64,000 nt of DNA from Longimicrobiales bacterium (GTDB lineage Bacteria; Gemmatimonadota; Gemmatimonadetes; Longimicrobiales; Gaopeijiaceae), in assembly GCA_951813395.1 (NCBI GenBank), contig OX638356.1, positions 2,306,501 to 2,370,500 of the forward strand, given 5' to 3'. Positions within the stretch are counted from its first letter, which is position 1. The number at the start of each line of letters is the position of its first letter. The position numbers and the translations under genes are program-made. The notes below the pieces were generated by a model, which ran no database searches, was not told the DNA's origin, and saw only the letters and a program-made list of their open reading frames with translations. This document shows positions 1 to 64,000 of this stretch, piece by piece.

Positions 1-1
1 C

Positions 2-994
2 ACAGGCGCGGTTCCCGCCATTCCCCCCATCCCCGGCCTGGAGGAAGCGGACTACTGGACGCACGAGACCGTGTTCGATCAGAACGAACTGCCCCGCTCG
101 ATCGCGATTCTGGGAGGCGGCCCGATCGGACTCGAGTTCGCACAGGTTTTCGCCCGACTGGGGGCCCGCGTTACGGTCCTCGAGATGGCGCCGTCGATTC
201 TGATCCGGGAGGATCCCGATGTTGCCGCCTTCATGCACCGGCTCCTGACCGCCGAGGGCATGGAAATCCGCGTCGGAACCATGGCGACCGCGGTTCGTAC
301 GGAGGGGAGCACCACGGTTGTGGAAACGAGCGAAGGCCCTCCCGTGACCGCGGACCGCCTGTTCGTGGCCACCGGACGCCGGCCCCTGACGGACGGCTTG
401 AACCTGGAGGCCGCCGGGATCCGGACGGACAAGGGCGCAGTGGTCGTGGACTCCCGGCTGCAGACCTCGTCCGGTTCCGCATGGGCGGTGGGCGACGTCA
501 CAGGGGCACTGCAGTTCACGCATGTCGCCGAACAGATGGCCAGGATCGCGCTGCGCAACGCGATCATTCCGGGCAGCACGAAGATCCGCTATGACAGCGT
601 CCCGCGGGTGACCTATACGGACCCCGAGATCGCTCACGTGGGCATGTCCGAGGCGGAGGCGGCCGCGGAGGGCGGAACGACCTATCGATACGAGCTGGAC
701 GACCTGGACCGGGCCATCGTGGACGCCTCGGCGGTGGGATTCGTCAAGGTATCCGCCGACCGCAAGGGCAGAGTGCTCGGAGCCACCATCGTCGCCCACG
801 GCGGCGGCGAATTGATCCTGCCCCTGGTCATGGCCAGGCAACACGGACTGACCCTTGGCCGGATCGCCAACACCATCTTCCCGTACCCCACAATGGTCGA
901 GGGCGTAAAGCGGGCGGCGGGCGAGTACATGCGCTCCCGACTCGATACGACGTCGGGCCGACTGCTCAAGAGAATCATCCAATGGCTCAAATAG
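2..994 (+). CDS. FAD/NAD(P)-dependent oxidoreductase, mercuric-reductase-like family (5' partial)
   Basis: This is the 3' part of a class I pyridine nucleotide-disulfide oxidoreductase. The frame is open from base 2, so the N-terminal FAD motif and any redox cysteine pair lie outside the window. Visible parts are the NAD(P)-binding motif GGGPIGLE, the second FAD motif ending in VGDVTG, and the C-terminal dimerisation domain. The C-terminal active-site stretch reads FPYPTMVEG, which is closer to mercuric reductases than to the HPT of lipoamide dehydrogenase. The C-terminal cysteine pair of true MerA is missing, so mercury reduction is not supported. The stop lies 13 bp inside the next gene. 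Family members recur next to TVP38, DUF547 and TIGR04282/TIGR04283 genes, as here; the substrate is unknown. Confidence 0.88.
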   Translation, partial: TGAVPAIPPIPGLEEADYWTHETVFDQNELPRSIAILGGGPIGLEFAQVFARLGARVTVLEMAPSILIREDPDVAAFMHRLLTAEGMEIRVGTMATAVRTEGSTTVVETSEGPPVTADRLFVATGRRPLTDGLNLEAAGIRTDKGAVVVDSRLQTSSGSAWAVGDVTGALQFTHVAEQMARIALRNAIIPGSTKIRYDSVPRVTYTDPEIAHVGMSEAEAAAEGGTTYRYELDDLDRAIVDASAVGFVKVSADRKGRVLGATIVAHGGGELILPLVMARQHGLTLGRIANTIFPYPTMVEGVKRAAGEYMRSRLDTTSGRLLKRIIQWLK

Positions 995-2583
995 ACGAAA
1001 ACCGCCGGCACGGCGACGGCTCCGACGAATTGACCGGCTCCGGACACGACGGGTCTGTGTCGGGGGAGCCACGGACCGGCGGTCGCACCGGCGCCCTCTT
1101 GAAGCTGGCGGTCCTGGCGCTGCTGTTGATCGGGGGGTACCTGGCGGCGGCCCGGACGCCGCTGGGGGCCTACCTCACGCGGGAGGGCATCGGAGAGGCG
1201 ATCGAGCTGCTGCGGGGGAACCCGTGGGCACCGCTGATCTTCATGGCGACCTACGCGACGGCCACCGCGCTGGCCGTGCCGGGGACAATCCTGACGCTCG
1301 CGGGCGGCGCGCTGTTCGGGTTCTACTGGGGGACGCTATTCAACTACGTGGCCGCCAACATCGGCGCCAACGCCGCATTCGTGCTCGCACGCACCCTCGG
1401 TGGAGACGGCGTGCGACGCCTGATGGGCGACGACTCGGCCGCGCTCAGGAAGCTGGACAGGGTCGTCGGCAAGCATGGGTTTCGCGGAGTGCTCACGCTT
1501 CGCCTCATACCCCTCATCCCCTTCAACGCCCTCAACTTCGGATCGGGACTCGTGCCCCTCAAGTGGCGCACGTACGCGGTCGCGACGCTCGCAGGCATCC
1601 TTCCCGGCACCGCGGTCTACACGTTCTTCGCCGATTCTCTCCTACAGGGCTCCCTGGACGCGTCGAGAGATGCGCTGTTCGGGGTCCTCCTCGCCGGCGG
1701 CCTTCTCCTTCTTCTGAGTTTCCTGCCTGCGATCCTGAAACGCCTGGGAGTCAGGCTGCCGGGGATGTCCGCCGTCGTCGTGCCCCTCGTTGGCCTCTCG
1801 CTTGCGGGACGGCCGGCAAGCGGCCTGCAGGACGCCGCAGTCCCGCAACTTCCCGATCATTCGGACTTTACACGTGTGCTCACCGCAGTCGTCGAGGGGC
1901 CCGTGGTGAACTACTCGCGCCTGGCCGCGGACCCCACCGCGTTGAACCGCTACCTCGCCGCGCTGGCATCTACCGATCCATCTGCGCTCGACGCCGCCAA
2001 CGAGGAGGACCGGCTCGCCTTCTGGATCAACGCCTACAACGCCTGCATGCTCAAGCGCGTGACCGAGCACTACCCGATCCGCAGGGCAGGAGGCCTTCTG
2101 GGGTTGAGGAACGCGGCCGCCGGCCGACCGGAGAACTCGGTGTGGCAGATCGCCGACGTCTTTGCCGGGACGCATTGCCTCGTCGCCGGCGCCGACCGCT
2201 CCCAGGACGAGATCGAACACGAGATCATTCGTCCCATGGGCGATCCCCGCATCCACCTCGCGATCAACTGCGCCGCGCTGAGTTGTCCGCCCCTCATCTC
2301 CCGGGCCTACCTGGGAGACACGCTGGACCGGCAACTGGACGAGAGGGTGGTCGCCTTCCTCCGCGACCCCGTCCACTTCGAGGTGTCGGTCACCGATGGC
2401 GCCCCGACCGTGAGAATCAACAGGGTCTTCGATTGGTTCAACGAAGACTTCGGGGGTCACGAAGGCATTCTCGCGTTCCTCGCCGAGTACCTCGACGGGG
2501 CCGACCGGGATGCGGTCGCCGATCCCGAGGCCGGACTGGTCTTCTTCGACTACGACTGGACCCTGAACGACGCGCCGCATTGA
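982..2583 (+). CDS. TVP38/TMEM64 (VTT) membrane domain fused to DUF547 domain
   Basis: A 533-residue two-domain protein. Residues about 30-255 are a polytopic VTT (TVP38/TMEM64, DedA-related) domain, with the typical G-LFGF-G segment near residue 110 and a conserved block ending in NFGSG near residue 185. Residues about 290-530 are a DUF547 domain, recognised by AFWINAYNAC, HLAINCAALSCPPL and FDWFNEDFGG. Between them, from about residue 262, a hydrophobic stretch ending in LAGRPASG looks like the old signal peptide of a once separate DUF547 protein, so the fusion joins two exported or membrane proteins. The start overlaps the upstream oxidoreductase, and the stop shares one base with the next ATG. 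VTT proteins are linked to membrane lipid handling; the DUF547 function is unknown. Confidence 0.9.
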   Translation: MAQIDENRRHGDGSDELTGSGHDGSVSGEPRTGGRTGALLKLAVLALLLIGGYLAAARTPLGAYLTREGIGEAIELLRGNPWAPLIFMATYATATALAVPGTILTLAGGALFGFYWGTLFNYVAANIGANAAFVLARTLGGDGVRRLMGDDSAALRKLDRVVGKHGFRGVLTLRLIPLIPFNALNFGSGLVPLKWRTYAVATLAGILPGTAVYTFFADSLLQGSLDASRDALFGVLLAGGLLLLLSFLPAILKRLGVRLPGMSAVVVPLVGLSLAGRPASGLQDAAVPQLPDHSDFTRVLTAVVEGPVVNYSRLAADPTALNRYLAALASTDPSALDAANEEDRLAFWINAYNACMLKRVTEHYPIRRAGGLLGLRNAAAGRPENSVWQIADVFAGTHCLVAGADRSQDEIEHEIIRPMGDPRIHLAINCAALSCPPLISRAYLGDTLDRQLDERVVAFLRDPVHFEVSVTDGAPTVRINRVFDWFNEDFGGHEGILAFLAEYLDGADRDAVADPEAGLVFFDYDWTLNDAPH

Positions 2584-4007
2584 TGGTTCCGCAGGGGTCG
2601 CGCAACCCGCCGCGTACACACCGCGGCGCGGAAAGGGGCACGGCCGCCCTCGGTATCGTCATCCCCGCGCTGGACGAAGAGGAAGCGCTGCCTCCCCTTC
2701 TTGAGGATCTTGCCCGCCTGCCCATCGATGGTCGGATCCTGGTGGTGGACGGCGGGTCGCGGGACGGGACCGTCGCCGCGGCAAGAACCGGCGGAGCCGA
2801 GGTCATGAGGAGCCGCTGCGGCCGGGCGCGGCAGATGAACGCCGGCGCAACCCTTCTTGCAACGCGGTGGATTCTGTTTCTGCACGCCGACTCCCGGCTC
2901 GACGATTCCGCCTTGCACTCGATTGCGCACCACGTCCAGCGGGACGGTCCCGAGGCCGGGTACTTCGGCCTGGCCATTGCGCACGAGCACTTCTACTACA
3001 GGCTGATCGAAGGCGGACAGAGGATTCGGGAACGACTGTGCGGTCTTGTGTACGGAGACCAGGGCCTGCTGATCCGGCGCGACCGGTTCGCCGGTGTCGG
3101 CGGCTACCCCGACGAACCGATCATGGAGGATGTCATCCTGAACCGGCGATTGCTGAAAGGGGAACAGCTCGTGCCCCTCGCCGGGAAGTTGACCACCAGC
3201 CCCCGGCGCTATGAAGAGGAGGGCCGTATCAGGGCGCTGCTTCGCAACATGCGTACGATCACCGGCTTCCTGTCGGGGACGGACCCCTCCAGCCTTGCCC
3301 GCGGGTACCGCCCACGGAGAGCACGCCGCCCCGATGCGCCGGAGGCCGGCCTGGACGCGGATCCGGACAGAACCACGCTGCTCGTCTTCGCCAAGGCGCC
3401 CCGGCCGGGCACGGTCAAGACGCGGCTGGCACACACCGTCGGGGAGGAGCAGGCGACCGGGCTGTATCGCCGCATGGGCCGCCTGATCGTCGCCAACGTG
3501 CGGCCCGCACCGGCCCGGGTGGTCGTCTGCTACGATCCGCCGGACAGCGAAGCGGAAATCCGGGACTGGCTCGGCCCGTCGCTTCACCGGTGCTGGCCCC
3601 AGGGAGGCGGCGACCTGGGCGCCAGGATGTCCCGCATGGTGGAGCGCGCCTTCCCGCACGCGGATCGGGTGTTAGTCATCGGCACCGACACCCCCTCCGT
3701 CGACGCGGGCACGGTGGCGCGGGCCGTCGCTGCCCTCGACACGGCCGACGTGGTCATCGGCCCGGCGCTGGACGGCGGGTACTACCTGCTGGGCCTGCGA
3801 AGGCCGCACCCGGCCCTTTTTGCCGGGATTCGCTGGAGCACCGCCTCCGTCCTCGCGGAAACCGTGGAGCGGATCGAACGGCTTGGGCTGTCGGCAACCT
3901 GGCTGGAGGTGGAAAAGGACATTGACACCGCTGAGGACCTGACCCCGGAGGTCAAGCGATGGCTGGAGCCGGATGAGCCCGAGACAATATCTCGCGCATC
4001 ACTTTAG
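2583..4007 (+). CDS. Bifunctional glycosyltransferase-type protein (TIGR04283 family 2 domain + TIGR04282 domain)
   Basis: A 474-residue fusion. Residues about 20-245 are a GT-A family 2 glycosyltransferase of the TIGR04283 kind, with IVIPALDEEEALPP at the start and the metal-binding region FLHADSRL. Residues about 260-465 are a TIGR04282-type, cofC-related nucleotidyl/glycosyltransferase domain, with VFAKAPRPGTVKTRLA, IGTDTPSVD and ALDGGYYLLGL. These two families usually sit in adjacent genes in arsenosugar-type clusters with a radical SAM ArsS protein. None is visible here, but the cluster is cut at the window start. The start was taken at the ATG in the TGATG overlap with the VTT-DUF547 gene; the open frame continues far upstream as a shadow of that gene. 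The 3' end overlaps the convergent gene by 9 bp. Confidence 0.88.
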   Translation: MVPQGSRNPPRTHRGAERGTAALGIVIPALDEEEALPPLLEDLARLPIDGRILVVDGGSRDGTVAAARTGGAEVMRSRCGRARQMNAGATLLATRWILFLHADSRLDDSALHSIAHHVQRDGPEAGYFGLAIAHEHFYYRLIEGGQRIRERLCGLVYGDQGLLIRRDRFAGVGGYPDEPIMEDVILNRRLLKGEQLVPLAGKLTTSPRRYEEEGRIRALLRNMRTITGFLSGTDPSSLARGYRPRRARRPDAPEAGLDADPDRTTLLVFAKAPRPGTVKTRLAHTVGEEQATGLYRRMGRLIVANVRPAPARVVVCYDPPDSEAEIRDWLGPSLHRCWPQGGGDLGARMSRMVERAFPHADRVLVIGTDTPSVDAGTVARAVAALDTADVVIGPALDGGYYLLGLRRPHPALFAGIRWSTASVLAETVERIERLGLSATWLEVEKDIDTAEDLTPEVKRWLEPDEPETISRASL

Positions 4008-5420
4008 TTCGTTCTCATAACGTGTCCACAAACCTGGTCTTACGGGCACATACAGAAAGTCGAACGGCGGTGCGGCCCCGCGATCCGCGAAGATTGGGAC
4101 CCCATCCTGTCGCCCCACGCGCTCGAGTTCTCCACAGTCCGCCCGCGCCGGGGTTCCGCGTCTCGCGTAGCTGCGGCCGGCGAATTCGATGGCTTCTGCG
4201 TCGTCAAACCAGTCGCGTCCCTCCGCGTAGCTGCCGGCGAGGACCACCCCCGGTCCCAGCGCATCCAACGATACACGGCCGGGCCCGACCAGCGTATCCC
4301 CGGCCTCGGTGACCCACACCTGGACGTTGTCACCCGTAGGCAGGCACAGGGTCACCGGCGTGCCGGCGGTGACGGGCAGCTCCATCGAGCGCTCGACGAT
4401 CACCGTATCCGGGGGCGGTGCGGGAAGCGTGACCGTGTCGGCCGGAGCATCGGGCCGGCGGCGGCAAAGCCCGAGTTCTCCGGCGCAGACGGCAATTGAG
4501 CCCGCAAGACCGAACTTCCTTGACCGGAACCCGGAAGACCCGTCGTGATTCATCCCGAGCGAGAACGCGCCCGCCTGGATTCCTCCGAAGTCGAATCGCA
4601 CGCCGGCATTTGCGTCAAAACCGTTGAACTCCGCCATGAGGCTCATACGGGCGGCCGCTCCGAGAGTCAGGTGAAGCGCGGATCCGGCGAACAGCCCTCC
4701 GGTGGTGGCCTCACGATAGAAATCGAGGTCGCTTCCCGCCGAGAAGAGTCCCCCGCCCCATCCCGCACTCAGGGTCATGCTGTACTCGAGGGGCACCGCG
4801 TCGAGGCCGGGAAGCTCCGCAGTGGCCACGACGTACGGACTCAGGTTGCCGCGGAACTCCCGCAGCCCGGGGGGATCGCCCGTCACGCGCGCATCCGGGT
4901 AGCCAAGCCTGTTGGGCTGGAATCCGGCACGCTCAGGGTCGCCGAAGGACGGTGACGTGACGTAGCGCGTGCCCACCGCCAGGTGGAGACGCTCCAGCGA
5001 ACGCGGCAGCAGAGACAGACGGCCGAAACCGCCGACCAGAGTCCCCCCATCACGGGGTTCCGCAAAGTGCTGAAGCGTAGCGCCCGCCTCCAGGCGGTCG
5101 AAGAGCCCGATTGCCACTGAGCCGTCCGACAGCCACTGCGTCCCCTTCCCCCCGCCGTCGCGCCCTCCGCCCGGCCGAATGGAGCCGCGGGTCCAGCGCC
5201 CCGAAAGGCCGAACCCCGAGTAGGTCGCCGTGACCGTCAGGTGCGGCAGTACGGTCGCAACCGGGACATCGAGAAGCCCGGATCCGTAGCGAAGCGTGGC
5301 TGACACCCTGTCCTGCTGAGCCGTTCCAGGGCGGACGCACAGGGCGAGAAGGACGAGGGCGGAAACACCGTTCCGGAAACCGGCACCGCAGCATTCCTGC
5401 CGGTGCCTACCCGCCGCCAT
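3999..5420 (-). CDS. Exported outer-membrane-type protein of unknown function
   Basis: A 473-residue protein with a likely signal peptide (ALVLLALCV, possible cleavage after GTAQ). From about residue 40 to 300 it is rich in alternating Tyr/Phe/Gly/Ser stretches, as in a YjbH-like or other outer-membrane beta-barrel. A Pro-rich linker (LPAPPPDTV) at about 315 leads to a C-terminal domain of about 150 residues with two cysteines. No family is recognised with confidence. The start overlaps the end of the ccmD-like gene by 14 bp, so it is probably the last gene of the cytochrome c maturation operon. That suggests, but does not prove, a role in envelope biogenesis. The 3' end overlaps the convergent glycosyltransferase gene by 9 bp. 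Confidence 0.75.
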   Translation of the reverse strand: MAAGRHRQECCGAGFRNGVSALVLLALCVRPGTAQQDRVSATLRYGSGLLDVPVATVLPHLTVTATYSGFGLSGRWTRGSIRPGGGRDGGGKGTQWLSDGSVAIGLFDRLEAGATLQHFAEPRDGGTLVGGFGRLSLLPRSLERLHLAVGTRYVTSPSFGDPERAGFQPNRLGYPDARVTGDPPGLREFRGNLSPYVVATAELPGLDAVPLEYSMTLSAGWGGGLFSAGSDLDFYREATTGGLFAGSALHLTLGAAARMSLMAEFNGFDANAGVRFDFGGIQAGAFSLGMNHDGSSGFRSRKFGLAGSIAVCAGELGLCRRRPDAPADTVTLPAPPPDTVIVERSMELPVTAGTPVTLCLPTGDNVQVWVTEAGDTLVGPGRVSLDALGPGVVLAGSYAEGRDWFDDAEAIEFAGRSYARRGTPARADCGELERVGRQDGVPIFADRGAAPPFDFLYVPVRPGLWTRYENELK

Positions 5421-5637
5421 CGGTCGCCGGACCAGCGGACTCGCGGGCCGCCAGGCGCTTCATCCTCCGCGCGATCATCCACACCCACAGCGCGATCAGA
5501 ACCCAGGTGACCCCGTAGGCCAGGAAGACGTGGACGTAGGGACGGAGCGCCCCGCGTCCGGCCTCTGTGGCCTGCGCGACCAGGGCCGCCGGAACCGCCG
5601 CCGAGCACAACAGCGCCGTACAGCTTCGAATAATCAT
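5407..5637 (-). CDS. ccmD: CcmD-like small membrane protein
   Basis: A 76-residue protein with a hydrophobic N-terminus (about residues 6-21, probably a signal peptide) and a transmembrane helix at about 37-56 (FLAYGVTWVLIALWVWMIAR), followed by a basic cytosolic tail. CcmD is the small protein that helps release haem-loaded CcmE from the CcmABC complex. The call rests on topology, the Tyr before the helix and position right after ccmC; sequence conservation is low in this family. The start ATG overlaps the ccmC stop (ATGA). It is longer than the proteobacterial CcmD because of the extra N-terminal hydrophobic segment, which is common in the broader CcmD family of other phyla. Confidence 0.75.
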   Translation of the reverse strand: MIIRSCTALLCSAAVPAALVAQATEAGRGALRPYVHVFLAYGVTWVLIALWVWMIARRMKRLAARESAGPATDGGG

Positions 5638-6338
5638 GAGACTCCTCCAGCGAGTGCAGCGTCCTCGACCCGCGCCTGGCGCCTGCCAACAAGTTCGATC
5701 GAGTATCGAAGCGCGAACAGCCCGAGAAAGAGCAGCGTGAAACCGGCCAGCGAAACCAGAAGGGTGGTCAGCATATCGGGGTGCAGAGTGGGCCCCTCGG
5801 GCTTGATCACGACCGGCCCGGGATGCAGCGATCTGAACCAGGAGACGCTGACATGGATCAACGGAATGTTCAGGGACCCGACGATCGCGACCACCGCGGC
5901 GAAGCGCTTCCCCCGTCGCGGGTCGGCCACGGAGCCCCTGATCAGGAAATACCCCAGATAGGTGAACCACAGCAGCAGCGTCAGCGTCAGCCGTGGCTCC
6001 CAGGTCCAGTAGGTGCCCCATGCGATTCGGCCCCACAGGGGACCCGAAATGAGCATGATGGCTCCATAGATCAGTCCGCCTTCGGCCGCGGCGACAGCGG
6101 CCGCGTCGGCCCTTTCGTCCTCGAGCCAGAGGTACGCGGCGCTTGCCAGAGCCACGATCCCGAATGCCAGGAACGTTGTCCAGGCGGCTGGCACGTGCAC
6201 GTAGAAGATCCGCTGCACGACGCCCTGGGCCGCTTCCGTCGGGACCCAGAAGGCAACCATCCAGTGGACCAGCAGAATGGCGGCGATCCCCGCCCACGCG
6301 AGCAGCAGGCCCGTGGTCCGCACCCTTGTCGACCCCAT
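5634..6338 (-). CDS. ccmC: Haem exporter/handling protein CcmC
   Basis: A 234-residue protein with about six transmembrane helices and the haem-handling signature of CcmC: the tryptophan-rich motif WGTYWTWEPRLT flanked by conserved histidines (VHVPAAW before it, IHVSVSW after it). CcmC places haem on CcmE at the periplasmic face. The start chosen is the ATG at 6338, with AGGAG a few bases upstream; a longer frame reading into the ccmB gene has no site. It lies 11 bp after ccmB and overlaps the ccmD-like gene by 4 bp. The motif has Glu-Pro where proteobacterial CcmC has Asp-Ala, a difference I take to be lineage-specific. Confidence 0.93.
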   Translation of the reverse strand: MGSTRVRTTGLLLAWAGIAAILLVHWMVAFWVPTEAAQGVVQRIFYVHVPAAWTTFLAFGIVALASAAYLWLEDERADAAAVAAAEGGLIYGAIMLISGPLWGRIAWGTYWTWEPRLTLTLLLWFTYLGYFLIRGSVADPRRGKRFAAVVAIVGSLNIPLIHVSVSWFRSLHPGPVVIKPEGPTLHPDMLTTLLVSLAGFTLLFLGLFALRYSIELVGRRQARVEDAALAGGVS

Positions 6339-6349
6339 CGGAAGAACTC

Positions 6350-7030
6350 CTATTCGTCGGTTACGTGGTGAAAGAGGACGGCCCCGACGGCCACCGAGCC
6401 GATCGCGAACGCCCAAAGCAGGCGAGCCAGCCCCGAAATCTCATCCCAGGGCAACGCCATGAAGACCCGCGCCGAGGCCGTGGCCCCGAAGAACATCACG
6501 GGAGCGAGCAGCGGGAAGGTGAGCACCGGCAGCAGCGAGTCGCCCAGGTTGCTGTGGCGCGACATCCGCCCGAAGAAGGTTGCGGTCGCCGACAAACCGA
6601 TCGTGCCCGGCAGGAAGATGGCCGCGTGTGCCGCCAGGGAGCCCCAGGTGCGCACGCCGAGAAAGCTGGTGAGAGCAACGAACGACAGGGCCGTGATCAG
6701 CCAGGTCAGCGTGAGGTTCGCCACGGTCTTGCCGATGAAAACCGCCCTTCTGGAGACCGGCGTGAGGAGGACGTGGCGGAATGCGCCGTCCTCTTCCTCC
6801 ATGTCGAATATCCGTCCGGCACCGGCCGTCGAGGCGAAGAGGACCGTGAGCCAGGTGAGACTTGCGACCACCGCGCGGCCGGGGACCTGGCTCTTGTCGA
6901 GCGCAAAGCCGAAGAGGAAGCCGGCAAGAACGACGAACGCGATCATGGAAAGCAGCCTGCCCCCGGCGCGGAACTCGAGACTCAGATCCTTGCGCGCGAT
7001 CAGCCAGCTCCAGCGCAGTTCCCTCATCAC
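6350..7030 (-). CDS. ccmB: Haem exporter protein CcmB
   Basis: A 226-residue protein with six hydrophobic helices, matching the usual CcmB length of about 220. It begins with RELRWSWLIARKDLSLEFR, typical of the family, and has the cytosolic segment FDMEEEDGAFRHVLLTPVSR. CcmB is the membrane subunit of the CcmAB ATPase, which drives release of haem-CcmE from CcmC. The start may be GTG at 7030 or the adjacent ATG at 7027; both overlap the ccmA stop, so translation is coupled. Confidence 0.93.
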   Translation of the reverse strand: MMRELRWSWLIARKDLSLEFRAGGRLLSMIAFVVLAGFLFGFALDKSQVPGRAVVASLTWLTVLFASTAGAGRIFDMEEEDGAFRHVLLTPVSRRAVFIGKTVANLTLTWLITALSFVALTSFLGVRTWGSLAAHAAIFLPGTIGLSATATFFGRMSRHSNLGDSLLPVLTFPLLAPVMFFGATASARVFMALPWDEISGLARLLWAFAIGSVAVGAVLFHHVTDE

Positions 7031-7731
7031 GGATCAGGCGCTCCCGCAGTGAAGTGGTCCAGAATCTCCGCGGCCTCATCCTCGGCCGCCTCGCCGTCAA
7101 GGACCTTGCGGCCGCGGCGCAGCACGACGACCCGATCCGCGAGCCTGAGACCGCGGCGCAGATCATGTGTCACGAGGACGACGGCCACACCGTCATTCCG
7201 GCGAGCCACCAGCGCCCGCTCCAGACCTGCCGCACCCTCCGGATCCAGTCCGGAGAACGGCTCGTCGAGGAAGAGGAACTCGGGGTCGTGCAGAAGCGAT
7301 CTGGCCAGCGCGACCCTCTGGCGCTGGCCGCGCGAGAGTGCCTCGATGCGCCGCCCGGCCAGTCCTCTTGCGCCCACGGCATCGAGGGTCGCCGTCAGCT
7401 TGCGGCCGCTCCGCGCAAGGCCGTGAAGAGCGGCAAAGAACCTGAGATTCTCCATCGCCGTGAGCTTCTCGTAGAGACCCGTTCGGTGGGATACCAGCCC
7501 GATCCGCGCGCGCCACGCCGCGTCAGAGCCCGACACCCGGGACCCGTTCAGTGTCACCTCGCCGCGGTCGGGCCGGCGCTCCCCGCTCAGGACCCTGAGG
7601 AGCGTCGTCTTCCCCGCCCCGTTGGGGCCGACGATCGCGACGATTTCCCCGCCGGCCGCGTGCAGATCGATTCCCGCAAGCGCGCGCACCGGGCCGTAGT
7701 CGCACACGATGCGCCGCCCTTCGAGGGTCAA
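7027..7731 (-). CDS. ccmA: Haem exporter ATP-binding protein CcmA (TTG start)
   Basis: A 234-residue ABC ATPase with Walker A GPNGAGKT, the signature LSRGQRQRVALARSLL, Walker B EFLFLDEPFSGLDP and the switch histidine in VLVTHD. It is the energising subunit of CcmAB. I place the start at TTG 7731, whose TTGA overlaps the stop of the upstream zinc-ribbon gene; GGAGG lies 7 bases before it. The open frame extends further upstream, but that part codes for Arg-rich shadow sequence of the neighbouring gene. The length then matches ordinary CcmA proteins. Confidence 0.92.
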   Translation of the reverse strand: MTLEGRRIVCDYGPVRALAGIDLHAAGGEIVAIVGPNGAGKTTLLRVLSGERRPDRGEVTLNGSRVSGSDAAWRARIGLVSHRTGLYEKLTAMENLRFFAALHGLARSGRKLTATLDAVGARGLAGRRIEALSRGQRQRVALARSLLHDPEFLFLDEPFSGLDPEGAAGLERALVARRNDGVAVVLVTHDLRRGLRLADRVVVLRRGRKVLDGEAAEDEAAEILDHFTAGAPDP

Positions 7732-8204
7732 GAGGCGCCTCCGTCGGAAGAGGCGTCGCCAGGGCCGGGCCCGGTGGCCAGCCGCTCGCCGCAGTGCCCG
7801 CAATACCTTGCGCCGATGATGTTGACCTGGTCGCACGAGGCGCACTGCATGCCCGCCCGTATCGCCTGCCTGATCTGGGCGATTTCGTCTTCCAGCTGGC
7901 GCGCGGCCCGGGCCGCCTCGGTCTCCTCGCCCTCGCCGGCATCCAGCCCTGACCCCAGGTGCACGAGCGCTTCGCGAGACAATTCGAGTTTCAGGCCTTC
8001 GTAGTCGTCCTCGTCGAGCTTGCCGGTCGCGCGGTCGTATTCGAGGTCCCGAAGCGCCGTCAGCGCCACCCGCCTGCGCGCAGCGCCTTCGTCGAAGTCG
8101 TCGTCACCCCCGTATAGCGCCGCGCCTCTCCTGGAAAAGACGGGTTCGAGGATGAAGAGCGCCACACCGGCGGCCAGGAGCACTCCGCCGATCAGAGCCG
8201 TCAC
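7728..8204 (-). CDS. CcmI-like membrane protein with C-terminal zinc ribbon
   Basis: A 158-residue protein. It has one N-terminal transmembrane helix (residues 2-20), then an acidic helical region (about 35-110) resembling the start of CcmI (LRDLEYDRATGKLDEDDYEGLK), and a C-terminal zinc ribbon, CASC followed by CGHC at about 121-139. CcmI-type proteins present apocytochrome to the haem lyase. The TPR part of proteobacterial CcmI is missing and replaced by the ribbon. The GTG start is preceded by GGCGGAAG. It sits between ccmF and ccmA in the same operon, with 22 bp after ccmF and a 4-bp overlap with ccmA. The call as a CcmI analogue is inference from position and the short helical motif. Confidence 0.78.
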   Translation of the reverse strand: MTALIGGVLLAAGVALFILEPVFSRRGAALYGGDDDFDEGAARRRVALTALRDLEYDRATGKLDEDDYEGLKLELSREALVHLGSGLDAGEGEETEAARAARQLEDEIAQIRQAIRAGMQCASCDQVNIIGARYCGHCGERLATGPGPGDASSDGGAS

Positions 8205-8226
8205 GGCACTTCCGCCATCGGGAAGC

Positions 8227-10272
8227 TCAGCCCGCCGGCGCCGGCAGGGGTCCCGGTCGCGATCTGCGGCGCGCGGCCGCCGGAGCGGCGACGGTTGCGG
8301 CCGGCCAGAGTCCGATCAGGGCGCCGACCGTCACGATCAGCCCGCCGTACCAGATCCAGGGGACGAGAGGAAGCGCCTTTGCCTCGAAGGTCACGCGCTC
8401 CGATCCGCTCTCCAGGTCCACCTCCTTGGGTATCACGTACAGATCCTCGAAGGCCGTGCTCGCGATGCCCACTTCGGTGGATTGCGACTCCATGACCGGA
8501 TAGAATCGCCGCTCCGGACGCAGGATGCCGATCCGCTCTCCGTCCCGGTATACCGTCAGCAACGCCGTCCAGCGCCAGTCGTTCTCGCGCTCGCCCGTGG
8601 CCACGCGGGGGCGCGAGTGCGACAGGCTCTCGTAGACCAGGCGGTAATCGGTGCCCAGTGCCGAGCGCACGCTCATGGCTTCGCCCGGCGCGATTTCCTG
8701 CTCCACCCGCACATCGAAGGCCGCCCCCGCCAGGCCGGTGAAGACGATCACGACCCCGGCGTGGACGATGTAGCCGCCCCACCTTCGCCGGTTCCTCCTC
8801 ACCAGGCTGCCCAGCGCGCTCAACCTCCCCTCGCCGGCGATCCGGGCCCGCGCCCGCGTGCCCTTCCAGAACTCCGTGACCACGATGGTCATCACGAACA
8901 CCGCGATCGTAAAGGTCGCCAACGCCATCCCGTGTCGAATGCCCAGCAGGGCGAGGGCGCCGAGCGTGCCCGCCGCGGCGAGCACCGGCACCGTGAAGTT
9001 CTTGCGCAGGTTGCGTCGCGACGCGCGCCTCCAAGCGATCACCGGCCCGATTCCCATCAATGCCAGCAGCATCAGTCCGATCGGGATGTTCACGCTGTTG
9101 AAGTAGGGCGGCCCGACGTTGCGCGTCTCGCCGAAGAATCCCTCGGTGATCAGCGGAAAGAGCGTCCCCCAGGCCACGGCGAAGGTGACGCCCATCAGCA
9201 GAAGGTTGTTGAACAGAAAGGCCGACTCGCGCGACAGGAACGACTGGATCTGGTTTTCGGACCTGAGCGATTGAAGCCGGTACACGATGAGCACGGCCGA
9301 AAACGCCGCCAACCCACCCATGAAGCCGAGGAAGATGTACGCGATCCGCAGGTTCTCGGCAAAGCTGTGGACCGACTCGATAAGCCCGGAGCGGGTGAGG
9401 AAGGTCGCGAATATCGTAAGGAGGAACGTGATCACGACCAGACACATGTTCCACACCTTCAGCATCCCCCGGTTCTCCTGGATCTGGATCGAGTGGAGAA
9501 ACGCGGTGGCCGTGAGCCATGGAAGCAGGGACGCGTTTTCGACCGGATCCCAGAACCAGTACCCGCCCCACCCCAGCTCCTCGTATGCCCAGCGCATGCC
9601 GAAGATGATCCCGTTGGTCAGGAAGAACCAGCTGAGCAGAATCCAGCGCCGGGTGATCGCGATCCACCGGGAATCGAGGCGGTTGGTCAAGAGGGCCGAG
9701 ACCGCGAATGCGAAGGGAACCGCGAACGCCGTGAAGCCGAGGTACAGCGTGGGAGGATGAATGGTCATCCAGTAGTTCTGCAGCTGTGGATTCAGACCGC
9801 GGCCGTTGACCGGCGTGAATCCCATGCGTTCGAACGGGTTGACGTCGGCGAACAGCAGCACGACCAGGAGAAAGGACAGAAGGGCGAGGAGCGTGCCGCT
9901 CACATAGGGCATGAACTCCCGGTTGCGCCGTCGGTTGAGGAAAACGGCGATCGACGAGAACACCGACAGCAGCAGCGTCCAGAAGACGAGCGAGCCCCGT
10001 TGTCCCGCCCACAGCCCGGCCACCTTGAAGTAGGTGTCCAGCTCGCGGTTCGAGTAGTTCGCGACATAGCGGTACTCGTACTGGTTGCCCAGGAAGGCCG
10101 CGATGATGCCGACCGACACCACCACCAGCAGGAGCGTGAGCATGTAGACGGTGCGCTCGCCGCTCAGGACCAGATCGCTGCGGCGGAACCGCCCGCCGAC
10201 AAACGAGACGACGGTTCCCCACAGGGCGACCGGAAGAGCGATCCAGAGGGCGACTTCGCCCAGGATCGTCAC
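8227..10272 (-). CDS. ccmF: Cytochrome c haem lyase subunit CcmF
   Basis: A 681-residue polytopic protein with the CcmF haem-handling motif WGGYWFWDPVENASLLPW, the QRGSLVFW segment and conserved histidines near IHPPTLYLG and ESVHSFAENL. It attaches haem from CcmE to apocytochrome c in the periplasm. The start is GTG 10272, overlapping the ccmE stop as GTGA, with GGAG about 11 bases upstream. The C-terminal periplasmic domain before the last helix is intact (VTFEAKALPLVPWIWYGG). No ccmH or ccmG gene follows in this operon, so the thiol-handling partners must lie elsewhere or be replaced. Confidence 0.95.
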   Translation of the reverse strand: MTILGEVALWIALPVALWGTVVSFVGGRFRRSDLVLSGERTVYMLTLLLVVVSVGIIAAFLGNQYEYRYVANYSNRELDTYFKVAGLWAGQRGSLVFWTLLLSVFSSIAVFLNRRRNREFMPYVSGTLLALLSFLLVVLLFADVNPFERMGFTPVNGRGLNPQLQNYWMTIHPPTLYLGFTAFAVPFAFAVSALLTNRLDSRWIAITRRWILLSWFFLTNGIIFGMRWAYEELGWGGYWFWDPVENASLLPWLTATAFLHSIQIQENRGMLKVWNMCLVVITFLLTIFATFLTRSGLIESVHSFAENLRIAYIFLGFMGGLAAFSAVLIVYRLQSLRSENQIQSFLSRESAFLFNNLLLMGVTFAVAWGTLFPLITEGFFGETRNVGPPYFNSVNIPIGLMLLALMGIGPVIAWRRASRRNLRKNFTVPVLAAAGTLGALALLGIRHGMALATFTIAVFVMTIVVTEFWKGTRARARIAGEGRLSALGSLVRRNRRRWGGYIVHAGVVIVFTGLAGAAFDVRVEQEIAPGEAMSVRSALGTDYRLVYESLSHSRPRVATGERENDWRWTALLTVYRDGERIGILRPERRFYPVMESQSTEVGIASTAFEDLYVIPKEVDLESGSERVTFEAKALPLVPWIWYGGLIVTVGALIGLWPAATVAAPAAARRRSRPGPLPAPAG

Positions 10273-10691
10273 GCCGCCAGCTCCTCCTCGGCAGCCTCGA
10301 ACCGGCTTCCGCACTTTGTCAGAACGGTGTGTGCCCGGAAGACGCCGTCAGTACCCAGAACGCCCTCGACGACGACCTCGGCCTGATCGTTGAAGGTGTC
10401 CGGCAGGATGTCCCCGTACCGGACGGCAAAGGCCACCTCCGGATTCTCCAGGTCCGCAACCAGGAACTCATGGGTACCCGCGCCACTCTGCCTCCGGGCC
10501 CAGGACCCCTCGACCACCTGCCCCCCGACCTTGACGCCGAGTTCGTGGAAGGCCGGATCGCCCTCCACCCTGTCGAGCAGTTCACTGGGGGTGAGGTAGT
10601 ACACCATGCTGTCGCTGATTCCCGTCCACATCAGCCAGGCCACCATGGCCGCCACTCCGACCAGCCCGACGAGAAACCGTCCGTTCTTCAT
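10269..10691 (-). CDS. ccmE: Haem chaperone CcmE, cysteine type (C-x-x-x-F)
   Basis: A 140-residue protein with an N-terminal membrane anchor (residues 6-24) and the OB-fold domain of CcmE (YYLTPSELL, GGQVVEGSW, VEGVLGTDGVFRAHTVLTK). The haem-binding position, His in the HxxxY motif of E. coli, is Cys127 here. The usual Tyr four residues later is Phe131, giving CGSRF. Cysteine-type CcmE proteins with CxxxY are known from archaea and several bacterial groups; the Phe is an added change. It is the first gene of the ccm operon. The 173 bp upstream must carry the promoter, but I see no convincing -10/-35 pair. Confidence 0.92.
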   Translation of the reverse strand: MKNGRFLVGLVGVAAMVAWLMWTGISDSMVYYLTPSELLDRVEGDPAFHELGVKVGGQVVEGSWARRQSGAGTHEFLVADLENPEVAFAVRYGDILPDTFNDQAEVVVEGVLGTDGVFRAHTVLTKCGSRFEAAEEELAA

Positions 10692-10864
10692 ATCCAGTTC
10701 GCTCCAGCCCCGGACCGGGGCGGCTCAGCTGCAATGACTCCCGGTCCGACGACGACCGGTGCTATCAATCTACGCACTGGATGCCCCTGCCCGAAATCCC
10801 CACGACGGCGCGTCCATCGCCCGACACCCGGTGCGGCGGCGCGCAGGACCGCGCCGGGAGCGGG

Positions 10865-12358
10865 TCATCGTTCCGTTTCCAGGATTGCCAGCGTACCTCG
10901 AACCGCCTGGTTCCAACCCTCGATCAGGGCCCCGCGCATGTCCTCTCCGAGCCGGGGGGCAAAGGTCCGCCCAGCGCCGAAGGCGGCCGCAAAACCCTCC
11001 GGATCGGCCCACACGCCCGCGGCCAGTCCCGCCAGTCCCGCGGCTCCGAGTGCCGTGGTCTCCACCATGTCGGGGCGGCGGACGGGGATCCCCAGGACAC
11101 CGGCGGTGAACTCCATCAGCCAGTCGTTCCTCGCCGCTCCGCCATCCGCGCGGAGCTCACAGGCCCGGATGCCGGCGTCGCGCTCCATGGCGACCACGAT
11201 GTCGCGGGTGCCGTACGCCATCGCCTCCAGAGCCGCCCGGACCAGGTGGGCACGGGTCGTGCCCCGGGTCAGTCCAGTGATGGATCCGCGCGCGTCGGGA
11301 CGCCAGTGGGGCGCGCCCAGACCGACGAACGCGGGGACGAGATACACGCCGTCATTGCCGGCGAGGACACGAGCCATCTCCTCGCTCGCGGCAGCATCCT
11401 CCAGCAGACCCAGACCATCCCGCAGCCATTGGATGGCGGCGCCCGCCACGAAGATCGACCCTTCCAGGGCGTAGGCGCGGCCACCACGCGCATCGCAGGC
11501 GGCCGTCGCGAGGAGTCCGTGGCTGGACGATACCCGCCGCCCTCCCGTGTTCAGAAGCAGGAACGCCCCGGTGCCATAGGTGCACTTGCCGACTCCGGCC
11601 TCCCAGCATCCCTGTCCGTAAAGCGCTGCCTGCTGGTCGCCGGCGACTCCGCCGACTGGCGCCTCCAGCCCGAAGGCGGCTCCGTCCGTGAGCCCGAAGT
11701 CTCCCGAGCTCGGTCGGACATGCGGCAGGATCCGGCGTGGCACCCCCAGGAGTCCAAGGAGCTCTTCGTTCCAGTCGCCCTCGTCAAGGTCGTACAGGAG
11801 GGTGCGCGACGCATTGGTGGGATCGGTGGCGTGCACGGCCCCGCCGGTCATCCGGGCCACGAGCCAGGAATCGATTGTCCCCACGGCCAGCTCTCCCGCC
11901 CGCGCCCGCGCGTCCAACTCCGGATTCCGGTCGAAGATCCACCGGAGCTTGGTACCGGAGAAATACGGGTCCAGGAGCAGCCCGGTCCGTCGCCGGATCA
12001 TCGCTTCGTGTCCGGCCTCCTTCAATTCGCGGCAAAGCGGCGCGGTGCGGCGATCCTGCCATACGATCGCCCGGTGCAACGGCTTCAGCGTTTCCGGATC
12101 CCATACCACGACCGTCTCGCGCTGGTTCGTCACGCCCACCGCGGCAACCTCCGTCCGCGCGGCGGCAACGGCCTCCCTGGCCACGCGCGCCGTGACGCGC
12201 CAGATCTCCTCCGCATCGTGCTCCACCCAACCCGGACGCGGGAAGTGCTGGGTGAACTCCGAGTACGCCTTCGCCAGCACCGCTCCATCCGCCCCGATCA
12301 CCAACGCGGCGGACCCCGTCGTACCCTGGTCCAGCGCCAGCACCGCGGCGCTGCTCAC
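10865..12358 (-). CDS. glpK: Glycerol kinase
   Basis: A 497-residue FGGY-family kinase phosphorylating glycerol to glycerol 3-phosphate. N-terminal LALDQGTTGSAALV binds phosphate, TNQRETVVVWDPET and WQDRRTA are typical of GlpK, and GDQQAALYGQGCW and TYGTGAFLLLNTG lie in the second domain. Length is close to E. coli GlpK (502). The GTG start overlaps the maf stop (GTGA). No glpF or glpD is visible nearby. It is the last gene of a glmM-glmS-dtd-maf-glpK operon, so it may serve lipid or envelope precursor supply as much as glycerol use. Confidence 0.95.
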   Translation of the reverse strand: MSSAAVLALDQGTTGSAALVIGADGAVLAKAYSEFTQHFPRPGWVEHDAEEIWRVTARVAREAVAAARTEVAAVGVTNQRETVVVWDPETLKPLHRAIVWQDRRTAPLCRELKEAGHEAMIRRRTGLLLDPYFSGTKLRWIFDRNPELDARARAGELAVGTIDSWLVARMTGGAVHATDPTNASRTLLYDLDEGDWNEELLGLLGVPRRILPHVRPSSGDFGLTDGAAFGLEAPVGGVAGDQQAALYGQGCWEAGVGKCTYGTGAFLLLNTGGRRVSSSHGLLATAACDARGGRAYALEGSIFVAGAAIQWLRDGLGLLEDAAASEEMARVLAGNDGVYLVPAFVGLGAPHWRPDARGSITGLTRGTTRAHLVRAALEAMAYGTRDIVVAMERDAGIRACELRADGGAARNDWLMEFTAGVLGIPVRRPDMVETTALGAAGLAGLAAGVWADPEGFAAAFGAGRTFAPRLGEDMRGALIEGWNQAVRGTLAILETER

Positions 12359-13026
12359 GGCCCGCAGCGCTCCGGCGGGGGCAGCGGCGCAAGCCCGCCC
12401 GGCAGGTACTCGAAGCCGATCGAAGGGACCAGATCGACAAATGCTGTCACCGACAATCCCACCACGGCGTAGTAGTCACCTGCAATGCGCTCGACCAGCG
12501 CGGCGCCGCGTCCCTGGATGCCGTAGGCGCCCGCCTTGTCGAGGGGCTCCCCGGTCGCCACGTAGGCGTCGATCACCTCGCGCGCAAGCACGCGGCAGAG
12601 CACCCGCGCGGTGGCCACGTTCGCAGCGATCCGGCCGCCGGCCGCCACGGCCAGGCCGCTGTACACCCGGTGCTCGCCTCCCGAAAGGGACGACAGCATG
12701 CTCACCGCCTCGGCCCCGTCCCGCGGTTTCTCCAGGACCCGCCCGTTCATCTCCACGACCGTGTCGCCGCCGATCACCAGCGCATCGGGATGCGCCGCCA
12801 GTACCCGGCGCACCTTCGCTCGGGACAGTCGCTCCACGTAGCGGCGCGCCGGCTCTCCCTCCTCGCGCCGCTCCTCCACGTCCGCGGGCACCACCGAGAA
12901 GGAGAGCCCCAGCATTCCCAGCACCGACGCACGCCGCGGCGACGCGGAGGCGAGCACGATGTCCGGCACGCGCGCGGCTCGGGCGGTGTCGTCGGGTGCG
13001 CCGGTGGTCACCGCTCCTCCCATCAT
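12355..13026 (-). CDS. maf: Maf-family nucleoside triphosphate pyrophosphatase
   Basis: A 223-residue Maf/YhdE protein: [16 protein letters not shown] near residue 25 binds the nucleotide phosphate, [10 protein letters not shown] holds a catalytic aspartate, and [10 protein letters not shown] follows. These enzymes hydrolyse non-canonical or pyrimidine nucleoside triphosphates to the monophosphate. It has an N-terminal extension of about 20 residues and a Pro-rich tail. The ATG at 13026 overlaps the dtd stop (ATGA), and the stop overlaps glpK. Which nucleotide it prefers cannot be told from the sequence. Confidence 0.92.
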
Positions 13027-13463
13027 CGTTCCATGATCAACGTGACCGGTCCGTCGTTGACAAGCGACACCTTCATTTCCGCCCCGAAGCGGCCGGTCTG
13101 CACCCGTCGCGGCACGACGCGTTCCAGCTCCTCGACGAGGGCCTCGTAGAGCGGCACCGCGGCCTCGGGCCGTGCCGCCTTCACAAACGAGGGCCGCCGG
13201 CCCTTGCGGGCGTCACCATACAGCGTGAACTGGCTGACGACGAGCACTTCTCCCCCGGTGTCGAGCACCGAACGGTTCATCCGTCCCCGGGCATCGGCGA
13301 AGATGCGCAGGCTTGCGATCTTGTCGGCCATCCACCTCACCGTGTCGGGACCGTCCTCCGTGGTGAACCCGGCGAGCACCACGAGACCGGGCCCGATCGA
13401 GCCCAGGACCGCGCCATCGGCCTCCACCGAGGCTTCCGCCACGCGCTGCAGGACGACTCTCAT
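13023..13463 (-). CDS. dtd: D-aminoacyl-tRNA deacylase
   Basis: A 146-residue DTD protein, which removes D-amino acids wrongly attached to tRNA. Visible are the start [13 protein letters not shown], the active-site motif [17 protein letters not shown] and the C-terminal Gly-cis-Pro motif NDGPVTLI. Length equals E. coli Dtd (145). The start is the ATG at 13463 because the family begins with MRVVLQR; it overlaps the glmS stop as ATGA. The stop overlaps maf. Confidence 0.95.
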
Positions 13464-15298
13464 TCCACCGTCACCGACTTGGCCAGGTTGCGCGGCTGGT
13501 CGACATCGCATCCGCGCATCACGGCAATATGGTAGGCGAGCAGCTGCAGCGGCACGGTGGCGAGTACGGGCATCAGCGCCGGGATCGTCGCCGGAATGAC
13601 GATTCGCTCGTGCGCGAGATCGGTCACCTCATCGTCTTCGTCGTTCACGACCGCGATGATCCGTCCGTGGCGCGCGCGCACCTCCTGGATATTGGAAAGG
13701 GTCTTGGAGTACACGGCATCACGGGGCGCGAGCACCACGACGGGCATGTTCTCGTCGATCAGCGCAATCGGTCCATGTTTCATCTCCGCAGCAGGATAAC
13801 CCTCTGCATGAATGTAGCTTACCTCTTTCAACTTCAAGGCGCCCTCGAGGGCGACCGGAAACTGGTAGCCCCGGCCCAGGTACAGGAAGTTGGGTGCGGT
13901 GTGGTACGTGTGGGCCAGCTCCTCGATCCGCTCGCCGACCTTCAGCACCTCTTCGACGCGGGCCGGCAGCTCGCGCAGCGCCCGGACGATCTCGCGCCCC
14001 TCCACGATCGACATGCCGCGCCTCCGCGCCAGGTAGAGCGTAAAGAGCGCAAGCGCCACGACCTGGCTGGAAAAGGACTTGGTGGAAGCCACACCGATCT
14101 CGGGACCCGCGTGCAGATACACGCCGAAGTCGGTCTCCGCCGCGATGCTCGACCCTACGACGTTCACGACGCCCATGGTGCGGCAGCCCCGTCTTCTGGC
14201 CTCCCGCAGCGCCGCGAGGGTGTCGGCCGTCTCTCCGGACTGGCTGATGCCCATCACGAGCGTGCCCCGGTCCAGCACCGTGTTCCGGTAGCGGAACTCC
14301 GACGCGTATTCGACCGTTACGGGAATCCGGGCCATTTCCTCCAGCATGTAGCCCCCGATCAGACCCGCGTGCCAACTCGTGCCGCAGGCCGTGATCACGA
14401 TCCGGTTCACGCGGCGCAGGTCCCGGGTCGCCATGGACAGGCCGCCCAGTCTCGGCGCGCCTTCCCCCTCCAGCAGCCGGCCCCGCATCACGTCGCGCAG
14501 CGAGGACGGCTGTTCCCGGATCTCCTTGTACATGTAGTGGTCGTACCCGCCCTTGCCGACAGCGTCCGCTCCCCAGCCGACGATCTGCGCCCCTCTGGTC
14601 ACCGCCTGCCGCGCCGGGTCGAAGGTCCGGTAGCCGTCGCGGGTGAGGACCGCCGAATCTCCGTCGCGCAGCCGAACCACCTTCTGGGTATGCGCCACGA
14701 TCGCCGTCGCGTCGGAGGTGACGAAGTTCTCCCCGGTCGCGCCGATGCCCAGAAGCACCGGACTGCCGTTGCGCGCGACGACGATCTTCCCCGGATCACG
14801 GGAGCTGACCACCGCGATGCCGTAGGTCCCCTCGACGAGCGACACGGCATTGGCGACGGCGTCTTCCAGCAGGCCGGTGTCGCGAAACGCGAGGTCGATC
14901 AGGTGGACGAGCACCTCCGTGTCGGTCTGGCTGCGGAACTCGTAGCCCAGATCGCGCAACCTCGGGCGCAGACGGCCCGCGCTCTCGATGATCCCGTTGT
15001 GAACGAGCGCGATGTCGCGCGCCGGCGAGAGCTGGGGGTGGGCGTTGGCCTCGCTGGGAGGACCGTGGGTAGCCCACCGCGTGTGCGCGATCCCGCAGCC
15101 GCCGGGCAGGGGGCGGCCGTCCAGCGCGTCTTCCAGTTGGGCGATCTTGCCGGGCCGCTTCTCCACCTCGAGCCGGCCTGCCGCGTCGAGCACCGCAATC
15201 CCCGCCGAATCGTACCCGCGATACTCGAGGCGCTTGAGACCCTCCATGAGAATCGGACCCGCCGGCCGGGGCCCTACGTACCCGATGATTCCGCACAT
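13460..15298 (-). CDS. glmS: Glutamine-fructose-6-phosphate aminotransferase (isomerising)
   Basis: A 612-residue enzyme converting fructose 6-phosphate and glutamine to glucosamine 6-phosphate. The start MCGIIGYVG exposes the catalytic Cys2 after methionine removal; the glutaminase domain spans about 1-220. Two SIS sugar-isomerase domains follow ([35 protein letters not shown], later [20 protein letters not shown]). The C-terminus [10 protein letters not shown] is the family standard. It starts one base after the glmM stop and overlaps dtd by 4 bp. With glmM it supplies glucosamine 1-phosphate for peptidoglycan and lipopolysaccharide. Confidence 0.97.
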
Positions 15299-15299
15299 G

Positions 15300-16706
15300 T
15301 CACGTGCCCGCTTCGATGCCCGCCGTGGCGGCCAGCGCACGCCTCGCCCTGTCCACCAGGTCGCGGGCGGACTCCGCCGTGGGGGCCTCGGCGATCAGGC
15401 GCACGACCGGCTCCGTGCCCGACGGCCGGACGTGCAGCCAACTCGCCTCCCGCCCCCATTCCAGGCGCAGTCCGTCGCTCCGGTCTCGCCGGCCCACGGG
15501 GAGATCGCGCCCCAGAGCCTCGTAGGCATCGTCGAGGAGGGCCCGCGGGAACGCGACCTTCTCCTTGACGATCCGATAGGCAGGCAGCTGGCCGACCCGG
15601 TGCGACAGGGTTGCTCCCGGCGCGTCGACCAGGTACTGGAGGAGCAGGGCCGCCCCGACGGGAGCATCGCGGGTGTGGTGCAACGCGGGCAGGATCACGC
15701 CGCCGTTGCCCTCCCCTCCCACCACCGCTCCCTCGTCGATCATGCGCATGACGACGTTGATCTCGCCGACGGGCGCGCGCGCGACGCGGCATCCGTGCGA
15801 CCGCGCTATGTCGTCCAGAACCCGGCTGGTCGACAGGTTGGTCACGGCGCACCCGCCGGCGCGGCCGAGAACGACGTCCGCGGCCAGCGCCAGCGTCAGG
15901 TCTTCTCCCAGCGGCACGCCCCTCTCGTCGACGAGTGACAGCCGATCAGCATCGGGATCCACCGCGAACCCGATCTCGGCCCCGCTCGCACGCACCAGGT
16001 CGCCCAGGTCTGCCAGGTTTGCCGCGGTGGGTTCGGGATCCCGGGGGAAACGGCCGTCGGGCTCGGCGCCGATGGCGTGCACGCGGCATCCCAGGCGATC
16101 GAGCAGGGCGGGCATGATCACGCCTCCCGCTCCGTTGACGCAGTCGAGCGCAACGCGGATCCGCCTCGCACGGATTGCGTCGACATCGAGGACCGGAAGC
16201 TCCAGGATGCGCGCGACGTGACGCTCCACCGCACCGCCGTCGCGTGTGACCACGCCAAGGCCATCCCAACGCGCGCGCACCGGGTCCAGGCGGCGAATCA
16301 TGGCCAGGAACCGGTCCATGCGCGCCGACGGCAGGAACGTTCCGCCCCGCACCGCGAACTTCAGCGCATTCCACTCGGCGGGATTGTGACTCGCCGTCAC
16401 GGCAATTCCTCCCGCCGCTTCCGCGTCGCGCACCGCGAGCATCAGTGTGGGCGTGGGAACGATCCCCAACCCGACCACGTCGCACCCGGCAGAGACAAGG
16501 CCCGCCACGACGGCCCGCTCCAGCATCGGCCCCGACGTCCTGGAATCCCGGCCCACGACGACGTTCCCCCGGTCGCCCTCTTCACGCAGGAACGCACCGT
16601 ACGCCGCCCCGAGACCGCACACCAGCTCGGGAGTCAGGGGGGCGCCCACCACCCCTCTGAAGCCGGACACGCTGACCATGAGGTCGTTGGGAAGCTGGAT
16701 CGGCAT
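15300..16706 (-). CDS. glmM: Phosphoglucosamine mutase, archaeal-type
   Basis: A 468-residue alpha-D-phosphohexomutase. The phosphoserine loop is VTASHNPAEWNALKF, the metal loop AVDPDADRLSLVDE, the sugar loop GGEGNGGVI and the phosphate-binding loop VRPSGTEPVVRLIAEA. The GEGNGG sugar loop is the form in archaeal-type GlmM (TIGR03990) rather than the bacterial GEQSGH form. Adjacency to glmS supports glucosamine 6-phosphate as substrate. The start was set at ATG 16706, since upstream sequence is low-complexity; an internal ATG 26 bases further in is possible. Activity on mannose or glucose phosphates cannot be excluded. Confidence 0.9.
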   Translation of the reverse strand: MPIQLPNDLMVSVSGFRGVVGAPLTPELVCGLGAAYGAFLREEGDRGNVVVGRDSRTSGPMLERAVVAGLVSAGCDVVGLGIVPTPTLMLAVRDAEAAGGIAVTASHNPAEWNALKFAVRGGTFLPSARMDRFLAMIRRLDPVRARWDGLGVVTRDGGAVERHVARILELPVLDVDAIRARRIRVALDCVNGAGGVIMPALLDRLGCRVHAIGAEPDGRFPRDPEPTAANLADLGDLVRASGAEIGFAVDPDADRLSLVDERGVPLGEDLTLALAADVVLGRAGGCAVTNLSTSRVLDDIARSHGCRVARAPVGEINVVMRMIDEGAVVGGEGNGGVILPALHHTRDAPVGAALLLQYLVDAPGATLSHRVGQLPAYRIVKEKVAFPRALLDDAYEALGRDLPVGRRDRSDGLRLEWGREASWLHVRPSGTEPVVRLIAEAPTAESARDLVDRARRALAATAGIEAGT

Positions 16707-16918
16707 GGGGCACGACTGGACGGTTGAGGGAGCCCGGCGCTCGGCGCCCGGCAGCGAGGCCTGAAGCAAAGCTATCAGCCCGTGGAAGGAATCCCGGCCG
16801 CATTCGTACGGTAATGCAACCGTTCCCACGGGCGTTGCTCCTCCCCGGCACGACACTAGATTGTGGATCCCGGTCCGCCGCCCGAGCCTCCCGCCACCCC
16901 TTTTTCGAGGAGTTCCAG
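16707..16918. promoter_or_regulatory. Divergent intergenic region between glmM and trans-sulfuration gene
   Basis: The region is 212 bp with no gene. For the rightward gene a candidate sigma-70-type promoter is TTGCTC (16835-16840), a 16-bp spacer and TAGATT (16857-16862), giving a leader of about 50 bases before the TTG start at 16919. The -10 matches the consensus at 4 of 6 positions, so this is only a candidate. For glmM no convincing promoter is seen. A short GC-rich inverted repeat (GGCGC/GCGCC) lies at about 16735-16751. Confidence 0.35.
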
Positions 16919-18079
16919 TTGTCCGATCCGAAGGTCCGCTTCGGCACGCGCTGCGTCCACGCGGGGCAATCGCCGGAGCCGGTGACCGGCGCAATCACCA
17001 CTCCCCTCTTCCAGACCTCCACCTACGTACAGGACGGGCTCGGCCGCCACCGGGGCTACGAGTACGGGCGGCTGCAGAATCCGACCCGGGAAGCCGCCGA
17101 GGCCAACATCGCGGCCCTCGAGGGCGCGCGGCACGGAATATCCTTTTCGAGCGGGCTCGCGGCGATAGAGTGTCTCGTCAAGACCGTCGCCGCGGGCGGC
17201 CATGTCGTGAGCGAGGAGAACACCTACGGCGGCACCACCCGCATGTTCACGCAGGTCCTTGACCGACTCGGGATCGAGGTCACCCTGGTTGATACCCGCG
17301 ATGAGGCGGCGGTGCGCGCTGCCGTGCGTCCCGACACGCGGCTGATCCACCTGGAGACCCCGTCGAATCCACTCATGCGGATCGCCGACATCGAGGTACT
17401 CGCCCGGACGGCCGAGGCCGCGGGCGCGCTCCTGTGCGTGGACAACACGTTTGCGTCGCCCTGCAACCTGAACCCGCTGGCCCTGGGCGCGGATGTCGTC
17501 GTCCATTCGACCACGAAGTACCTGAGCGGCCACTCCGACGTGCTCGGCGGGGTTGTCGTGCTCGACGACGATGCGCTTGCGGACGAACTCTTCTTCGTGC
17601 GCAAGTCCACCGGACCGGTTCCCGGCCCATTCGACTCGTGGCTCACCCTGCGCGGCGCCAGGACGCTGCACCTCCGCATGGAGCGCCACAACGAAAACGG
17701 CATGCGGATCGCCGAGTTCCTGGAGTCCCATCCGCTCGTGCGCCGGGTGCACTATCCGGGGCTGCCTTCGCACCCCCGGCACGAACTGGCGCGCCGGCAG
17801 ATGACGGGCTTTTCGGGGATGGTCTCGGCCGAACTCGACGAGGCCGATGCCCGGCGAATGGCCGAGGGCACGAGGATCATCCGCCTCGCCGAGAGCCTGG
17901 GCGGCGTCGAGTCGATGATATGCATCCCCTCGCTCATGACCCACGCCTCCGTGCCCGAGGATGCGCGGCTGCGGATGGGGATCACCAATGGCCTGGTCCG
18001 CGTGTCGGCCGGAATCGAAGACGCGGCCGACCTCGTAGAGGACATCGAACGGGCGCTTTCACACAAGGACCGGATATGA
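16919..18079 (+). CDS. Cystathionine gamma-synthase/gamma-lyase family PLP enzyme (TTG start)
   Basis: A 386-residue fold-type I PLP enzyme of the Cys/Met metabolism family. It has the CVHAGQSPEPVTGAITTP start, the substrate-site region YEYGRLQNPTR, the PLP-binding Asp in VDNTFASP, the Schiff-base lysine in STTKYLSGHSD, and the end GLVRVSAGIED. Such enzymes make or cleave cystathionine; the sequence does not settle synthase versus lyase. The start is TTG 16919 with GAGGAG 7 bases upstream. An upstream ATG at 16724 would add about 65 residues without family similarity. The stop overlaps the M48 gene (ATGA). A distant paralogue lies at 33255. Confidence 0.9.
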   Translation: MSDPKVRFGTRCVHAGQSPEPVTGAITTPLFQTSTYVQDGLGRHRGYEYGRLQNPTREAAEANIAALEGARHGISFSSGLAAIECLVKTVAAGGHVVSEENTYGGTTRMFTQVLDRLGIEVTLVDTRDEAAVRAAVRPDTRLIHLETPSNPLMRIADIEVLARTAEAAGALLCVDNTFASPCNLNPLALGADVVVHSTTKYLSGHSDVLGGVVVLDDDALADELFFVRKSTGPVPGPFDSWLTLRGARTLHLRMERHNENGMRIAEFLESHPLVRRVHYPGLPSHPRHELARRQMTGFSGMVSAELDEADARRMAEGTRIIRLAESLGGVESMICIPSLMTHASVPEDARLRMGITNGLVRVSAGIEDAADLVEDIERALSHKDRI

Positions 18080-19083
18080 CCGACAACTACAATCACACTC
18101 ATGGCGGCGCCCCGGGCGGCGACGCCCGCTCGAAACGCATCCTGACAGACATTTCCTCGCGAGCCTGGGAGCACAGCGCGGACCGCGCCGCCCTCGCCGC
18201 GCTGCGCAAGCTCCCCATGTTCGACCAGGTCCTGCGCGCGCTGTTCGGGATCTTCGGCGAAAAGCCGATCCGACTCGCGTTCCAGGCCAATGCGGTGCGC
18301 GTCGGCCCCAATCAGTTTCCACGGATCTGGGACCTGTACTGCGACATGTGCGAGACGCTCGACGCGCCGAGGCGGTACCCGCTCTTCGTCTCGCAGAACC
18401 CGATCGTCAACGCCGGGGCGTACGGGATGAAGGAGCCGTTCATCATCCTCAATTCGGGGACGCTCGAACTCCTCACCGACCGCCAGGTGTCGTATGTGCT
18501 CGGCCACGAACTGGGCCACGTCATGAGCGACCACGTTCTCTATCGCACCATGACGCAGCTGCTCATTCAGCTGGCCGGGCTCGGCTTCCCCATCGTCGGG
18601 TTGGCCGCGCGCGCGATTCTCGTGGGACTGCTGGAGTGGTCGCGCAAGAGCGAGCTATCGGCCGACCGCGCGGGACTGCTCGCGATCCAGGACCCGGAGG
18701 TGGTCATGGCCGGGATGCTGAAGATGGCCGGAGGCGGGTCCGACGACGAGACTTCCCTGCCCGACTTCATTCAGCAGGCCGAGGAGTACCGGGAGTCCGG
18801 CGATCTCGCCGACCAGGTATTCAAGGTCCTGAACCTCCTGGGCCAGACGCATCCCTTTTGGGTCCTTCGTCTCTCGGAGTTGCGCGCGTGGATCGAAGAG
18901 GGCGGGTACGACCGTGTCCTGCGGGGGGAATACCAGAGCCGCGGCGAACCCGATCCCGCGTACCGCGATGACCTGGCGGAAGCGGCCGACGCATACAAGA
19001 CGGGCGCGAAGGACCTGCTGGACCAGGTGGCGGGCGCCGCCAGACGCGTTGGAGGCAGCTTCATGGATTCCTTCAGGAAATGA
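18076..19083 (+). CDS. M48 family zinc metalloprotease
   Basis: A 335-residue M48 peptidase. The zinc motif HELGH is near residue 143, within VLGHELGHVMSDH. The third ligand lies in SRKSELSADRAGLLA about 55 residues later, with a hydrophobic hairpin between them (LLIQLAGLGFPIVGLAARAILVGLLEW). No signal peptide is seen, so it is probably attached to the membrane from the cytosolic side, like HtpX-type enzymes. The ATG overlaps the preceding stop by 4 bp; purD follows after 12 bp. Substrates are unknown; protein quality control is the usual role. Confidence 0.9.
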   Translation: MTDNYNHTHGGAPGGDARSKRILTDISSRAWEHSADRAALAALRKLPMFDQVLRALFGIFGEKPIRLAFQANAVRVGPNQFPRIWDLYCDMCETLDAPRRYPLFVSQNPIVNAGAYGMKEPFIILNSGTLELLTDRQVSYVLGHELGHVMSDHVLYRTMTQLLIQLAGLGFPIVGLAARAILVGLLEWSRKSELSADRAGLLAIQDPEVVMAGMLKMAGGGSDDETSLPDFIQQAEEYRESGDLADQVFKVLNLLGQTHPFWVLRLSELRAWIEEGGYDRVLRGEYQSRGEPDPAYRDDLAEAADAYKTGAKDLLDQVAGAARRVGGSFMDSFRK

Positions 19084-19095
19084 CCCGGTAGCCCA

Positions 19096-20364
19096 ATGCG
19101 TATCCTGATCGTCGGCAACGGTGGCCGCGAACACGCGCTGCTCTGGAAGCTGCGGCGCGACGCCCCGGCCGCCACGTTTTTTGCGACCCGGCCGAACGGA
19201 GGAATGGTGCACGAGTGCGCGGCGGTCGACATCGCGCCAACCGACGTGGTGGCGCTGGCGGGCTGGGCTGCGGCGCGGCGCATCGACCTTGCCGTCATCG
19301 GTCCGGAAGGGCCGCTCGCGGCGGGACTGTCCGACCGTATGCGCCAGTCCGGGATCCCGGTGTTCGGTCCGTCGGCGGCGGCGGCCCGGATCGAGTCCAG
19401 CAAGGCGTACGCAAAGGACCTGATGGCCGCGGCGGACGTGCCCACGGCGGCCTACGAGGTTCACACCGACCCGGGGGCGGCGGAGGCGTATATCGAGGCC
19501 TGTGGGGCGCCGGTAGTCGTCAAGGCGTCGGGACTCGCCGCGGGCAAGGGCGCCGTGGTATGCGAAACCGTGCGCGAGGCGGTGCGCACCGCGCGGAGCA
19601 TGCTGGCCGGGACCTTCGGGAGAGCGGGCAGCAAGGTGGTCATCGAGGAATACATGGAGGGGGAGGAGCTGTCCGTGTTCTGCCTGGCGCACGGTGAGGA
19701 CTTCGTGCCCCTGCTCTCCTCCCAGGACCACAAGCGCATCGGCGAGGGCGACACGGGTCCGAACACGGGGGGCATGGGCGCGTACGCTCCCGTGGGCTTC
19801 GTCACGGACGCCCTGATGACCGAGGTGGGCGAGAGAATCGTCGCACCGGTGCTCGGGGCGATGGCCGAATCCGGCTGCCCGTTCAGCGGACTCCTCTACG
19901 CGGGGCTGATGATTACCGCGGACGGACCCAGAGTGGTCGAATTCAACTGCCGGTTCGGCGATCCCGAAACGCAGGCGGTGTTGCCGCTGCTGGATTCGTC
20001 GCTCCTGGAGCCCATGATGGCGGTCGCGGAGAGCGGCGGGCTCGGCGGGCACTCGCCGGTCTTCCGCGACGGCGCCGCGGTTACGACCGTCCTGGCCGCT
20101 GCGGGCTATCCCGGCGCCTATCCGAAGGGAGCCCCGATCTCGCTTCCTCCCATGCCCACGGGCGTGGAGGTGTTCCATGCGGGCACGCAGCTGGAGCGGG
20201 GCACGCCGGTCACCTCGGGCGGGCGCGTCCTGGCGGTCACCGCAACCGCCAGCGACTTCGCCACCGCGCGTCGGCAGAGCCGCGAGGCCGCCGGGGCGAT
20301 CGAGTTCGACGGGCGGCAATTCCGCCGGGACATCGGGTGGCGGGAGGCTGAACGCCGTGGATGA
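19096..20364 (+). CDS. purD: Phosphoribosylamine-glycine ligase
   Basis: A 422-residue ATP-grasp enzyme for the second step of purine synthesis, joining phosphoribosylamine and glycine. It begins MRILIVGNGGREHALLWKL, typical of PurD. The ATP-grasp parts VVVKASGLAAGKGAVV and FNCRFGDPETQAVLPL are intact, as is the loop DTGPNTGGMGAYAP. Length matches E. coli PurD (429). No other pur gene is adjacent, so the pathway is dispersed here. The start is the ATG 12 bp after the M48 gene. Confidence 0.96.
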   Translation: MRILIVGNGGREHALLWKLRRDAPAATFFATRPNGGMVHECAAVDIAPTDVVALAGWAAARRIDLAVIGPEGPLAAGLSDRMRQSGIPVFGPSAAAARIESSKAYAKDLMAAADVPTAAYEVHTDPGAAEAYIEACGAPVVVKASGLAAGKGAVVCETVREAVRTARSMLAGTFGRAGSKVVIEEYMEGEELSVFCLAHGEDFVPLLSSQDHKRIGEGDTGPNTGGMGAYAPVGFVTDALMTEVGERIVAPVLGAMAESGCPFSGLLYAGLMITADGPRVVEFNCRFGDPETQAVLPLLDSSLLEPMMAVAESGGLGGHSPVFRDGAAVTTVLAAAGYPGAYPKGAPISLPPMPTGVEVFHAGTQLERGTPVTSGGRVLAVTATASDFATARRQSREAAGAIEFDGRQFRRDIGWREAERRG

Positions 20365-20430
20365 AGCGCTGGTCCACCGCTCACGGGAAACGACAAACAG
20401 ACAATGACCAAGAAAACACAGAGGGCGGAA

Positions 20431-20751
20431 ATGATCATTACGACCACTCCCACGCTGGAGGGACACACGGTGCGGGACTACCTCGGGATCGTAACGGGCG
20501 AGGCGATCATCGGGGCGAACATATTCAAGGACATACTGGCCGGGATCCGGGACATCGTGGGCGGGAGGTCGGTGTCCTACGAAAACGCGCTTCGCGAGGC
20601 CCGGGAGGAAGCACTCAGGGAGATGGCCGAGGAAGCCCGGGCCCGCGGCGCCGGCGCGGTGGTCGGGGTGGACCTCGACTACGAGGTGCTGGGGTCGCAA
20701 AACGGCATGCTCATGGTATCTTCGAGCGGGACTGCCGTCGTGCTGGAGTGA
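20431..20751 (+). CDS. YbjQ family (UPF0145) protein
   Basis: A 106-residue protein with the YbjQ pattern: [11 protein letters not shown] at the start, [18 protein letters not shown] in the middle, then a helix rich in Glu/Ala/Arg ([20 protein letters not shown]) and [11 protein letters not shown]. coli YbjQ is 107 residues; the fold forms pentamers, and its role is not established. The ATG at 20431 is preferred over the one at 20404 because GAGGGCGG precedes it and it matches the family length. mutM follows after 4 bp. Confidence 0.9.
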
Positions 20752-20755
20752 CGCC

Positions 20756-21586
20756 TTGCCGGAGCTTCCCGAAGCCGAGACCATAGCCCGCGGGTTGCAT
20801 TCGGTTCTGCCGGGCCGGGTCATCGCGAGCGTGACCATTCTGCGGGACGACGTCGTGAAGGGTCCGCCCCGCGGTTTTGCGGCCGCGCTGCCGGGGCGCC
20901 AGTTTCGGGATGTGGGCCGACGGGGCAAGAATGTGGTCTTCACCTTCGAAGACGGAAGCCGTTTGGTGATCAACCTGGGGATGACCGGCCGGATCCTGTC
21001 CGGCGCGAACTCGGGTCAGGCGCGCCGCGCCACGCACCCCGCGGTCCATTTCCACCTTGCCGACGGGGGCTGCGTAACCTATGACGACGTCCGGCGCTTC
21101 GGCCTCCTCACCCTCATCCCGCGTGCCCGGTGGCGGGACTGGTCCCGGCGGCTCGGGCCTGAACCGCTGGCACGCTCCTTCACCGCCCGAGTGCTGCGGA
21201 AAACGCTCTCCCGATCACGCGCGCCGGTGCGTTCGCTTCTCCTCGACCAGCGCAAGATCGCCGGCGTCGGCAACATCTATGCGGTGGAGGCGCTCTGGTT
21301 CGCGCGCATCCACCCCGCCACTCCGGCGAACGTGATCGGCGAGAGGGCGACCGCGCGACTCCATCGTTCCGTACGGAGGGTACTGAGACGCGCCATTCGC
21401 GCCGGAGGCACGACCTTGCGCAACTACCGCAACGCGGAAGGAGACGTCGGCAGATTCGGCCGTGCGCTCCATGCGTACGGTCGGGCGGACGAGCCCTGCG
21501 TCCGCTGCCGCACTTCGATCGAGCGCATTGTGTTCGGTGGCCGCTCTGCCTTCTTCTGCCCACGGTGTCAGGCCGCGCCCCGATGA
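20756..21586 (+). CDS. mutM: Formamidopyrimidine-DNA glycosylase (TTG start)
   Basis: A 276-residue Fpg/Nei family enzyme that excises 8-oxoguanine and formamidopyrimidines. PELPE directly after the start supplies the catalytic Pro and Glu. LDQRKIAGVGNIYAVEAL holds the helix-two-turn-helix, TTLRNYRNAEG the lesion loop, and the C-terminus has a four-cysteine zinc finger (CVRC, then CPRC). The start must be TTG 20756, because the N-terminal proline has to follow the initiator residue. The stop overlaps the next gene by 4 bp. Confidence 0.96.
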   Translation: MPELPEAETIARGLHSVLPGRVIASVTILRDDVVKGPPRGFAAALPGRQFRDVGRRGKNVVFTFEDGSRLVINLGMTGRILSGANSGQARRATHPAVHFHLADGGCVTYDDVRRFGLLTLIPRARWRDWSRRLGPEPLARSFTARVLRKTLSRSRAPVRSLLLDQRKIAGVGNIYAVEALWFARIHPATPANVIGERATARLHRSVRRVLRRAIRAGGTTLRNYRNAEGDVGRFGRALHAYGRADEPCVRCRTSIERIVFGGRSAFFCPRCQAAPR

Positions 21587-23103
21587 TGCGCGCCCTCGTC
21601 GTCCTCTCGCTGATCGCTCTGTCGGGGCTCGGACTGCCCGCGGTCCCCCCGGCGGCAGCGCAGGAAGCGCCAGCCGGCGCGGCACCGGGTGAAGCGCTGC
21701 CCGTGGCCCGGCACACGCTGGACAACGGCATGACCTTCCTGATCCTGCCGCGCCGCCAGTCCCCGACCGTGTCCCTGGTGGTTCACTACCCGGTCGGATC
21801 GATCAACGAACGCCTGGGAAACACCGGAATCGCACACGTCCTCGAGCACATGCTGTTCAAGGGCAGCGAGGAGATCGGCACCCGGGACCGCGCCGGTGAG
21901 GCTCCTCTCATGGACGCGGCGGATGCGGCGCGGGATTCCATGATCGCGGAGCTCTTCGGGCACGATCCCGACTCCGCCGAGGTCCGTCGGCTACAGAGCC
22001 TGACGGGTGCGATCGAGTCTCAGGCGCACGCACTCTCGATCCCGAACGAATTCGACCGGATACTGACGGCCCACGGCGCCAGGGGGCTCAACGCGACCAC
22101 CGCGCACGAGTCGACACGGTACTTCGTCGAACTCCCGGCCAACCGCCTGGAGCTGTGGTTCCTCCTCGAAGCCGACCGAATGAAGAACCCCGTCATGCGC
22201 GGCTTCACTACGGAACTCGACGTTGTGCGCGAGGAAAGGCGCATGCGGCTGGAGACAAGTCCGGGCGGGATCCTCGAGACCTCGCTGCTTGCGACCGCCT
22301 TTCAGGTCCACCCCTACGGCGTCCCGGTGATCGGTCACGCCGCGGACCTCGAATTCCTCACGCGCCGCCAGGTGCTGGAGTACTTTCGCGCATACTACGG
22401 CGCTCGCAACGCCGTCGCGGCCATCGTCGGCGATGTGGATCCCGGCCAGGTCGTCGAGTGGGCCGAAAAGTATTTCGGCGGCGTGCCGCCCGGGATTCCG
22501 GCCGCCCCGGTGACGGCCCGCGAGCCGGAACAGGCGGGTGAACGCCGGATCGAGGTCGAGTTCGACGCCGAACCCCGCATCATGCTCGGGTGGCGGGGCG
22601 TGTCCGGACTTCACGAGGATGCAGCGGCCCTGTCCATGCTCGCGTCGGTTCTCACGGCCGGCAGGACCACGCGTCTGTACCAGCGCCTCATCGCCCGGGA
22701 CCAGTCCGCCCTGCACGTGTCCGCCTACCAGGGACCCGGGTTCGCCCACCCCCGCCTCTTCGTCGTGAGCGCGGTGCCGCGGTCGCCGCACACGCCGGCC
22801 GACCTGGAAGCGGCCATCTACGAGGAGATCGAAGCGATCAAGCGGGAGCCGCCAGACGCCGCGGCCCTGCTTCGTATCAGGAACCAGATCAGCGCGGGCG
22901 AATTCCGCCGCCTCTCTTCAAACCTCGAACTCGCCATGCAGATCGCCGCTTCGCAGGCCTCCTTCGGGGATTGGCGCGAGACGTTCCGTCTGTCCCGGCG
23001 CATCTCCGACGTTACCCCGGAGGACGTGCAGCGGGTCGCGGCGCGGTATCTGAAGCCGAGTACGCGGACCGTTGCAACGATGGTGCGAAAGGGGTCCTCG
23101 TGA
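21583..23103 (+). CDS. M16 family zinc peptidase, catalytic subunit
   Basis: A 506-residue exported M16 (insulinase-like) peptidase. A signal peptide ending AAAQ at about residue 27 is followed by the inverted zinc motif HVLEH near residue 85. A variable insert of about 70 residues precedes VVREERRMRLE, which carries the expected third ligand. A second M16-like lobe follows from about 280. Several starts lie close together; the ATG at 21583 overlaps the mutM stop. The next gene codes for a partner without the zinc motif, and together they match the usual two-subunit M16B arrangement in the periplasm. Confidence 0.92.
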   Translation: MMRALVVLSLIALSGLGLPAVPPAAAQEAPAGAAPGEALPVARHTLDNGMTFLILPRRQSPTVSLVVHYPVGSINERLGNTGIAHVLEHMLFKGSEEIGTRDRAGEAPLMDAADAARDSMIAELFGHDPDSAEVRRLQSLTGAIESQAHALSIPNEFDRILTAHGARGLNATTAHESTRYFVELPANRLELWFLLEADRMKNPVMRGFTTELDVVREERRMRLETSPGGILETSLLATAFQVHPYGVPVIGHAADLEFLTRRQVLEYFRAYYGARNAVAAIVGDVDPGQVVEWAEKYFGGVPPGIPAAPVTAREPEQAGERRIEVEFDAEPRIMLGWRGVSGLHEDAAALSMLASVLTAGRTTRLYQRLIARDQSALHVSAYQGPGFAHPRLFVVSAVPRSPHTPADLEAAIYEEIEAIKREPPDAAALLRIRNQISAGEFRRLSSNLELAMQIAASQASFGDWRETFRLSRRISDVTPEDVQRVAARYLKPSTRTVATMVRKGSS

Positions 23104-24635
23104 ACCGGCTCGTCCGGCGCATCGCGGTCCGCGGCGCCACGCTGGCCGTCGTGACGTCTGGCGTCGCCGCGGGCCTGGCCGGCGGCGCGCGCCCGGCTTC
23201 CGCACAGGAGTCCGTCCGGGAGCGGATCTCCGCCATGGAGTTCCCCGAGCTGCGTTTCAGCCCCGTCAAGCCGCGCAAGGAGACGGTCAGGGGTGTTCCG
23301 GTCTACTTCGCCGAGGACCGGGAGCTCCCGCTGGTGACCATCTATGCCACCTTCCGCGGTGGAGTGCGGCGCTTCTCACGGGACCATTTCGCCGCGGCGA
23401 CTGCCCTGCCGGGGCTGATGCGTACGGGCGGCACCAGGGACCTGCCCCCCGATTCCGTGGATGCCCGGATCGAGTTGCTGGCGCTTGCGACCAGCTTCGG
23501 ACAGGGAGGCGGCGGTTCGTCGTCGTGGATCAACACCCTGACCGGGCAGCTCGACGAAGCGGTGGCGCTCTGGGCCGACATGCTTCGCTGGCCCCGCTTC
23601 GACTCGACCCAGGTGGAGGTCTGGCGCGGCGCGGAGCTCGAGCGCGTGCGCCGCCGGCGCGACGATCCGGCTTCGCTGGCCTTCAGCCGCTTCAATCGAA
23701 TCATGTATGGGGACCATCCCGTCGGTTGGGAGATGGAGCCTTTGGACCTCGAATCGGACGACCTCAGCCAGGAGAGGCTGCGGTACGTCCACCAGGCGGT
23801 CATCTGCCCCGACAACATGGTGCTGGGCGTCGCCGGAGATGTCACCTGGCGCCGCGCGTCCCGGTTGCTGGAGGGGATCCTGGCCGATTGGCCGCCATGC
23901 TCGGGGAACCTGCTGGAAGATCCGCAGCCGGATATCCGGACCGAGCCGGGCGTGTTTGTGATCCAGAAGGAGATCGAGCAGAGCGTGGTCGTGCTGGCCC
24001 ACTCGTCTTCGCTGCGCCAGGGTGACACCGGCGAGTACTTCGCATCGCGAATCGCGAATTCCATTCTGGGGGCATCGGGGCTCTCGAGCCGACTCGCCAC
24101 CGAGCTTCGAACCCGGCAGGGACTGTCCTACGGCGCGTCGTCGATCTGGACCACCTCGCGGCGGGACGACGGGCTGGTGGGGGCGCTGACGCGGACCCGG
24201 CCCCAACGCACGCTCGCCGCCGCGCGCCTGCTGCTTGCGGCGCTCGACTCCGTGCGAACGACGGCTCCGGAAGCCGACGAAGTGGAGCACGCCGTGGGCG
24301 AGATCGTCAACGGCTTCGTATTCAACTTCCGCACACCCCTGCAGGTCGTGGCGCGAGGGATGACATACGAGAGCCTGGGACTTCCGGACGACTGGCTCGA
24401 GCGCTACCTCGACGGCATACGCGACGTGACGGCCGACGATGTGCTCGAGGTGTTCCGGGCGGAAATGGACCCTGCGCGAATGACCATCCTGCTGGTCGGA
24501 GACACGACCCGCTTCGACGGTTCACCCTCCGAACTGGGGACGGTTACCGTGCTCTCCGCGGGTATTGAGGACCCTCGCGACCGGCCTTCGGACCGGCCTT
24601 CGACGCCACGTGAATGGCCGCGATCCCCCCACTGA
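23100..24635 (+). CDS. M16 family protein, non-catalytic partner
   Basis: A 511-residue exported protein with a signal peptide (ending about ARPASAQE) and two M16 lobes. The position of the zinc motif reads RDHFAAATALPGLM, so HxxEH is gone. The second lobe keeps the Arg/Tyr region of partner subunits (LATELRTRQGLSYGASS). It should assist the catalytic subunit encoded just upstream, whose stop it overlaps (GTGA). The last 92 bp also code for the end of ubiE on the other strand. In that overlap a 12-bp tandem repeat adds a repeated DRPS to this protein. Confidence 0.88.
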   Translation: MNRLVRRIAVRGATLAVVTSGVAAGLAGGARPASAQESVRERISAMEFPELRFSPVKPRKETVRGVPVYFAEDRELPLVTIYATFRGGVRRFSRDHFAAATALPGLMRTGGTRDLPPDSVDARIELLALATSFGQGGGGSSSWINTLTGQLDEAVALWADMLRWPRFDSTQVEVWRGAELERVRRRRDDPASLAFSRFNRIMYGDHPVGWEMEPLDLESDDLSQERLRYVHQAVICPDNMVLGVAGDVTWRRASRLLEGILADWPPCSGNLLEDPQPDIRTEPGVFVIQKEIEQSVVVLAHSSSLRQGDTGEYFASRIANSILGASGLSSRLATELRTRQGLSYGASSIWTTSRRDDGLVGALTRTRPQRTLAAARLLLAALDSVRTTAPEADEVEHAVGEIVNGFVFNFRTPLQVVARGMTYESLGLPDDWLERYLDGIRDVTADDVLEVFRAEMDPARMTILLVGDTTRFDGSPSELGTVTVLSAGIEDPRDRPSDRPSTPREWPRSPH

Positions 24636-25323
24636 CCAGACTCCACTCGACCGACGCGAAACCGGCGCTGCGAAGCAGTTCGGCCAGCGCACGCGGGCCG
24701 GGAAATCCCCGCACGGATCTGGGGAGGTATTCGTACGCCCACGGATGGCCCGACACCATCCGTCCGACCACCGGGAGGATTCGATTGAAGTAGAACAGGT
24801 AGGCTGCACGCAGGAGTCTTCCGGGAGGCACGGTGAACTCCAGCACCACGAGGCGCCCGCCGGGCTTGAGCACGCGGTGAAGTTCGCGGAATCCGACCCC
24901 AAGGTCGGACAGGTTGCGCACGCCGAACCCGACCGTCGCTCCCGCGAACGCGGCCGTCGCGAACGGCAGCCTCTGGGCGTCGCCGCACACGGGTGCCACC
25001 GGAGCACCGTGGACCTTGGGCATTCCCCGGGTCAGCATCGGAAGCGCGAAATCGGCCCCCACGACGCGGCCGGCAAACCCTTGCCGCCGAGCGAGTTCCA
25101 ATGCCAGATCAAAAGTGCCGGCACACGCGTCCAGATAGGTTCCGTGCGGGGCGAGTTCCCACCCGAGAGCCCGCACGGCCCGCCGGCGCCATCGCCGGTC
25201 GATATTCAGGCTCAATACGTGGTTCAGGAGGTCGTAGCGGGGCGCGATCTCGCTGAACAGCGTTCGAACCTGTACGGCGCGCGCATCCCCGGCTGCCGGA
25301 TCCGCATCCCGCAAAGTGGCCAC
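24544..25323 (-). CDS. ubiE: UbiE/MenG-type quinone methyltransferase
   Basis: A 259-residue class I SAM-dependent methyltransferase of the UbiE/COQ5 family, methylating demethylmenaquinone (and ubiquinone precursors where present). Family marks are RTLFSEIAPRYDLLNHVLSLNIDRRWR, the SAM motif YLDACAGTFDLALE (usually DVATGTGD) and FGVRNLSDLGVGFRELHRVLKPGG. The start is GTG 25323 with AGGGAGG 9 bases upstream; the frame stays open much further, but only as antisense to the sigma factor gene. The C-terminal tail (SKAGPKAGREG) is encoded in the overlap with the M16 gene. In a Gemmatimonadota-like genome menaquinone is the likelier product. Confidence 0.92.
   Translation of the reverse strand: MATLRDADPAAGDARAVQVRTLFSEIAPRYDLLNHVLSLNIDRRWRRRAVRALGWELAPHGTYLDACAGTFDLALELARRQGFAGRVVGADFALPMLTRGMPKVHGAPVAPVCGDAQRLPFATAAFAGATVGFGVRNLSDLGVGFRELHRVLKPGGRLVVLEFTVPPGRLLRAAYLFYFNRILPVVGRMVSGHPWAYEYLPRSVRGFPGPRALAELLRSAGFASVEWSLVSGGIAAIHVASKAGPKAGREGPQYPRRAR
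24579..24602. repeat. Perfect 12-bp tandem repeat in a dual-coding overlap
   Basis: GACCGGCCTTCG occurs twice in direct succession (24579-24590 and 24591-24602). It lies where the M16 partner gene (+) and ubiE (-) overlap. Being a multiple of three it keeps both frames, adding DRPS to one protein and KAGP to the other. Confidence 0.85.
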
Positions 25324-25488
25324 GGCGTCGCCTCCCTGATGCGCATGTTTTGTGGACGGGGACCCCGAAACGTAGAATACCGGCCTAAGCCGAATCCACC
25401 CGCCGGGCGCCGACTGACGGGAATTCGTCCCTGAAACGTAGTCCGTTCTCGAATCCACCGGGAATCGTCGCCGCGGTCCCGCGGACAC
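25324..25488. promoter_or_regulatory. Divergent intergenic region with duplicated motifs
   Basis: 165 bp between ubiE (-) and the ECF sigma gene (+). Two motifs occur twice in the same order and strand. CCCNGAAACGTAG is at 25363-25375 and 25429-25441; CGAATCCACC is at 25391-25400 and 25450-25459. A perfect palindrome CGGGGACCCCG (25357-25367) overlaps the first copy. GAAAC and CGTAG resemble parts of ECF-type promoters, so these may be recognition sites for the sigma factor encoded next to them or for a repressor; this is inference. Confidence 0.5.
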
Positions 25489-26127
25489 ATGCTTCCCTCC
25501 AAGGAGCGGCCACGGCCCGACACGCAGTCCTTGCACGATCCCGCACCCGATGACAAGACCCTGGCCGCGCAGGCCGCAAAGGGACGCCAGCGCGCGTTCC
25601 GGGAGCTGCTGAAGCGGTACGAACGACCGGTTTTCTCGCTCGTCTACAGGATGGTGCGTGACCGGACCCTCGCCGAGGACCTGTCTCAGGAGGCCTTCAT
25701 CCGGGCCTTCAACGCGATCGGGAGCTACAACCCGCGGTACAAGTTCTCCAGCTGGGTCTTCAAGATCGCCAACAACGTCACCATCGACCACCTGCGCAAG
25801 AAGCGCCTCGATACGATCTCGCTGCAGGGTTCTCCTCACGCCCTCACCGAGGAGGCGCAGGCGCAGACGACACCGATCGTCGAATCGCCGGACGAGCGCC
25901 CGGATGCCTATGTGGAGAACATGGAACTGGGAAGCCAGATCGAAGCCGCGATCGGCAAGCTGCGGCCCGAGTACCGCGCCGTGACGCTGCTGAGGCACGT
26001 GGAGGGTTATTCCTACAAGGAAATTGCCGATATCATGGGATTGCCCCTGGGCACGGTGAAGACCTACATCCACAGAGCCCGTCTTGAGTTGAAGGAGTCG
26101 TTGGCGCACGTAGTCGAGCCGGGCTAG
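25489..26127 (+). CDS. ECF RNA polymerase sigma factor (RpoE/SigW-like)
   Basis: A 212-residue ECF sigma factor. Region 2 spans about residues 35-105 (FSLVYRMVRDRTLAEDLSQE, then KFSSWVFKIANNVTIDHLRK). A linker rich in Glu/Gln/Pro is followed by region 4 at about 150-205 (LRPEYRAVTLLRHVEGYSYK, then LPLGTVKTYIHRARLEL). It is followed by a membrane anti-sigma factor and envelope proteins, as in RpoE-type envelope-stress operons. The duplicated motifs upstream may be its own promoter elements, which would make it autoregulated. Confidence 0.95.
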   Translation: MLPSKERPRPDTQSLHDPAPDDKTLAAQAAKGRQRAFRELLKRYERPVFSLVYRMVRDRTLAEDLSQEAFIRAFNAIGSYNPRYKFSSWVFKIANNVTIDHLRKKRLDTISLQGSPHALTEEAQAQTTPIVESPDERPDAYVENMELGSQIEAAIGKLRPEYRAVTLLRHVEGYSYKEIADIMGLPLGTVKTYIHRARLELKESLAHVVEPG

Positions 26128-26212
26128 CCGGAACCGCAGCGGGTGGCGCCCGCAGTGAAACCAGCGGATTTTGTGGACCGTAGTGCAGGCAGATTCCCGG
26201 AGGAGCGCAAAA

Positions 26213-27118
26213 GTGACCAAGATCGATCGCAGAGTGAGGGGCCTGGACCCGGAGACGAGAAGGATCTTCTCGTACCTGGACGGCGAATTGCGCTCGGGCG
26301 AGCTGGTCGAATTCGAACGGGAGATCGCGAGCAATCCGGGGCTCAAGGCTGAAGTCCGTACTTTTCGATCCGTGCTTGCGGCCCTCGATCAACTCGCCGT
26401 GTTCGCCCCCTCCCCGGATTTCAGGTTGCGCGTGCTCGTGGCGCTTTACGCGGGACGATCCTGGCGCGCCCGCCTGCGGGCGTGGATCGGCGGAGGTTCA
26501 TTCGCCATCGTGCCGAACGCGTTCGGCAGCTTCCTGGACGAAAGCCTCACGACGCGCCAGGCAAGGGCGTTGTCGGCATTGGTGGCGCGTGATCCCGAGG
26601 CGGCCGCCGCTCTTGCCGAATGGAAGCGGCTGCACGACGAACTGGGCCGCCTGCCCGCCTACGCGCCGACCGCGGGATTCCGTGACCGGGTCATGGCCCG
26701 GGTCGACACGGCGCCTGCGGCATCGGCCCGGCACAGCGGGCTCACACAGCGAATAAGGCGGGCCTGGCCCCGCCCGGCCGATCGCCTCGCGGCGGCATCC
26801 GGTATCGCCTTCGGGCCGACCACCGCCGTCCTGGCGACCGCGTACATGCTTTTTTCCAACAACCCGCTGGTAACGGCGTCGAACGTTGCCAGCTTCCTTT
26901 GGACCAAGACTACCGACGTGCTTTCGGGTCTCATCAATGGAGGCTTCGGGAGCGCGGCCGGCAACGTGTTCGGAATTCTTGACGGCGTGGCGCCACGGGG
27001 ACCTGCCATCGCCGTCAGTGTTTTTGTCTTCGCCTGTCTCACGCTGATGTCGGCGTGGATCCTCTACAGGAACATCGTCAAGGTCCCGGTTTCGGAGCGT
27101 CGTTATGTACCGATTTGA
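26213..27118 (+). CDS. Membrane anti-sigma factor (zinc-less, RseA/RskA-like)
   Basis: A 301-residue protein placed directly after the ECF sigma gene. The N-terminal 60 residues (DPETRRIFSYLDGELRSGEL, then FEREIASNPGLKAEV) resemble the anti-sigma domain of RseA/RskA proteins and lack the His-Cys-Cys zinc motif. Two hydrophobic helices lie near 205-230 and 265-290. A second copy of the helical pattern (FLDESLTTRQARALSALVAR, then ARDPEAAAALAEWKRL) spans about 105-150, so the anti-sigma domain may be duplicated. The start is GTG 26213 with GGAGGAG 7 bases upstream. It presumably holds the sigma factor at the membrane until an envelope signal arrives. Confidence 0.85.
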   Translation: MTKIDRRVRGLDPETRRIFSYLDGELRSGELVEFEREIASNPGLKAEVRTFRSVLAALDQLAVFAPSPDFRLRVLVALYAGRSWRARLRAWIGGGSFAIVPNAFGSFLDESLTTRQARALSALVARDPEAAAALAEWKRLHDELGRLPAYAPTAGFRDRVMARVDTAPAASARHSGLTQRIRRAWPRPADRLAAASGIAFGPTTAVLATAYMLFSNNPLVTASNVASFLWTKTTDVLSGLINGGFGSAAGNVFGILDGVAPRGPAIAVSVFVFACLTLMSAWILYRNIVKVPVSERRYVPI

Positions 27119-28673
27119 CCGAATGAACTGGATGGTCGCTGCGGTTGCAGGCGGCGGAGGCTTGCTCGCCGCCGCGGATGCCACCGCTCAGGAGCGGCAG
27201 GTTGTCTCCAAAGAGGTGGGAGTCTCCAGTTCGGAGGCGTCGCTCGAGCTCGAATTCTCCGATGGGGCGTCGTTCACGATTTCCTTCGAGAACGGTCGCG
27301 TCATGGCCGATGGCCAGACGCTTGGAGCCTACCAGTCCGGCGGCGCGGCCGAGCAGGAGTGGCGCAGTCTGCTCGCGGACGTGCTCTCCCTGTCCAACGG
27401 CCCGCTGGCCGACGCGCTCGCCCGCTGGGAGCCGGACCCGGCTCTCACCGGAGTCGAGGCGGACCTCCTGCGCGCGGTTGACGGCGCTCTGGAGGGGGCG
27501 GTGGCGGGTGTCGGCGGGGGCGTCAGCCGCTCCCTGGCCGGCCAGCGGATGGGGGAACTCCTCGAGGTCGTCGCGAACAGCGAGAACGTCGAGGCCCTGG
27601 GGACCGCATTGGAGGATATCGATCTCGAGTCGCTGGGGATCTGGCTGCACCAGGACCACACGGTGCGCGAGGGCGCTGCGCACTCGGGATCCCTGCTGGT
27701 CCTGGGGGGGCACCTGGATGTTCGCGGGACGGTTGACGGTGACGTGATCGTGCTCGATGGCACCATCACGCTGCGTGAGGGCGGCGAGGTCGATGGCGAC
27801 GTCCACCTGATCCAGTCGGACGTGGTGCGGCGCGGCGGCGAAGTCGATGGCGACGTGGTGGACGTGACGCGACAGCTGCGGCGGGCGGAAAACGAGTTCC
27901 GCGAAGAGATCATGGCCGAGGTCACCCGGGAGCTGGGACGCTCGCGGGCAACCGGACGGGCGGGCGGGTTCGCAAGGCTCGGCCGTGCCGTGGGCGATAT
28001 TCTCGAGGCCGGGATCACCTTCGTCATTCTGGGGTTGTCGGCCCTGCTCCTGACGCGTCTCTCGCCCGATCGCGTGGAGGTGGTTACGCGGGCGGTCGGA
28101 CACCAGCCGGCGCGCAGCGCGGTGGTCGGGTTCGCGGGCGGCTTCCTGATCCTCCCGGTCTATGTCCTCGGGATCGTCATCCTGGCGATCTCCGTGGTCG
28201 GCCTGCCGGTGTTGCTGGCCTGGGTGCCCCTCTTCCCGCTGGCCGTTGTCGTCGCCGGATTCATGGGATACGTGGGAGTCGGCCAGCAGGTGGGCAGATG
28301 GGTGCTCGAACATGATTTCCCATGGCTCGACTGGGTCGACGGCAACCGCCCCACCCACCTCCGCCTCCTTGGCCTGGCAACGCTTCTCGTCCCGTTTGTG
28401 GTCGGCAACGCCCTTCAGGTCCTGCCGCTGGTGGGGTGGACCGGCTCGCTCGTTAACGGTGTGGGCACCATCGCGAGCGTCGCCGCAACCCTGACCGGCC
28501 TGGGCGCGGTGATCGTGACGCGCGGCGGCCGCCGTCCCGTCGACTACGAGTTCGACGACGGCCCCTATGACCCGGTCGATTGGCACGAGGCCGAGGACGA
28601 CGATGCCCCTGACAGCGCCGAAGATGGCGGGACCGGCGGCGCGACCACACCCACAGAGGAGGACGGATCGTGA
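27105..28673 (+). CDS. Bactofilin-like polymer-forming domain with multi-pass membrane domain
   Basis: A 522-residue exported protein. After a signal peptide (ending ADATAQE) comes an acidic region. At about 195-250 there are right-handed beta-helix repeats of the bactofilin type: GHLDVRGTVDGDVIVLDGTI, then GEVDGDVHL and GEVDGDVVDV. A helical linker follows, then four to five transmembrane helices (about 300-475) and an acidic C-terminal tail. It overlaps the anti-sigma gene by 14 bp and the next gene by 4 bp, so it belongs to the ECF operon and is likely part of its output or its sensing. The exact function is unknown. Confidence 0.85.
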   Translation: MYRFDRMNWMVAAVAGGGGLLAAADATAQERQVVSKEVGVSSSEASLELEFSDGASFTISFENGRVMADGQTLGAYQSGGAAEQEWRSLLADVLSLSNGPLADALARWEPDPALTGVEADLLRAVDGALEGAVAGVGGGVSRSLAGQRMGELLEVVANSENVEALGTALEDIDLESLGIWLHQDHTVREGAAHSGSLLVLGGHLDVRGTVDGDVIVLDGTITLREGGEVDGDVHLIQSDVVRRGGEVDGDVVDVTRQLRRAENEFREEIMAEVTRELGRSRATGRAGGFARLGRAVGDILEAGITFVILGLSALLLTRLSPDRVEVVTRAVGHQPARSAVVGFAGGFLILPVYVLGIVILAISVVGLPVLLAWVPLFPLAVVVAGFMGYVGVGQQVGRWVLEHDFPWLDWVDGNRPTHLRLLGLATLLVPFVVGNALQVLPLVGWTGSLVNGVGTIASVAATLTGLGAVIVTRGGRRPVDYEFDDGPYDPVDWHEAEDDDAPDSAEDGGTGGATTPTEEDGS

Positions 28674-29515
28674 ACCGGCCCATGCTGGCCCTGACCGCTG
28701 GTGTCGCGCTTGCCGCGCCGCTGCCGCTTACGGCCCAGAGCTGGAAGACCTTCACGTCCTCCAGGCTCGTGACGAACGAGGACCGCCTCATTGTCGAGGT
28801 CAGCTATGGGGCCGGCGTGCTCAAGCTGAGCCGGGGGGATGAAGGCTCCCTGTACAGAGCGCTCTTCCGCTTCGACGAGGAGTCGGCGGAACCGATTGCC
28901 GAGTACGGGAATCAGCGCCTCGACATAGGAATCGACCTCCACGGGCACCGCGGCCGGAACTTTCGCGGAAAATCCGACGGACCCTCCCTGGACCTGCAGC
29001 TGGGACCGGAGGTTCCGGCGGACATTGAACTGGAGTTCGGCGCGGGACGCGCGGACGTGGATCTCACGGGGATACCCGTGTCCCGGCTCGAACTGAATAC
29101 GGGCGCCTCGGAATCGGTCCTGAGAATCCGGGAACTGAATCCGGAGCCGATGGAGGAGGCCATCATCGCCGTGGGGGCGGCCGATCTCCGCGTGAGTGGA
29201 ATCGGGAACTTCAACACGAGCGAGATTGAGGTAAACGCCGGTCTCGGTGCAGTCGTGCTGGAACTGGACGGTAGTTGGGTGCAGAACGCCATGCTGTCCG
29301 TCGAGATGGGGCTGGGCGCGCTGGAGATCCACGTGCCCGAGTCGCTGGGCATCCGCGTTCGCCGCAAGAGCCGCTTCCTCTCTTCGTTCGATGCGGAGCG
29401 GCTCGTCAGGAGGGGCGACGTGTATGAGTCGGTGAATTGGGATGCGGCCGATCGTCGGGTTGAGATCGAGATCTCCGCCGCGCTCGGCAGCGTCGACATC
29501 GTGTGGATCGACTGA
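28670..29515 (+). CDS. Exported LiaF/toast-rack-like beta protein
   Basis: A 281-residue protein with a signal peptide (LTAGVALAAPLPLTAQ). The rest is beta-rich, with repeating patterns such as IELEFGAGRADVDLTGIPVS, LRVSGIGNFNTSEIEVNAGL and MGLGALEIHVPESLGIRVRR. These resemble the toast-rack (DUF2154) and adhesin-like DUF4097 folds found in LiaF-type stress proteins. The GTG start overlaps the preceding stop. Position in the ECF operon suggests a periplasmic envelope-stress role; no enzymatic motif is seen. Confidence 0.82.
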   Translation: MNRPMLALTAGVALAAPLPLTAQSWKTFTSSRLVTNEDRLIVEVSYGAGVLKLSRGDEGSLYRALFRFDEESAEPIAEYGNQRLDIGIDLHGHRGRNFRGKSDGPSLDLQLGPEVPADIELEFGAGRADVDLTGIPVSRLELNTGASESVLRIRELNPEPMEEAIIAVGAADLRVSGIGNFNTSEIEVNAGLGAVVLELDGSWVQNAMLSVEMGLGALEIHVPESLGIRVRRKSRFLSSFDAERLVRRGDVYESVNWDAADRRVEIEISAALGSVDIVWID

Positions 29516-29644
29516 CGCTCGTCGCCGGAGGTGACAACCGCCGGAAAACGATTCAGTGTTATTGTTAGAAGGGCAACCATTTCGTCCCGTTGGAGCGGCC
29601 GACTCTTCGGTCGCCCCGTAGGGACCGGTTACACAGAGGAAGGC

Positions 29645-29884
29645 ATGATCGGAACGCTGTTGACATTCCTGGCCATGGGCATCGTCAGCATTGTGGTGGT
29701 GTGGATTGTGCTCTCGGTGATCGGTGCGCTCCTGGGCCTCACCGCGGGGATCGCCGGATTCCTCCTCTGGAAAGTGGTGCCGGTCATGTTTGTGGGCTGG
29801 TTCGTGCTGAAGGTGCTCGCCCGGGTCCGCAGGGGCCCCGGGGCTCTTTCAGCGGCCGACCGCCAATGGCTGGAGGGCGAATAG
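29645..29884 (+). CDS. Small membrane protein of the ECF operon
   Basis: A 79-residue protein with two adjacent hydrophobic helices (about residues 3-25 and 28-58), then a basic segment (KVLARVRRG) and an acidic end. The ATG at 29645 has GAGGAAGG just upstream; the longer open frame before it lacks a site. It lies 129 bp after the LiaF-like gene. That gap contains a TTGTTAG stretch near 29565 but no clear promoter. No family is recognised; phage shock protein-like small membrane proteins have a similar layout. Confidence 0.7.
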   Translation: MIGTLLTFLAMGIVSIVVVWIVLSVIGALLGLTAGIAGFLLWKVVPVMFVGWFVLKVLARVRRGPGALSAADRQWLEGE

Positions 29885-29893
29885 ACCCTCGCC

Positions 29894-31048
29894 CTAGCGG
29901 CGTGCCGGCAATGTCGCGAGCGTCTCCAACAGGCTCGCACCGATCTTCTCGAGCGATGCGGCCGCCGGAGAATCGGGCGCGGACAGCACGGTCGGGCGCC
30001 CCTCGTCACCCGCTTCCCGGACGGCAATGTCGATCGGCACCCTTCCCAGGAACGGGATCGACAATTCCCGGGCAAGCTCCTCCCCACCCCCGCGGCCGAA
30101 CAGATCCACCACCTCGTCGGATCCCGGGATCTGGAAGCCGCACATGTTCTCTACGACGCCGAGCACCCGGGTGTTGACCCGCTCGAACATCTTGATCCCG
30201 CGCCGCACATCTCCCGTGGCCACCTTCTGGGGCGTTGTTACCATCACTGCGCCGTCGAGGTCGACCGTCTGTACCAGGGACAGCTGGGCGTCCCCGGTTC
30301 CGGGCGGCATGTCCACGACCATGAGGTCGAGGTCACCCCACGCCACCTGTTCCATGAACTGCTTGAGAATGCCGGCGATCAGGGGGCCCCGCATGATCGC
30401 GGGCTGGGCGCGGTCGAGCAGGAAGCCGAGGCTCATGAGCCGTACGCCGTGGCTCTCCAATGGCTCGATCATCTCGGAGCCCTTGGCGCCGGACACAGGA
30501 GGGCGCCGCCGCTCTCCGAACATGACCGGTATGTTCGGCCCGTAGATATCCGCGTCCAGCAGACCCGTGGCCAACCCCCGGGCTGCAGCGTGCGCCGCCA
30601 GGTTGGTGGCGACCATGGACTTGCCAACCCCGCCCTTCCCGGAACTGATCGCGATGATTCGCTTGACGCCGGCCAGGATGCCGGGCTTTGGCGTGGGAGG
30701 CGGAACCGATCCCGGTTGCAGTCCCTGCGGCCGCGGCCGCGCATCCGATTGGCGATCCGCCGGGCTCTCACCGTCTGCCGGCGTCTGCGGCAACTGAACA
30801 TCCACCTTCACGGCCTTTACACCCTCTACGCCCCCGGCAGCCGCTCGGGCCCGGCGAACCAGCACCCCGGGATCACCTCGCCGCAGCGAGAACACGAATC
30901 GGGCGTTGCCCTCGGCGTCCACGTCCACGGCACTGACCTGGCCCCCATCGACCACATCCTGGCCTGTCGCCGGATTGACGATACCCGTCAACGCCTTCTT
31001 CACAGCGGTCGCAAGTCCGCCCTGGCTCATATGAGGCTCAAATGGCAT
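29894..31048 (-). CDS. mrp: Mrp/ApbC-type P-loop iron-sulfur carrier ATPase (CxxC missing)
   Basis: A 384-residue protein with an N-terminal MIP18-like (DUF59) domain (about 10-80), a Pro-rich linker and a deviant Walker A P-loop domain (IAISSGKGGVGKSMVATNLA, DADIYGPNIPVMFG, VDMPPGTGDAQL). Mrp proteins carry Fe-S clusters to target enzymes. The cluster-binding CxxC that normally follows ENM is absent: the text reads ENMCGFQIPGSDEVVDLFG. Only a single Cys remains at that place. The start is ATG 31048, overlapping the NifU-domain gene by 11 bp; ATG 31030 is the alternative. Pairing with a NifU-domain protein supports a role in Fe-S handling. Confidence 0.9.
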   Translation of the reverse strand: MPFEPHMSQGGLATAVKKALTGIVNPATGQDVVDGGQVSAVDVDAEGNARFVFSLRRGDPGVLVRRARAAAGGVEGVKAVKVDVQLPQTPADGESPADRQSDARPRPQGLQPGSVPPPTPKPGILAGVKRIIAISSGKGGVGKSMVATNLAAHAAARGLATGLLDADIYGPNIPVMFGERRRPPVSGAKGSEMIEPLESHGVRLMSLGFLLDRAQPAIMRGPLIAGILKQFMEQVAWGDLDLMVVDMPPGTGDAQLSLVQTVDLDGAVMVTTPQKVATGDVRRGIKMFERVNTRVLGVVENMCGFQIPGSDEVVDLFGRGGGEELARELSIPFLGRVPIDIAVREAGDEGRPTVLSAPDSPAAASLEKIGASLLETLATLPARR

Positions 31049-31268
31049 CTACCGTCAGCACCTCGGGCACGGACGCCCTGAGCCGCTGTTCGATCCCCTC
31101 CTTAAGGGTGAACATGGATATCGGACAAGCTTCGCAGGCACCCATCAGCCGGACTTCGACCCTTCCCTGATCCGCGTCCCAGGCCACCAGTTCCACATCG
31201 CCCCCGTCCAAGCGTATGGCGGGACGAATCGTCTCGAGGACCTCTTCGATCCGCTCTATGGTAGCCAT
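31038..31268 (-). CDS. NifU C-terminal domain iron-sulfur scaffold protein
   Basis: A 76-residue single-domain NifU-like protein. The family signature is present: RPAIRLDGGDVELVAW and GACEACPISMFTLKEGIEQ, with the two cluster ligands in CEAC. Such proteins hold or pass on a [4Fe-4S] cluster. GGATGGAGA lies just before the ATG. It is the first gene of a two-gene unit with mrp. A candidate promoter lies at 31334-31363. Confidence 0.94.
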   Translation of the reverse strand: MATIERIEEVLETIRPAIRLDGGDVELVAWDADQGRVEVRLMGACEACPISMFTLKEGIEQRLRASVPEVLTVDAI

Positions 31269-31568
31269 TCTCCATCCAGGTCACAGGCACGGGCCCGAAT
31301 CGGCCCCGAGGATGTTGGCTGTGACGCCCACGGAAACTACCGAACGCGTTTCCCGGTCGTCAATGCCGGTTGCGCGCGCGGCCCGCTTTCGTGAGATTGC
31401 CTGCGATTCCGGCTTTGTCCACCGGCCGGAAGACCGCGTTCAAAACAAACCCTTGACCGGTCCACCCGCATCTGTCCAACCGACCGTTGCGAGAGGCGGA
31501 GGCGGCTCCGCGATGCGCCTCCCAAAAGGGCTTGAGCGCTCCCGCCAACCACCAATTTCGACGAGCCC
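31269..31568. other. 300-bp intergenic region between nifU-like gene and pruA
   Basis: Divergent spacer without a supportable gene. A leftward promoter candidate is annotated separately. For pruA a TTGACC stands at 31453-31458, but no acceptable -10 follows at 16-18 bp. No hairpin of note and no RNA gene was seen. Confidence 0.5.
31334..31363 (-). promoter_or_regulatory. Candidate sigma-70-type promoter for the nifU-like/mrp operon
   Basis: On the minus strand TTGACG (31363-31358) is followed after 18 bp by TAGTTT (31339-31334). The -35 matches 5 of 6 consensus positions and the -10 only 3 of 6. Transcription would begin near 31327 with a leader of about 58 bases before the ATG at 31268. Confidence 0.35.
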
Positions 31569-33197
31569 ATGTCCGGAACGTTTCGCGTGCCCGCCCCCGT
31601 CAACGAACCTGTCCACTCCTATGCCCCCGGCACTCCGGAGAGAGCGGAACTGAAAACCGCGCTGCGCCGGATCGCCGGCGAGCAAGTCGACATCCCGGTC
31701 GTCATCGGGGGCGAACCGGTCCACACCGGGAAAGTCCATGAAATCCGTGCGCCGCACGATCATGACCACCTGCTCGGCGTCTGGCACGAAGCGGGTCCGG
31801 CCGAGGCGAGGAAAGCGATTGCCAATACGGTGGAGGCACGCCGCGAGTGGGTGTCGTGGCCCTGGGAAGACCGCGCGGCCGTATTTCTGAAGGCGGCGGA
31901 CCTTCTCGCGGAAACGTGGAGGTCGACGCTCAACGCCGCAACGATGCTCGGGCAAAGCAAGAACGCCTTCCAATCGGAGATCGACGCGGCGTGCGAGATC
32001 GTGGACTTCTTCCGCTTCGGCGCTCACTTCGCAGACCGTATCTTCGAGCAGCAGCCCATCTCCGACCGGGGCGTCTGGAACCGCATGGAATACCGGCCGC
32101 TGGAAGGCTTCGTCTACGCGGTCAGCCCGTTCAACTTCACGGCAATCGGAGCCAACCTCGCCGGGACCCCCGCAATGGTGGGATGCGGCGTCCTGTGGAA
32201 GCCCTCCAAGCACGCGGTTCTGTCCGGATACTACACGTACAAGCTTCTGGAGGAGGCCGGACTTCCTCCCGGGGTGATCAACTTCGTCCCGGGCGCCCCC
32301 GCCGGCATCACCGAGGCCGCCATGAGCCACCCGGATTTCGCCGGGCTGCACTTCACGGGATCGACCGCGGTCTTCCAGTCCCTGTGGACGACCGTCGGCA
32401 GAAACATCGCGACCTACCGGTCCTACCCCCGGCTGGTCGGCGAGACCGGCGGCAAGGATTTCATAGTCGCTCACCCGTCCGCCGACCACGCGGCGCTCCG
32501 CACTGCGATCATCCGGGGATCCTTCGAGTACCAGGGCCAGAAATGTTCCGCGGCATCGAGGGCGTACATCCCGCGCTCGGTGTGGAAGGCCATACGCGAC
32601 GACCTGATCGACGAGACCAACGCACTGACGATGGGGCCACCGACCGACTTCCGGAACTTCGTCAACGCGGTGATCGACCGGGGCGCCTTCGGTTCCATCA
32701 CGGGCTACATCGACCGGGCCGCGGCAAGCCCGGATGCCGACGTGATCGCGGGCGGCGAGTATTCGGACGCGGAGGGGTTCTTCATACGGCCGACCCTTAT
32801 CGAGGCCGGACGGCCCGACCACGAGACGATGTGCGACGAGATCTTCGGCCCGGTGATGTCCATTTACGTGTACCCCGACAACGAGTGGTCCGAGACGCTG
32901 GAAACCGTCGACAGGACGTCGCCGTACGCGCTGACGGGTGCGGTGTTCTCCCAGGATCGGACCGGGGTGCGCGATGCGGTGGACCGCCTGCGGAACGCCG
33001 CCGGGAACTTCTACATCAACGACAAGCCCACCGGGGCCGTGGTGGGACAGCAGCCCTTCGGCGGCGGCAGGGCATCCGGGACGAACGACAAGGCGGGCTC
33101 GGCGTTCAACGTCATCCGCTGGCTCACCCCCAGGACGATCAAGGAGACCATGGTTCCGCCGACCAGCGTCGGCTATCCGTTCATGGAAGAGGCGTAG
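31569..33197 (+). CDS. pruA: L-glutamate gamma-semialdehyde dehydrogenase
   Basis: A 542-residue aldehyde dehydrogenase of the 1-pyrroline-5-carboxylate dehydrogenase type (TIGR01236-like), the last step of proline breakdown to glutamate. The N-terminus VPAPVNEPVHSYAPGTPERA is typical. SPFNFTAIGANL and FTGSTAVFQSLW form the NAD site, GETGGKDF holds the general base Glu, and YQGQKCSAASRAYIP holds the catalytic Cys. The C-terminus GGGRASGTNDKAGS is conserved. It stands alone, with no proline dehydrogenase nearby. Confidence 0.95.
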   Translation: MSGTFRVPAPVNEPVHSYAPGTPERAELKTALRRIAGEQVDIPVVIGGEPVHTGKVHEIRAPHDHDHLLGVWHEAGPAEARKAIANTVEARREWVSWPWEDRAAVFLKAADLLAETWRSTLNAATMLGQSKNAFQSEIDAACEIVDFFRFGAHFADRIFEQQPISDRGVWNRMEYRPLEGFVYAVSPFNFTAIGANLAGTPAMVGCGVLWKPSKHAVLSGYYTYKLLEEAGLPPGVINFVPGAPAGITEAAMSHPDFAGLHFTGSTAVFQSLWTTVGRNIATYRSYPRLVGETGGKDFIVAHPSADHAALRTAIIRGSFEYQGQKCSAASRAYIPRSVWKAIRDDLIDETNALTMGPPTDFRNFVNAVIDRGAFGSITGYIDRAAASPDADVIAGGEYSDAEGFFIRPTLIEAGRPDHETMCDEIFGPVMSIYVYPDNEWSETLETVDRTSPYALTGAVFSQDRTGVRDAVDRLRNAAGNFYINDKPTGAVVGQQPFGGGRASGTNDKAGSAFNVIRWLTPRTIKETMVPPTSVGYPFMEEA

Positions 33198-33204
33198 GCG
33201 CGCC

Positions 33205-33228
33205 CCTGGTTCAGGTCCCTCGACCAGG
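33205..33228. terminator. Possible hairpin between convergent pruA and PLP-enzyme genes
   Basis: CCTGGT (33205-33210) pairs with ACCAGG (33223-33228) across a 12-base loop, in the 57-bp gap between two convergent genes. No T-run follows on either side, so intrinsic termination is uncertain. Confidence 0.3.
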
Positions 33229-33254
33229 CCCCGGGAGCCCAGTCGGCGCGCGGG

Positions 33255-34457
33255 TCAGGCCGGCACGGCCTCGGCCGGACGGGTGGCGGCGGCGACCGCC
33301 CGCCTGAAGTCGGCCTTGAGGTCGGTGGGGTCCTCGAGGCCCACGGAGATCCGCACGAATCCGTCCGGGATGCCGAGTTCGTCCCGCTCCGCCGGGCTCA
33401 GATCCACATGAGAGGTGTGGCGGGGCTGGGAGACCAGGGTCTCCACGCCCCCGAGCGAGGGAGCTGGCGCGGCGAGACGCAGCGCCGCCGAGAAGCGGTC
33501 GGCCGCCGCGCCGCCTCCATCGAGCACGATCGACACCATTCCCCCACAGCCCCTGAGCATGCGGGTCGCGAGCGCGTGGTCCGGGTGGCCGGGCAGGCCG
33601 GGATGGATCACCTCGCGGACTCCGGGCACGCCGGTGAACCACTCGGCAAGCGCGAGCGCCGTGCGATTGTGCCGCTCCATCCTGGCGGGCAGCGTGCGGA
33701 TGCCGCGCTCCAGGAGCCACGCGGTCTGCGGGTCGATCGAACCGCCGTAGAGCTTCATCATCTTCGCGACCCGCCCGATCAGCCCCTTGCTCCCGGCCAC
33801 GACGCCGGCGATCAGGTCCGAGTGACCGCCGAGATACTTGGTGGCGGAGTGGATCACGGCGTCGACGCCGTGCTCCGCGGCGCGAATGTTCATGGGCGTC
33901 GCGAAGGTCACGTCGGCCGCGAGGATCGCGCCCACGCTGCGCGCGGCCCGGCGTGCCGGCTCGATGTCGAAGACGCGGAGCGTGGGATTCGTGGGGAGCT
34001 CGATAAACACCGCGCGGGTCGCCGGGGTGACGGCGTCGTCCCACGCACCGGGATTGCCGGGATCCACGAACGTGGTGGTTATGCCGCGCCGCGGAAACTC
34101 CTTCGCGAGGAGCGCCCAGGTGGCGCCGTAGAGGTGGCGGCTTGCGACGATATGATCCCCATGGGCCGCCGCTGCGAGTAGGGTCATGGAGATGGCCGCC
34201 ATTCCGCTGGCCAGCGCCAGCGCGTCTTCCGTTCCTTCAAGAGCCGCGATCCGGGCGGCGACGGACCTCTGGTTCGGGTTGTTGCCGTAGCGGCTGTACA
34301 GGAGATCGATGCCGTCTTCGGGACCGGCCCAGTGAAAGGTCGAACTGCGCACGATCGGTGCCACGACGGGTTCACCCGGCCGTGGTTCGGGCTGACCCGC
34401 GTGCACCGCCTGCGTGGCCGGAGCGAGCGCCCCGTTCCTTTTCCCGTCGTTACTCAT
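33255..34457 (-). CDS. Cys/Met metabolism PLP-dependent enzyme (second paralogue)
   Basis: A 400-residue fold-type I PLP enzyme related to cystathionine gamma-synthase, cystathionine beta-lyase and methionine gamma-lyase. Marks are QAVHAGQPEPRPGEPVVAPI, YSRYGNNPNQRSVAARI, the cofactor Asp in LAADVTFATP and the Schiff-base lysine in HSATKYLGGHSD. The usual DNTF is DVTF here, which differs from the enzyme encoded at 16919. It is the last gene in the lepA-kinases-STAS series, 51 bp after the STAS-like gene. The reaction cannot be assigned from sequence. Confidence 0.88.
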   Translation of the reverse strand: MSNDGKRNGALAPATQAVHAGQPEPRPGEPVVAPIVRSSTFHWAGPEDGIDLLYSRYGNNPNQRSVAARIAALEGTEDALALASGMAAISMTLLAAAAHGDHIVASRHLYGATWALLAKEFPRRGITTTFVDPGNPGAWDDAVTPATRAVFIELPTNPTLRVFDIEPARRAARSVGAILAADVTFATPMNIRAAEHGVDAVIHSATKYLGGHSDLIAGVVAGSKGLIGRVAKMMKLYGGSIDPQTAWLLERGIRTLPARMERHNRTALALAEWFTGVPGVREVIHPGLPGHPDHALATRMLRGCGGMVSIVLDGGGAAADRFSAALRLAAPAPSLGGVETLVSQPRHTSHVDLSPAERDELGIPDGFVRISVGLEDPTDLKADFRRAVAAATRPAEAVPA

Positions 34458-34508
34458 CGCGCTGTCTCCCCAGGTGAATGGGATTCGTTCCAGTGTCGTT
34501 CCCCGACA

Positions 34509-35111
34509 CTACGGTGTTCGCGCCAACGCGCTCAAGGCGGCTGCTTCCCCATTGCCGCTCCAATAGGCCAGCCGCCGCCTGGCCAGTCCCCGCAACAGCG
34601 GCTCCCCCAGGTCGCCCAGTGCTCCCGCCAGATCGCGCGGCCCGATCCGCTCGCACCGCTCCAGGGTGTTCCAGGCCCTGCGCTCCTCGGTGGTCGCCGG
34701 ACCAAGCAGCTGAAAGCCACCCCCGACGTCGCAAACCGCCGCGAGGCCATGCCGGTCAAGAACCTCTTCGACCGCATGCCTGTGCATTTCGCCCACGGCC
34801 CGGAACAGGAAGAAGACGTTCGCTGGCCGGTCGGAGTCCTGATAGCGAAGGAGCAGCTTGGCCACGACTTCATCCGCGCAACTGAAGTCGAGGATCCGGA
34901 CGCGTGTGAAGTCCAGGAGAATGACGAAGGGGGACGGGGACGTCGTGGTCAGGCGCTGCTCGATCGCCTCCCGCACGGCTCGTCCCGTCGGGCGTGTCAC
35001 CAGGTTGTGCCCACGCGAAGCAACGGTGTCGGTGACGATCGCGGCCACGTCGATCGCGGCGGGCCGGGTGGGTCCTTCCCCACACCGACCGGACTTCAGT
35101 CGCTCAGCCAT
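34509..35111 (-). CDS. STAS-like (DUF4325-type) regulatory protein
   Basis: A 200-residue cytosolic protein. Residues about 40-120 resemble the STAS-like DUF4325 domain: GRAVREAIEQRLTTT, then FVILLDFTRVRILDFSCADE, where a serine lies at the place phosphorylated in anti-anti-sigma factors. The C-terminal third is Arg-rich and helical without known match. The ATG at 35111 overlaps the stop of the upstream STAS-ATPase gene by 8 bp, so the two proteins are probably made together and act as a pair. The output is unknown. Confidence 0.75.
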   Translation of the reverse strand: MAERLKSGRCGEGPTRPAAIDVAAIVTDTVASRGHNLVTRPTGRAVREAIEQRLTTTSPSPFVILLDFTRVRILDFSCADEVVAKLLLRYQDSDRPANVFFLFRAVGEMHRHAVEEVLDRHGLAAVCDVGGGFQLLGPATTEERRAWNTLERCERIGPRDLAGALGDLGEPLLRGLARRRLAYWSGNGEAAALSALARTP

Positions 35112-35991
35112 CGATTCGCTCGGGGAGCACGATGTTGATCTGCGCTCCCGGGAATCGGGGCAAGCCCTCGACAACCGGGGGACTCGGATGCCAGGACGGG
35201 CTGTCCGCAATACGGGCCGTACCGCTACGGATCGAGACGAGGCCCTGCCAGCGGGCGACCTGCTTCCGTATCTGCTGGATCCCCTGTCCCCGCCCCGTGT
35301 CCGGAAAACGGGTGAGGCCCATGAGAAACGCGGCTTCCAGCGCGGTGACGTCTCCCCAGCGATCTCCGAAACGCTCCGCGTGCTCTTCCGCCAGGGAGTC
35401 CCGGAAGCCACGGCCGACGTCCGCGACCCCGATCACCAGTACCTGGCGGCCCAGCCGGCGGGTCCAGTTGTAGCGCTGCGCCGCAACCCAGCCCGGCCCG
35501 TCTGCGTGCTCCACGATGTTCTGGCAGACCTCGGACAGGATCACCGAGAACTGGACGACCGCCGCCGGCGGGTAGTGGAGCGTCCGGGAGAGAATCGCGC
35601 CGGCCCGGGACTGGACCCGGTCGACCACCTCGTGCACGTCGGAGTTGGTCGCGATCGACGTGATCTCGAGCAGCACATCCGACTCGCGGGAAGGAGCGCG
35701 CCCGCCTCGCCGCGGTGACGCGTGGAAGATCCGCGCGGCGGCGCCGGGAAACCCCATTCGGTCCAGATACCCCACAACATCACCGCCCGCGGGCAGCGAC
35801 AGACGCGGAACGGCGCCCTTCGCGGCCGCGACCTGTCCTGCGCAGAGGAGCGACAGCATCCCGTTCGGGTCGATCCACCGCAGCCGCCGTGCGTCGAAGA
35901 GCACCGGTTCCGGGGCAGTCGCGGCTGCTTCGGCGAAGACGTCGTCGACATTTCGGTAGTCGAGCGACGGCGGGATCTCGACGACCCGCAT
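35104..35991 (-). CDS. STAS domain fused to GHKL (anti-sigma-like) ATPase
   Basis: A 295-residue cytosolic protein. Residues 1-90 look like a STAS domain (VLFDARRLRWIDPNGMLSLL). Residues about 115-295 are a GHKL ATPase of the RsbW/SpoIIAB or histidine-kinase kind: N-box SEVCQNIVEHADG, G1-like VADVGRGFRDSL, and G2-like FPDTGRGQGIQQIRKQV. There is no phosphoacceptor His domain and no membrane segment. STAS plus GHKL in one chain, followed by a separate STAS-like protein, suggests a partner-switching regulator. It starts 1 bp after the PfkB gene. Confidence 0.83.
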   Translation of the reverse strand: MRVVEIPPSLDYRNVDDVFAEAAATAPEPVLFDARRLRWIDPNGMLSLLCAGQVAAAKGAVPRLSLPAGGDVVGYLDRMGFPGAAARIFHASPRRGGRAPSRESDVLLEITSIATNSDVHEVVDRVQSRAGAILSRTLHYPPAAVVQFSVILSEVCQNIVEHADGPGWVAAQRYNWTRRLGRQVLVIGVADVGRGFRDSLAEEHAERFGDRWGDVTALEAAFLMGLTRFPDTGRGQGIQQIRKQVARWQGLVSIRSGTARIADSPSWHPSPPVVEGLPRFPGAQINIVLPERIDG

Positions 35992-35992
35992 G

Positions 35993-37039
35993 TCAGTGCA
36001 AACTCCAGGGCGGACGCGGACCTTCCCTGGTGAGGTGTTCCCGCGCCTCGTCGGCGCCCTGGCAGCACAGATTGCAGCTGGCGAGCGCCTGGGCGTGCGA
36101 GATTGCGGTGCTCCTGTCGGCCCGGGCGAGAAGCCCCGAAAAGAACGCGGCTCCCCACACGTCGCCGCACCCCGTGGGGTCGCCGGACGCCGGTCCGGGG
36201 GCCGCCGGGACCTCCCACACGACGGGGCCCCGATCCCGTGCGGCGGCGATCACCTTCACGCCCCGGTTGCCGCGCGTCACCACGATCATGCGCGCACGCC
36301 CCTCGAAGGCCGAGGCGGCCGCGCGCACCGCGTGGGTCGCGTCGCGGGAGAACATGGCGAATTCATCTTCATTCATCTGCACGGTATCGAAACACCCGGC
36401 CCATTCCTCGGAGCACCGAAGATAACGGGGCACCCGGCGTCCGTCGCTTTCAATACCCAGGAACAGCGAGTGGAGGTCGGCGTGCGACGGCCCCGCGAAT
36501 TCGTCCCGGACGCGTCTGGCTCCCGCCAGCGTCAATTCCATCCCGGAGATGAAGTTCACGTACAGGGCGTCGAGGCCGGGCAGGAGTTCCTTCACTTCGC
36601 GGACGGTCCATCCCGGAACACCGCCGCTCAGGACCTCCAGGCGATCGGAGTCGTTCGAGTAGATCAGCTCGACGCGGTTGTTCGCTTCCGGCACGATACG
36701 CAGGAAACGCGTGTCGCCGACCCGGGTGAAGGAGCGAATGAACGAGGTCCCGGACGCGTGAATGTCGGCGCCGATCTTGACGACCGGTACAATACTCCAG
36801 CCGGCGGGGAGCACGGCCTCAAAGGCCGCGAGCGCATACCCGATCCCGCCCCATGCGCGCACCGGGGCCCCGAGTCGCGCCGGGTGCATGATCGTGTCGC
36901 GAACCAGCGTGCCCAGCACGCCCAGCCGCTTCGGGGCGCCCGGACGCTCACCACAGTCGTAGCGGGAACTCGCCGGGCGGGTCCGAACATCCGGGTCCGG
37001 TCGCGCCGCCGTCGCCGCCGTCGGATCAGGAGGCGGCAT
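35993..37039 (-). CDS. PfkB family carbohydrate/nucleoside kinase
   Basis: A 348-residue PfkB-type kinase. The C-terminal signature GDPTGCGDVWGAAFFSGLLA holds the catalytic Asp and the anion hole; IVVTRGNRGVKV precedes it in the nucleotide site. The N-terminal part begins LGVLGTLVRDTIMHP and has GGIGYALAAFEA at the sugar-binding site. The start at 37039 overlaps the ROK gene by 14 bp; a shorter start is possible because the first 35 residues are low-complexity. The substrate is not predictable. Confidence 0.88.
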   Translation of the reverse strand: MPPPDPTAATAARPDPDVRTRPASSRYDCGERPGAPKRLGVLGTLVRDTIMHPARLGAPVRAWGGIGYALAAFEAVLPAGWSIVPVVKIGADIHASGTSFIRSFTRVGDTRFLRIVPEANNRVELIYSNDSDRLEVLSGGVPGWTVREVKELLPGLDALYVNFISGMELTLAGARRVRDEFAGPSHADLHSLFLGIESDGRRVPRYLRCSEEWAGCFDTVQMNEDEFAMFSRDATHAVRAAASAFEGRARMIVVTRGNRGVKVIAAARDRGPVVWEVPAAPGPASGDPTGCGDVWGAAFFSGLLARADRSTAISHAQALASCNLCCQGADEAREHLTREGPRPPWSLH

Positions 37040-38002
37040 GAGCGCGCCTGAACACGCCGGCGGCACCGATCACTCCGGCAGTATCGCCCAGCTCGCCCCG
37101 CAGAATCCGGCAGGCGCGCATTTGGGTCCTGAAGACCCGGCGGCCGACCTCGCGCCGAAGCGGCCGCAGCAGGCGTTCACCCGCGTTGGCCACCCCGCCC
37201 CCGATAACGACCACGTCGGGGTCGAAGAGGTGGATCACGTTGGCAACCGCGGTTGCCAGGATGCGGGCCGTTTCACGCAGGACCTCCCGGGCGTGCCGGT
37301 CCCCGGCCGCGGCGGCTTCCCGGACGGTCTCGGCGGTGACCTCTTCAAGGCGGCCGTCCACCAGCGATGCCAGAATGGAACCGCTGCCGTCCGTGATCGC
37401 CTCGACCGCCCTGGCCGCAATCCCCGGTCCCGACGCGTACGCCTCGACACACCCGCGGGAACCGCACGCGCAGGGTCTGCCGCCGAAGTCGACCGACGTG
37501 TGGCCTACCTCGCCAGCCCCGCCGGAAGCGCCATGATAGATCTCGCCGTCGATCATGACTCCCCCGCCGATCCCGGTGCCGAGCGTGATGCCGACGACAC
37601 GCCGGCAGCCTCGTCCCGCGCCCATCCACCATTCGCCAAAGGTGAAGCAATTGGCGTCATTGTCCAGGGTCGCCGGCAGCCCGCACGCCTCGGCAACGAG
37701 GTCCCGCAGGGGAAAGTCGCGCCACCCGAGATTGGGCGTCTCGGCGACGACGCCCGATTCGGCGTCCAGCGGGCCGGGTGCCCCGAGACCGATCCCGGCG
37801 ATGCTGTCCCTCCCCACGTCGGCCACCGAGTCGCGAATCATGGCGACGACGCGGTCCAGCACCTGGTCCGGGCCGAGCTCGGGCCGCGTCCTGCTGCGCC
37901 GGACCCCGGTGGGTGACCCGCCGGCTTCGACGGCGACCCTCCCGACCCGCAGGTTCGTGCCTCCGATGTCCACCCCCACGACCCAGCGCGGTCGCTCGCC
38001 CT

Positions 38003-38006
<4 letters not shown>
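37026..38006 (-). CDS. ROK family sugar kinase (glucokinase-like)
   Basis: A 326-residue ROK kinase. It has the phosphate-binding motif [13 protein letters not shown], the catalytic region [14 protein letters not shown], the ROK motif [17 protein letters not shown], and a zinc site of the [21 protein letters not shown] type. ROK members with this site are mostly glucokinases or N-acetyl-amino-sugar kinases; glucose is the simplest guess. The start is GTG 38006, overlapping the lepA stop as GTGA. Confidence 0.92.
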
Positions 38007-39811
<1,805 letters not shown>

Positions 39812-40136
39812 GGATCGCGAAGGCCCGGATGGTGGAGTGCGGTGCCGCTCAAGCGCCGGCCGGCCGGAAGGCAGGGCTCTGAGCGCGGACCCGGGAAGGT
39901 AACCGAGACGATTTTGGGCGGTCAATTCGGTCCGCAAGGCGCAAACGGGGGCCGGAGTGTGCTTGGGCTGCGTTTCATGTTGCGCTCCGGGAACCGCTCG
40001 GTTCTGATTAGGACGAGGGTGGTCCGACCGTTGCGAAGTGGCGCCCACGGCACTCGGGCGGCCCTTACCGCGGCGCAAGGGTGCCCACAGCGAATCAGGC
40101 GGCCTTTCACCGCAATAATCGAACCGAGGTGGCGTG
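39812..40136. other. 325-bp divergent intergenic region between lepA and TonB receptor gene
   Basis: No gene is supportable. On the minus strand TTGACC (39925-39920) is a fair -35, but only TTACCT stands 17 bp on, so the lepA promoter is unsure. On the plus strand AATAAT (40114-40119) resembles a -10 without a good -35, close to the receptor start, where GAGGTGG provides the ribosome site. No RNA gene or repeat was found. Confidence 0.4.
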
Positions 40137-41807
40137 ATGGTCCATTTCCGCGGCCAGTCGAGCGTTCCCCGTCTACCTGTTGCTCTCCTCCTGATCCTCG
40201 CCCTGGGCGGGACTACCGCAAACACCGCGGCCGCCCAGGCGACCGGCTCCATTAACGGGGTCGTGACCGATGCCGCGAGCGGACAGCCGATTTCGGGAGC
40301 ACAGGTGTCCATTCCGGCGCTGGGCACGGGAGTGCTGTCAAGCGGCGATGGACGATTCGCGCTTGTGGGCCTGGCCCCAGGCACTCACGAAGTGCGCGCC
40401 GAGATCATCGGTCACCTTGGAGTCTCCGCGAGCGCTGTGGTACCCGAGGGCGGAGCCGTGTTCGTCGAACTGCGGATGCAGCCGACCGCCATCCCCCTGC
40501 CCGCGGTAGTCGTCACCGGGACGGCCTTTGAGGAGTCGCCGGTCGACCTCCCCTACTCCGTCGCGGTTTCCGGTCGCCGCTCCCTGGCCGAACAGGGATC
40601 GCCGCAGGCGGTCGACTTCTTCCGGAACCTGGGAGCCAGCGCGGGCGTCCTCGGTGATCGCCAGGGGTGGTACACCACCAGGCCGACGGCGTCGGTGCCC
40701 GAAACGGTGGCCAGCGTGAACCTCCGCGGCATCGGCCCTTCGCGCACGCTCGTCCTGCTGAACGGCACCCGCCAGGTGTACGTCCCGGCGCGGTTGCAGG
40801 GGGGCCGGTTCGTGGACGTCAACGCCTTCCCCTCGATCGCCCTCGACCGTATCGAGGTGGTCAAGGAGGGCGCCTCGGCGATCTACGGTTCGGATGCCGT
40901 GGCGGGCGTCGCGAACTTTCTCACCCGCGGAGATTTCGAGGGCTTTGAGGTGTCGGGGGCACACGAGTACCTCGCGGGCGCGGGCGACACCAACGTGGGC
41001 GCCATCTGGGGGTCGCGGCTGGCCGAGAACGCACACGCGGTCGTGTCGGCGGAGGTGGCGGTTACGCAGGAACTGGATCCTCAGGAGCGGGATTGGGCGC
41101 TGCGCCCCTTTACATCCGGGGGCGGCGCCTGGTCGTATACGGGCAATCCCGGTGCGTTCCTTTTCCCCAGACTGACCGGCAACGAGACGAAGGAGGAGTT
41201 CGTCGCGGCGCTGGCCGACGCGCAGTTCGGCGGCTGGGGCGGCGTCTTCATCGACCCGCAGTGTACCGCCTTCGGGGGCCACCTCGAGGGAGAGACCTGC
41301 CGCTTCCGCTACCAGCCCTGGGACAATCTGATCCAGGCGTCCCGGCATGTTCGGGTATTCGGCGAACTGAACGGCGAACTGGGTGATCAGTCACGGTACC
41401 ACCTCGAGGCTCTCTGGGCCGAGGCCGCCACCCCGGACTGGGTGACCACACCGTCGTTCCCTCCGATCTCGCCGTACAACGGGGCGCAGGTCATCACGCC
41501 GGGAAACCCGGGGCGGCAAGCGTTCTGCCAGAACCATGCGCAGGCGGCAGGCTTCGGGGGCCCGAACGGGTGTCTCGCGAACGACTGGTACTTCTACGGC
41601 CGCCTCGTGGGCAACAGCGGTCCCGGCCGCCCGCTGGACCGCGCATCCCGCACCGGACGGATCGCCGCCTCAATGGAACGCCAGATCGAGTCTCTCGGCG
41701 GAAACGAGGGCTCGCTGGAGCTTTCCGCTTCGTTCTCCCGCACCGGCGGCAACGTCAACCTTCCGGCCGAGTACGCCTACCCGGACTTGAAAACAGTCCC
41801 GCACTGA
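40137..41807 (+). CDS. TonB-dependent receptor, N-terminal part (frameshifted gene)
   Basis: 556 residues. It begins with a signal peptide ([18 protein letters not shown]) and a carboxypeptidase-regulatory-like domain (about 35-110, [20 protein letters not shown]). The TonB plug follows ([40 protein letters not shown]), then the first barrel strands, up to [11 protein letters not shown]. The frame then hits TGA at 41805, while the barrel continues in another frame. The intact protein would be about 1000 residues and would import a large substrate across the outer membrane. The ATG at 40137 has GGTGG 5 bases upstream; GTG 40134 is possible. Confidence 0.85.
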
Positions 41808-43126
41808 TCGACTGGATCAACGAAGAGGTCGACCTGGAAAACTCGGCCAACCTGCTGGTCGCGGATGCCATTCTCAAGGGCGCGCTGGTGGAGGATGTGG
41901 CCGAGTACGCCGTCGGGTATCAGTTCCGCCGGTTCGACGTGGACGCGGAGCCGAACGCGCCGGGGAATCTTGAACTCAGTCCCTGTCCCGTGCCGGGTGA
42001 CCGGACCTGTCTGGAGAAGGCCGGCGCCTTCACCTTCACAACCGGTCACTACCCGTATCACGCCGCTCAGACAGTACATCGCTTCTTTGTCGAATCCCAC
42101 CTCGGGCTGGGATCGAGGGCGCAAGCGCAGGTGGCCGCCAACTACGAGTTCCACGGATCCGTGACCAGCTTCGATCCGAAACTGGCGCTGCGTGTGGACC
42201 TGGCCGAGCCGCTGGCGCTTCGCGCGTCACTGCAGACGACCTTCCGCACGCCTTCCGTCGACGACCTCAACGAGGACCGCGCCACCTCGCTGGAATACGT
42301 CGCCGAAGCGGGGATCTACAAGGCGCTGGACGCCTCCGGAAACCCGGACCTGGAGCCGGAGCGTGCCCTCACCTACAACGTGGGACTCACGCTGCAACTC
42401 CCACGCATGCGCGCCTCGCTGGACTACTGGAACTATGATTTCAAGAACGTAATCGACATCATTCCCGCAACCGGAGTCACACGTCTTTACGATCTGGGCG
42501 GCGCTTCGCGGGCCGCAGTGCAACAGTTCGTGACCTGTCCGGACGGCCCCGGCACCGGCACATGCCCGACGGCCGCCGTGGAGCGGATCGCGGTGCGCAC
42601 CATCAACTGGCCGGGCATCGAGCTGTCGGGGCTCGACTGGCATGTGAGTGCCCGGCTGCCCCTTGCCGAGAGCATCGTCTCCCTGGGGATGGACGGCACC
42701 TTCACCCGGAGGTTCTTTGTCCGGGCCCTCGATCTGAATGGCGTGGAGGTCTTCCCGGCCCAGGACGCTGCCGGAAAGCTGAACTGGAACAATCCCATCG
42801 CGCCCCCGCTGCCCCAGTGGAAGAGCCGGTTCTCGGCAGGCTACCACTTTGGCGACTACAGTGTGGTGAACTACGTCAACGCGGTCTCCGGGTATGCGAA
42901 CGAGGTCTTCCCCGACACCGAATTCGCCGACATCCACCGGTTTGTGACCTGGGACCTGAGCGTGCTGCGGCGGGCCTCCAGTCGGAGCGACGTGGCCCTG
43001 TCCGTTCTCAACCTCCTCGCCGCGCCGCCTCCACTGGTAAACTGGGAGCAGTCCTACGACGGATTCACCCACAGTCCCAAGGGACGCCGGATCAAACTCT
43101 CGTTGACCTATCGCATGGGCGGCTGA
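41783..43126 (+). pseudogene. TonB-dependent receptor, C-terminal barrel part (after frameshift)
   Basis: About 445 residues in the frame one base back from the upstream half. It contains the rest of the barrel (FFVESHLGLGSRAQAQVAAN, LRASLQTTFRTPSVDDLN, LEPERALTYNVGLTLQLP) and the C-terminal aromatic strand IKLSLTYRMGG. The frames meet between about 41783 and 41806, a span that includes a run of four A at 41790-41793. One more A there would join the halves as [11 protein letters not shown]. The open frame of this half starts earlier, but that stretch is a shadow of the first half. There is no own start with a ribosome site at the junction, so the piece is probably not made unless the shift is an assembly error. 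Confidence 0.82.
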
Positions 43127-43193
43127 TCCCCGGCCACCTTACCCGGCCTGCGCTCTTCCCCATGCGGTGGCGCCTGTCCACATTCAATGGACC

Positions 43194-44123
43194 ATGGCCA
43201 CCAACGAGACGACGACTCCGCACCGCGACCGGCGCACGGACCTCCTCGATCCGGCCACACTGGCGCAGCTCGGGGGGATCGACATCATCGCGCGGCAGGT
43301 CGTACAGGGCTTTCTGCTGGGCCTGCATCGCTCGCCGAACAGGGGATTCTCCGCCGAATTCGCCGAACTGAGACAATACCAGCCGGGCGACGACCTGCGG
43401 ACTCTCGACTGGCGGATGTTCGCGCGCTCGGACCGCTTCTACGTCAAGCAGTACGAGGAGGAGACGAACCTGAGGGCCTACATGCTGCTCGACATCAGCG
43501 AGTCCATGGCCTGGTCCTCCCAGTCCCGCCTTCCGTCGAAGCTCTGGTACGCGAAACACCTGGCCGCAGCCCTGTCGCTTATCCTGATCCGGCAGGGGGA
43601 TATCGTCGGGCTGATGGCTTTCCACGAGAGGATCGTGCGACAGACGCAGGCCCGTGGCGGCAAGGTGCATTGGCGGCTCCTGCTTCAGCACCTGAACGCG
43701 CTGCAAGGCGGAGGCCGGACGGACTCGGAATCCGCCCTCAAGAGCGTGGCCATGCGGCTCAAGCGAAAAGGGCTCGTGATCCTGATTTCCGATCTCCTGG
43801 TGGACCCGGAGGGGACCGCCAAGGCCCTGGTCTATCTGCAGCACACGGGACACGAGGTGCTGGTCTTCCACCTGATCGACCCCGGGGAACGCGACCTGCC
43901 CACGACGGGCGAGACGCGGTTCGTGGATCCGGAGACGGGAGATTCGCTGCAGGTGTCGGTCGCTGACATGCGGCGCCAATACCGGAACGCGGTGGAGGAA
44001 GCCGTGGCTGAATGGACCGCCGCCCTGACGAGTCGCGGGATCGCGTATTCGACGATCGGCACCGACGAACCCCTTTCGCGAGCGCTGCGGTTGTATCTGT
44101 GGAAGCGCCAGCGTCTTCCCTGA
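43194..44123 (+). CDS. DUF58 domain protein (von Willebrand A-like)
   Basis: A 309-residue cytosolic protein with the DUF58 signature: FAELRQYQPGDDLRTLDWRM, then RFYVKQYEEETN. A vWA-like fold follows (LLDISESMAWSS, with the MIDAS-like DxSxS pattern intact). DUF58 proteins usually work with a MoxR AAA ATPase and Bat-type vWA proteins; no MoxR gene lies next to this one. The BatA-like gene follows after 1 bp. The start ATG at 43194 was chosen over GTG 43167, with no strong site for either. Confidence 0.88.
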   Translation: MATNETTTPHRDRRTDLLDPATLAQLGGIDIIARQVVQGFLLGLHRSPNRGFSAEFAELRQYQPGDDLRTLDWRMFARSDRFYVKQYEEETNLRAYMLLDISESMAWSSQSRLPSKLWYAKHLAAALSLILIRQGDIVGLMAFHERIVRQTQARGGKVHWRLLLQHLNALQGGGRTDSESALKSVAMRLKRKGLVILISDLLVDPEGTAKALVYLQHTGHEVLVFHLIDPGERDLPTTGETRFVDPETGDSLQVSVADMRRQYRNAVEEAVAEWTAALTSRGIAYSTIGTDEPLSRALRLYLWKRQRLP

Positions 44124-44124
44124 C

Positions 44125-46089
44125 GTGGGCTTTCTCAACCCCCTCTTCCTTCTGGCCGGCATCGCGGTGCTTGTACCCGTGATCCTGCATCTGTTCTACC
44201 GGCAGGAAAGCAAGACCTTCACCTTCCCCGCCATTCGCTACCTGCTCAGAACCGAAAAGGACCACGCCCGCCAGATCCGCACCCAGCAGCTCCTCCTGCT
44301 CCTGGTCCGGGTGGCCACGGTACTGCTTCTGGTCGTGCTGGGGGCACGAGTCCACATCCCGGGTCCCGGGGGGAGCCATGACCCGACCGCCCTGGCGCTG
44401 GTGATCGACAATTCTCTCAGTGCGACGATCATCGAGGACGGACGACGGCGTCTCGACACCTTGAAGGCCGTCGCGCGCATGAGCGTCGAGGCTGCAAGCT
44501 ACGACGACGTCATCTGGGTGGTCCGGGCCGGAAGTCCCTGGGAGGTTGCGGTGCCGGTGGGCCTGACGCAGGCCGCGCTGGCCATCGAAGAGACGGGCGC
44601 CAGCCACGGGCGCGGCGACCTGAGCCACGCGATCGCGCGGGCCCGGGCACTGGTTGCCCAGAGCGATCTGCCGCGACGGGAAGTGCACGTTTTTACGGAT
44701 CTCCAGGCGACGGCGTTTTCCGAGCCTGCGGGCGGAGACGCCGACATCCCGGTCATCGTCTTCGCCGCGCCCTCCGGCGAACTGGAGAACCGCGGAATCG
44801 ACAGGGTATCGATCGGTGGTGGACTCCCCCCGCTTCAGGGGCGGCGCGCCGAGGCCGCGGTCTCGATTTCGGGTGGCTCGGCGGGCGACACCGTCGGGGT
44901 GCGTCTCTACGTGGGCGACCAGGTGCGCGCGGCCGCCAGGGCCCCCTCGGGTACCACGGTCCGCCTGCCGATGGGCCCCTTCCCGTCCGGACGCGTCGAC
45001 GGCCATGCCGAGATCGATCCGGACCCGCTCACCGGCGACGACCGCCACTTCTTCTCCTTCATGGTCCGGGATCCCACGCCGGTTGCGGCCGTTGGCCCCA
45101 CGCCCTTCTTTCTCGCCGAAGCGCTCGCGGTCCTGGCGGAGAGTGAGCGCATCTCGCTCGGTGGCGTGGGTCGCGCCGCCACGCTCATCAGCCTCGGCGG
45201 GGAGGGGTTGCAGGGGCGCACGTCCTCCCAAAGCGCCCTTGTGGTGCCGCCCGCCGACCCGGCCCGGCTCCCGGCGCTGAATCGGCGCCTCGCGGAGGCG
45301 GGCGTACCCTATCGGTACCAGGCGGGGCCCGGGGAGGGCGCTCGCATTGCACAGAGTGATCTCCCCGTGGATCTGGAGGGTCTCGACATCCGCGGGTTCT
45401 ACCGGGTGGTCCCCGCGGAGCCGGCCGACAATCCCACCGGGACGGCCGGGACCACGGACGGCGGCGGTGGCACAAGCCGCGTCGTCGCCGGCGACGACGG
45501 TTCCCTGGTCACATTGTCCACCGGCGATCCGTGGCTGGTGGCCGGCACCGCGCCGACCGGTCCCTATATCCTGCTCGCGTCACCGGTCGACGAGCAGTCA
45601 ACCACGTTGCCCACCTCCGCGGCCATGATTCCGTTGCTCGAGTGGGTGATCGAACGCCGTTTCGGGGACGCGACGGGTGTTTCCGGGGTCACCGCGGGAA
45701 CGAGTTTCCGACCGTCGCCCATTGCCAGCGCCGTGCGCGCTCCTGACGGCACCGTGCAACCGGTCGACGGGGATCAGCCCTTCCTCCAGACCGAGGTGGC
45801 GGGGATCTACCAGGTGCTTGCCGGTGACAGCGTAGTGGAAGCCGTTCCGGTCAATCCACCCGCGGCCGAGGGGGACCTCGCGCCCGCGTCGCGCGGCGAG
45901 GTCGGGCGAACCGTCCCGGGGGTGCGCGACATCGTCGACGATGCCTCTGCGTGGTCCCGGCACATCTTCAGGGCGGGACGGGGACCCGAGCCATGGCGTC
46001 CCCTCCTGGCCATCATCCTGGCGTTGCTCGTCCTGGAGACCGTTGTTGCCGCGTCGCGCGCGCTCCGTACCCGCCGACCCGGTGCCTAG
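44125..46089 (+). CDS. BatA-like membrane protein with vWA domain
   Basis: A 654-residue protein. The N-terminal two-helix BatA domain (NPLFLLAGIAVLVPVILHLF, then FPAIRYL) is followed by a vWA domain with the MIDAS motif DNSLSA near residue 95. A long periplasmic beta-rich region comes next, and a last helix (LLAIILALLVLETVVAAS) near the C-terminus. GTG start. With the DUF58 gene it forms a reduced Bat-type module, lacking MoxR. Its 3' end overlaps the mfd start by 8 bp. Such modules are linked to envelope or stress functions, poorly defined. Confidence 0.85.
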   Translation: MGFLNPLFLLAGIAVLVPVILHLFYRQESKTFTFPAIRYLLRTEKDHARQIRTQQLLLLLVRVATVLLLVVLGARVHIPGPGGSHDPTALALVIDNSLSATIIEDGRRRLDTLKAVARMSVEAASYDDVIWVVRAGSPWEVAVPVGLTQAALAIEETGASHGRGDLSHAIARARALVAQSDLPRREVHVFTDLQATAFSEPAGGDADIPVIVFAAPSGELENRGIDRVSIGGGLPPLQGRRAEAAVSISGGSAGDTVGVRLYVGDQVRAAARAPSGTTVRLPMGPFPSGRVDGHAEIDPDPLTGDDRHFFSFMVRDPTPVAAVGPTPFFLAEALAVLAESERISLGGVGRAATLISLGGEGLQGRTSSQSALVVPPADPARLPALNRRLAEAGVPYRYQAGPGEGARIAQSDLPVDLEGLDIRGFYRVVPAEPADNPTGTAGTTDGGGGTSRVVAGDDGSLVTLSTGDPWLVAGTAPTGPYILLASPVDEQSTTLPTSAAMIPLLEWVIERRFGDATGVSGVTAGTSFRPSPIASAVRAPDGTVQPVDGDQPFLQTEVAGIYQVLAGDSVVEAVPVNPPAAEGDLAPASRGEVGRTVPGVRDIVDDASAWSRHIFRAGRGPEPWRPLLAIILALLVLETVVAASRALRTRRPGA

Positions 46090-49000
46090 CAGTCCGGGTC
46101 CCGCCGCGGCCCCGCACCCCGCCTCGGCCGCGCTCGCACGCACGCCTGCGTTCCGCGAACTGCTCCGCGGCATCCCCGCGGCCCTCGATTCCCTGACTGT
46201 GGGAGGCGCGGCCGGTTCCCTGCCCGTCACGGCTGTCGCGACGCTCGCCGAGCATCTCCCCACCCGGCTCTGGATCGTCACCGCGTCCTCTCCGGACGAG
46301 GCTGCCGAGTACCTCGGCGATCTGGAAGCCCTGGGGGGCGCGGGCCTGGCGGTGCCGTACCCGCAAAGCGAGGATCTTGCGGCGGGCGATGAACACGGCG
46401 ATGAGGTCGAGGGGCAGCGGGTCGAAGCGGTCGAGGCGCTGCTCGCGGGCCAGGCACAGGTGATGGTCGCGACCCACCGCGCGCTTCAGGAACTCGCCCC
46501 GATACCGGACGACATCGCCGATTTGCGCTTCACGGTCGCGACCGGCGGCCGGCTGCGGCGGGACGCGCTGATCGAGGGCCTGGAGGCACGCGGGTTCGAG
46601 CGGTCTCCCATGGTGGAGGAGGCCGGCACCTACACGGTGCGCGGCGGCCTGATCGATGTATTCTCCTACGGCGCGGCCGGCCCCGTCCGAATTGAATTCC
46701 TGGGTGACGAGATCGAATCCATCCGCCACTTCGGCGTATTGGACCAGCGGTCCACGGAGACCGTGACGCGGACCGACATCCTGCCCGTGCGCTTCGGCGC
46801 CACGATCGATACCGGACGGCGGACGGACTGCTCCCTCCTGGACCGGCTGCCACGGGACACGATTCTGGTACGGATCGGCGACGACCCGGTGCGCGAAGAA
46901 GCCGAGGCGGCCTGGAAGCGTGCGGACACCCGCTATCGCGATGCGGTACGCTACGGCAACCCGGCCACCGATCCGGCGACCGTTCTACTGACGCCCGAGG
47001 CGGTTGCGGAGCGCGTCGCCCAATACGGCCGCGTCAGCTTCGTCGAGGAGCATGTGGGAAGCGTAGTCTTCCAGGCACGCAGGCCGCCGGTGGTCGAACG
47101 GGACATGGGCCGCCTGCGCTCCTTTCTGTCCGGCGCCGCCGCGGCAGGAGAAGAGACCTTCATCCTCTGCGACAATGAGGGCCAGGCCAGCCGGCTCGAC
47201 GACCTCCTCGCGGACAGGCGGGGGACTCCTCCCCGGGGCTGCCACCTGGTCGTGGGTTCACTCGCCAGGGGCTATTGTCTGGCGGAGTCCAATCCTCCGG
47301 TCAATATCCTCACCGATCACGAGATCTTTCGCCGGGGCCGGAAACTGCGACGGCGACGGCGTTTCCGCGGGTCCGCGTCGCTGGAGAGCCTGGCGCAACT
47401 CACCCCCGGCGACCACGTCGTCCACATGGAACACGGCATCGGGCGTTTCCGCGGTCTCGAACGGGTCGAGATCGGGGGTGAATCGATCGAGGCGCTCGTC
47501 ATCGCCTACGCGGACGGCGAGGTGCTGCGGGTTCCGGTCTACCGGCTCGACGAGGTGGAACGCTGGGTTGGAACGCACCCGGGCGACAAGCCGGCGGGCC
47601 TGCACCGGATCGGGGGGAGGCGATGGAAGCGGCTGAAGCGGAAGACCGAGGCCGCGATCCACCAGATGACCGCCGAGTTGCTGGAGCTCTACGCCGCCCG
47701 GCGGGCCCGCCCGGGCTACGCGTTTTCCCCGGACACCCGCTGGCAACGCGAGATGGAAGCGGCGTTCGTATACGAGGACACGCCGGACCAGCGGACCGCC
47801 GTCGAGGATGTCAAGCGGGACATGGAGTCGTCGGGGGCGATGGACCGTCTCGTGTGCGGCGACGCCGGCTACGGCAAGACGGAGGTCGCCATCCGGGCGG
47901 CCTTCAAGGCCGTGCAGGACGGAAAACAGGTCGCAGTATTGGCCCCCACGACCGTACTCGTCGCGCAGCACGCGCGGACCTTCGGCGACCGGCTCGCCGA
48001 CTATCCGGTGGTCGTCCGTTCCCTCTCCCGGTTCGACCCTCCGCGCCGACAGCGCGAGGTCGCCGCCGGCCTCCTCGACGGAACGGTCGACATCGTGATC
48101 GGCACCCACCGCCTTCTATCGGGTGACATCGCGTTTCACGATCTGGGGCTCGTCGTGATCGATGAGGAGCAGCGGCTCGGCGTCCGTCAGAAGGAGCGGC
48201 TGAAGCGGCTTCGCACCACGGTGGACGTCCTCACCCTTACCGCCACGCCGATCCCCCGGACCCTCTATCTCTCGCTTGCGGGCATTCGCGATCTGTCGCT
48301 CATGCGGACCCCGCCCAGGGACCGCATGGCCATCCTCACCCACGTCATCTCCTGGAGCGACCACCTGATTGCCGAGGCCTGCCTGCGGGAACTCGATCGC
48401 GGCGGACAGGTCTTCTTTCTTCACAACCGGGTAGAAACGATCGATACGGCGGCCGAACGCGTGCGCCGGCTCGTAGGCGATGCGAACGTCGACGTGGCCC
48501 ACGGCCAGATGGGTACCCGCCCGCTGGACCGGGCCATGACGCGCTTTGTGGAGGGGCGGACCCAGGTGCTCGTCTGCTCCTCGATCATCGAGAACGGGCT
48601 GGACGTGGCCAACGCCAATACCCTGATCGTTGCGGGGGCGCACCGCTTCGGGCTCTCCCAGCTCTACCAGATCCGCGGGCGGGTCGGGCGCTGGGACCGC
48701 CGCGCGTACTGCTACCTGGTAGTACCCGACAGGATCACGGATGAAGCCGAGAAGCGCTTGCGGGTGCTCGAGCACTTCACCGAACTCGGGAGCGGCTACC
48801 AGATCGCCCTGCGGGACCTCGAGGTCCGTGGCGCGGGCAACCTCCTCGGCGAGCATCAGTCGGGTTTCGCGCACGCGGTCGGCCTGGACACCTACATGCG
48901 CCTCATGGAGGACGCTGTGCGCCGCATGCGGGAGGGGGAGCGCGGTGTCCGTCATCCCCGCCCCGAGGTTACAATGTCCGCCAGCGCATACCTGCCCGAC

Positions 49001-49411
49001 GACTATATTCAGGATCAACATCAAAAACTCCACCTGTATCGCCGTCTCGCCAAGGTGTCCGAGGCGGGCGACATCAGGGCCCTCGCCGACGAGATCACGG
49101 ACCGGTTTGGACGGCCCCCCTCCGCGGTGAGGAGGCTGCTGGACCAGTCGCTGCTGGGACTGACCGGCCGGAGCGCCGGGGTCGATCGCATTCTGGTGCG
49201 GGGGAACAGGGCACGCGTCAACTTCCGTCCCGAAGTCGTCCCGCGCATTTCCGCTCTGGAAGGGACCCTGCAGGGTGAAGCGGTCGCGCTGGAGGTTCGC
49301 AGAATCGCTCCGCTCTCGGTAACCTTCGCTTGCGAGGAGGCGGACAGGCTTGCCGGTGTGCTGGAACGGGCACTGGAAACGCTCGGAGGAGGCACGAATG
49401 GAGACGCATAA
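46082..49411 (+). CDS. mfd: Transcription-repair coupling factor Mfd
   Basis: A 1109-residue Mfd (E. coli 1148). It has the UvrB-like N-terminal module, then the RNA polymerase-binding domain (GDHVVHMEHGIGRFRGLERV). The helicase core has Walker A CGDAGYGKTEVA, Walker B VVIDEEQRLGV and TLTATPIPRTLYLS, and the RecG-like motif GRVGRWDRRAYCYLV follows. The C-terminal regulatory domain is present. Mfd removes stalled RNA polymerase and recruits UvrA. The start is GTG 46082, overlapping the BatA-like stop; the first residues are Pro/Ala-rich. Confidence 0.96.
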   Translation: MPSSPGPAAAPHPASAALARTPAFRELLRGIPAALDSLTVGGAAGSLPVTAVATLAEHLPTRLWIVTASSPDEAAEYLGDLEALGGAGLAVPYPQSEDLAAGDEHGDEVEGQRVEAVEALLAGQAQVMVATHRALQELAPIPDDIADLRFTVATGGRLRRDALIEGLEARGFERSPMVEEAGTYTVRGGLIDVFSYGAAGPVRIEFLGDEIESIRHFGVLDQRSTETVTRTDILPVRFGATIDTGRRTDCSLLDRLPRDTILVRIGDDPVREEAEAAWKRADTRYRDAVRYGNPATDPATVLLTPEAVAERVAQYGRVSFVEEHVGSVVFQARRPPVVERDMGRLRSFLSGAAAAGEETFILCDNEGQASRLDDLLADRRGTPPRGCHLVVGSLARGYCLAESNPPVNILTDHEIFRRGRKLRRRRRFRGSASLESLAQLTPGDHVVHMEHGIGRFRGLERVEIGGESIEALVIAYADGEVLRVPVYRLDEVERWVGTHPGDKPAGLHRIGGRRWKRLKRKTEAAIHQMTAELLELYAARRARPGYAFSPDTRWQREMEAAFVYEDTPDQRTAVEDVKRDMESSGAMDRLVCGDAGYGKTEVAIRAAFKAVQDGKQVAVLAPTTVLVAQHARTFGDRLADYPVVVRSLSRFDPPRRQREVAAGLLDGTVDIVIGTHRLLSGDIAFHDLGLVVIDEEQRLGVRQKERLKRLRTTVDVLTLTATPIPRTLYLSLAGIRDLSLMRTPPRDRMAILTHVISWSDHLIAEACLRELDRGGQVFFLHNRVETIDTAAERVRRLVGDANVDVAHGQMGTRPLDRAMTRFVEGRTQVLVCSSIIENGLDVANANTLIVAGAHRFGLSQLYQIRGRVGRWDRRAYCYLVVPDRITDEAEKRLRVLEHFTELGSGYQIALRDLEVRGAGNLLGEHQSGFAHAVGLDTYMRLMEDAVRRMREGERGVRHPRPEVTMSASAYLPDDYIQDQHQKLHLYRRLAKVSEAGDIRALADEITDRFGRPPSAVRRLLDQSLLGLTGRSAGVDRILVRGNRARVNFRPEVVPRISALEGTLQGEAVALEVRRIAPLSVTFACEEADRLAGVLERALETLGGGTNGDA

Positions 49412-50774
49412 TGTGAAAAGGTGGATGACGTCAAGTTGCCTGGTGTTGACGCCGATGCTCGCGAGCTGTGGCCCGGGGTCCCTTGCCGAAGCGGATGGAA
49501 ACCGGCTCCGCGTCGAAGACGCCGCCATCCTGATCGCCGACAACAGCCGCGTCGCGGCGGACCCGGAGATCGTGCGGGTGGTCGCCGAACTCTGGGTGGA
49601 CTATACCTTGCTGGCCTCGCGCCTCACGGACGATACGACCCTTCAGTCGCTGGACGTCGGCCTGCTGACGGAAGCGCCGCTGAACGAGTCGATGATCGCC
49701 CGCCTCAGGGATGAGGTGGTGGAGCTCGACACGATCGTAGGCGACGAGGAGCTGATGGCCCGGTTCGCGGCGGACATGCCCGGCGCCCGAGCCACGGCCT
49801 CCCAGATCCTGCTCCTCTTCCCCCGGGGCGCGACCACCCTCCAGCGCGACAGCGTCCGCACCCTGGCGACCGGACTGAGGTCCCAGCTGGACGCGGGCGC
49901 AGACTTTGTCGCAATGGCTGCCCGCTACAGCGACGACCCTGGAAGCGGTGCGAGGGGGGGACAAATGGGGACCTTCGGGCGCGGTGAAATGCTCGCGCCG
50001 ATCGACTCGGCGGTTTTCGCCCTGCGCCCCGGCGAGACCACAGGGCCCGTCGAGTCCACTCTCGGCTATCATCTGCTGCGGCTCGACGCCCTCGATGTCC
50101 CGGAACTGTCGGAGGTAGGCGCGGAATTCCGTCGGCAGATCCAGTTCGAGCGCCTGGCCCAGGCCGAGGCAGAGTACGTCACGCAACTCGACTCCATTTC
50201 CGGACTGAGCCTCGCGGAGGGAGCGGTGGCGTTGGCCCGGGCACTGGCTGCGACGGCTCCTTCGCGTCTTTCGCGCGGTGCCGCCGATCGACCGATGGTC
50301 ACCTGGGACGCGGGTTCGTATTCGGCGGGAGACTTCCTGTCGCTTGTGCGCCGCTCCGGGGAGGGATTCGGCGAGGGCGTCGCCTCCGCGTCGGATCAGG
50401 AGATGGAAGCCGTGCTTCGACGCCTGGGGCAGGAGGCAATGCTCCTGGAGCACGCCCGGTCGCTCGGACACGCGCCGACCGAGGCCGAGATCGACTCGGT
50501 GTCGGCAGAGGCGCGGGCCGCGATCCGGGAACGGGCCGCGTTGATCGGGCTCACTCCCCGGGAGGCCCGGTCCGATTCCGCCGCCGTTGCCGACGAGGCC
50601 GGGGACGCGTCCGCGGCGAGCCGCGTGGAGGCGGCGTTGGTCAGGGTCGTGTCCGGCGAGAGCGAGATCATTCCATTGGGCGGCGTTACATTGCTACTCA
50701 GGGACCAGGGTTCCTGGCGTATCGACGCTTCCGCCGTAGCGGCAACGCTGGAACGGATCGAACAACTCAGATAG
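49398..50774 (+). CDS. Lipoprotein parvulin-type peptidyl-prolyl isomerase
   Basis: A 458-residue protein with a lipobox-like LASC after a hydrophobic stretch ([13 protein letters not shown]), so it is probably a periplasmic lipoprotein. A PpiC rotamase domain lies at about 130-235 ([40 protein letters not shown]), flanked by SurA-like helical regions. The ATG at 49398 has GGAGGAGG upstream and overlaps the end of mfd by 14 bp; a GTG 15 bases further would shorten the signal peptide. It precedes surA, giving two foldases in tandem for outer-membrane protein assembly. Confidence 0.88.
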
Positions 50775-50815
50775 GTGTCGGCCCCTCGGGCTTACTTCGG
50801 ATGTGCAGGACAATC

Positions 50816-52129
50816 ATGAAACAGACGATCCACGGACTGCTGGGCGCCATCGTCGCACTTCTCGCAATTGCGCCGGGGATCCGGGCACAGACGGGGCCCG
50901 ATGACCTGGTCGACGAAGTGGTGGCGATCGTCGGCGATTCAGTGGTCCTCCTGTCTCAGATCATTCAGCAGGAGAACCAGTGGCGGGCACAGGGCAGACC
51001 GGTTCCGGAGGAAGGCACCCGGGATCGGGATGAATTCCGGCAGGAGAGGCTGGAGGAACTCGTACAGCAGCTCCTGGTGCTGCAGGCGGCGGCCCAGGAC
51101 ACACTGCTCGAGGTGGAGGACGAGCGCGTCGAAGATGCGCTCCAGGAACGCATGGCTCAGACGGAAACCGCCTACGGCAGCCGGGCCGCGATGGAACAGG
51201 CACTGGAGATCGAGGGACTTACGATCCAGAGCTACAGGGAGATGCTGCGGGAGCAGATCGCCCAGGAGCAGCTCGTGCAACTCTACATGGCCCGCCATGG
51301 GGACGAGGGCGCCGTCGAAGTCACCGAGGCCGAGATGCTCGCGTTCTTCGAGGAGGGGCGGGAATCCCTGGAAGAGCGCCCCGCCACGGTGACCTTCAAG
51401 CAGGTGATGCTCAGCGTCGCCCCCTCCGATTCCTCCCGCCTGGCCGCCCGCGGCACACTGGAGGGCGTGCTGGAGCGGGCCCGCGCGGGGGAGGATTTCG
51501 CCGAACTCGCGACCGAGTATTCGCAGGATCCCGGCTCGGCGACCGCGGGGGGAGATCTTGGCTGGTTTCGCCGGGGCGACATGGTCGATGAGTTCGAAGA
51601 GGCGGCCTTCACGCTTCTGGAGGGCGGTATCAGCGAAGTGGTCGAGACGGTCCACGGGTTCCACATCATCCTGGTGGAACGCGTGCGTTTCGCCGAGCGG
51701 AAGGCCCGGCACATCCTGATCCGGCCCGAGACGGGTGCGCGGGACAATGCCCGGACGCGCGTGACGGCCGAGGAGGTGGCGGCGCGTGCAGAAACGGAAG
51801 ACTTCGAGGCGTTGATCGACGAGTACCACGACAGCAGTCTGCCCGATTCCGCGACCGTTCCGCAGAGGCAGATCGCGCAGATCCTGCCGGCGGCCTACCT
51901 GGCCGCGCTGACCGGGCGGGAGGAAGGCCAGGTCGTGGGACCCATCCAGTTCGGATACCTGGACCAGGAGCGGTTCGCCGTCCTGAAGATCATTGAATTG
52001 AGAGCCGCGGGAGAATTCACTTACGAGGACCTCAGGCCTCAGATCCGCGCTACGCTGATGCGGCAGAAGAGGGTCGAGGCGCTGATGCAGGATCTGCGCG
52101 CAAAGACCTACGTCGAGTTCGTGAACTGA
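50816..52129 (+). CDS. surA: Periplasmic chaperone SurA
   Basis: A 437-residue SurA. A signal peptide ends at about GIRAQ; the N-terminal chaperone domain begins [19 protein letters not shown]. One clear PpiC domain (about 180-285: [20 protein letters not shown], then [20 protein letters not shown]) is followed by a degenerate second one. SurA escorts outer-membrane proteins through the periplasm. The ATG at 50816 has AGGACA upstream. The surA-pdxA order is also seen in E. coli, which supports both calls. Confidence 0.93.
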
Positions 52130-53058
52130 ACGTCCGCCTGGCCATCACCCTCGGCGACCCCCGGGGCATCGGGCCGGAGGTAACGGCAAAAGCCCTCTCC
52201 GCCGCCGATCTGAGCGATGTCGCCGTGCGCGTCACCGGACCGGTCGAGTGCGCCGCCGACTTTCGGGAGATGTGCCGCTACGAGGCGCTGGAAGGAGGTG
52301 TGGCGGGTCTGGCGCCGGGCCGTGCGGCCGGGCTCGCGATCCAACGGGCGGTGCGCTGGGCACTCGCGGGCGACGTGGACGCGGTTGTTACCGCGCCCGT
52401 GCACAAGCCCGCACTTGAAGAGGCGGGATACCACCCGGGCCACACCGAGATGCTGATGGCGCTCTCCGCCGCGCCGCGCGTGGGCATGCTGATGTGCGAC
52501 GAGGGGTCTGGCGGCGGCGACCGGCCCGCGAAGCGGGTGCTCCTTGCCACGACGCACATTCCGCTGGCGAGCGTACCGGATGCGGTCACGGCGGAGCTGC
52601 TTTCCTCCCAGACCCGTCTGCTGGCCGCGGCGCTTCGCTCCGACTGGGGCATCCCGGTTCCGCGCATCGCGCTCTGCGCCCTCAACCCGCACGCCTCCGA
52701 CGAAGGACTGTTCGGCTCCGAGGAGCGTGACGTGTACGGACCAGCCCTGGCGTCCCTGGCGGACGCCCCGTGGTCCCTGACCGGGCCGGTACCCGCCGAC
52801 ACGGTCTTCGGCCGTGCGTTTGCGGGTGAATTCGACGCTGTGGTCGCCCCGTACCACGACGTGGGCATGGCCGCATTCAAGACAGCGGCTTTCGGTCGGG
52901 GGGTCAACGTCACGATCGGCCTGCCGTTCGTGCGAACATCTCCGGACCACGGCACCGCGTTCGACATCGCCGGCAGGGGCGTGGCGGACCCGTCATCCAT
53001 GGTGGAAGCGATTGGGCTCGCGATCCGGCTTGCCAGGGGCCGCCGCAGAGTGGGCTGA
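52126..53058 (+). CDS. pdxA: 4-hydroxythreonine-4-phosphate dehydrogenase, apparent CTG start
   Basis: A 310-residue enzyme of pyridoxal phosphate synthesis (DXP-dependent route). The N-terminal signature [15 protein letters not shown] and the metal-binding histidines in [17 protein letters not shown] and [12 protein letters not shown] are all present. In-frame family sequence reaches back to 52138, but the first ATG, GTG or TTG in this frame is only at 52225, beyond the signature. The only fitting start is CTG 52126, whose CTGA overlaps the surA stop exactly as the NTGA overlaps elsewhere in this window. The enzyme is slightly shorter than E. coli PdxA (329). Confidence 0.88.
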
Positions 53059-53138
53059 CCAGCGTCCTCGGGACGGTGAACCGGGCGCCCCGGGATGGCG
53101 CGACCCGGCACGGGACAGGGAGCCCCGGGTCGGACCTT

Positions 53139-53168
53139 TTGCACGTTTTGCCCCCGACAACCGTTAAT
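53139..53168 (+). promoter_or_regulatory. Candidate promoter for the cysteine-rich peptide cassette
   Basis: TTGCAC (53139-53144), an 18-bp spacer and GTTAAT (53163-53168) lie in the 164-bp gap after pdxA. Matches to the sigma-70 consensus are 3 and 4 of 6. If the cassette is read by its own ECF sigma factor the true site will look different; no copy of the 25363 motifs is seen here. Confidence 0.3.
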
Positions 53169-53222
53169 GGAGTAGAGCCCCCGCTCGCGGGAGCGCCGGA
53201 TCCAGGAACCAGGGAGACTTCG

Positions 53223-53783
53223 TTGATCTCGGCAAAGCGCAACACCACGGCAGCCGCGCTGACCACTCTGGCGGTCATCCAGTTCTCGCTGCTGGCCAAC
53301 CGACTGGAGACCGGGAGCGCCGAGCGCATCGCGATTGGCGACGACCTCTCGGATGTCCGCGTCGGTCAGGACTACGGCGGTGGGGGGCTGCTCAACGAGT
53401 ACCAGCTGGTGCTGGTCTTCGATCCCGAGTGCGTCCATTCCCGGGGCGTCGCCTGGCAGTGGGAGAGATTCCTGCGGGAACCGGACAACCCGGACAGGCC
53501 GGCGCGGATCCTTGCGGTTGCGCCCGGGTCGCTCGAAGCTGCGGCGCGCCATGCGGATGCCAACGGCTGGGAGGTCCCGGTGGCGACGATTGACCGTCCT
53601 CGCCCCGGGAGCCGGGAACGCGCGCTGGTCAGCCGCACTCCGTGGGTTCTTGCACTGCGGGATGGCCGCGTGGTTGCCGAGGGCCCTGGACATGAACTGG
53701 CCGAAATCGTCGCGGCACTGTCGCCCGCAATCGGCGCCCCGCGCGGAGCGCGACCGCAACTCGCGGCGCCCTACCTGCCATGA
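53223..53783 (+). CDS. Membrane-anchored thioredoxin-fold protein with CxxS site (TTG start)
   Basis: A 186-residue protein. An N-terminal hydrophobic segment (about 9-26) anchors or exports it. The rest fits a TlpA-like thioredoxin fold: VLVFDPECVHSRGVAWQWER gives the active-site loop as C-V-H-S, ILAVAPG is a core strand, and SRTPWVLALRDGRVV shows the cis-proline loop. A CxxS loop points to disulfide isomerisation, glutathionylated substrates or plain binding rather than full reduction. The TTG start at 53223 has AGGGAGA upstream. It overlaps the propeller lipoprotein gene by 4 bp (ATGA). Its neighbours include a peptide with eight cysteines, a plausible client. Confidence 0.75.
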   Translation: MISAKRNTTAAALTTLAVIQFSLLANRLETGSAERIAIGDDLSDVRVGQDYGGGGLLNEYQLVLVFDPECVHSRGVAWQWERFLREPDNPDRPARILAVAPGSLEAAARHADANGWEVPVATIDRPRPGSRERALVSRTPWVLALRDGRVVAEGPGHELAEIVAALSPAIGAPRGARPQLAAPYLP

Positions 53784-54907
53784 AGCGCCGGCTCCTGTTC
53801 GTCGGCGCCGCCTGTGCGGTCGCAAGCGCGTGCGCGAGCTCGGACACTTCGATCGAGTTTCGCGAGGTAGCCGCCGAGGCACTCACGATGCCCTTCCCCG
53901 AGGTGGAGTTCACGGCCATACGGGATATCGCCGTCTCCCCGGACGCGGTCTGGGTCCTCGATACCTCTCCTCCGTTTCTGACGCGCATCGAGCACTTCGG
54001 CGGTGGCGTCCTTCGTGGCGGCGACCGCGGTGAGGGTCCGGAAGATCTCGTTTTCCCGATCGCGGTGCAGGTCGACCCGAATCACGGGACGGCCCACGTG
54101 TGGGATCTTGGCAGCAGACAGCACAAGGTCTTCGACGCGACGATGTCGCTGGTCCGGTCCGATCGCCTGCGCGGCGCGTCCTGGGCGCGGCGAAGGGACT
54201 TCACCGATGTCTCCTACGCGGATCCATATCGTGTCCGTCTCAATGCACGGGGCACGGTCGTCATCGACGCGTCCGGCGGTCTCGACGTGACGGCCGATTT
54301 CCAACGCGCATCTCTTGTCCGGGCCGATTCCGCCCTTGAGACCCGGCAGGAAGTCGTGGCCTTCTCGGATCACATGCGGTCGACAGGCGAAGCTCCCGGA
54401 GAGTTCGCGCCGGTTCCCCTGTGGGACGCCTGCGGAAGCGATCTGGTGCTCTGGCGTCCTGCCTCGCACGACCTGGTCTGGCTGGACGATGACGGATCGA
54501 TCGCAGCCGAGGTCCCGATCCCGGGCCGCCCCTCCCCGATCCGCGAGGCGGATATCGTGTTCTACCTGGAGAAGATGATACGCCTCGAGCTTGGCCCGAA
54601 CTACGTCGAAGCCGGGATCGACCTGGACGTCATGGCGCGAGACGTGCGAGCGCAGTTTTCGGATGAATTGCCGTTCGTGACGTCCGTCCTGTGCGAGGCG
54701 GGAGGTCCGGCCTGGCTTCGGCTCTTCGACAACCGGGCCGATCCGCTTGGGCACGGCCGCCGCTGGCTGCGGGTGACCAGCGCGGGAGCGGTGGACGCGT
54801 TCGAATTCCCTCCCTTGTTCGAGCCCCTTACGGCCACGCCGCGAGGGGTGCTCGGTTCCTTTGGATTCTCCGACGGCGTACGGTGGCTGGCCGCATGGAC
54901 AGAGTAG
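53780..54907 (+). CDS. 6-bladed beta-propeller lipoprotein
   Basis: A 375-residue protein with a lipoprotein-type signal (VGAACAVASACASS, likely lipidated Cys at 18). It has repeats of the 6-bladed beta-propeller (NHL/DUF4934-like) kind: IRDIAVSPDAVWVLDTSPPF, RGGDRGEGPEDLVFPI, DLGSRQHKVFD and VWLDDDGSIAAEV. In Bacteroidota such propellers often sit next to small exported cysteine-containing (NVEALA) peptides, which parallels the gene that follows here. It may bind or sense a peptide at the membrane. The ATG overlaps the preceding stop. Confidence 0.83.
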   Translation: MKRRLLFVGAACAVASACASSDTSIEFREVAAEALTMPFPEVEFTAIRDIAVSPDAVWVLDTSPPFLTRIEHFGGGVLRGGDRGEGPEDLVFPIAVQVDPNHGTAHVWDLGSRQHKVFDATMSLVRSDRLRGASWARRRDFTDVSYADPYRVRLNARGTVVIDASGGLDVTADFQRASLVRADSALETRQEVVAFSDHMRSTGEAPGEFAPVPLWDACGSDLVLWRPASHDLVWLDDDGSIAAEVPIPGRPSPIREADIVFYLEKMIRLELGPNYVEAGIDLDVMARDVRAQFSDELPFVTSVLCEAGGPAWLRLFDNRADPLGHGRRWLRVTSAGAVDAFEFPPLFEPLTATPRGVLGSFGFSDGVRWLAAWTE

Positions 54908-54945
54908 CCCGTATCGCGTCGCGTTACCTCAGAGAGGAATGGCCC

Positions 54946-55152
54946 ATGCGCAAGCTGGTCCTGGCTGGTCTGATCGCTCTCAACCTTCTGCTGGCGGTCG
55001 CCCTGTTCGCGGCTCCGGCCCAAACGCTGATCACGCGCTTCACACGGTCCGACTGCTGCTGGGGCGAGGGCGCCAAGGCCTATTGCTGCCGCGAATGCTG
55101 CTGGCTCGTAAAGAACTGTGACCGTGACAGCGAATGCCGGCCCGATCCATGA
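54946..55152 (+). CDS. Small exported cysteine-rich peptide (8 Cys)
   Basis: A 68-residue protein. Residues 1-25 form a hydrophobic signal sequence ending AAPAQ. The remaining 43 residues contain eight cysteines at 37, 38, 47, 48, 51, 52, 58 and 64, in the pattern CC-x8-CC-x2-CC-x5-C-x5-C. AGAGGAA precedes the ATG. It overlaps the next gene by 4 bp and lies 38 bp after the propeller gene. No family is recognised. Four disulfides, metal binding or peptide maturation are all possible. No peptide-modifying enzyme or transporter is adjacent. Confidence 0.75.
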   Translation: MRKLVLAGLIALNLLLAVALFAAPAQTLITRFTRSDCCWGEGAKAYCCRECCWLVKNCDRDSECRPDP

Positions 55153-55988
55153 CCAGACGGTTTGAACGCCCTGGATCCACCCGCGGCATGGCCGCGATGG
55201 CCCCGGCGCTGAAAGCGGCCGCCCTCTGGGCCCTGGGACTCGTGGTTGTGATCGTGGTGTTCCACACCATCGCCGTGGCCCAGCCCCAACCGTGGTCGGG
55301 CCAGATGTGGCTCGCGTACGTGGCCGGCCGGTTGGGGATCGTCCTGCCCTTTGCCGCATTCGCCGGGGGTGTGGCGATTTGGGAACGAAATCCAGCTGCG
55401 GGAAGGACCCGGGTGGCGGTTCTGGCCGGGCTGGTCATCGGGCTGGCGAGCTATGCGTCGTCCGAAGTCGTCAGTCCCCTCGCGGACTACGCCGCCCTGG
55501 CCGGAGAGCCGGATCTGGCGGAAATCAGACCCTTCGGACCGCGGACTCCCGCGGGGAAGCTCCGTCAACTCCGCTTCGTCGAAGCGAACCCTCCGGAGCA
55601 GTATCGGATGGGCGACATGACACGGACCCCTCCCAACGGGATCCGGCTTTTGCTGCACCTTCCGCTGGTTGCTGTGGCCTTCTCCGTACTCAACAGCGTG
55701 CTGGGACTCCAGGCAGCCCGATTGACGACCGCCCTCCGCACGCCGAGCCGCCGAAACGGGCGCCTGGCCATCGGCCTGGCCGGGGGGTTGGCGTTCTTTG
55801 GCGCGGTCTTTGTCGCGGGCCAACCGGGCCGCGACTGGGTCGCGTTATCCGGTGCCGTGGCAGCATGGCTGCCGCTGGCGGTGCCGCTCCTCGAAGCCAT
55901 GGTGCTCAAAGCGATGATCTACCGCGAGGACGTCTCCGTTTTCGGCCGGTTGAGCGGCAGACAACCCTTCCTTTGGCGAGGAACCTGA
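55149..55988 (+). CDS. Six-helix integral membrane protein of unknown function
   Basis: A 279-residue protein with six predicted transmembrane helices at about 24-45, 60-80, 92-110, 165-190, 205-225 and 230-255. A periplasmic-size loop of about 55 residues between helices three and four contains PLADYAALAGEPDLAEIRPF. The arrangement recalls the membrane part of LptF/LptG proteins, but the match is too weak to assign. The ATG overlaps the stop of the cysteine-rich peptide gene (ATGA), so the two are translationally coupled and probably act together. An anti-sigma gene follows after 3 bp. Confidence 0.75.
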   Translation: MTRRFERPGSTRGMAAMAPALKAAALWALGLVVVIVVFHTIAVAQPQPWSGQMWLAYVAGRLGIVLPFAAFAGGVAIWERNPAAGRTRVAVLAGLVIGLASYASSEVVSPLADYAALAGEPDLAEIRPFGPRTPAGKLRQLRFVEANPPEQYRMGDMTRTPPNGIRLLLHLPLVAVAFSVLNSVLGLQAARLTTALRTPSRRNGRLAIGLAGGLAFFGAVFVAGQPGRDWVALSGAVAAWLPLAVPLLEAMVLKAMIYREDVSVFGRLSGRQPFLWRGT

Positions 55989-55991
55989 AAC

Positions 55992-56429
55992 ATGTCCTGT
56001 CCCGATCTGTGGGGCGTCCGCGACGACAGACCCCGTACCGAGGAGGATCCGGGTGTGCGGGAACACCTGCAGACCTGCCTCGATTGCCGTCGCGACATGC
56101 TTCTTATCCAGGCGGCGAAAGCGGCGTTCGCGCCGCAACCGGAGACCTCGCCGCGCCTCGACCATCTCAATGAGCTTGTCTTGCGGACGATGGCGAAAAG
56201 GCGGATCCAGCGAGCAATCGTTCGTCCCCTGGACGCGGGGGTGACAGGATTGCTGGGGGCGTTGACGGTCGCGGCCGCGATCCTGACAACCGGCGGGCAC
56301 CTCCAGCCGGGAGCGACCACGCTCGAGTTGGCCCTTTTGGCCGCTGGCGGGGGGGTGGCAGCCGCAGCCGCACACATTCTGGCTGGCAGAAGGGAACACA
56401 CGCTGGCGCTCCAGGCCGCGCAGATCTGA
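55992..56429 (+). CDS. Zinc-finger anti-sigma factor (zf-HC2 type)
   Basis: A 145-residue protein. Residues 1-45 carry the zinc anti-sigma pattern with an early Cys (SCPDLWG) and HLQTCLDCRRD (H-x3-C-x2-C). Residues about 75-135 contain two transmembrane helices (GLLGALTVAAAILTT, LALLAAGGGVAAAAAHILAG). It should bind the ECF sigma factor encoded 31 bp downstream. Here the anti-sigma gene comes before the sigma gene, the reverse of the operon at 25489. Confidence 0.85.
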   Translation: MSCPDLWGVRDDRPRTEEDPGVREHLQTCLDCRRDMLLIQAAKAAFAPQPETSPRLDHLNELVLRTMAKRRIQRAIVRPLDAGVTGLLGALTVAAAILTTGGHLQPGATTLELALLAAGGGVAAAAAHILAGRREHTLALQAAQI

Positions 56430-56460
56430 CTCGCCCGGCTTCGCGGAACCCGAGCCCTCG

Positions 56461-57075
56461 ATGACTCGTCCCCGCAGCGGAGACGCGAAGCGCCTGTCAT
56501 TCGACGCCGTGAGGTTCGTTGCCGGCGGCGACTACGCCCGGCGGGTCGTTCAGGAGTATGGTCCGCTGGCATGGACCATTTGCAAGGGGTACGCGCGCGA
56601 CCATGACCACCTGGACGACCTGTACCAGGAGACCTGGCTGAAGGTGTATGCCACCGCGGGATCGTTTCGGGCCACGGGCAGCTTTCAGGGGTGGCTTGCC
56701 CGGCTGACCCGCAACGTATGCGTCAGCGAATACCGGACCCGGATGGCTGCCGCCCGGAGCCTCGACCGCTACGCCGGCGAGTTGGCCGCCTCCGGTGAAG
56801 CCGCGGCAGGTCCCGATCCGCTCGATCGCGTCGAGGGCGAGTTTCTGCATCGCATCATCCGCGAGGCGATCGACGACCTCCCGGCCCGCGAGAGGCAGGC
56901 GTTGACCCTGAGACTGATCGACGGGGAGAGCCCGGCCGAGGTGGCTCGCCTGATGCGCGTGCGGCCCGCGACCGTGCGCTCCCACATCCGCCATGCCCTG
57001 AAACGGCTCAGGAAGCGGATAGAGGATCCGCGCGACCCGCTGCACGTCCTCCTGCGCTTCCGGCCCAACGACTGA
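56461..57075 (+). CDS. ECF RNA polymerase sigma factor
   Basis: A 204-residue ECF sigma factor. Region 2 spans about 25-100 (YGPLAWTICKGYARDHDHLD, then TGSFQGWLARLTRNVCVSEY) and region 4 about 135-190 (LPARERQALTLRLIDGESPA, then VRPATVRSHIRHALKRLRK). It is the last gene of the cassette that begins with the thioredoxin-like gene and probably directs transcription of that cassette, controlled by the zinc anti-sigma factor upstream. It is not close to the ECF sigma factor at 25489. Confidence 0.92.
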   Translation: MTRPRSGDAKRLSFDAVRFVAGGDYARRVVQEYGPLAWTICKGYARDHDHLDDLYQETWLKVYATAGSFRATGSFQGWLARLTRNVCVSEYRTRMAAARSLDRYAGELAASGEAAAGPDPLDRVEGEFLHRIIREAIDDLPARERQALTLRLIDGESPAEVARLMRVRPATVRSHIRHALKRLRKRIEDPRDPLHVLLRFRPND

Positions 57076-57140
57076 CCGGCAGCCGGCAGGCCCGCCCGCC
57101 ACTTGTGACGGCCACGGGGTCAGTCGATACTTCGGTTGCC

Positions 57141-58301
57141 ATGCCACCCGCAATCCAGCAACCACCGGTTCCGCCCCCGTTCCGGGGACACGACGCGCTC
57201 AGGGCGTCGCTCGGCCGCGCCCTCGACCGCGATGCCCTGCCCGCCACGGTGCTGATCCATGGCACGCCGGGTTGCGGCAAGCAATCCCTCGCCCTCTGGC
57301 TGGCTCGCGCCCGGCTGTGCACCGGCGGCGCCGACCGCCCGTGTGATCGCTGTGGAAGCTGCCGGCTGGCCTTGCGCCTCGAGCACCCGGACATCCATTG
57401 GTACTTCCCGCTCCCGCGTCCGCGGCGCGTCCACGGACCCGCCAGGCTGGCGGAGGCTCTGGAGGCCGCGCGTCACGAACGGCTCGCGGAGTTTCGCAGG
57501 CAGCCGCTGCGGGCGGAGGGAAGCGATGAGGTCAAGGGCATCTATCTGGCCGCCGTTGTCACGCTCCGCCACCAGGCGCACAAGCGGCCGGCCATGAGCG
57601 ACGAGCAGTTCTTCGTCGTGGGGGACGCGGAACATCTTGTCCCTCAGGAGGCCAGCCCCGAAGCCGCCAACGCGCTTCTCAAACTCCTGGAGGAGCCCCC
57701 CGACGGGACCCGGTTCATCCTGACGTCCGGGAAGCCGGGAAGCTTGCTGGACACCGTTCGTTCCCGTGCCCTCCCCATTCACCTTCCCCCGCTCCCCACG
57801 AAAGAGGTCGCCGGTTTTCTCGAAGAGCACTGCGGGGCGGACCGCGAGGCGGCACGGAGCGCGGCCGTCCTTTCACAGGGATCGATCGGCGCAGCGCTCG
57901 GCCATCTGGACCGCGAGGGCTTTCACGCGGACCAGCGAAGCAGCGCGCTGGACCTGCTCCGGATCGCAACCGGCGGGAAGCGTGCGGAAGCCTTCAAGGC
58001 GGCACTCAAATGCGGACCCGCCGGGGCCAGGGGCCTCCTTGACCTGCTGGGCGCGCTGCAGCTGTGGATTCGTGACCTCGGGGCGGCCGGCCTGGGCCAG
58101 GACCAGCGGGTGATCAACGCCGATGAACTGCCCTACCTGCGGGATACCGCCGGGCGCCTGAAGCTGACGCCGGAGCGGGTCGCGCGAGCGGTCGATCACG
58201 TGGAGCGGGCCCGGATGCTTGCGCTCGGCAACGTGAATCCGCAGCTCTTCGTCGGTACACTTCTTCTGGAACTGGAAGAAACACTAAACAAAGTGGTTTA
58301 G
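57141..58301 (+). CDS. holB: DNA polymerase III delta-prime subunit
   Basis: A 386-residue clamp-loader subunit. The P-loop region reads [19 protein letters not shown] four-cysteine zinc module follows (C-x8-C-x2-C-x2-C, in CDRCGSC), then the conserved [20 protein letters not shown] and [14 protein letters not shown], then [12 protein letters not shown]. The central stretch after the zinc module ([15 protein letters not shown], about 100 residues) is longer than in E. coli HolB, an insert common outside proteobacteria. The start is ATG 57141, since the preceding GTG extension is not family-like. moaC follows after 2 bp. Confidence 0.92.
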
Positions 58302-58303
58302 CA

Positions 58304-58870
58304 ATGTCGGATTCGGGCATCGCAGACATGCATCGGGCCGCGCGGGCCGCCAGGAGAGCCGGGAAGGACGCGGACACCTCCGACACACGCGAGGCGCTGA
58401 CCCACCTTGACCCGGACGGCAAGGCGACGATGGTCGACGTGACGGAAAAAGCACACACGGCCCGCCACGCGGTCGCGCACGGCGTGCTCAGGTGCTCGCG
58501 GCGTGCTTTCCGGCTTCTCTCCGAGGGCGGCAACCCGAAGGGAGATGTCGAAAGTGTCGCCCGTCTCGCAGGGATCATGGCGGGCAAACGCACGGGCGAA
58601 CTGATTCCGCTCTGCCACGTGCTTCCCGCGGCCAGCATCGCGGTGGACATCGAACCGGACCCGACTCTGCCCGGCCTGCGGGTCACCGCGACCGCAAGCA
58701 TCAAGGGACGGACGGGGGTGGAGATGGAGGCGCTGACCGCGGTTTCCGTGACCCTGCTGACCGCCTATGACATGCTCAAGTCCGTCGATCGCGGCATGAC
58801 GATCGAATCGGTCGAACTGTTGCGAAAATCGGGCGGACGTTCCGGATCCTGGCAGCGCGGCCCGGAGTGA
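58304..58870 (+). CDS. moaC: Cyclic pyranopterin monophosphate synthase
   Basis: A 188-residue MoaC, which forms cPMP in molybdenum cofactor synthesis. Signature segments are [38 protein letters not shown] and [20 protein letters not shown], followed by MLKSVDRGM. An N-terminal extension of about 30 residues precedes the usual start. No other moa or moe gene is in the window. It begins 2 bp after holB and ends 16 bp from a convergent gene. Confidence 0.95.
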
Positions 58871-58886
58871 CGTTCGACCGCGGCCC

Positions 58887-61623
<2,737 letters not shown>

Positions 61624-61627
61624 CTAG

Positions 61628-62086
61628 TCAACGGTCGTGCGGCGCATCCGGACCAGGTCCGGGACCCGAGTCGTCCGCTGTCGCGGCGGCCCGCTCCGAG
61701 CCCTCCTTGTCCGTTGACTCGCCGGTTCGCCCGGAATCCGGGTCCCTGGCCGCTAGGGAGGCTGGCTCCGAGTCCTCCGCGTCCGCCGTGCCGCCCGCAA
61801 GCTCCTCCATGAGCTGGCGACCCGCCCTGGCAACGCCGCCGAGGGCACGGTCGGCGGCGGCGACCACCTGGAACGCCTCGCGCAGGTTCGAGGGATTGAA
61901 GGAGGAATTGCGGAGTCGGTCCTCAATGCCCTCCGCGAACCGCTGAAGTCCGCTCGGCCCGCTCTCCGCTTCGGCGGAGGCGTAACGGGACTCGAGGAAT
62001 TCGATGTAGTCCAACACCTGGTAGACCTGCACCTCGGGGAGGCTCTCGATCTTCCGTACGACGCGGGCTCTGAGGACATCGTGCAT
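61628..62086 (-). CDS. Small acidic protein, DUF2281-like N-terminus
   Basis: A 152-residue protein. The first 40 residues form a helical segment, VVRKIESLPEVQVYQVLDYI followed by EFLESRYA, similar to the DUF2281 family seen in some antitoxin-like or small regulatory proteins. The rest is low-complexity, rich in Ala, Glu, Ser and Asp, and probably disordered. AGGA precedes the ATG at 62086; a longer start at 62113 lacks a site. No toxin gene is adjacent. It lies 31 bp upstream of guaB on the same strand; function unknown. Confidence 0.65.
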   Translation of the reverse strand: MHDVLRARVVRKIESLPEVQVYQVLDYIEFLESRYASAEAESGPSGLQRFAEGIEDRLRNSSFNPSNLREAFQVVAAADRALGGVARAGRQLMEELAGGTADAEDSEPASLAARDPDSGRTGESTDKEGSERAAATADDSGPGPGPDAPHDR

Positions 62087-62208
62087 ATTCCTAAGAAGCC
62101 GCTGACGGATCATTAACGCAAGCCGGGGTTATTTTCGGGCACATCCCGTGGCCCCGGGCGTCATTCGGCGGCCCCACGGCTTCCCGACGGCCCACGAACG
62201 CCTTCGAC

Positions 62209-63021
62209 ATGTCAGACACGACCGAATATCGATTCCTCCCGCTGCGCGGCGTTCCCCTCGGCGAGGAATGCGAGGCGCGGTATGACCGCTGGCTCGAATC
62301 GCTGGAGGAAGAGCTCTCCGATCCCGGCACCGACCGGTACGAATTCTGCCGGAGGGTGCTGGAGGAGATCTACTTCCCCGGTGGCCTCGAGGCCGCCAGC
62401 CCGATTCTCCGCGATCAGATGGACCCGCGCAACGTCACGCTGGAGCCTGAGTACTATGTCGACACCGATCTCGGCCGGTACGATCGCGTGAAGCCGCTGA
62501 TCTGGCTCTGGGAGATGTTCGACAAGAGCCTGCTGGGAGAAAACGTGCACCTGGGCGTGAAGTTCCGCCGCATGCTCGCCAAGCGCATCTTCGCCCGGTG
62601 CGGGAAGAACTTCAAGGCCTTCCACTTCGTGAAACTCTCGTTCGGCTACGGGATCGAGGTCGGGGACGATGTCGTCGTGCACCGGCACGTCCTCCTCGAC
62701 GACCGGGGCGGGATCCGGATCGGGAGCCGGGTGTCCATCTCCGACTACGCGAACGTCTACTCGCACAGTCATCACATCTGCGAGCCGCGCGACGTGCGCA
62801 CCCCGCGCACCGTGATCGGCGACGGCGTGCGCATCGCCTATCACGCCACGGTGCTCGCCGGCACGAACCTGGCGCCCAATTCGATGGTTGGCGCACACGC
62901 GCTCGTCACCAGGGACACCGAACCCGACACGGTCCACGTGGGAATACCCGCCAAACCGGTGACGCGCAAGCCGAAGCGAAAGCGCCGTCCGCCCACACCG
63001 GACCCGCTTGGCGAGGGGTAG
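62209..63021 (+). CDS. Left-handed beta-helix acyltransferase (hexapeptide family)
   Basis: A 270-residue protein. Residues 1-110 are a helical region without known match. Residues about 140-255 form hexapeptide repeats of the maltose/galactoside O-acetyltransferase kind: GYGIEVGDDVVVHRHVLLDD, IRIGSRVSISDYANVYSHSH, GDGVRIAYHATVLAGTNLAP and MVGAHALVTRDTEPDTVHVG, closing with IPAKPV. The conserved catalytic His is in the HSHHI segment. It may acetylate a sugar or polysaccharide; the acceptor is unknown. The C-terminus is basic and Pro-rich. Confidence 0.87.
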   Translation: MSDTTEYRFLPLRGVPLGEECEARYDRWLESLEEELSDPGTDRYEFCRRVLEEIYFPGGLEAASPILRDQMDPRNVTLEPEYYVDTDLGRYDRVKPLIWLWEMFDKSLLGENVHLGVKFRRMLAKRIFARCGKNFKAFHFVKLSFGYGIEVGDDVVVHRHVLLDDRGGIRIGSRVSISDYANVYSHSHHICEPRDVRTPRTVIGDGVRIAYHATVLAGTNLAPNSMVGAHALVTRDTEPDTVHVGIPAKPVTRKPKRKRRPPTPDPLGEG

Positions 63022-63051
63022 CCGCGCAAGCGCCCGGACACGCCGGTTTCG

Positions 63052-64000
63052 TTAGGCCTCCTTCGCCTCGTAACGCTTCTTCAGACCCTCCACCACCGCG
63101 GGGTCCGCCAGGGTCGTCGTGTCGCCCAGCGCCCGGCCGGCCGCAATGTCGCCGAGGAGCCTCCGCATGATCTTGCCGGACCGCGTCTTGGGGAGGTCGG
63201 CGGCGAACAGGATGTCCTCCGGCCGGGCAATGGGTCCGATGGCCGCCGCCACGTGCGCCCGCAACTCCACCGCCAGGGCATCGCCCGCCTCGAACTCTTG
63301 CATGAGTGTGACGAATGCGGCGATCGCCTGACCCTTCACCGCGTGCTCCTTGCCCACCACCGCGGCCTCCGCGACCGCGGGATGTTCGACCAGCGCGCTC
63401 TCGACCTCCATGGTGCCGATCCGGTGTCCCGCAACGTTCAGGACGTCGTCGACCCTCCCGAGGATCCACAGATAGCCGTCCTCGTCCACCTTGGCGCCGT
63501 CTCCCGGGAAATACACCCCGTCCCACTTGGACCAGTAGGTCTCGCGGTAGCGTTCGTCGTCGCCCCAGATCGTCCTGAGCATCGACGGCCATGGCCGCGT
63601 GACGGCCAGGTATCCCGCATCGACCTGTTCCCCCGCGTCGTTCAGCAGCGTGGCCTGAATGCCCGGAAAGGGACGGCATGCGCTTCCGGGACGGGTGTGC
63701 GTGACACCGGGAAGCGGGGTGATCATGATCCCGCCGGTCTCCGTCTGCCACCACGTGTCGACGATTGGACAGCGCTCGCCGCCGATCACCCGGTGGTACC
63801 ACATCCAGGCCTCCGGATTGATCGATTCTCCCACCGTACCGAGGAGGCGCAGGCGTTGGAGATCGTGTCTTGCGGGCCACGTTTCTCCCCACTGCATGAA
63901 CGCCCGGATCGCCGTGGGTGCCGTGTAGAAGACGGTGACGCCGTACGATTCGCACATCTTCCAGAACCTGCTCTTGTCGGGCCAGTCGGGGGCGCCTTCA
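63052..64000 (-). CDS. acs: Acetyl-CoA synthetase (5' part outside window)
   Basis: The C-terminal 316 residues of an AMP-forming acetyl-CoA synthetase; the frame is open to the window end. Visible are [14 protein letters not shown], the A5-type motif [38 protein letters not shown] with the hinge Asp, and [16 protein letters not shown]. Near the C-terminus is the catalytic Lys in [14 protein letters not shown], the residue acetylated for regulation in other species. It activates acetate to acetyl-CoA. Confidence 0.94.

Follow-up and report, generated by a model that had tools for sequence, protein, structure and literature searches.

The window considered here is a stretch of 64,000 nucleotides from a Longimicrobiales genome, in which six real, coding open reading frames lie on one strand (+) at 53223-57075. 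The genes, referred to in order as TRX, BP, PEP, MEM, ASF and SIG, had been described in a first-pass annotation as co-directional with short gaps or 4-bp overlaps, and their reading frames, strand and positions agree with that description. BP overlaps TRX by 4 bp, and the ATGA overlap between the PEP stop and the MEM start is kept in three orthologues, although an alternative MEM start is possible at 55188. The order MEM-ASF-SIG found in the window is common to four orthologous loci, and most other loci have MEM-SIG-ASF. SIG is the only one of the six window proteins to give a clear match in Pfam or NCBIfam.

SIG (56461..57075, +; 204 aa) is an ECF sigma factor by both collections (Sigma70_r2, 2.9e-15; r4_2, 2.6e-14; TIGR02937, 3e-27), with sigma-70 regions 2 and 4 but neither region 3 nor region 1.1. 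ASF (55992..56429, +; 145 aa) is a zinc-type anti-sigma factor with an HxxxCxxC motif in its cytoplasmic N-terminal domain; the motif reads EHLQTCLDC (H-x3-C-x2-C) in the window and recurs in 37 of 42 ASF homologues, and the zf-HC2 match is subthreshold. The earlier assignment of a zinc anti-sigma factor and an ECF sigma factor is thus borne out by the HLQTCLDC motif and the two sigma-70 domain matches. ASF has a C-terminal two-TM hairpin and lacks an extracytoplasmic sensor domain.

TRX (53223..53783, +; 186 aa, TTG start) is a membrane-anchored thioredoxin/AhpC-TSA-like protein. Of the tethered thioredoxin fold with a CxxS loop claimed at first, the single-Cys loop is present as CVHS, and C-x-H-[ST] occurs in all 22 resolvable type-1 TRX homologues (cassette types are defined below). 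The fold is weakly backed, by an AhpC-TSA match of a TRX homologue at E 4e-4, below the curated cut-off; window TRX has no Pfam match. BP (53780..54907, +; 375 aa) is an exported 6-bladed NHL-type beta-propeller protein, its family profile matching PDB NHL propellers with E down to 3e-46. PF17170 matches 7 of 14 BP homologues at E <= 0.01 (best 2.3e-8), window BP itself being unmatched. Described at first as a beta-propeller lipoprotein, BP is a possible lipoprotein, with a non-canonical ASA-C lipobox. The window genome has roughly 110 propeller genes, and other Cys-rich exported proteins are encoded next to propellers elsewhere.

PEP (54946..55152, +; 68 aa) has an N-terminal TM helix that includes Asn13, and its Cys pattern is exactly the CC-x8-CC-x2-CC-x5-C-x5-C reported for the 68-residue peptide. 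The family, for which 61 genes were collected, is multi-copy in the genus (present in 20 of 23 genus genomes) and rare outside it, and the named records with PEP homologues are Gemmatimonadetes MAGs. All eight Cys residues and the one TM-helix Asn are invariant in an alignment of 31 members, and of the 60 homologues with a regular pattern, 51 have their Cys spaced 8/2/5/5 or 9/2/5/5. Among four orthologues dN is 0.02-0.11 versus a dS of 0.18-0.74; as judged from these substitution rates, the gene is under purifying selection. An AlphaFold model has a confident helix at residues 2-22 (pLDDT about 90) and was not used for a fold search since the small Cys domain is of moderate confidence and pTM is 0.35. 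AxA-like sites occur in some members and in none of the others, and in part of the family the TM helix may serve as a signal peptide that is cleaved off. PEP matches no peptide family in Pfam or NCBIfam and no PDB chain. A defence system was also considered for the cassette, and PADLOC returned nothing meaningful.

MEM and the LptF/LptG fold

MEM (55149..55988, +; 279 aa) had been described as a six-helix membrane protein, and the six TM helices are confirmed; the description now extends to an LptF/LptG fold without the beta-jellyroll and to a link, and in one case a fusion, with ASF. An AlphaFold model built from 18 sequences (pLDDT 75, pTM 0.72) was used in a structural search, in which the 19 best matches are all LptF/LptG (Z 17.4 to 12.0). 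The best of these is the LptG chain 6mit_G (Z 17.4, rmsd 3.3 over 231 residues), and the next match after LptF/LptG is an unrelated protein at Z 9.0. Foldseek E-values, taken by themselves, are weak (best 0.11). PF03739 matches 10 of 18 MEM homologues weakly, the best at 9e-4 falling below the curated cut-off, and gives no match to window MEM. When MEM was compared by hhalign, profile against profile, with the LptF and LptG of this genome aligned as a pair, the result was negative. The predicted kinship of MEM with LptF/G rests on the modelled structure together with the weak Pfam hits.

In place of the jellyroll, the model has about 43 residues without strands between helices 86-118 and 162-194, and the family's best-conserved motif falls in this TM3-TM4 segment: FG-TP ... 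NPP-Y-L ... PPN-L--LH. By manual measurement, the Pro of TM2 and the Pro at the end of TM3 are 44 residues apart in MEM versus 58 in LptG and 57 in LptF of the same genome, making the TM2-TM3 segment 13-14 residues shorter. The coupling helix for LptB sits in this stretch of LptF/G, and MEM apparently lacks it, judging from segment length. MEM is LptF/G-derived, yet it is not filed as LptF/G. A role as a working LPS permease was rejected because canonical LptF/LptG are encoded at 1.872-1.875 Mb.

MEM and ASF form one polypeptide of 412 aa at locus L043 of a related genome. Both termini of LptF/G are cytoplasmic, and the MEM topology would fit a cytoplasmic ASF domain at the C-terminus; the conserved loop would be extracytoplasmic, on the same side as the Cys domain of PEP. 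MEM is found in 24 of 395 phylum genomes, all of this family, with 20 of them in the genus. A viral source was considered as well, and no relative of MEM was found among viral contigs.

Recurrence of the cassette

Gene neighbourhoods were built from the output of a custom gene caller, and the peptides were supplied by a profile search. Two cassette types can be distinguished: type 1, to which the window belongs and which has CC-GEG-EAYCC peptides (30 loci), and type 2, which has CCKK-like peptides (31 loci). In type 1, PEP is followed directly by MEM at 29 of 30 loci, two of them as MEM-ASF fusions, and the thirtieth is at a contig end. PEP of this type adjoins MEM and not BP (27 plus 2 of 30). 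Both SIG and ASF occur at 29 of the 30 loci, and TRX and BP lie within six genes of PEP in 23 and 22 of 30, respectively. At most type-1 loci PEP belongs to the MEM-SIG-ASF transcription unit, with TRX and BP divergent or absent. The first-pass annotation would have given up its proposal if homologues of the peptide were never found with propeller, membrane and sigma genes; they almost always lie with MEM and SIG genes (29/30), and over all 61 loci a propeller accompanies PEP in 47 and a TRX-like gene in 51. The association of the cassette genes is not due to chance.

In type 2, a longer protein, MEM2, is encoded near PEP at 27 of 31 loci. Comparison of MEM2 with MEM by hhalign gives 95.6 percent over 212 columns, a figure that does not exceed 1.4 percent for any of 44 unrelated multi-TM proteins used as single-sequence controls, and MEM2 carries an ASF-like tail (a weak match, 94 columns). 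At 20 loci, TRX, BP and PEP run in one direction and often overlap by 4 bp; these loci include both cassette types, which have different sigma clades. The full six-gene set also occurs at a locus in another genus (L189).

About a third of MEM-SIG-ASF sets lack a peptide, and the core may therefore work without PEP. In a tree of SIG proteins the type-2 sigmas stand apart and the MEM-only cassettes branch within the peptide-bearing ones, a pattern consistent with repeated loss of the peptide. One locus (L171) retains a degenerate peptide and another (L064) retains a peptide sequence that the automatic rule missed.

A bipartite promoter motif and its candidate regulon

The gap before the operon contains, across five orthologous loci, a single strongly conserved block, TTGCACGTTTT-GCCC-GA-AACYGTY, which in the window corresponds to a putative ECF promoter, TTGCACGTTTTGCCCCCGACAACCGTT (53139..53165, +), consisting of a -35 element TTGCAC, 16 nt and a -10 element CCGTT, 57 nt 5' of the TRX start. 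An independent comparison of paralogous cassettes yielded the same bipartite element, its halves always 16 nt apart, and the motif TTGCAC-N16-CYGTY, for which a 0-mismatch match stands at G000:2359639, lies upstream of the window operon and most type-1 cassettes. The sigma control proposed at first is thereby supported, since an ECF-type motif is conserved upstream of the six-gene operon and most of its sister cassettes. SIG apparently autoregulates its own operon through this putative bipartite promoter.

Within type 1, the motif precedes TRX in 17 of 22 cassettes and PEP in 13 of 27, compared with 0.9 and 1.0 expected from dinucleotide shuffles, and many PEP genes without a motif of their own sit within TRX-led operons. 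Type 2 has the motif at none of 34 TRX genes and 2 of 30 PEP genes, and both of the latter (L041 and L043) are type-1 orthologues misfiled because their MEM is fused; no clear replacement motif was found for type-2 cassettes. Genus-wide there are about 120 matches versus 12 in a reversed control, mostly 51-84 nt 5' of start codons. The motif is present in 20 of 23 genus genomes, exactly those with MEM, and the three others (G008, G010 and G014) have neither, a coincidence with a chance of 1 in 1771.

Elsewhere the motif stands before propeller operons, other cassettes, regulators, more ECF sigmas and genes for Cys-rich exported proteins, among others. In the window genome, the intergenic sites are those at its three MEM cassettes and those at propeller operons in the vicinity of two of these cassettes. 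Propellers occur in 13 of 35 motif-bearing operons versus 45 of 252 controls from the same propeller-rich loci (p 0.013), an enrichment test that is modest because the local background is itself propeller-rich. Since the motif precedes propeller operons elsewhere too, propellers look to be at least partly outputs of the sigma factor.

A proposed signalling role for the cassette

Computation has established gene linkage, folds, the fusion, a conserved promoter motif and a regulon tendency. Of these, linkage, fusion and promoter motif speak for a signalling module with MEM as the receptor. MEM is likelier than the propeller to be the reporter to the sigma factor, since it is the LptF/LptG-fold protein that is linked, and once fused, to ASF. 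The cassette has the look of a signalling system of the envelope, not described before, which activates its own genes and those of propeller surface proteins. That it is specifically an envelope-to-sigma module with an LptF/G-derived receptor and PEP as its extracytoplasmic subunit is a reading for which the chances of being right and wrong seem about equal. PEP is proposed as a subunit of MEM because ASF lacks an external sensor domain and PEP is the immediate partner of MEM.

From these data we infer a contact between PEP and MEM, together with the direction of signalling, the part played by TRX and BP and the nature of the signal, along the following lines. PEP and MEM would form the sensing unit, with the single TM helix of PEP serving as an anchor and its eight-Cys domain lying outside the cytoplasm, and MEM would hold or control ASF. 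A single LptC helix packs on LptF/G, and by analogy PEP could sit on MEM as a lid or subunit outside the cytoplasm. The state of PEP, whether in folding, disulfides or bound ligand, would shift with the aid of the co-transcribed TRX and BP, which would set or read that state, and MEM would read the change, leading to release of SIG. Freed SIG would then transcribe its own operon and operons for propellers, Cys-rich exported proteins and regulators from TTGCAC-N16-CYGTY. As proposed in the first-pass annotation, PEP may also be folded or redox-checked outside the cytosol and bound by the propeller.

Alternatively, PEP could be a partner or cargo of BP and TRX in a redox or binding complex, resembling pairs of a beta-propeller with a Cys-rich subunit, with MEM, ASF and SIG acting as a separate stress sensor that switches the operon on. 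Such an arrangement would account for the translational coupling of TRX, BP and PEP in two types of cassette whose sigma clades are unrelated, for the MEM-SIG-ASF sets that occur without PEP and for the Cys-rich exported proteins adjoining propellers elsewhere. It is nonetheless rather unlikely, as PEP in type 1 adjoins MEM instead of BP and mostly belongs to the MEM-SIG-ASF unit from which TRX and BP are divergent or missing. An ordinary autoregulated ECF sigma/anti-sigma operon in which PEP and MEM are lineage-specific passengers with no signalling role is improbable: adjacency to MEM holds across deep sigma subclades, a MEM-ASF fusion exists, and the second cassette type has its own MEM-like protein with an ASF-like tail, even though ECF operons often carry unrelated targets and the family is limited to one bacterial family and a few class members.

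A role for PEP as a secreted bacteriocin or pheromone, with MEM conferring immunity to it or exporting it and sigma controlling both, is very improbable. PEP is small, Cys-rich, exported and multi-copy with variable loops, and the fold of MEM is transporter-derived, but no gene for a maturation enzyme, a peptidase or an ABC exporter recurs in the cassettes. Conservation, not diversification, marks the Cys core and the GEG-EAYCC motif, dN/dS is low, and the PEP TM helix has its invariant Asn without a universal cleavage site; the fusion of MEM with ASF and the lack of a defence-family match also weigh against this role.

To return to the module with MEM as receptor, its ECF sigma/anti-sigma logic is of a known kind. 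Sigma regions 2 and 4, the HxxxCxxC motif, co-transcription and apparent autoregulation from a bipartite -35/-10 motif are all shared with class I ECF systems such as SigE/RseA and SigW/RsiW. The cassette differs from these in that ASF ends in a two-TM hairpin with no extracytoplasmic sensor domain, sensing apparently being delegated to the LptF/G-fold MEM and the eight-Cys peptide, and in that its -35 element is TTGCAC instead of the usual ECF GGAAC. MEM resembles LptF/LptG in its six-TM fold with the TM3-TM4 loop outside and in having a single-TM-helix partner, PEP in the one case and LptC in the other; it differs in lacking the jellyroll, in its shortened TM2-TM3 segment and in being paired with an anti-sigma factor instead of the LptB ATPase. 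An LptF/G-derived receptor with an eight-Cys TM peptide was not found in the literature searched, which covered few subscription papers. We tentatively raise the possibility, doubtful as it may be, of a new class of signal transduction in which an LPS-exporter-type fold without ATPase coupling or jellyroll acts as receptor, gated by an LptC-like single-helix peptide with an eight-Cys domain, and governs an ECF sigma factor whose regulon comprises propeller and Cys-rich surface proteins. If true, an LPS-export permease fold would have been turned into a receptor. The cassette recurs, in multiple copies, and brings together a receptor candidate, a small peptide and a promoter motif, each of them defined, with a candidate regulon, and each step can therefore be tested; it also offers a first handle on the roughly 110 propeller genes of these uncultured Gemmatimonadota.

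Two other systems bear a partial likeness to the cassette. NVEALA peptides occur in Bacteroidota with 6-bladed propellers, and like PEP they are small, exported and Cys-containing; their genes lie next to those of a PF17170-type propeller and a thioredoxin-like protein. The parallel, which the first-pass annotation had drawn, is not supported at the family level, as the Pfam NVEALA model matches none of 31 PEP members at E <= 1; PEP furthermore has a fixed eight-Cys pattern, and the cassette has its own sigma/anti-sigma pair and an LptF/G-fold protein. MauA, MauB, MauD and MauE belong to the methylamine dehydrogenase system, which likewise combines a propeller, a small disulfide-rich subunit, a thioredoxin-like protein and a membrane helper. 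No quinone cofactor residues are evident in the cassette, PEP is far smaller than the Mau subunit, and the membrane protein has another fold.

Cassettes of the first and second types

The cassette at 53223-57075 lies between housekeeping genes, with an Mfd-like gene, two genes for PPIase-like chaperones and a PdxA-like gene upstream (46082-53058) and HolB-like and MoaC-like genes downstream (57141-58870), and this position is kept in the orthologous loci L041-L044. The same genome (G000) possesses two more cassettes, one with a peptide gene and one without. The peptide of the former is 52% identical, and this cassette is located at L039 8492-10500 (~160.5 kb on contig G000:C1), while the latter has the arrangement MEM-SIG-ASF (six-TM protein, ECF sigma factor, anti-sigma factor) and is located at L040/L228 (G000:C1 ~318-334 kb). 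The putative ECF promoter motif TTGCAC-N16-CYGTY is present at both sister cassettes, and propeller operons are close to both.

Cassettes of a second type occur at L071 4186-8136, L078, L173, L176 and other loci. These encode a sigma factor of a different clade, a thioredoxin-like protein, a propeller, a CCKK-type peptide and MEM2, which has six TM helices plus an anti-sigma-like two-TM tail. The TTGCAC motif is absent from the second-type cassettes, and no promoter was recognised for them.

Propellers and exported proteins

The 4.1-Mb genome (G000:C1) has 123 profile matches (roughly 110 genes) to 6-bladed NHL-type propellers. As a general feature of these genomes, propellers are paired with exported proteins rich in Cys, and such proteins adjoin propeller genes at L069 5318-5857, L045 6713-7153, L054 4576-5097 and L051 13916-14449. 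These proteins are 140-190 aa long and have 7-9 Cys.

The TM helix of the thioredoxin-like proteins (53223-53280 and relatives) has a conserved Gln that parallels the invariant Asn of the cassette peptide, and the two residues possibly form a helix-helix contact.

Other copies of the promoter motif

The motif also occurs within coding sequence (L229 1319, L254 864, L238, L241, L259, L260 and L262), where it may reflect either conserved codons or an internal promoter. An XdhC-like gene lies ~400 bp beyond the intragenic motif in L229 and L254. A perfect copy points antisense toward a Cys-rich ORF of 19 residues, 8-9 of them Cys (MTNVCGCCC-GGCCGGPCC-like), which is directly downstream of an ArsR/SmtB-like regulator gene and is conserved in six genomes (L239, L245, L251, L253, L263 and L266).
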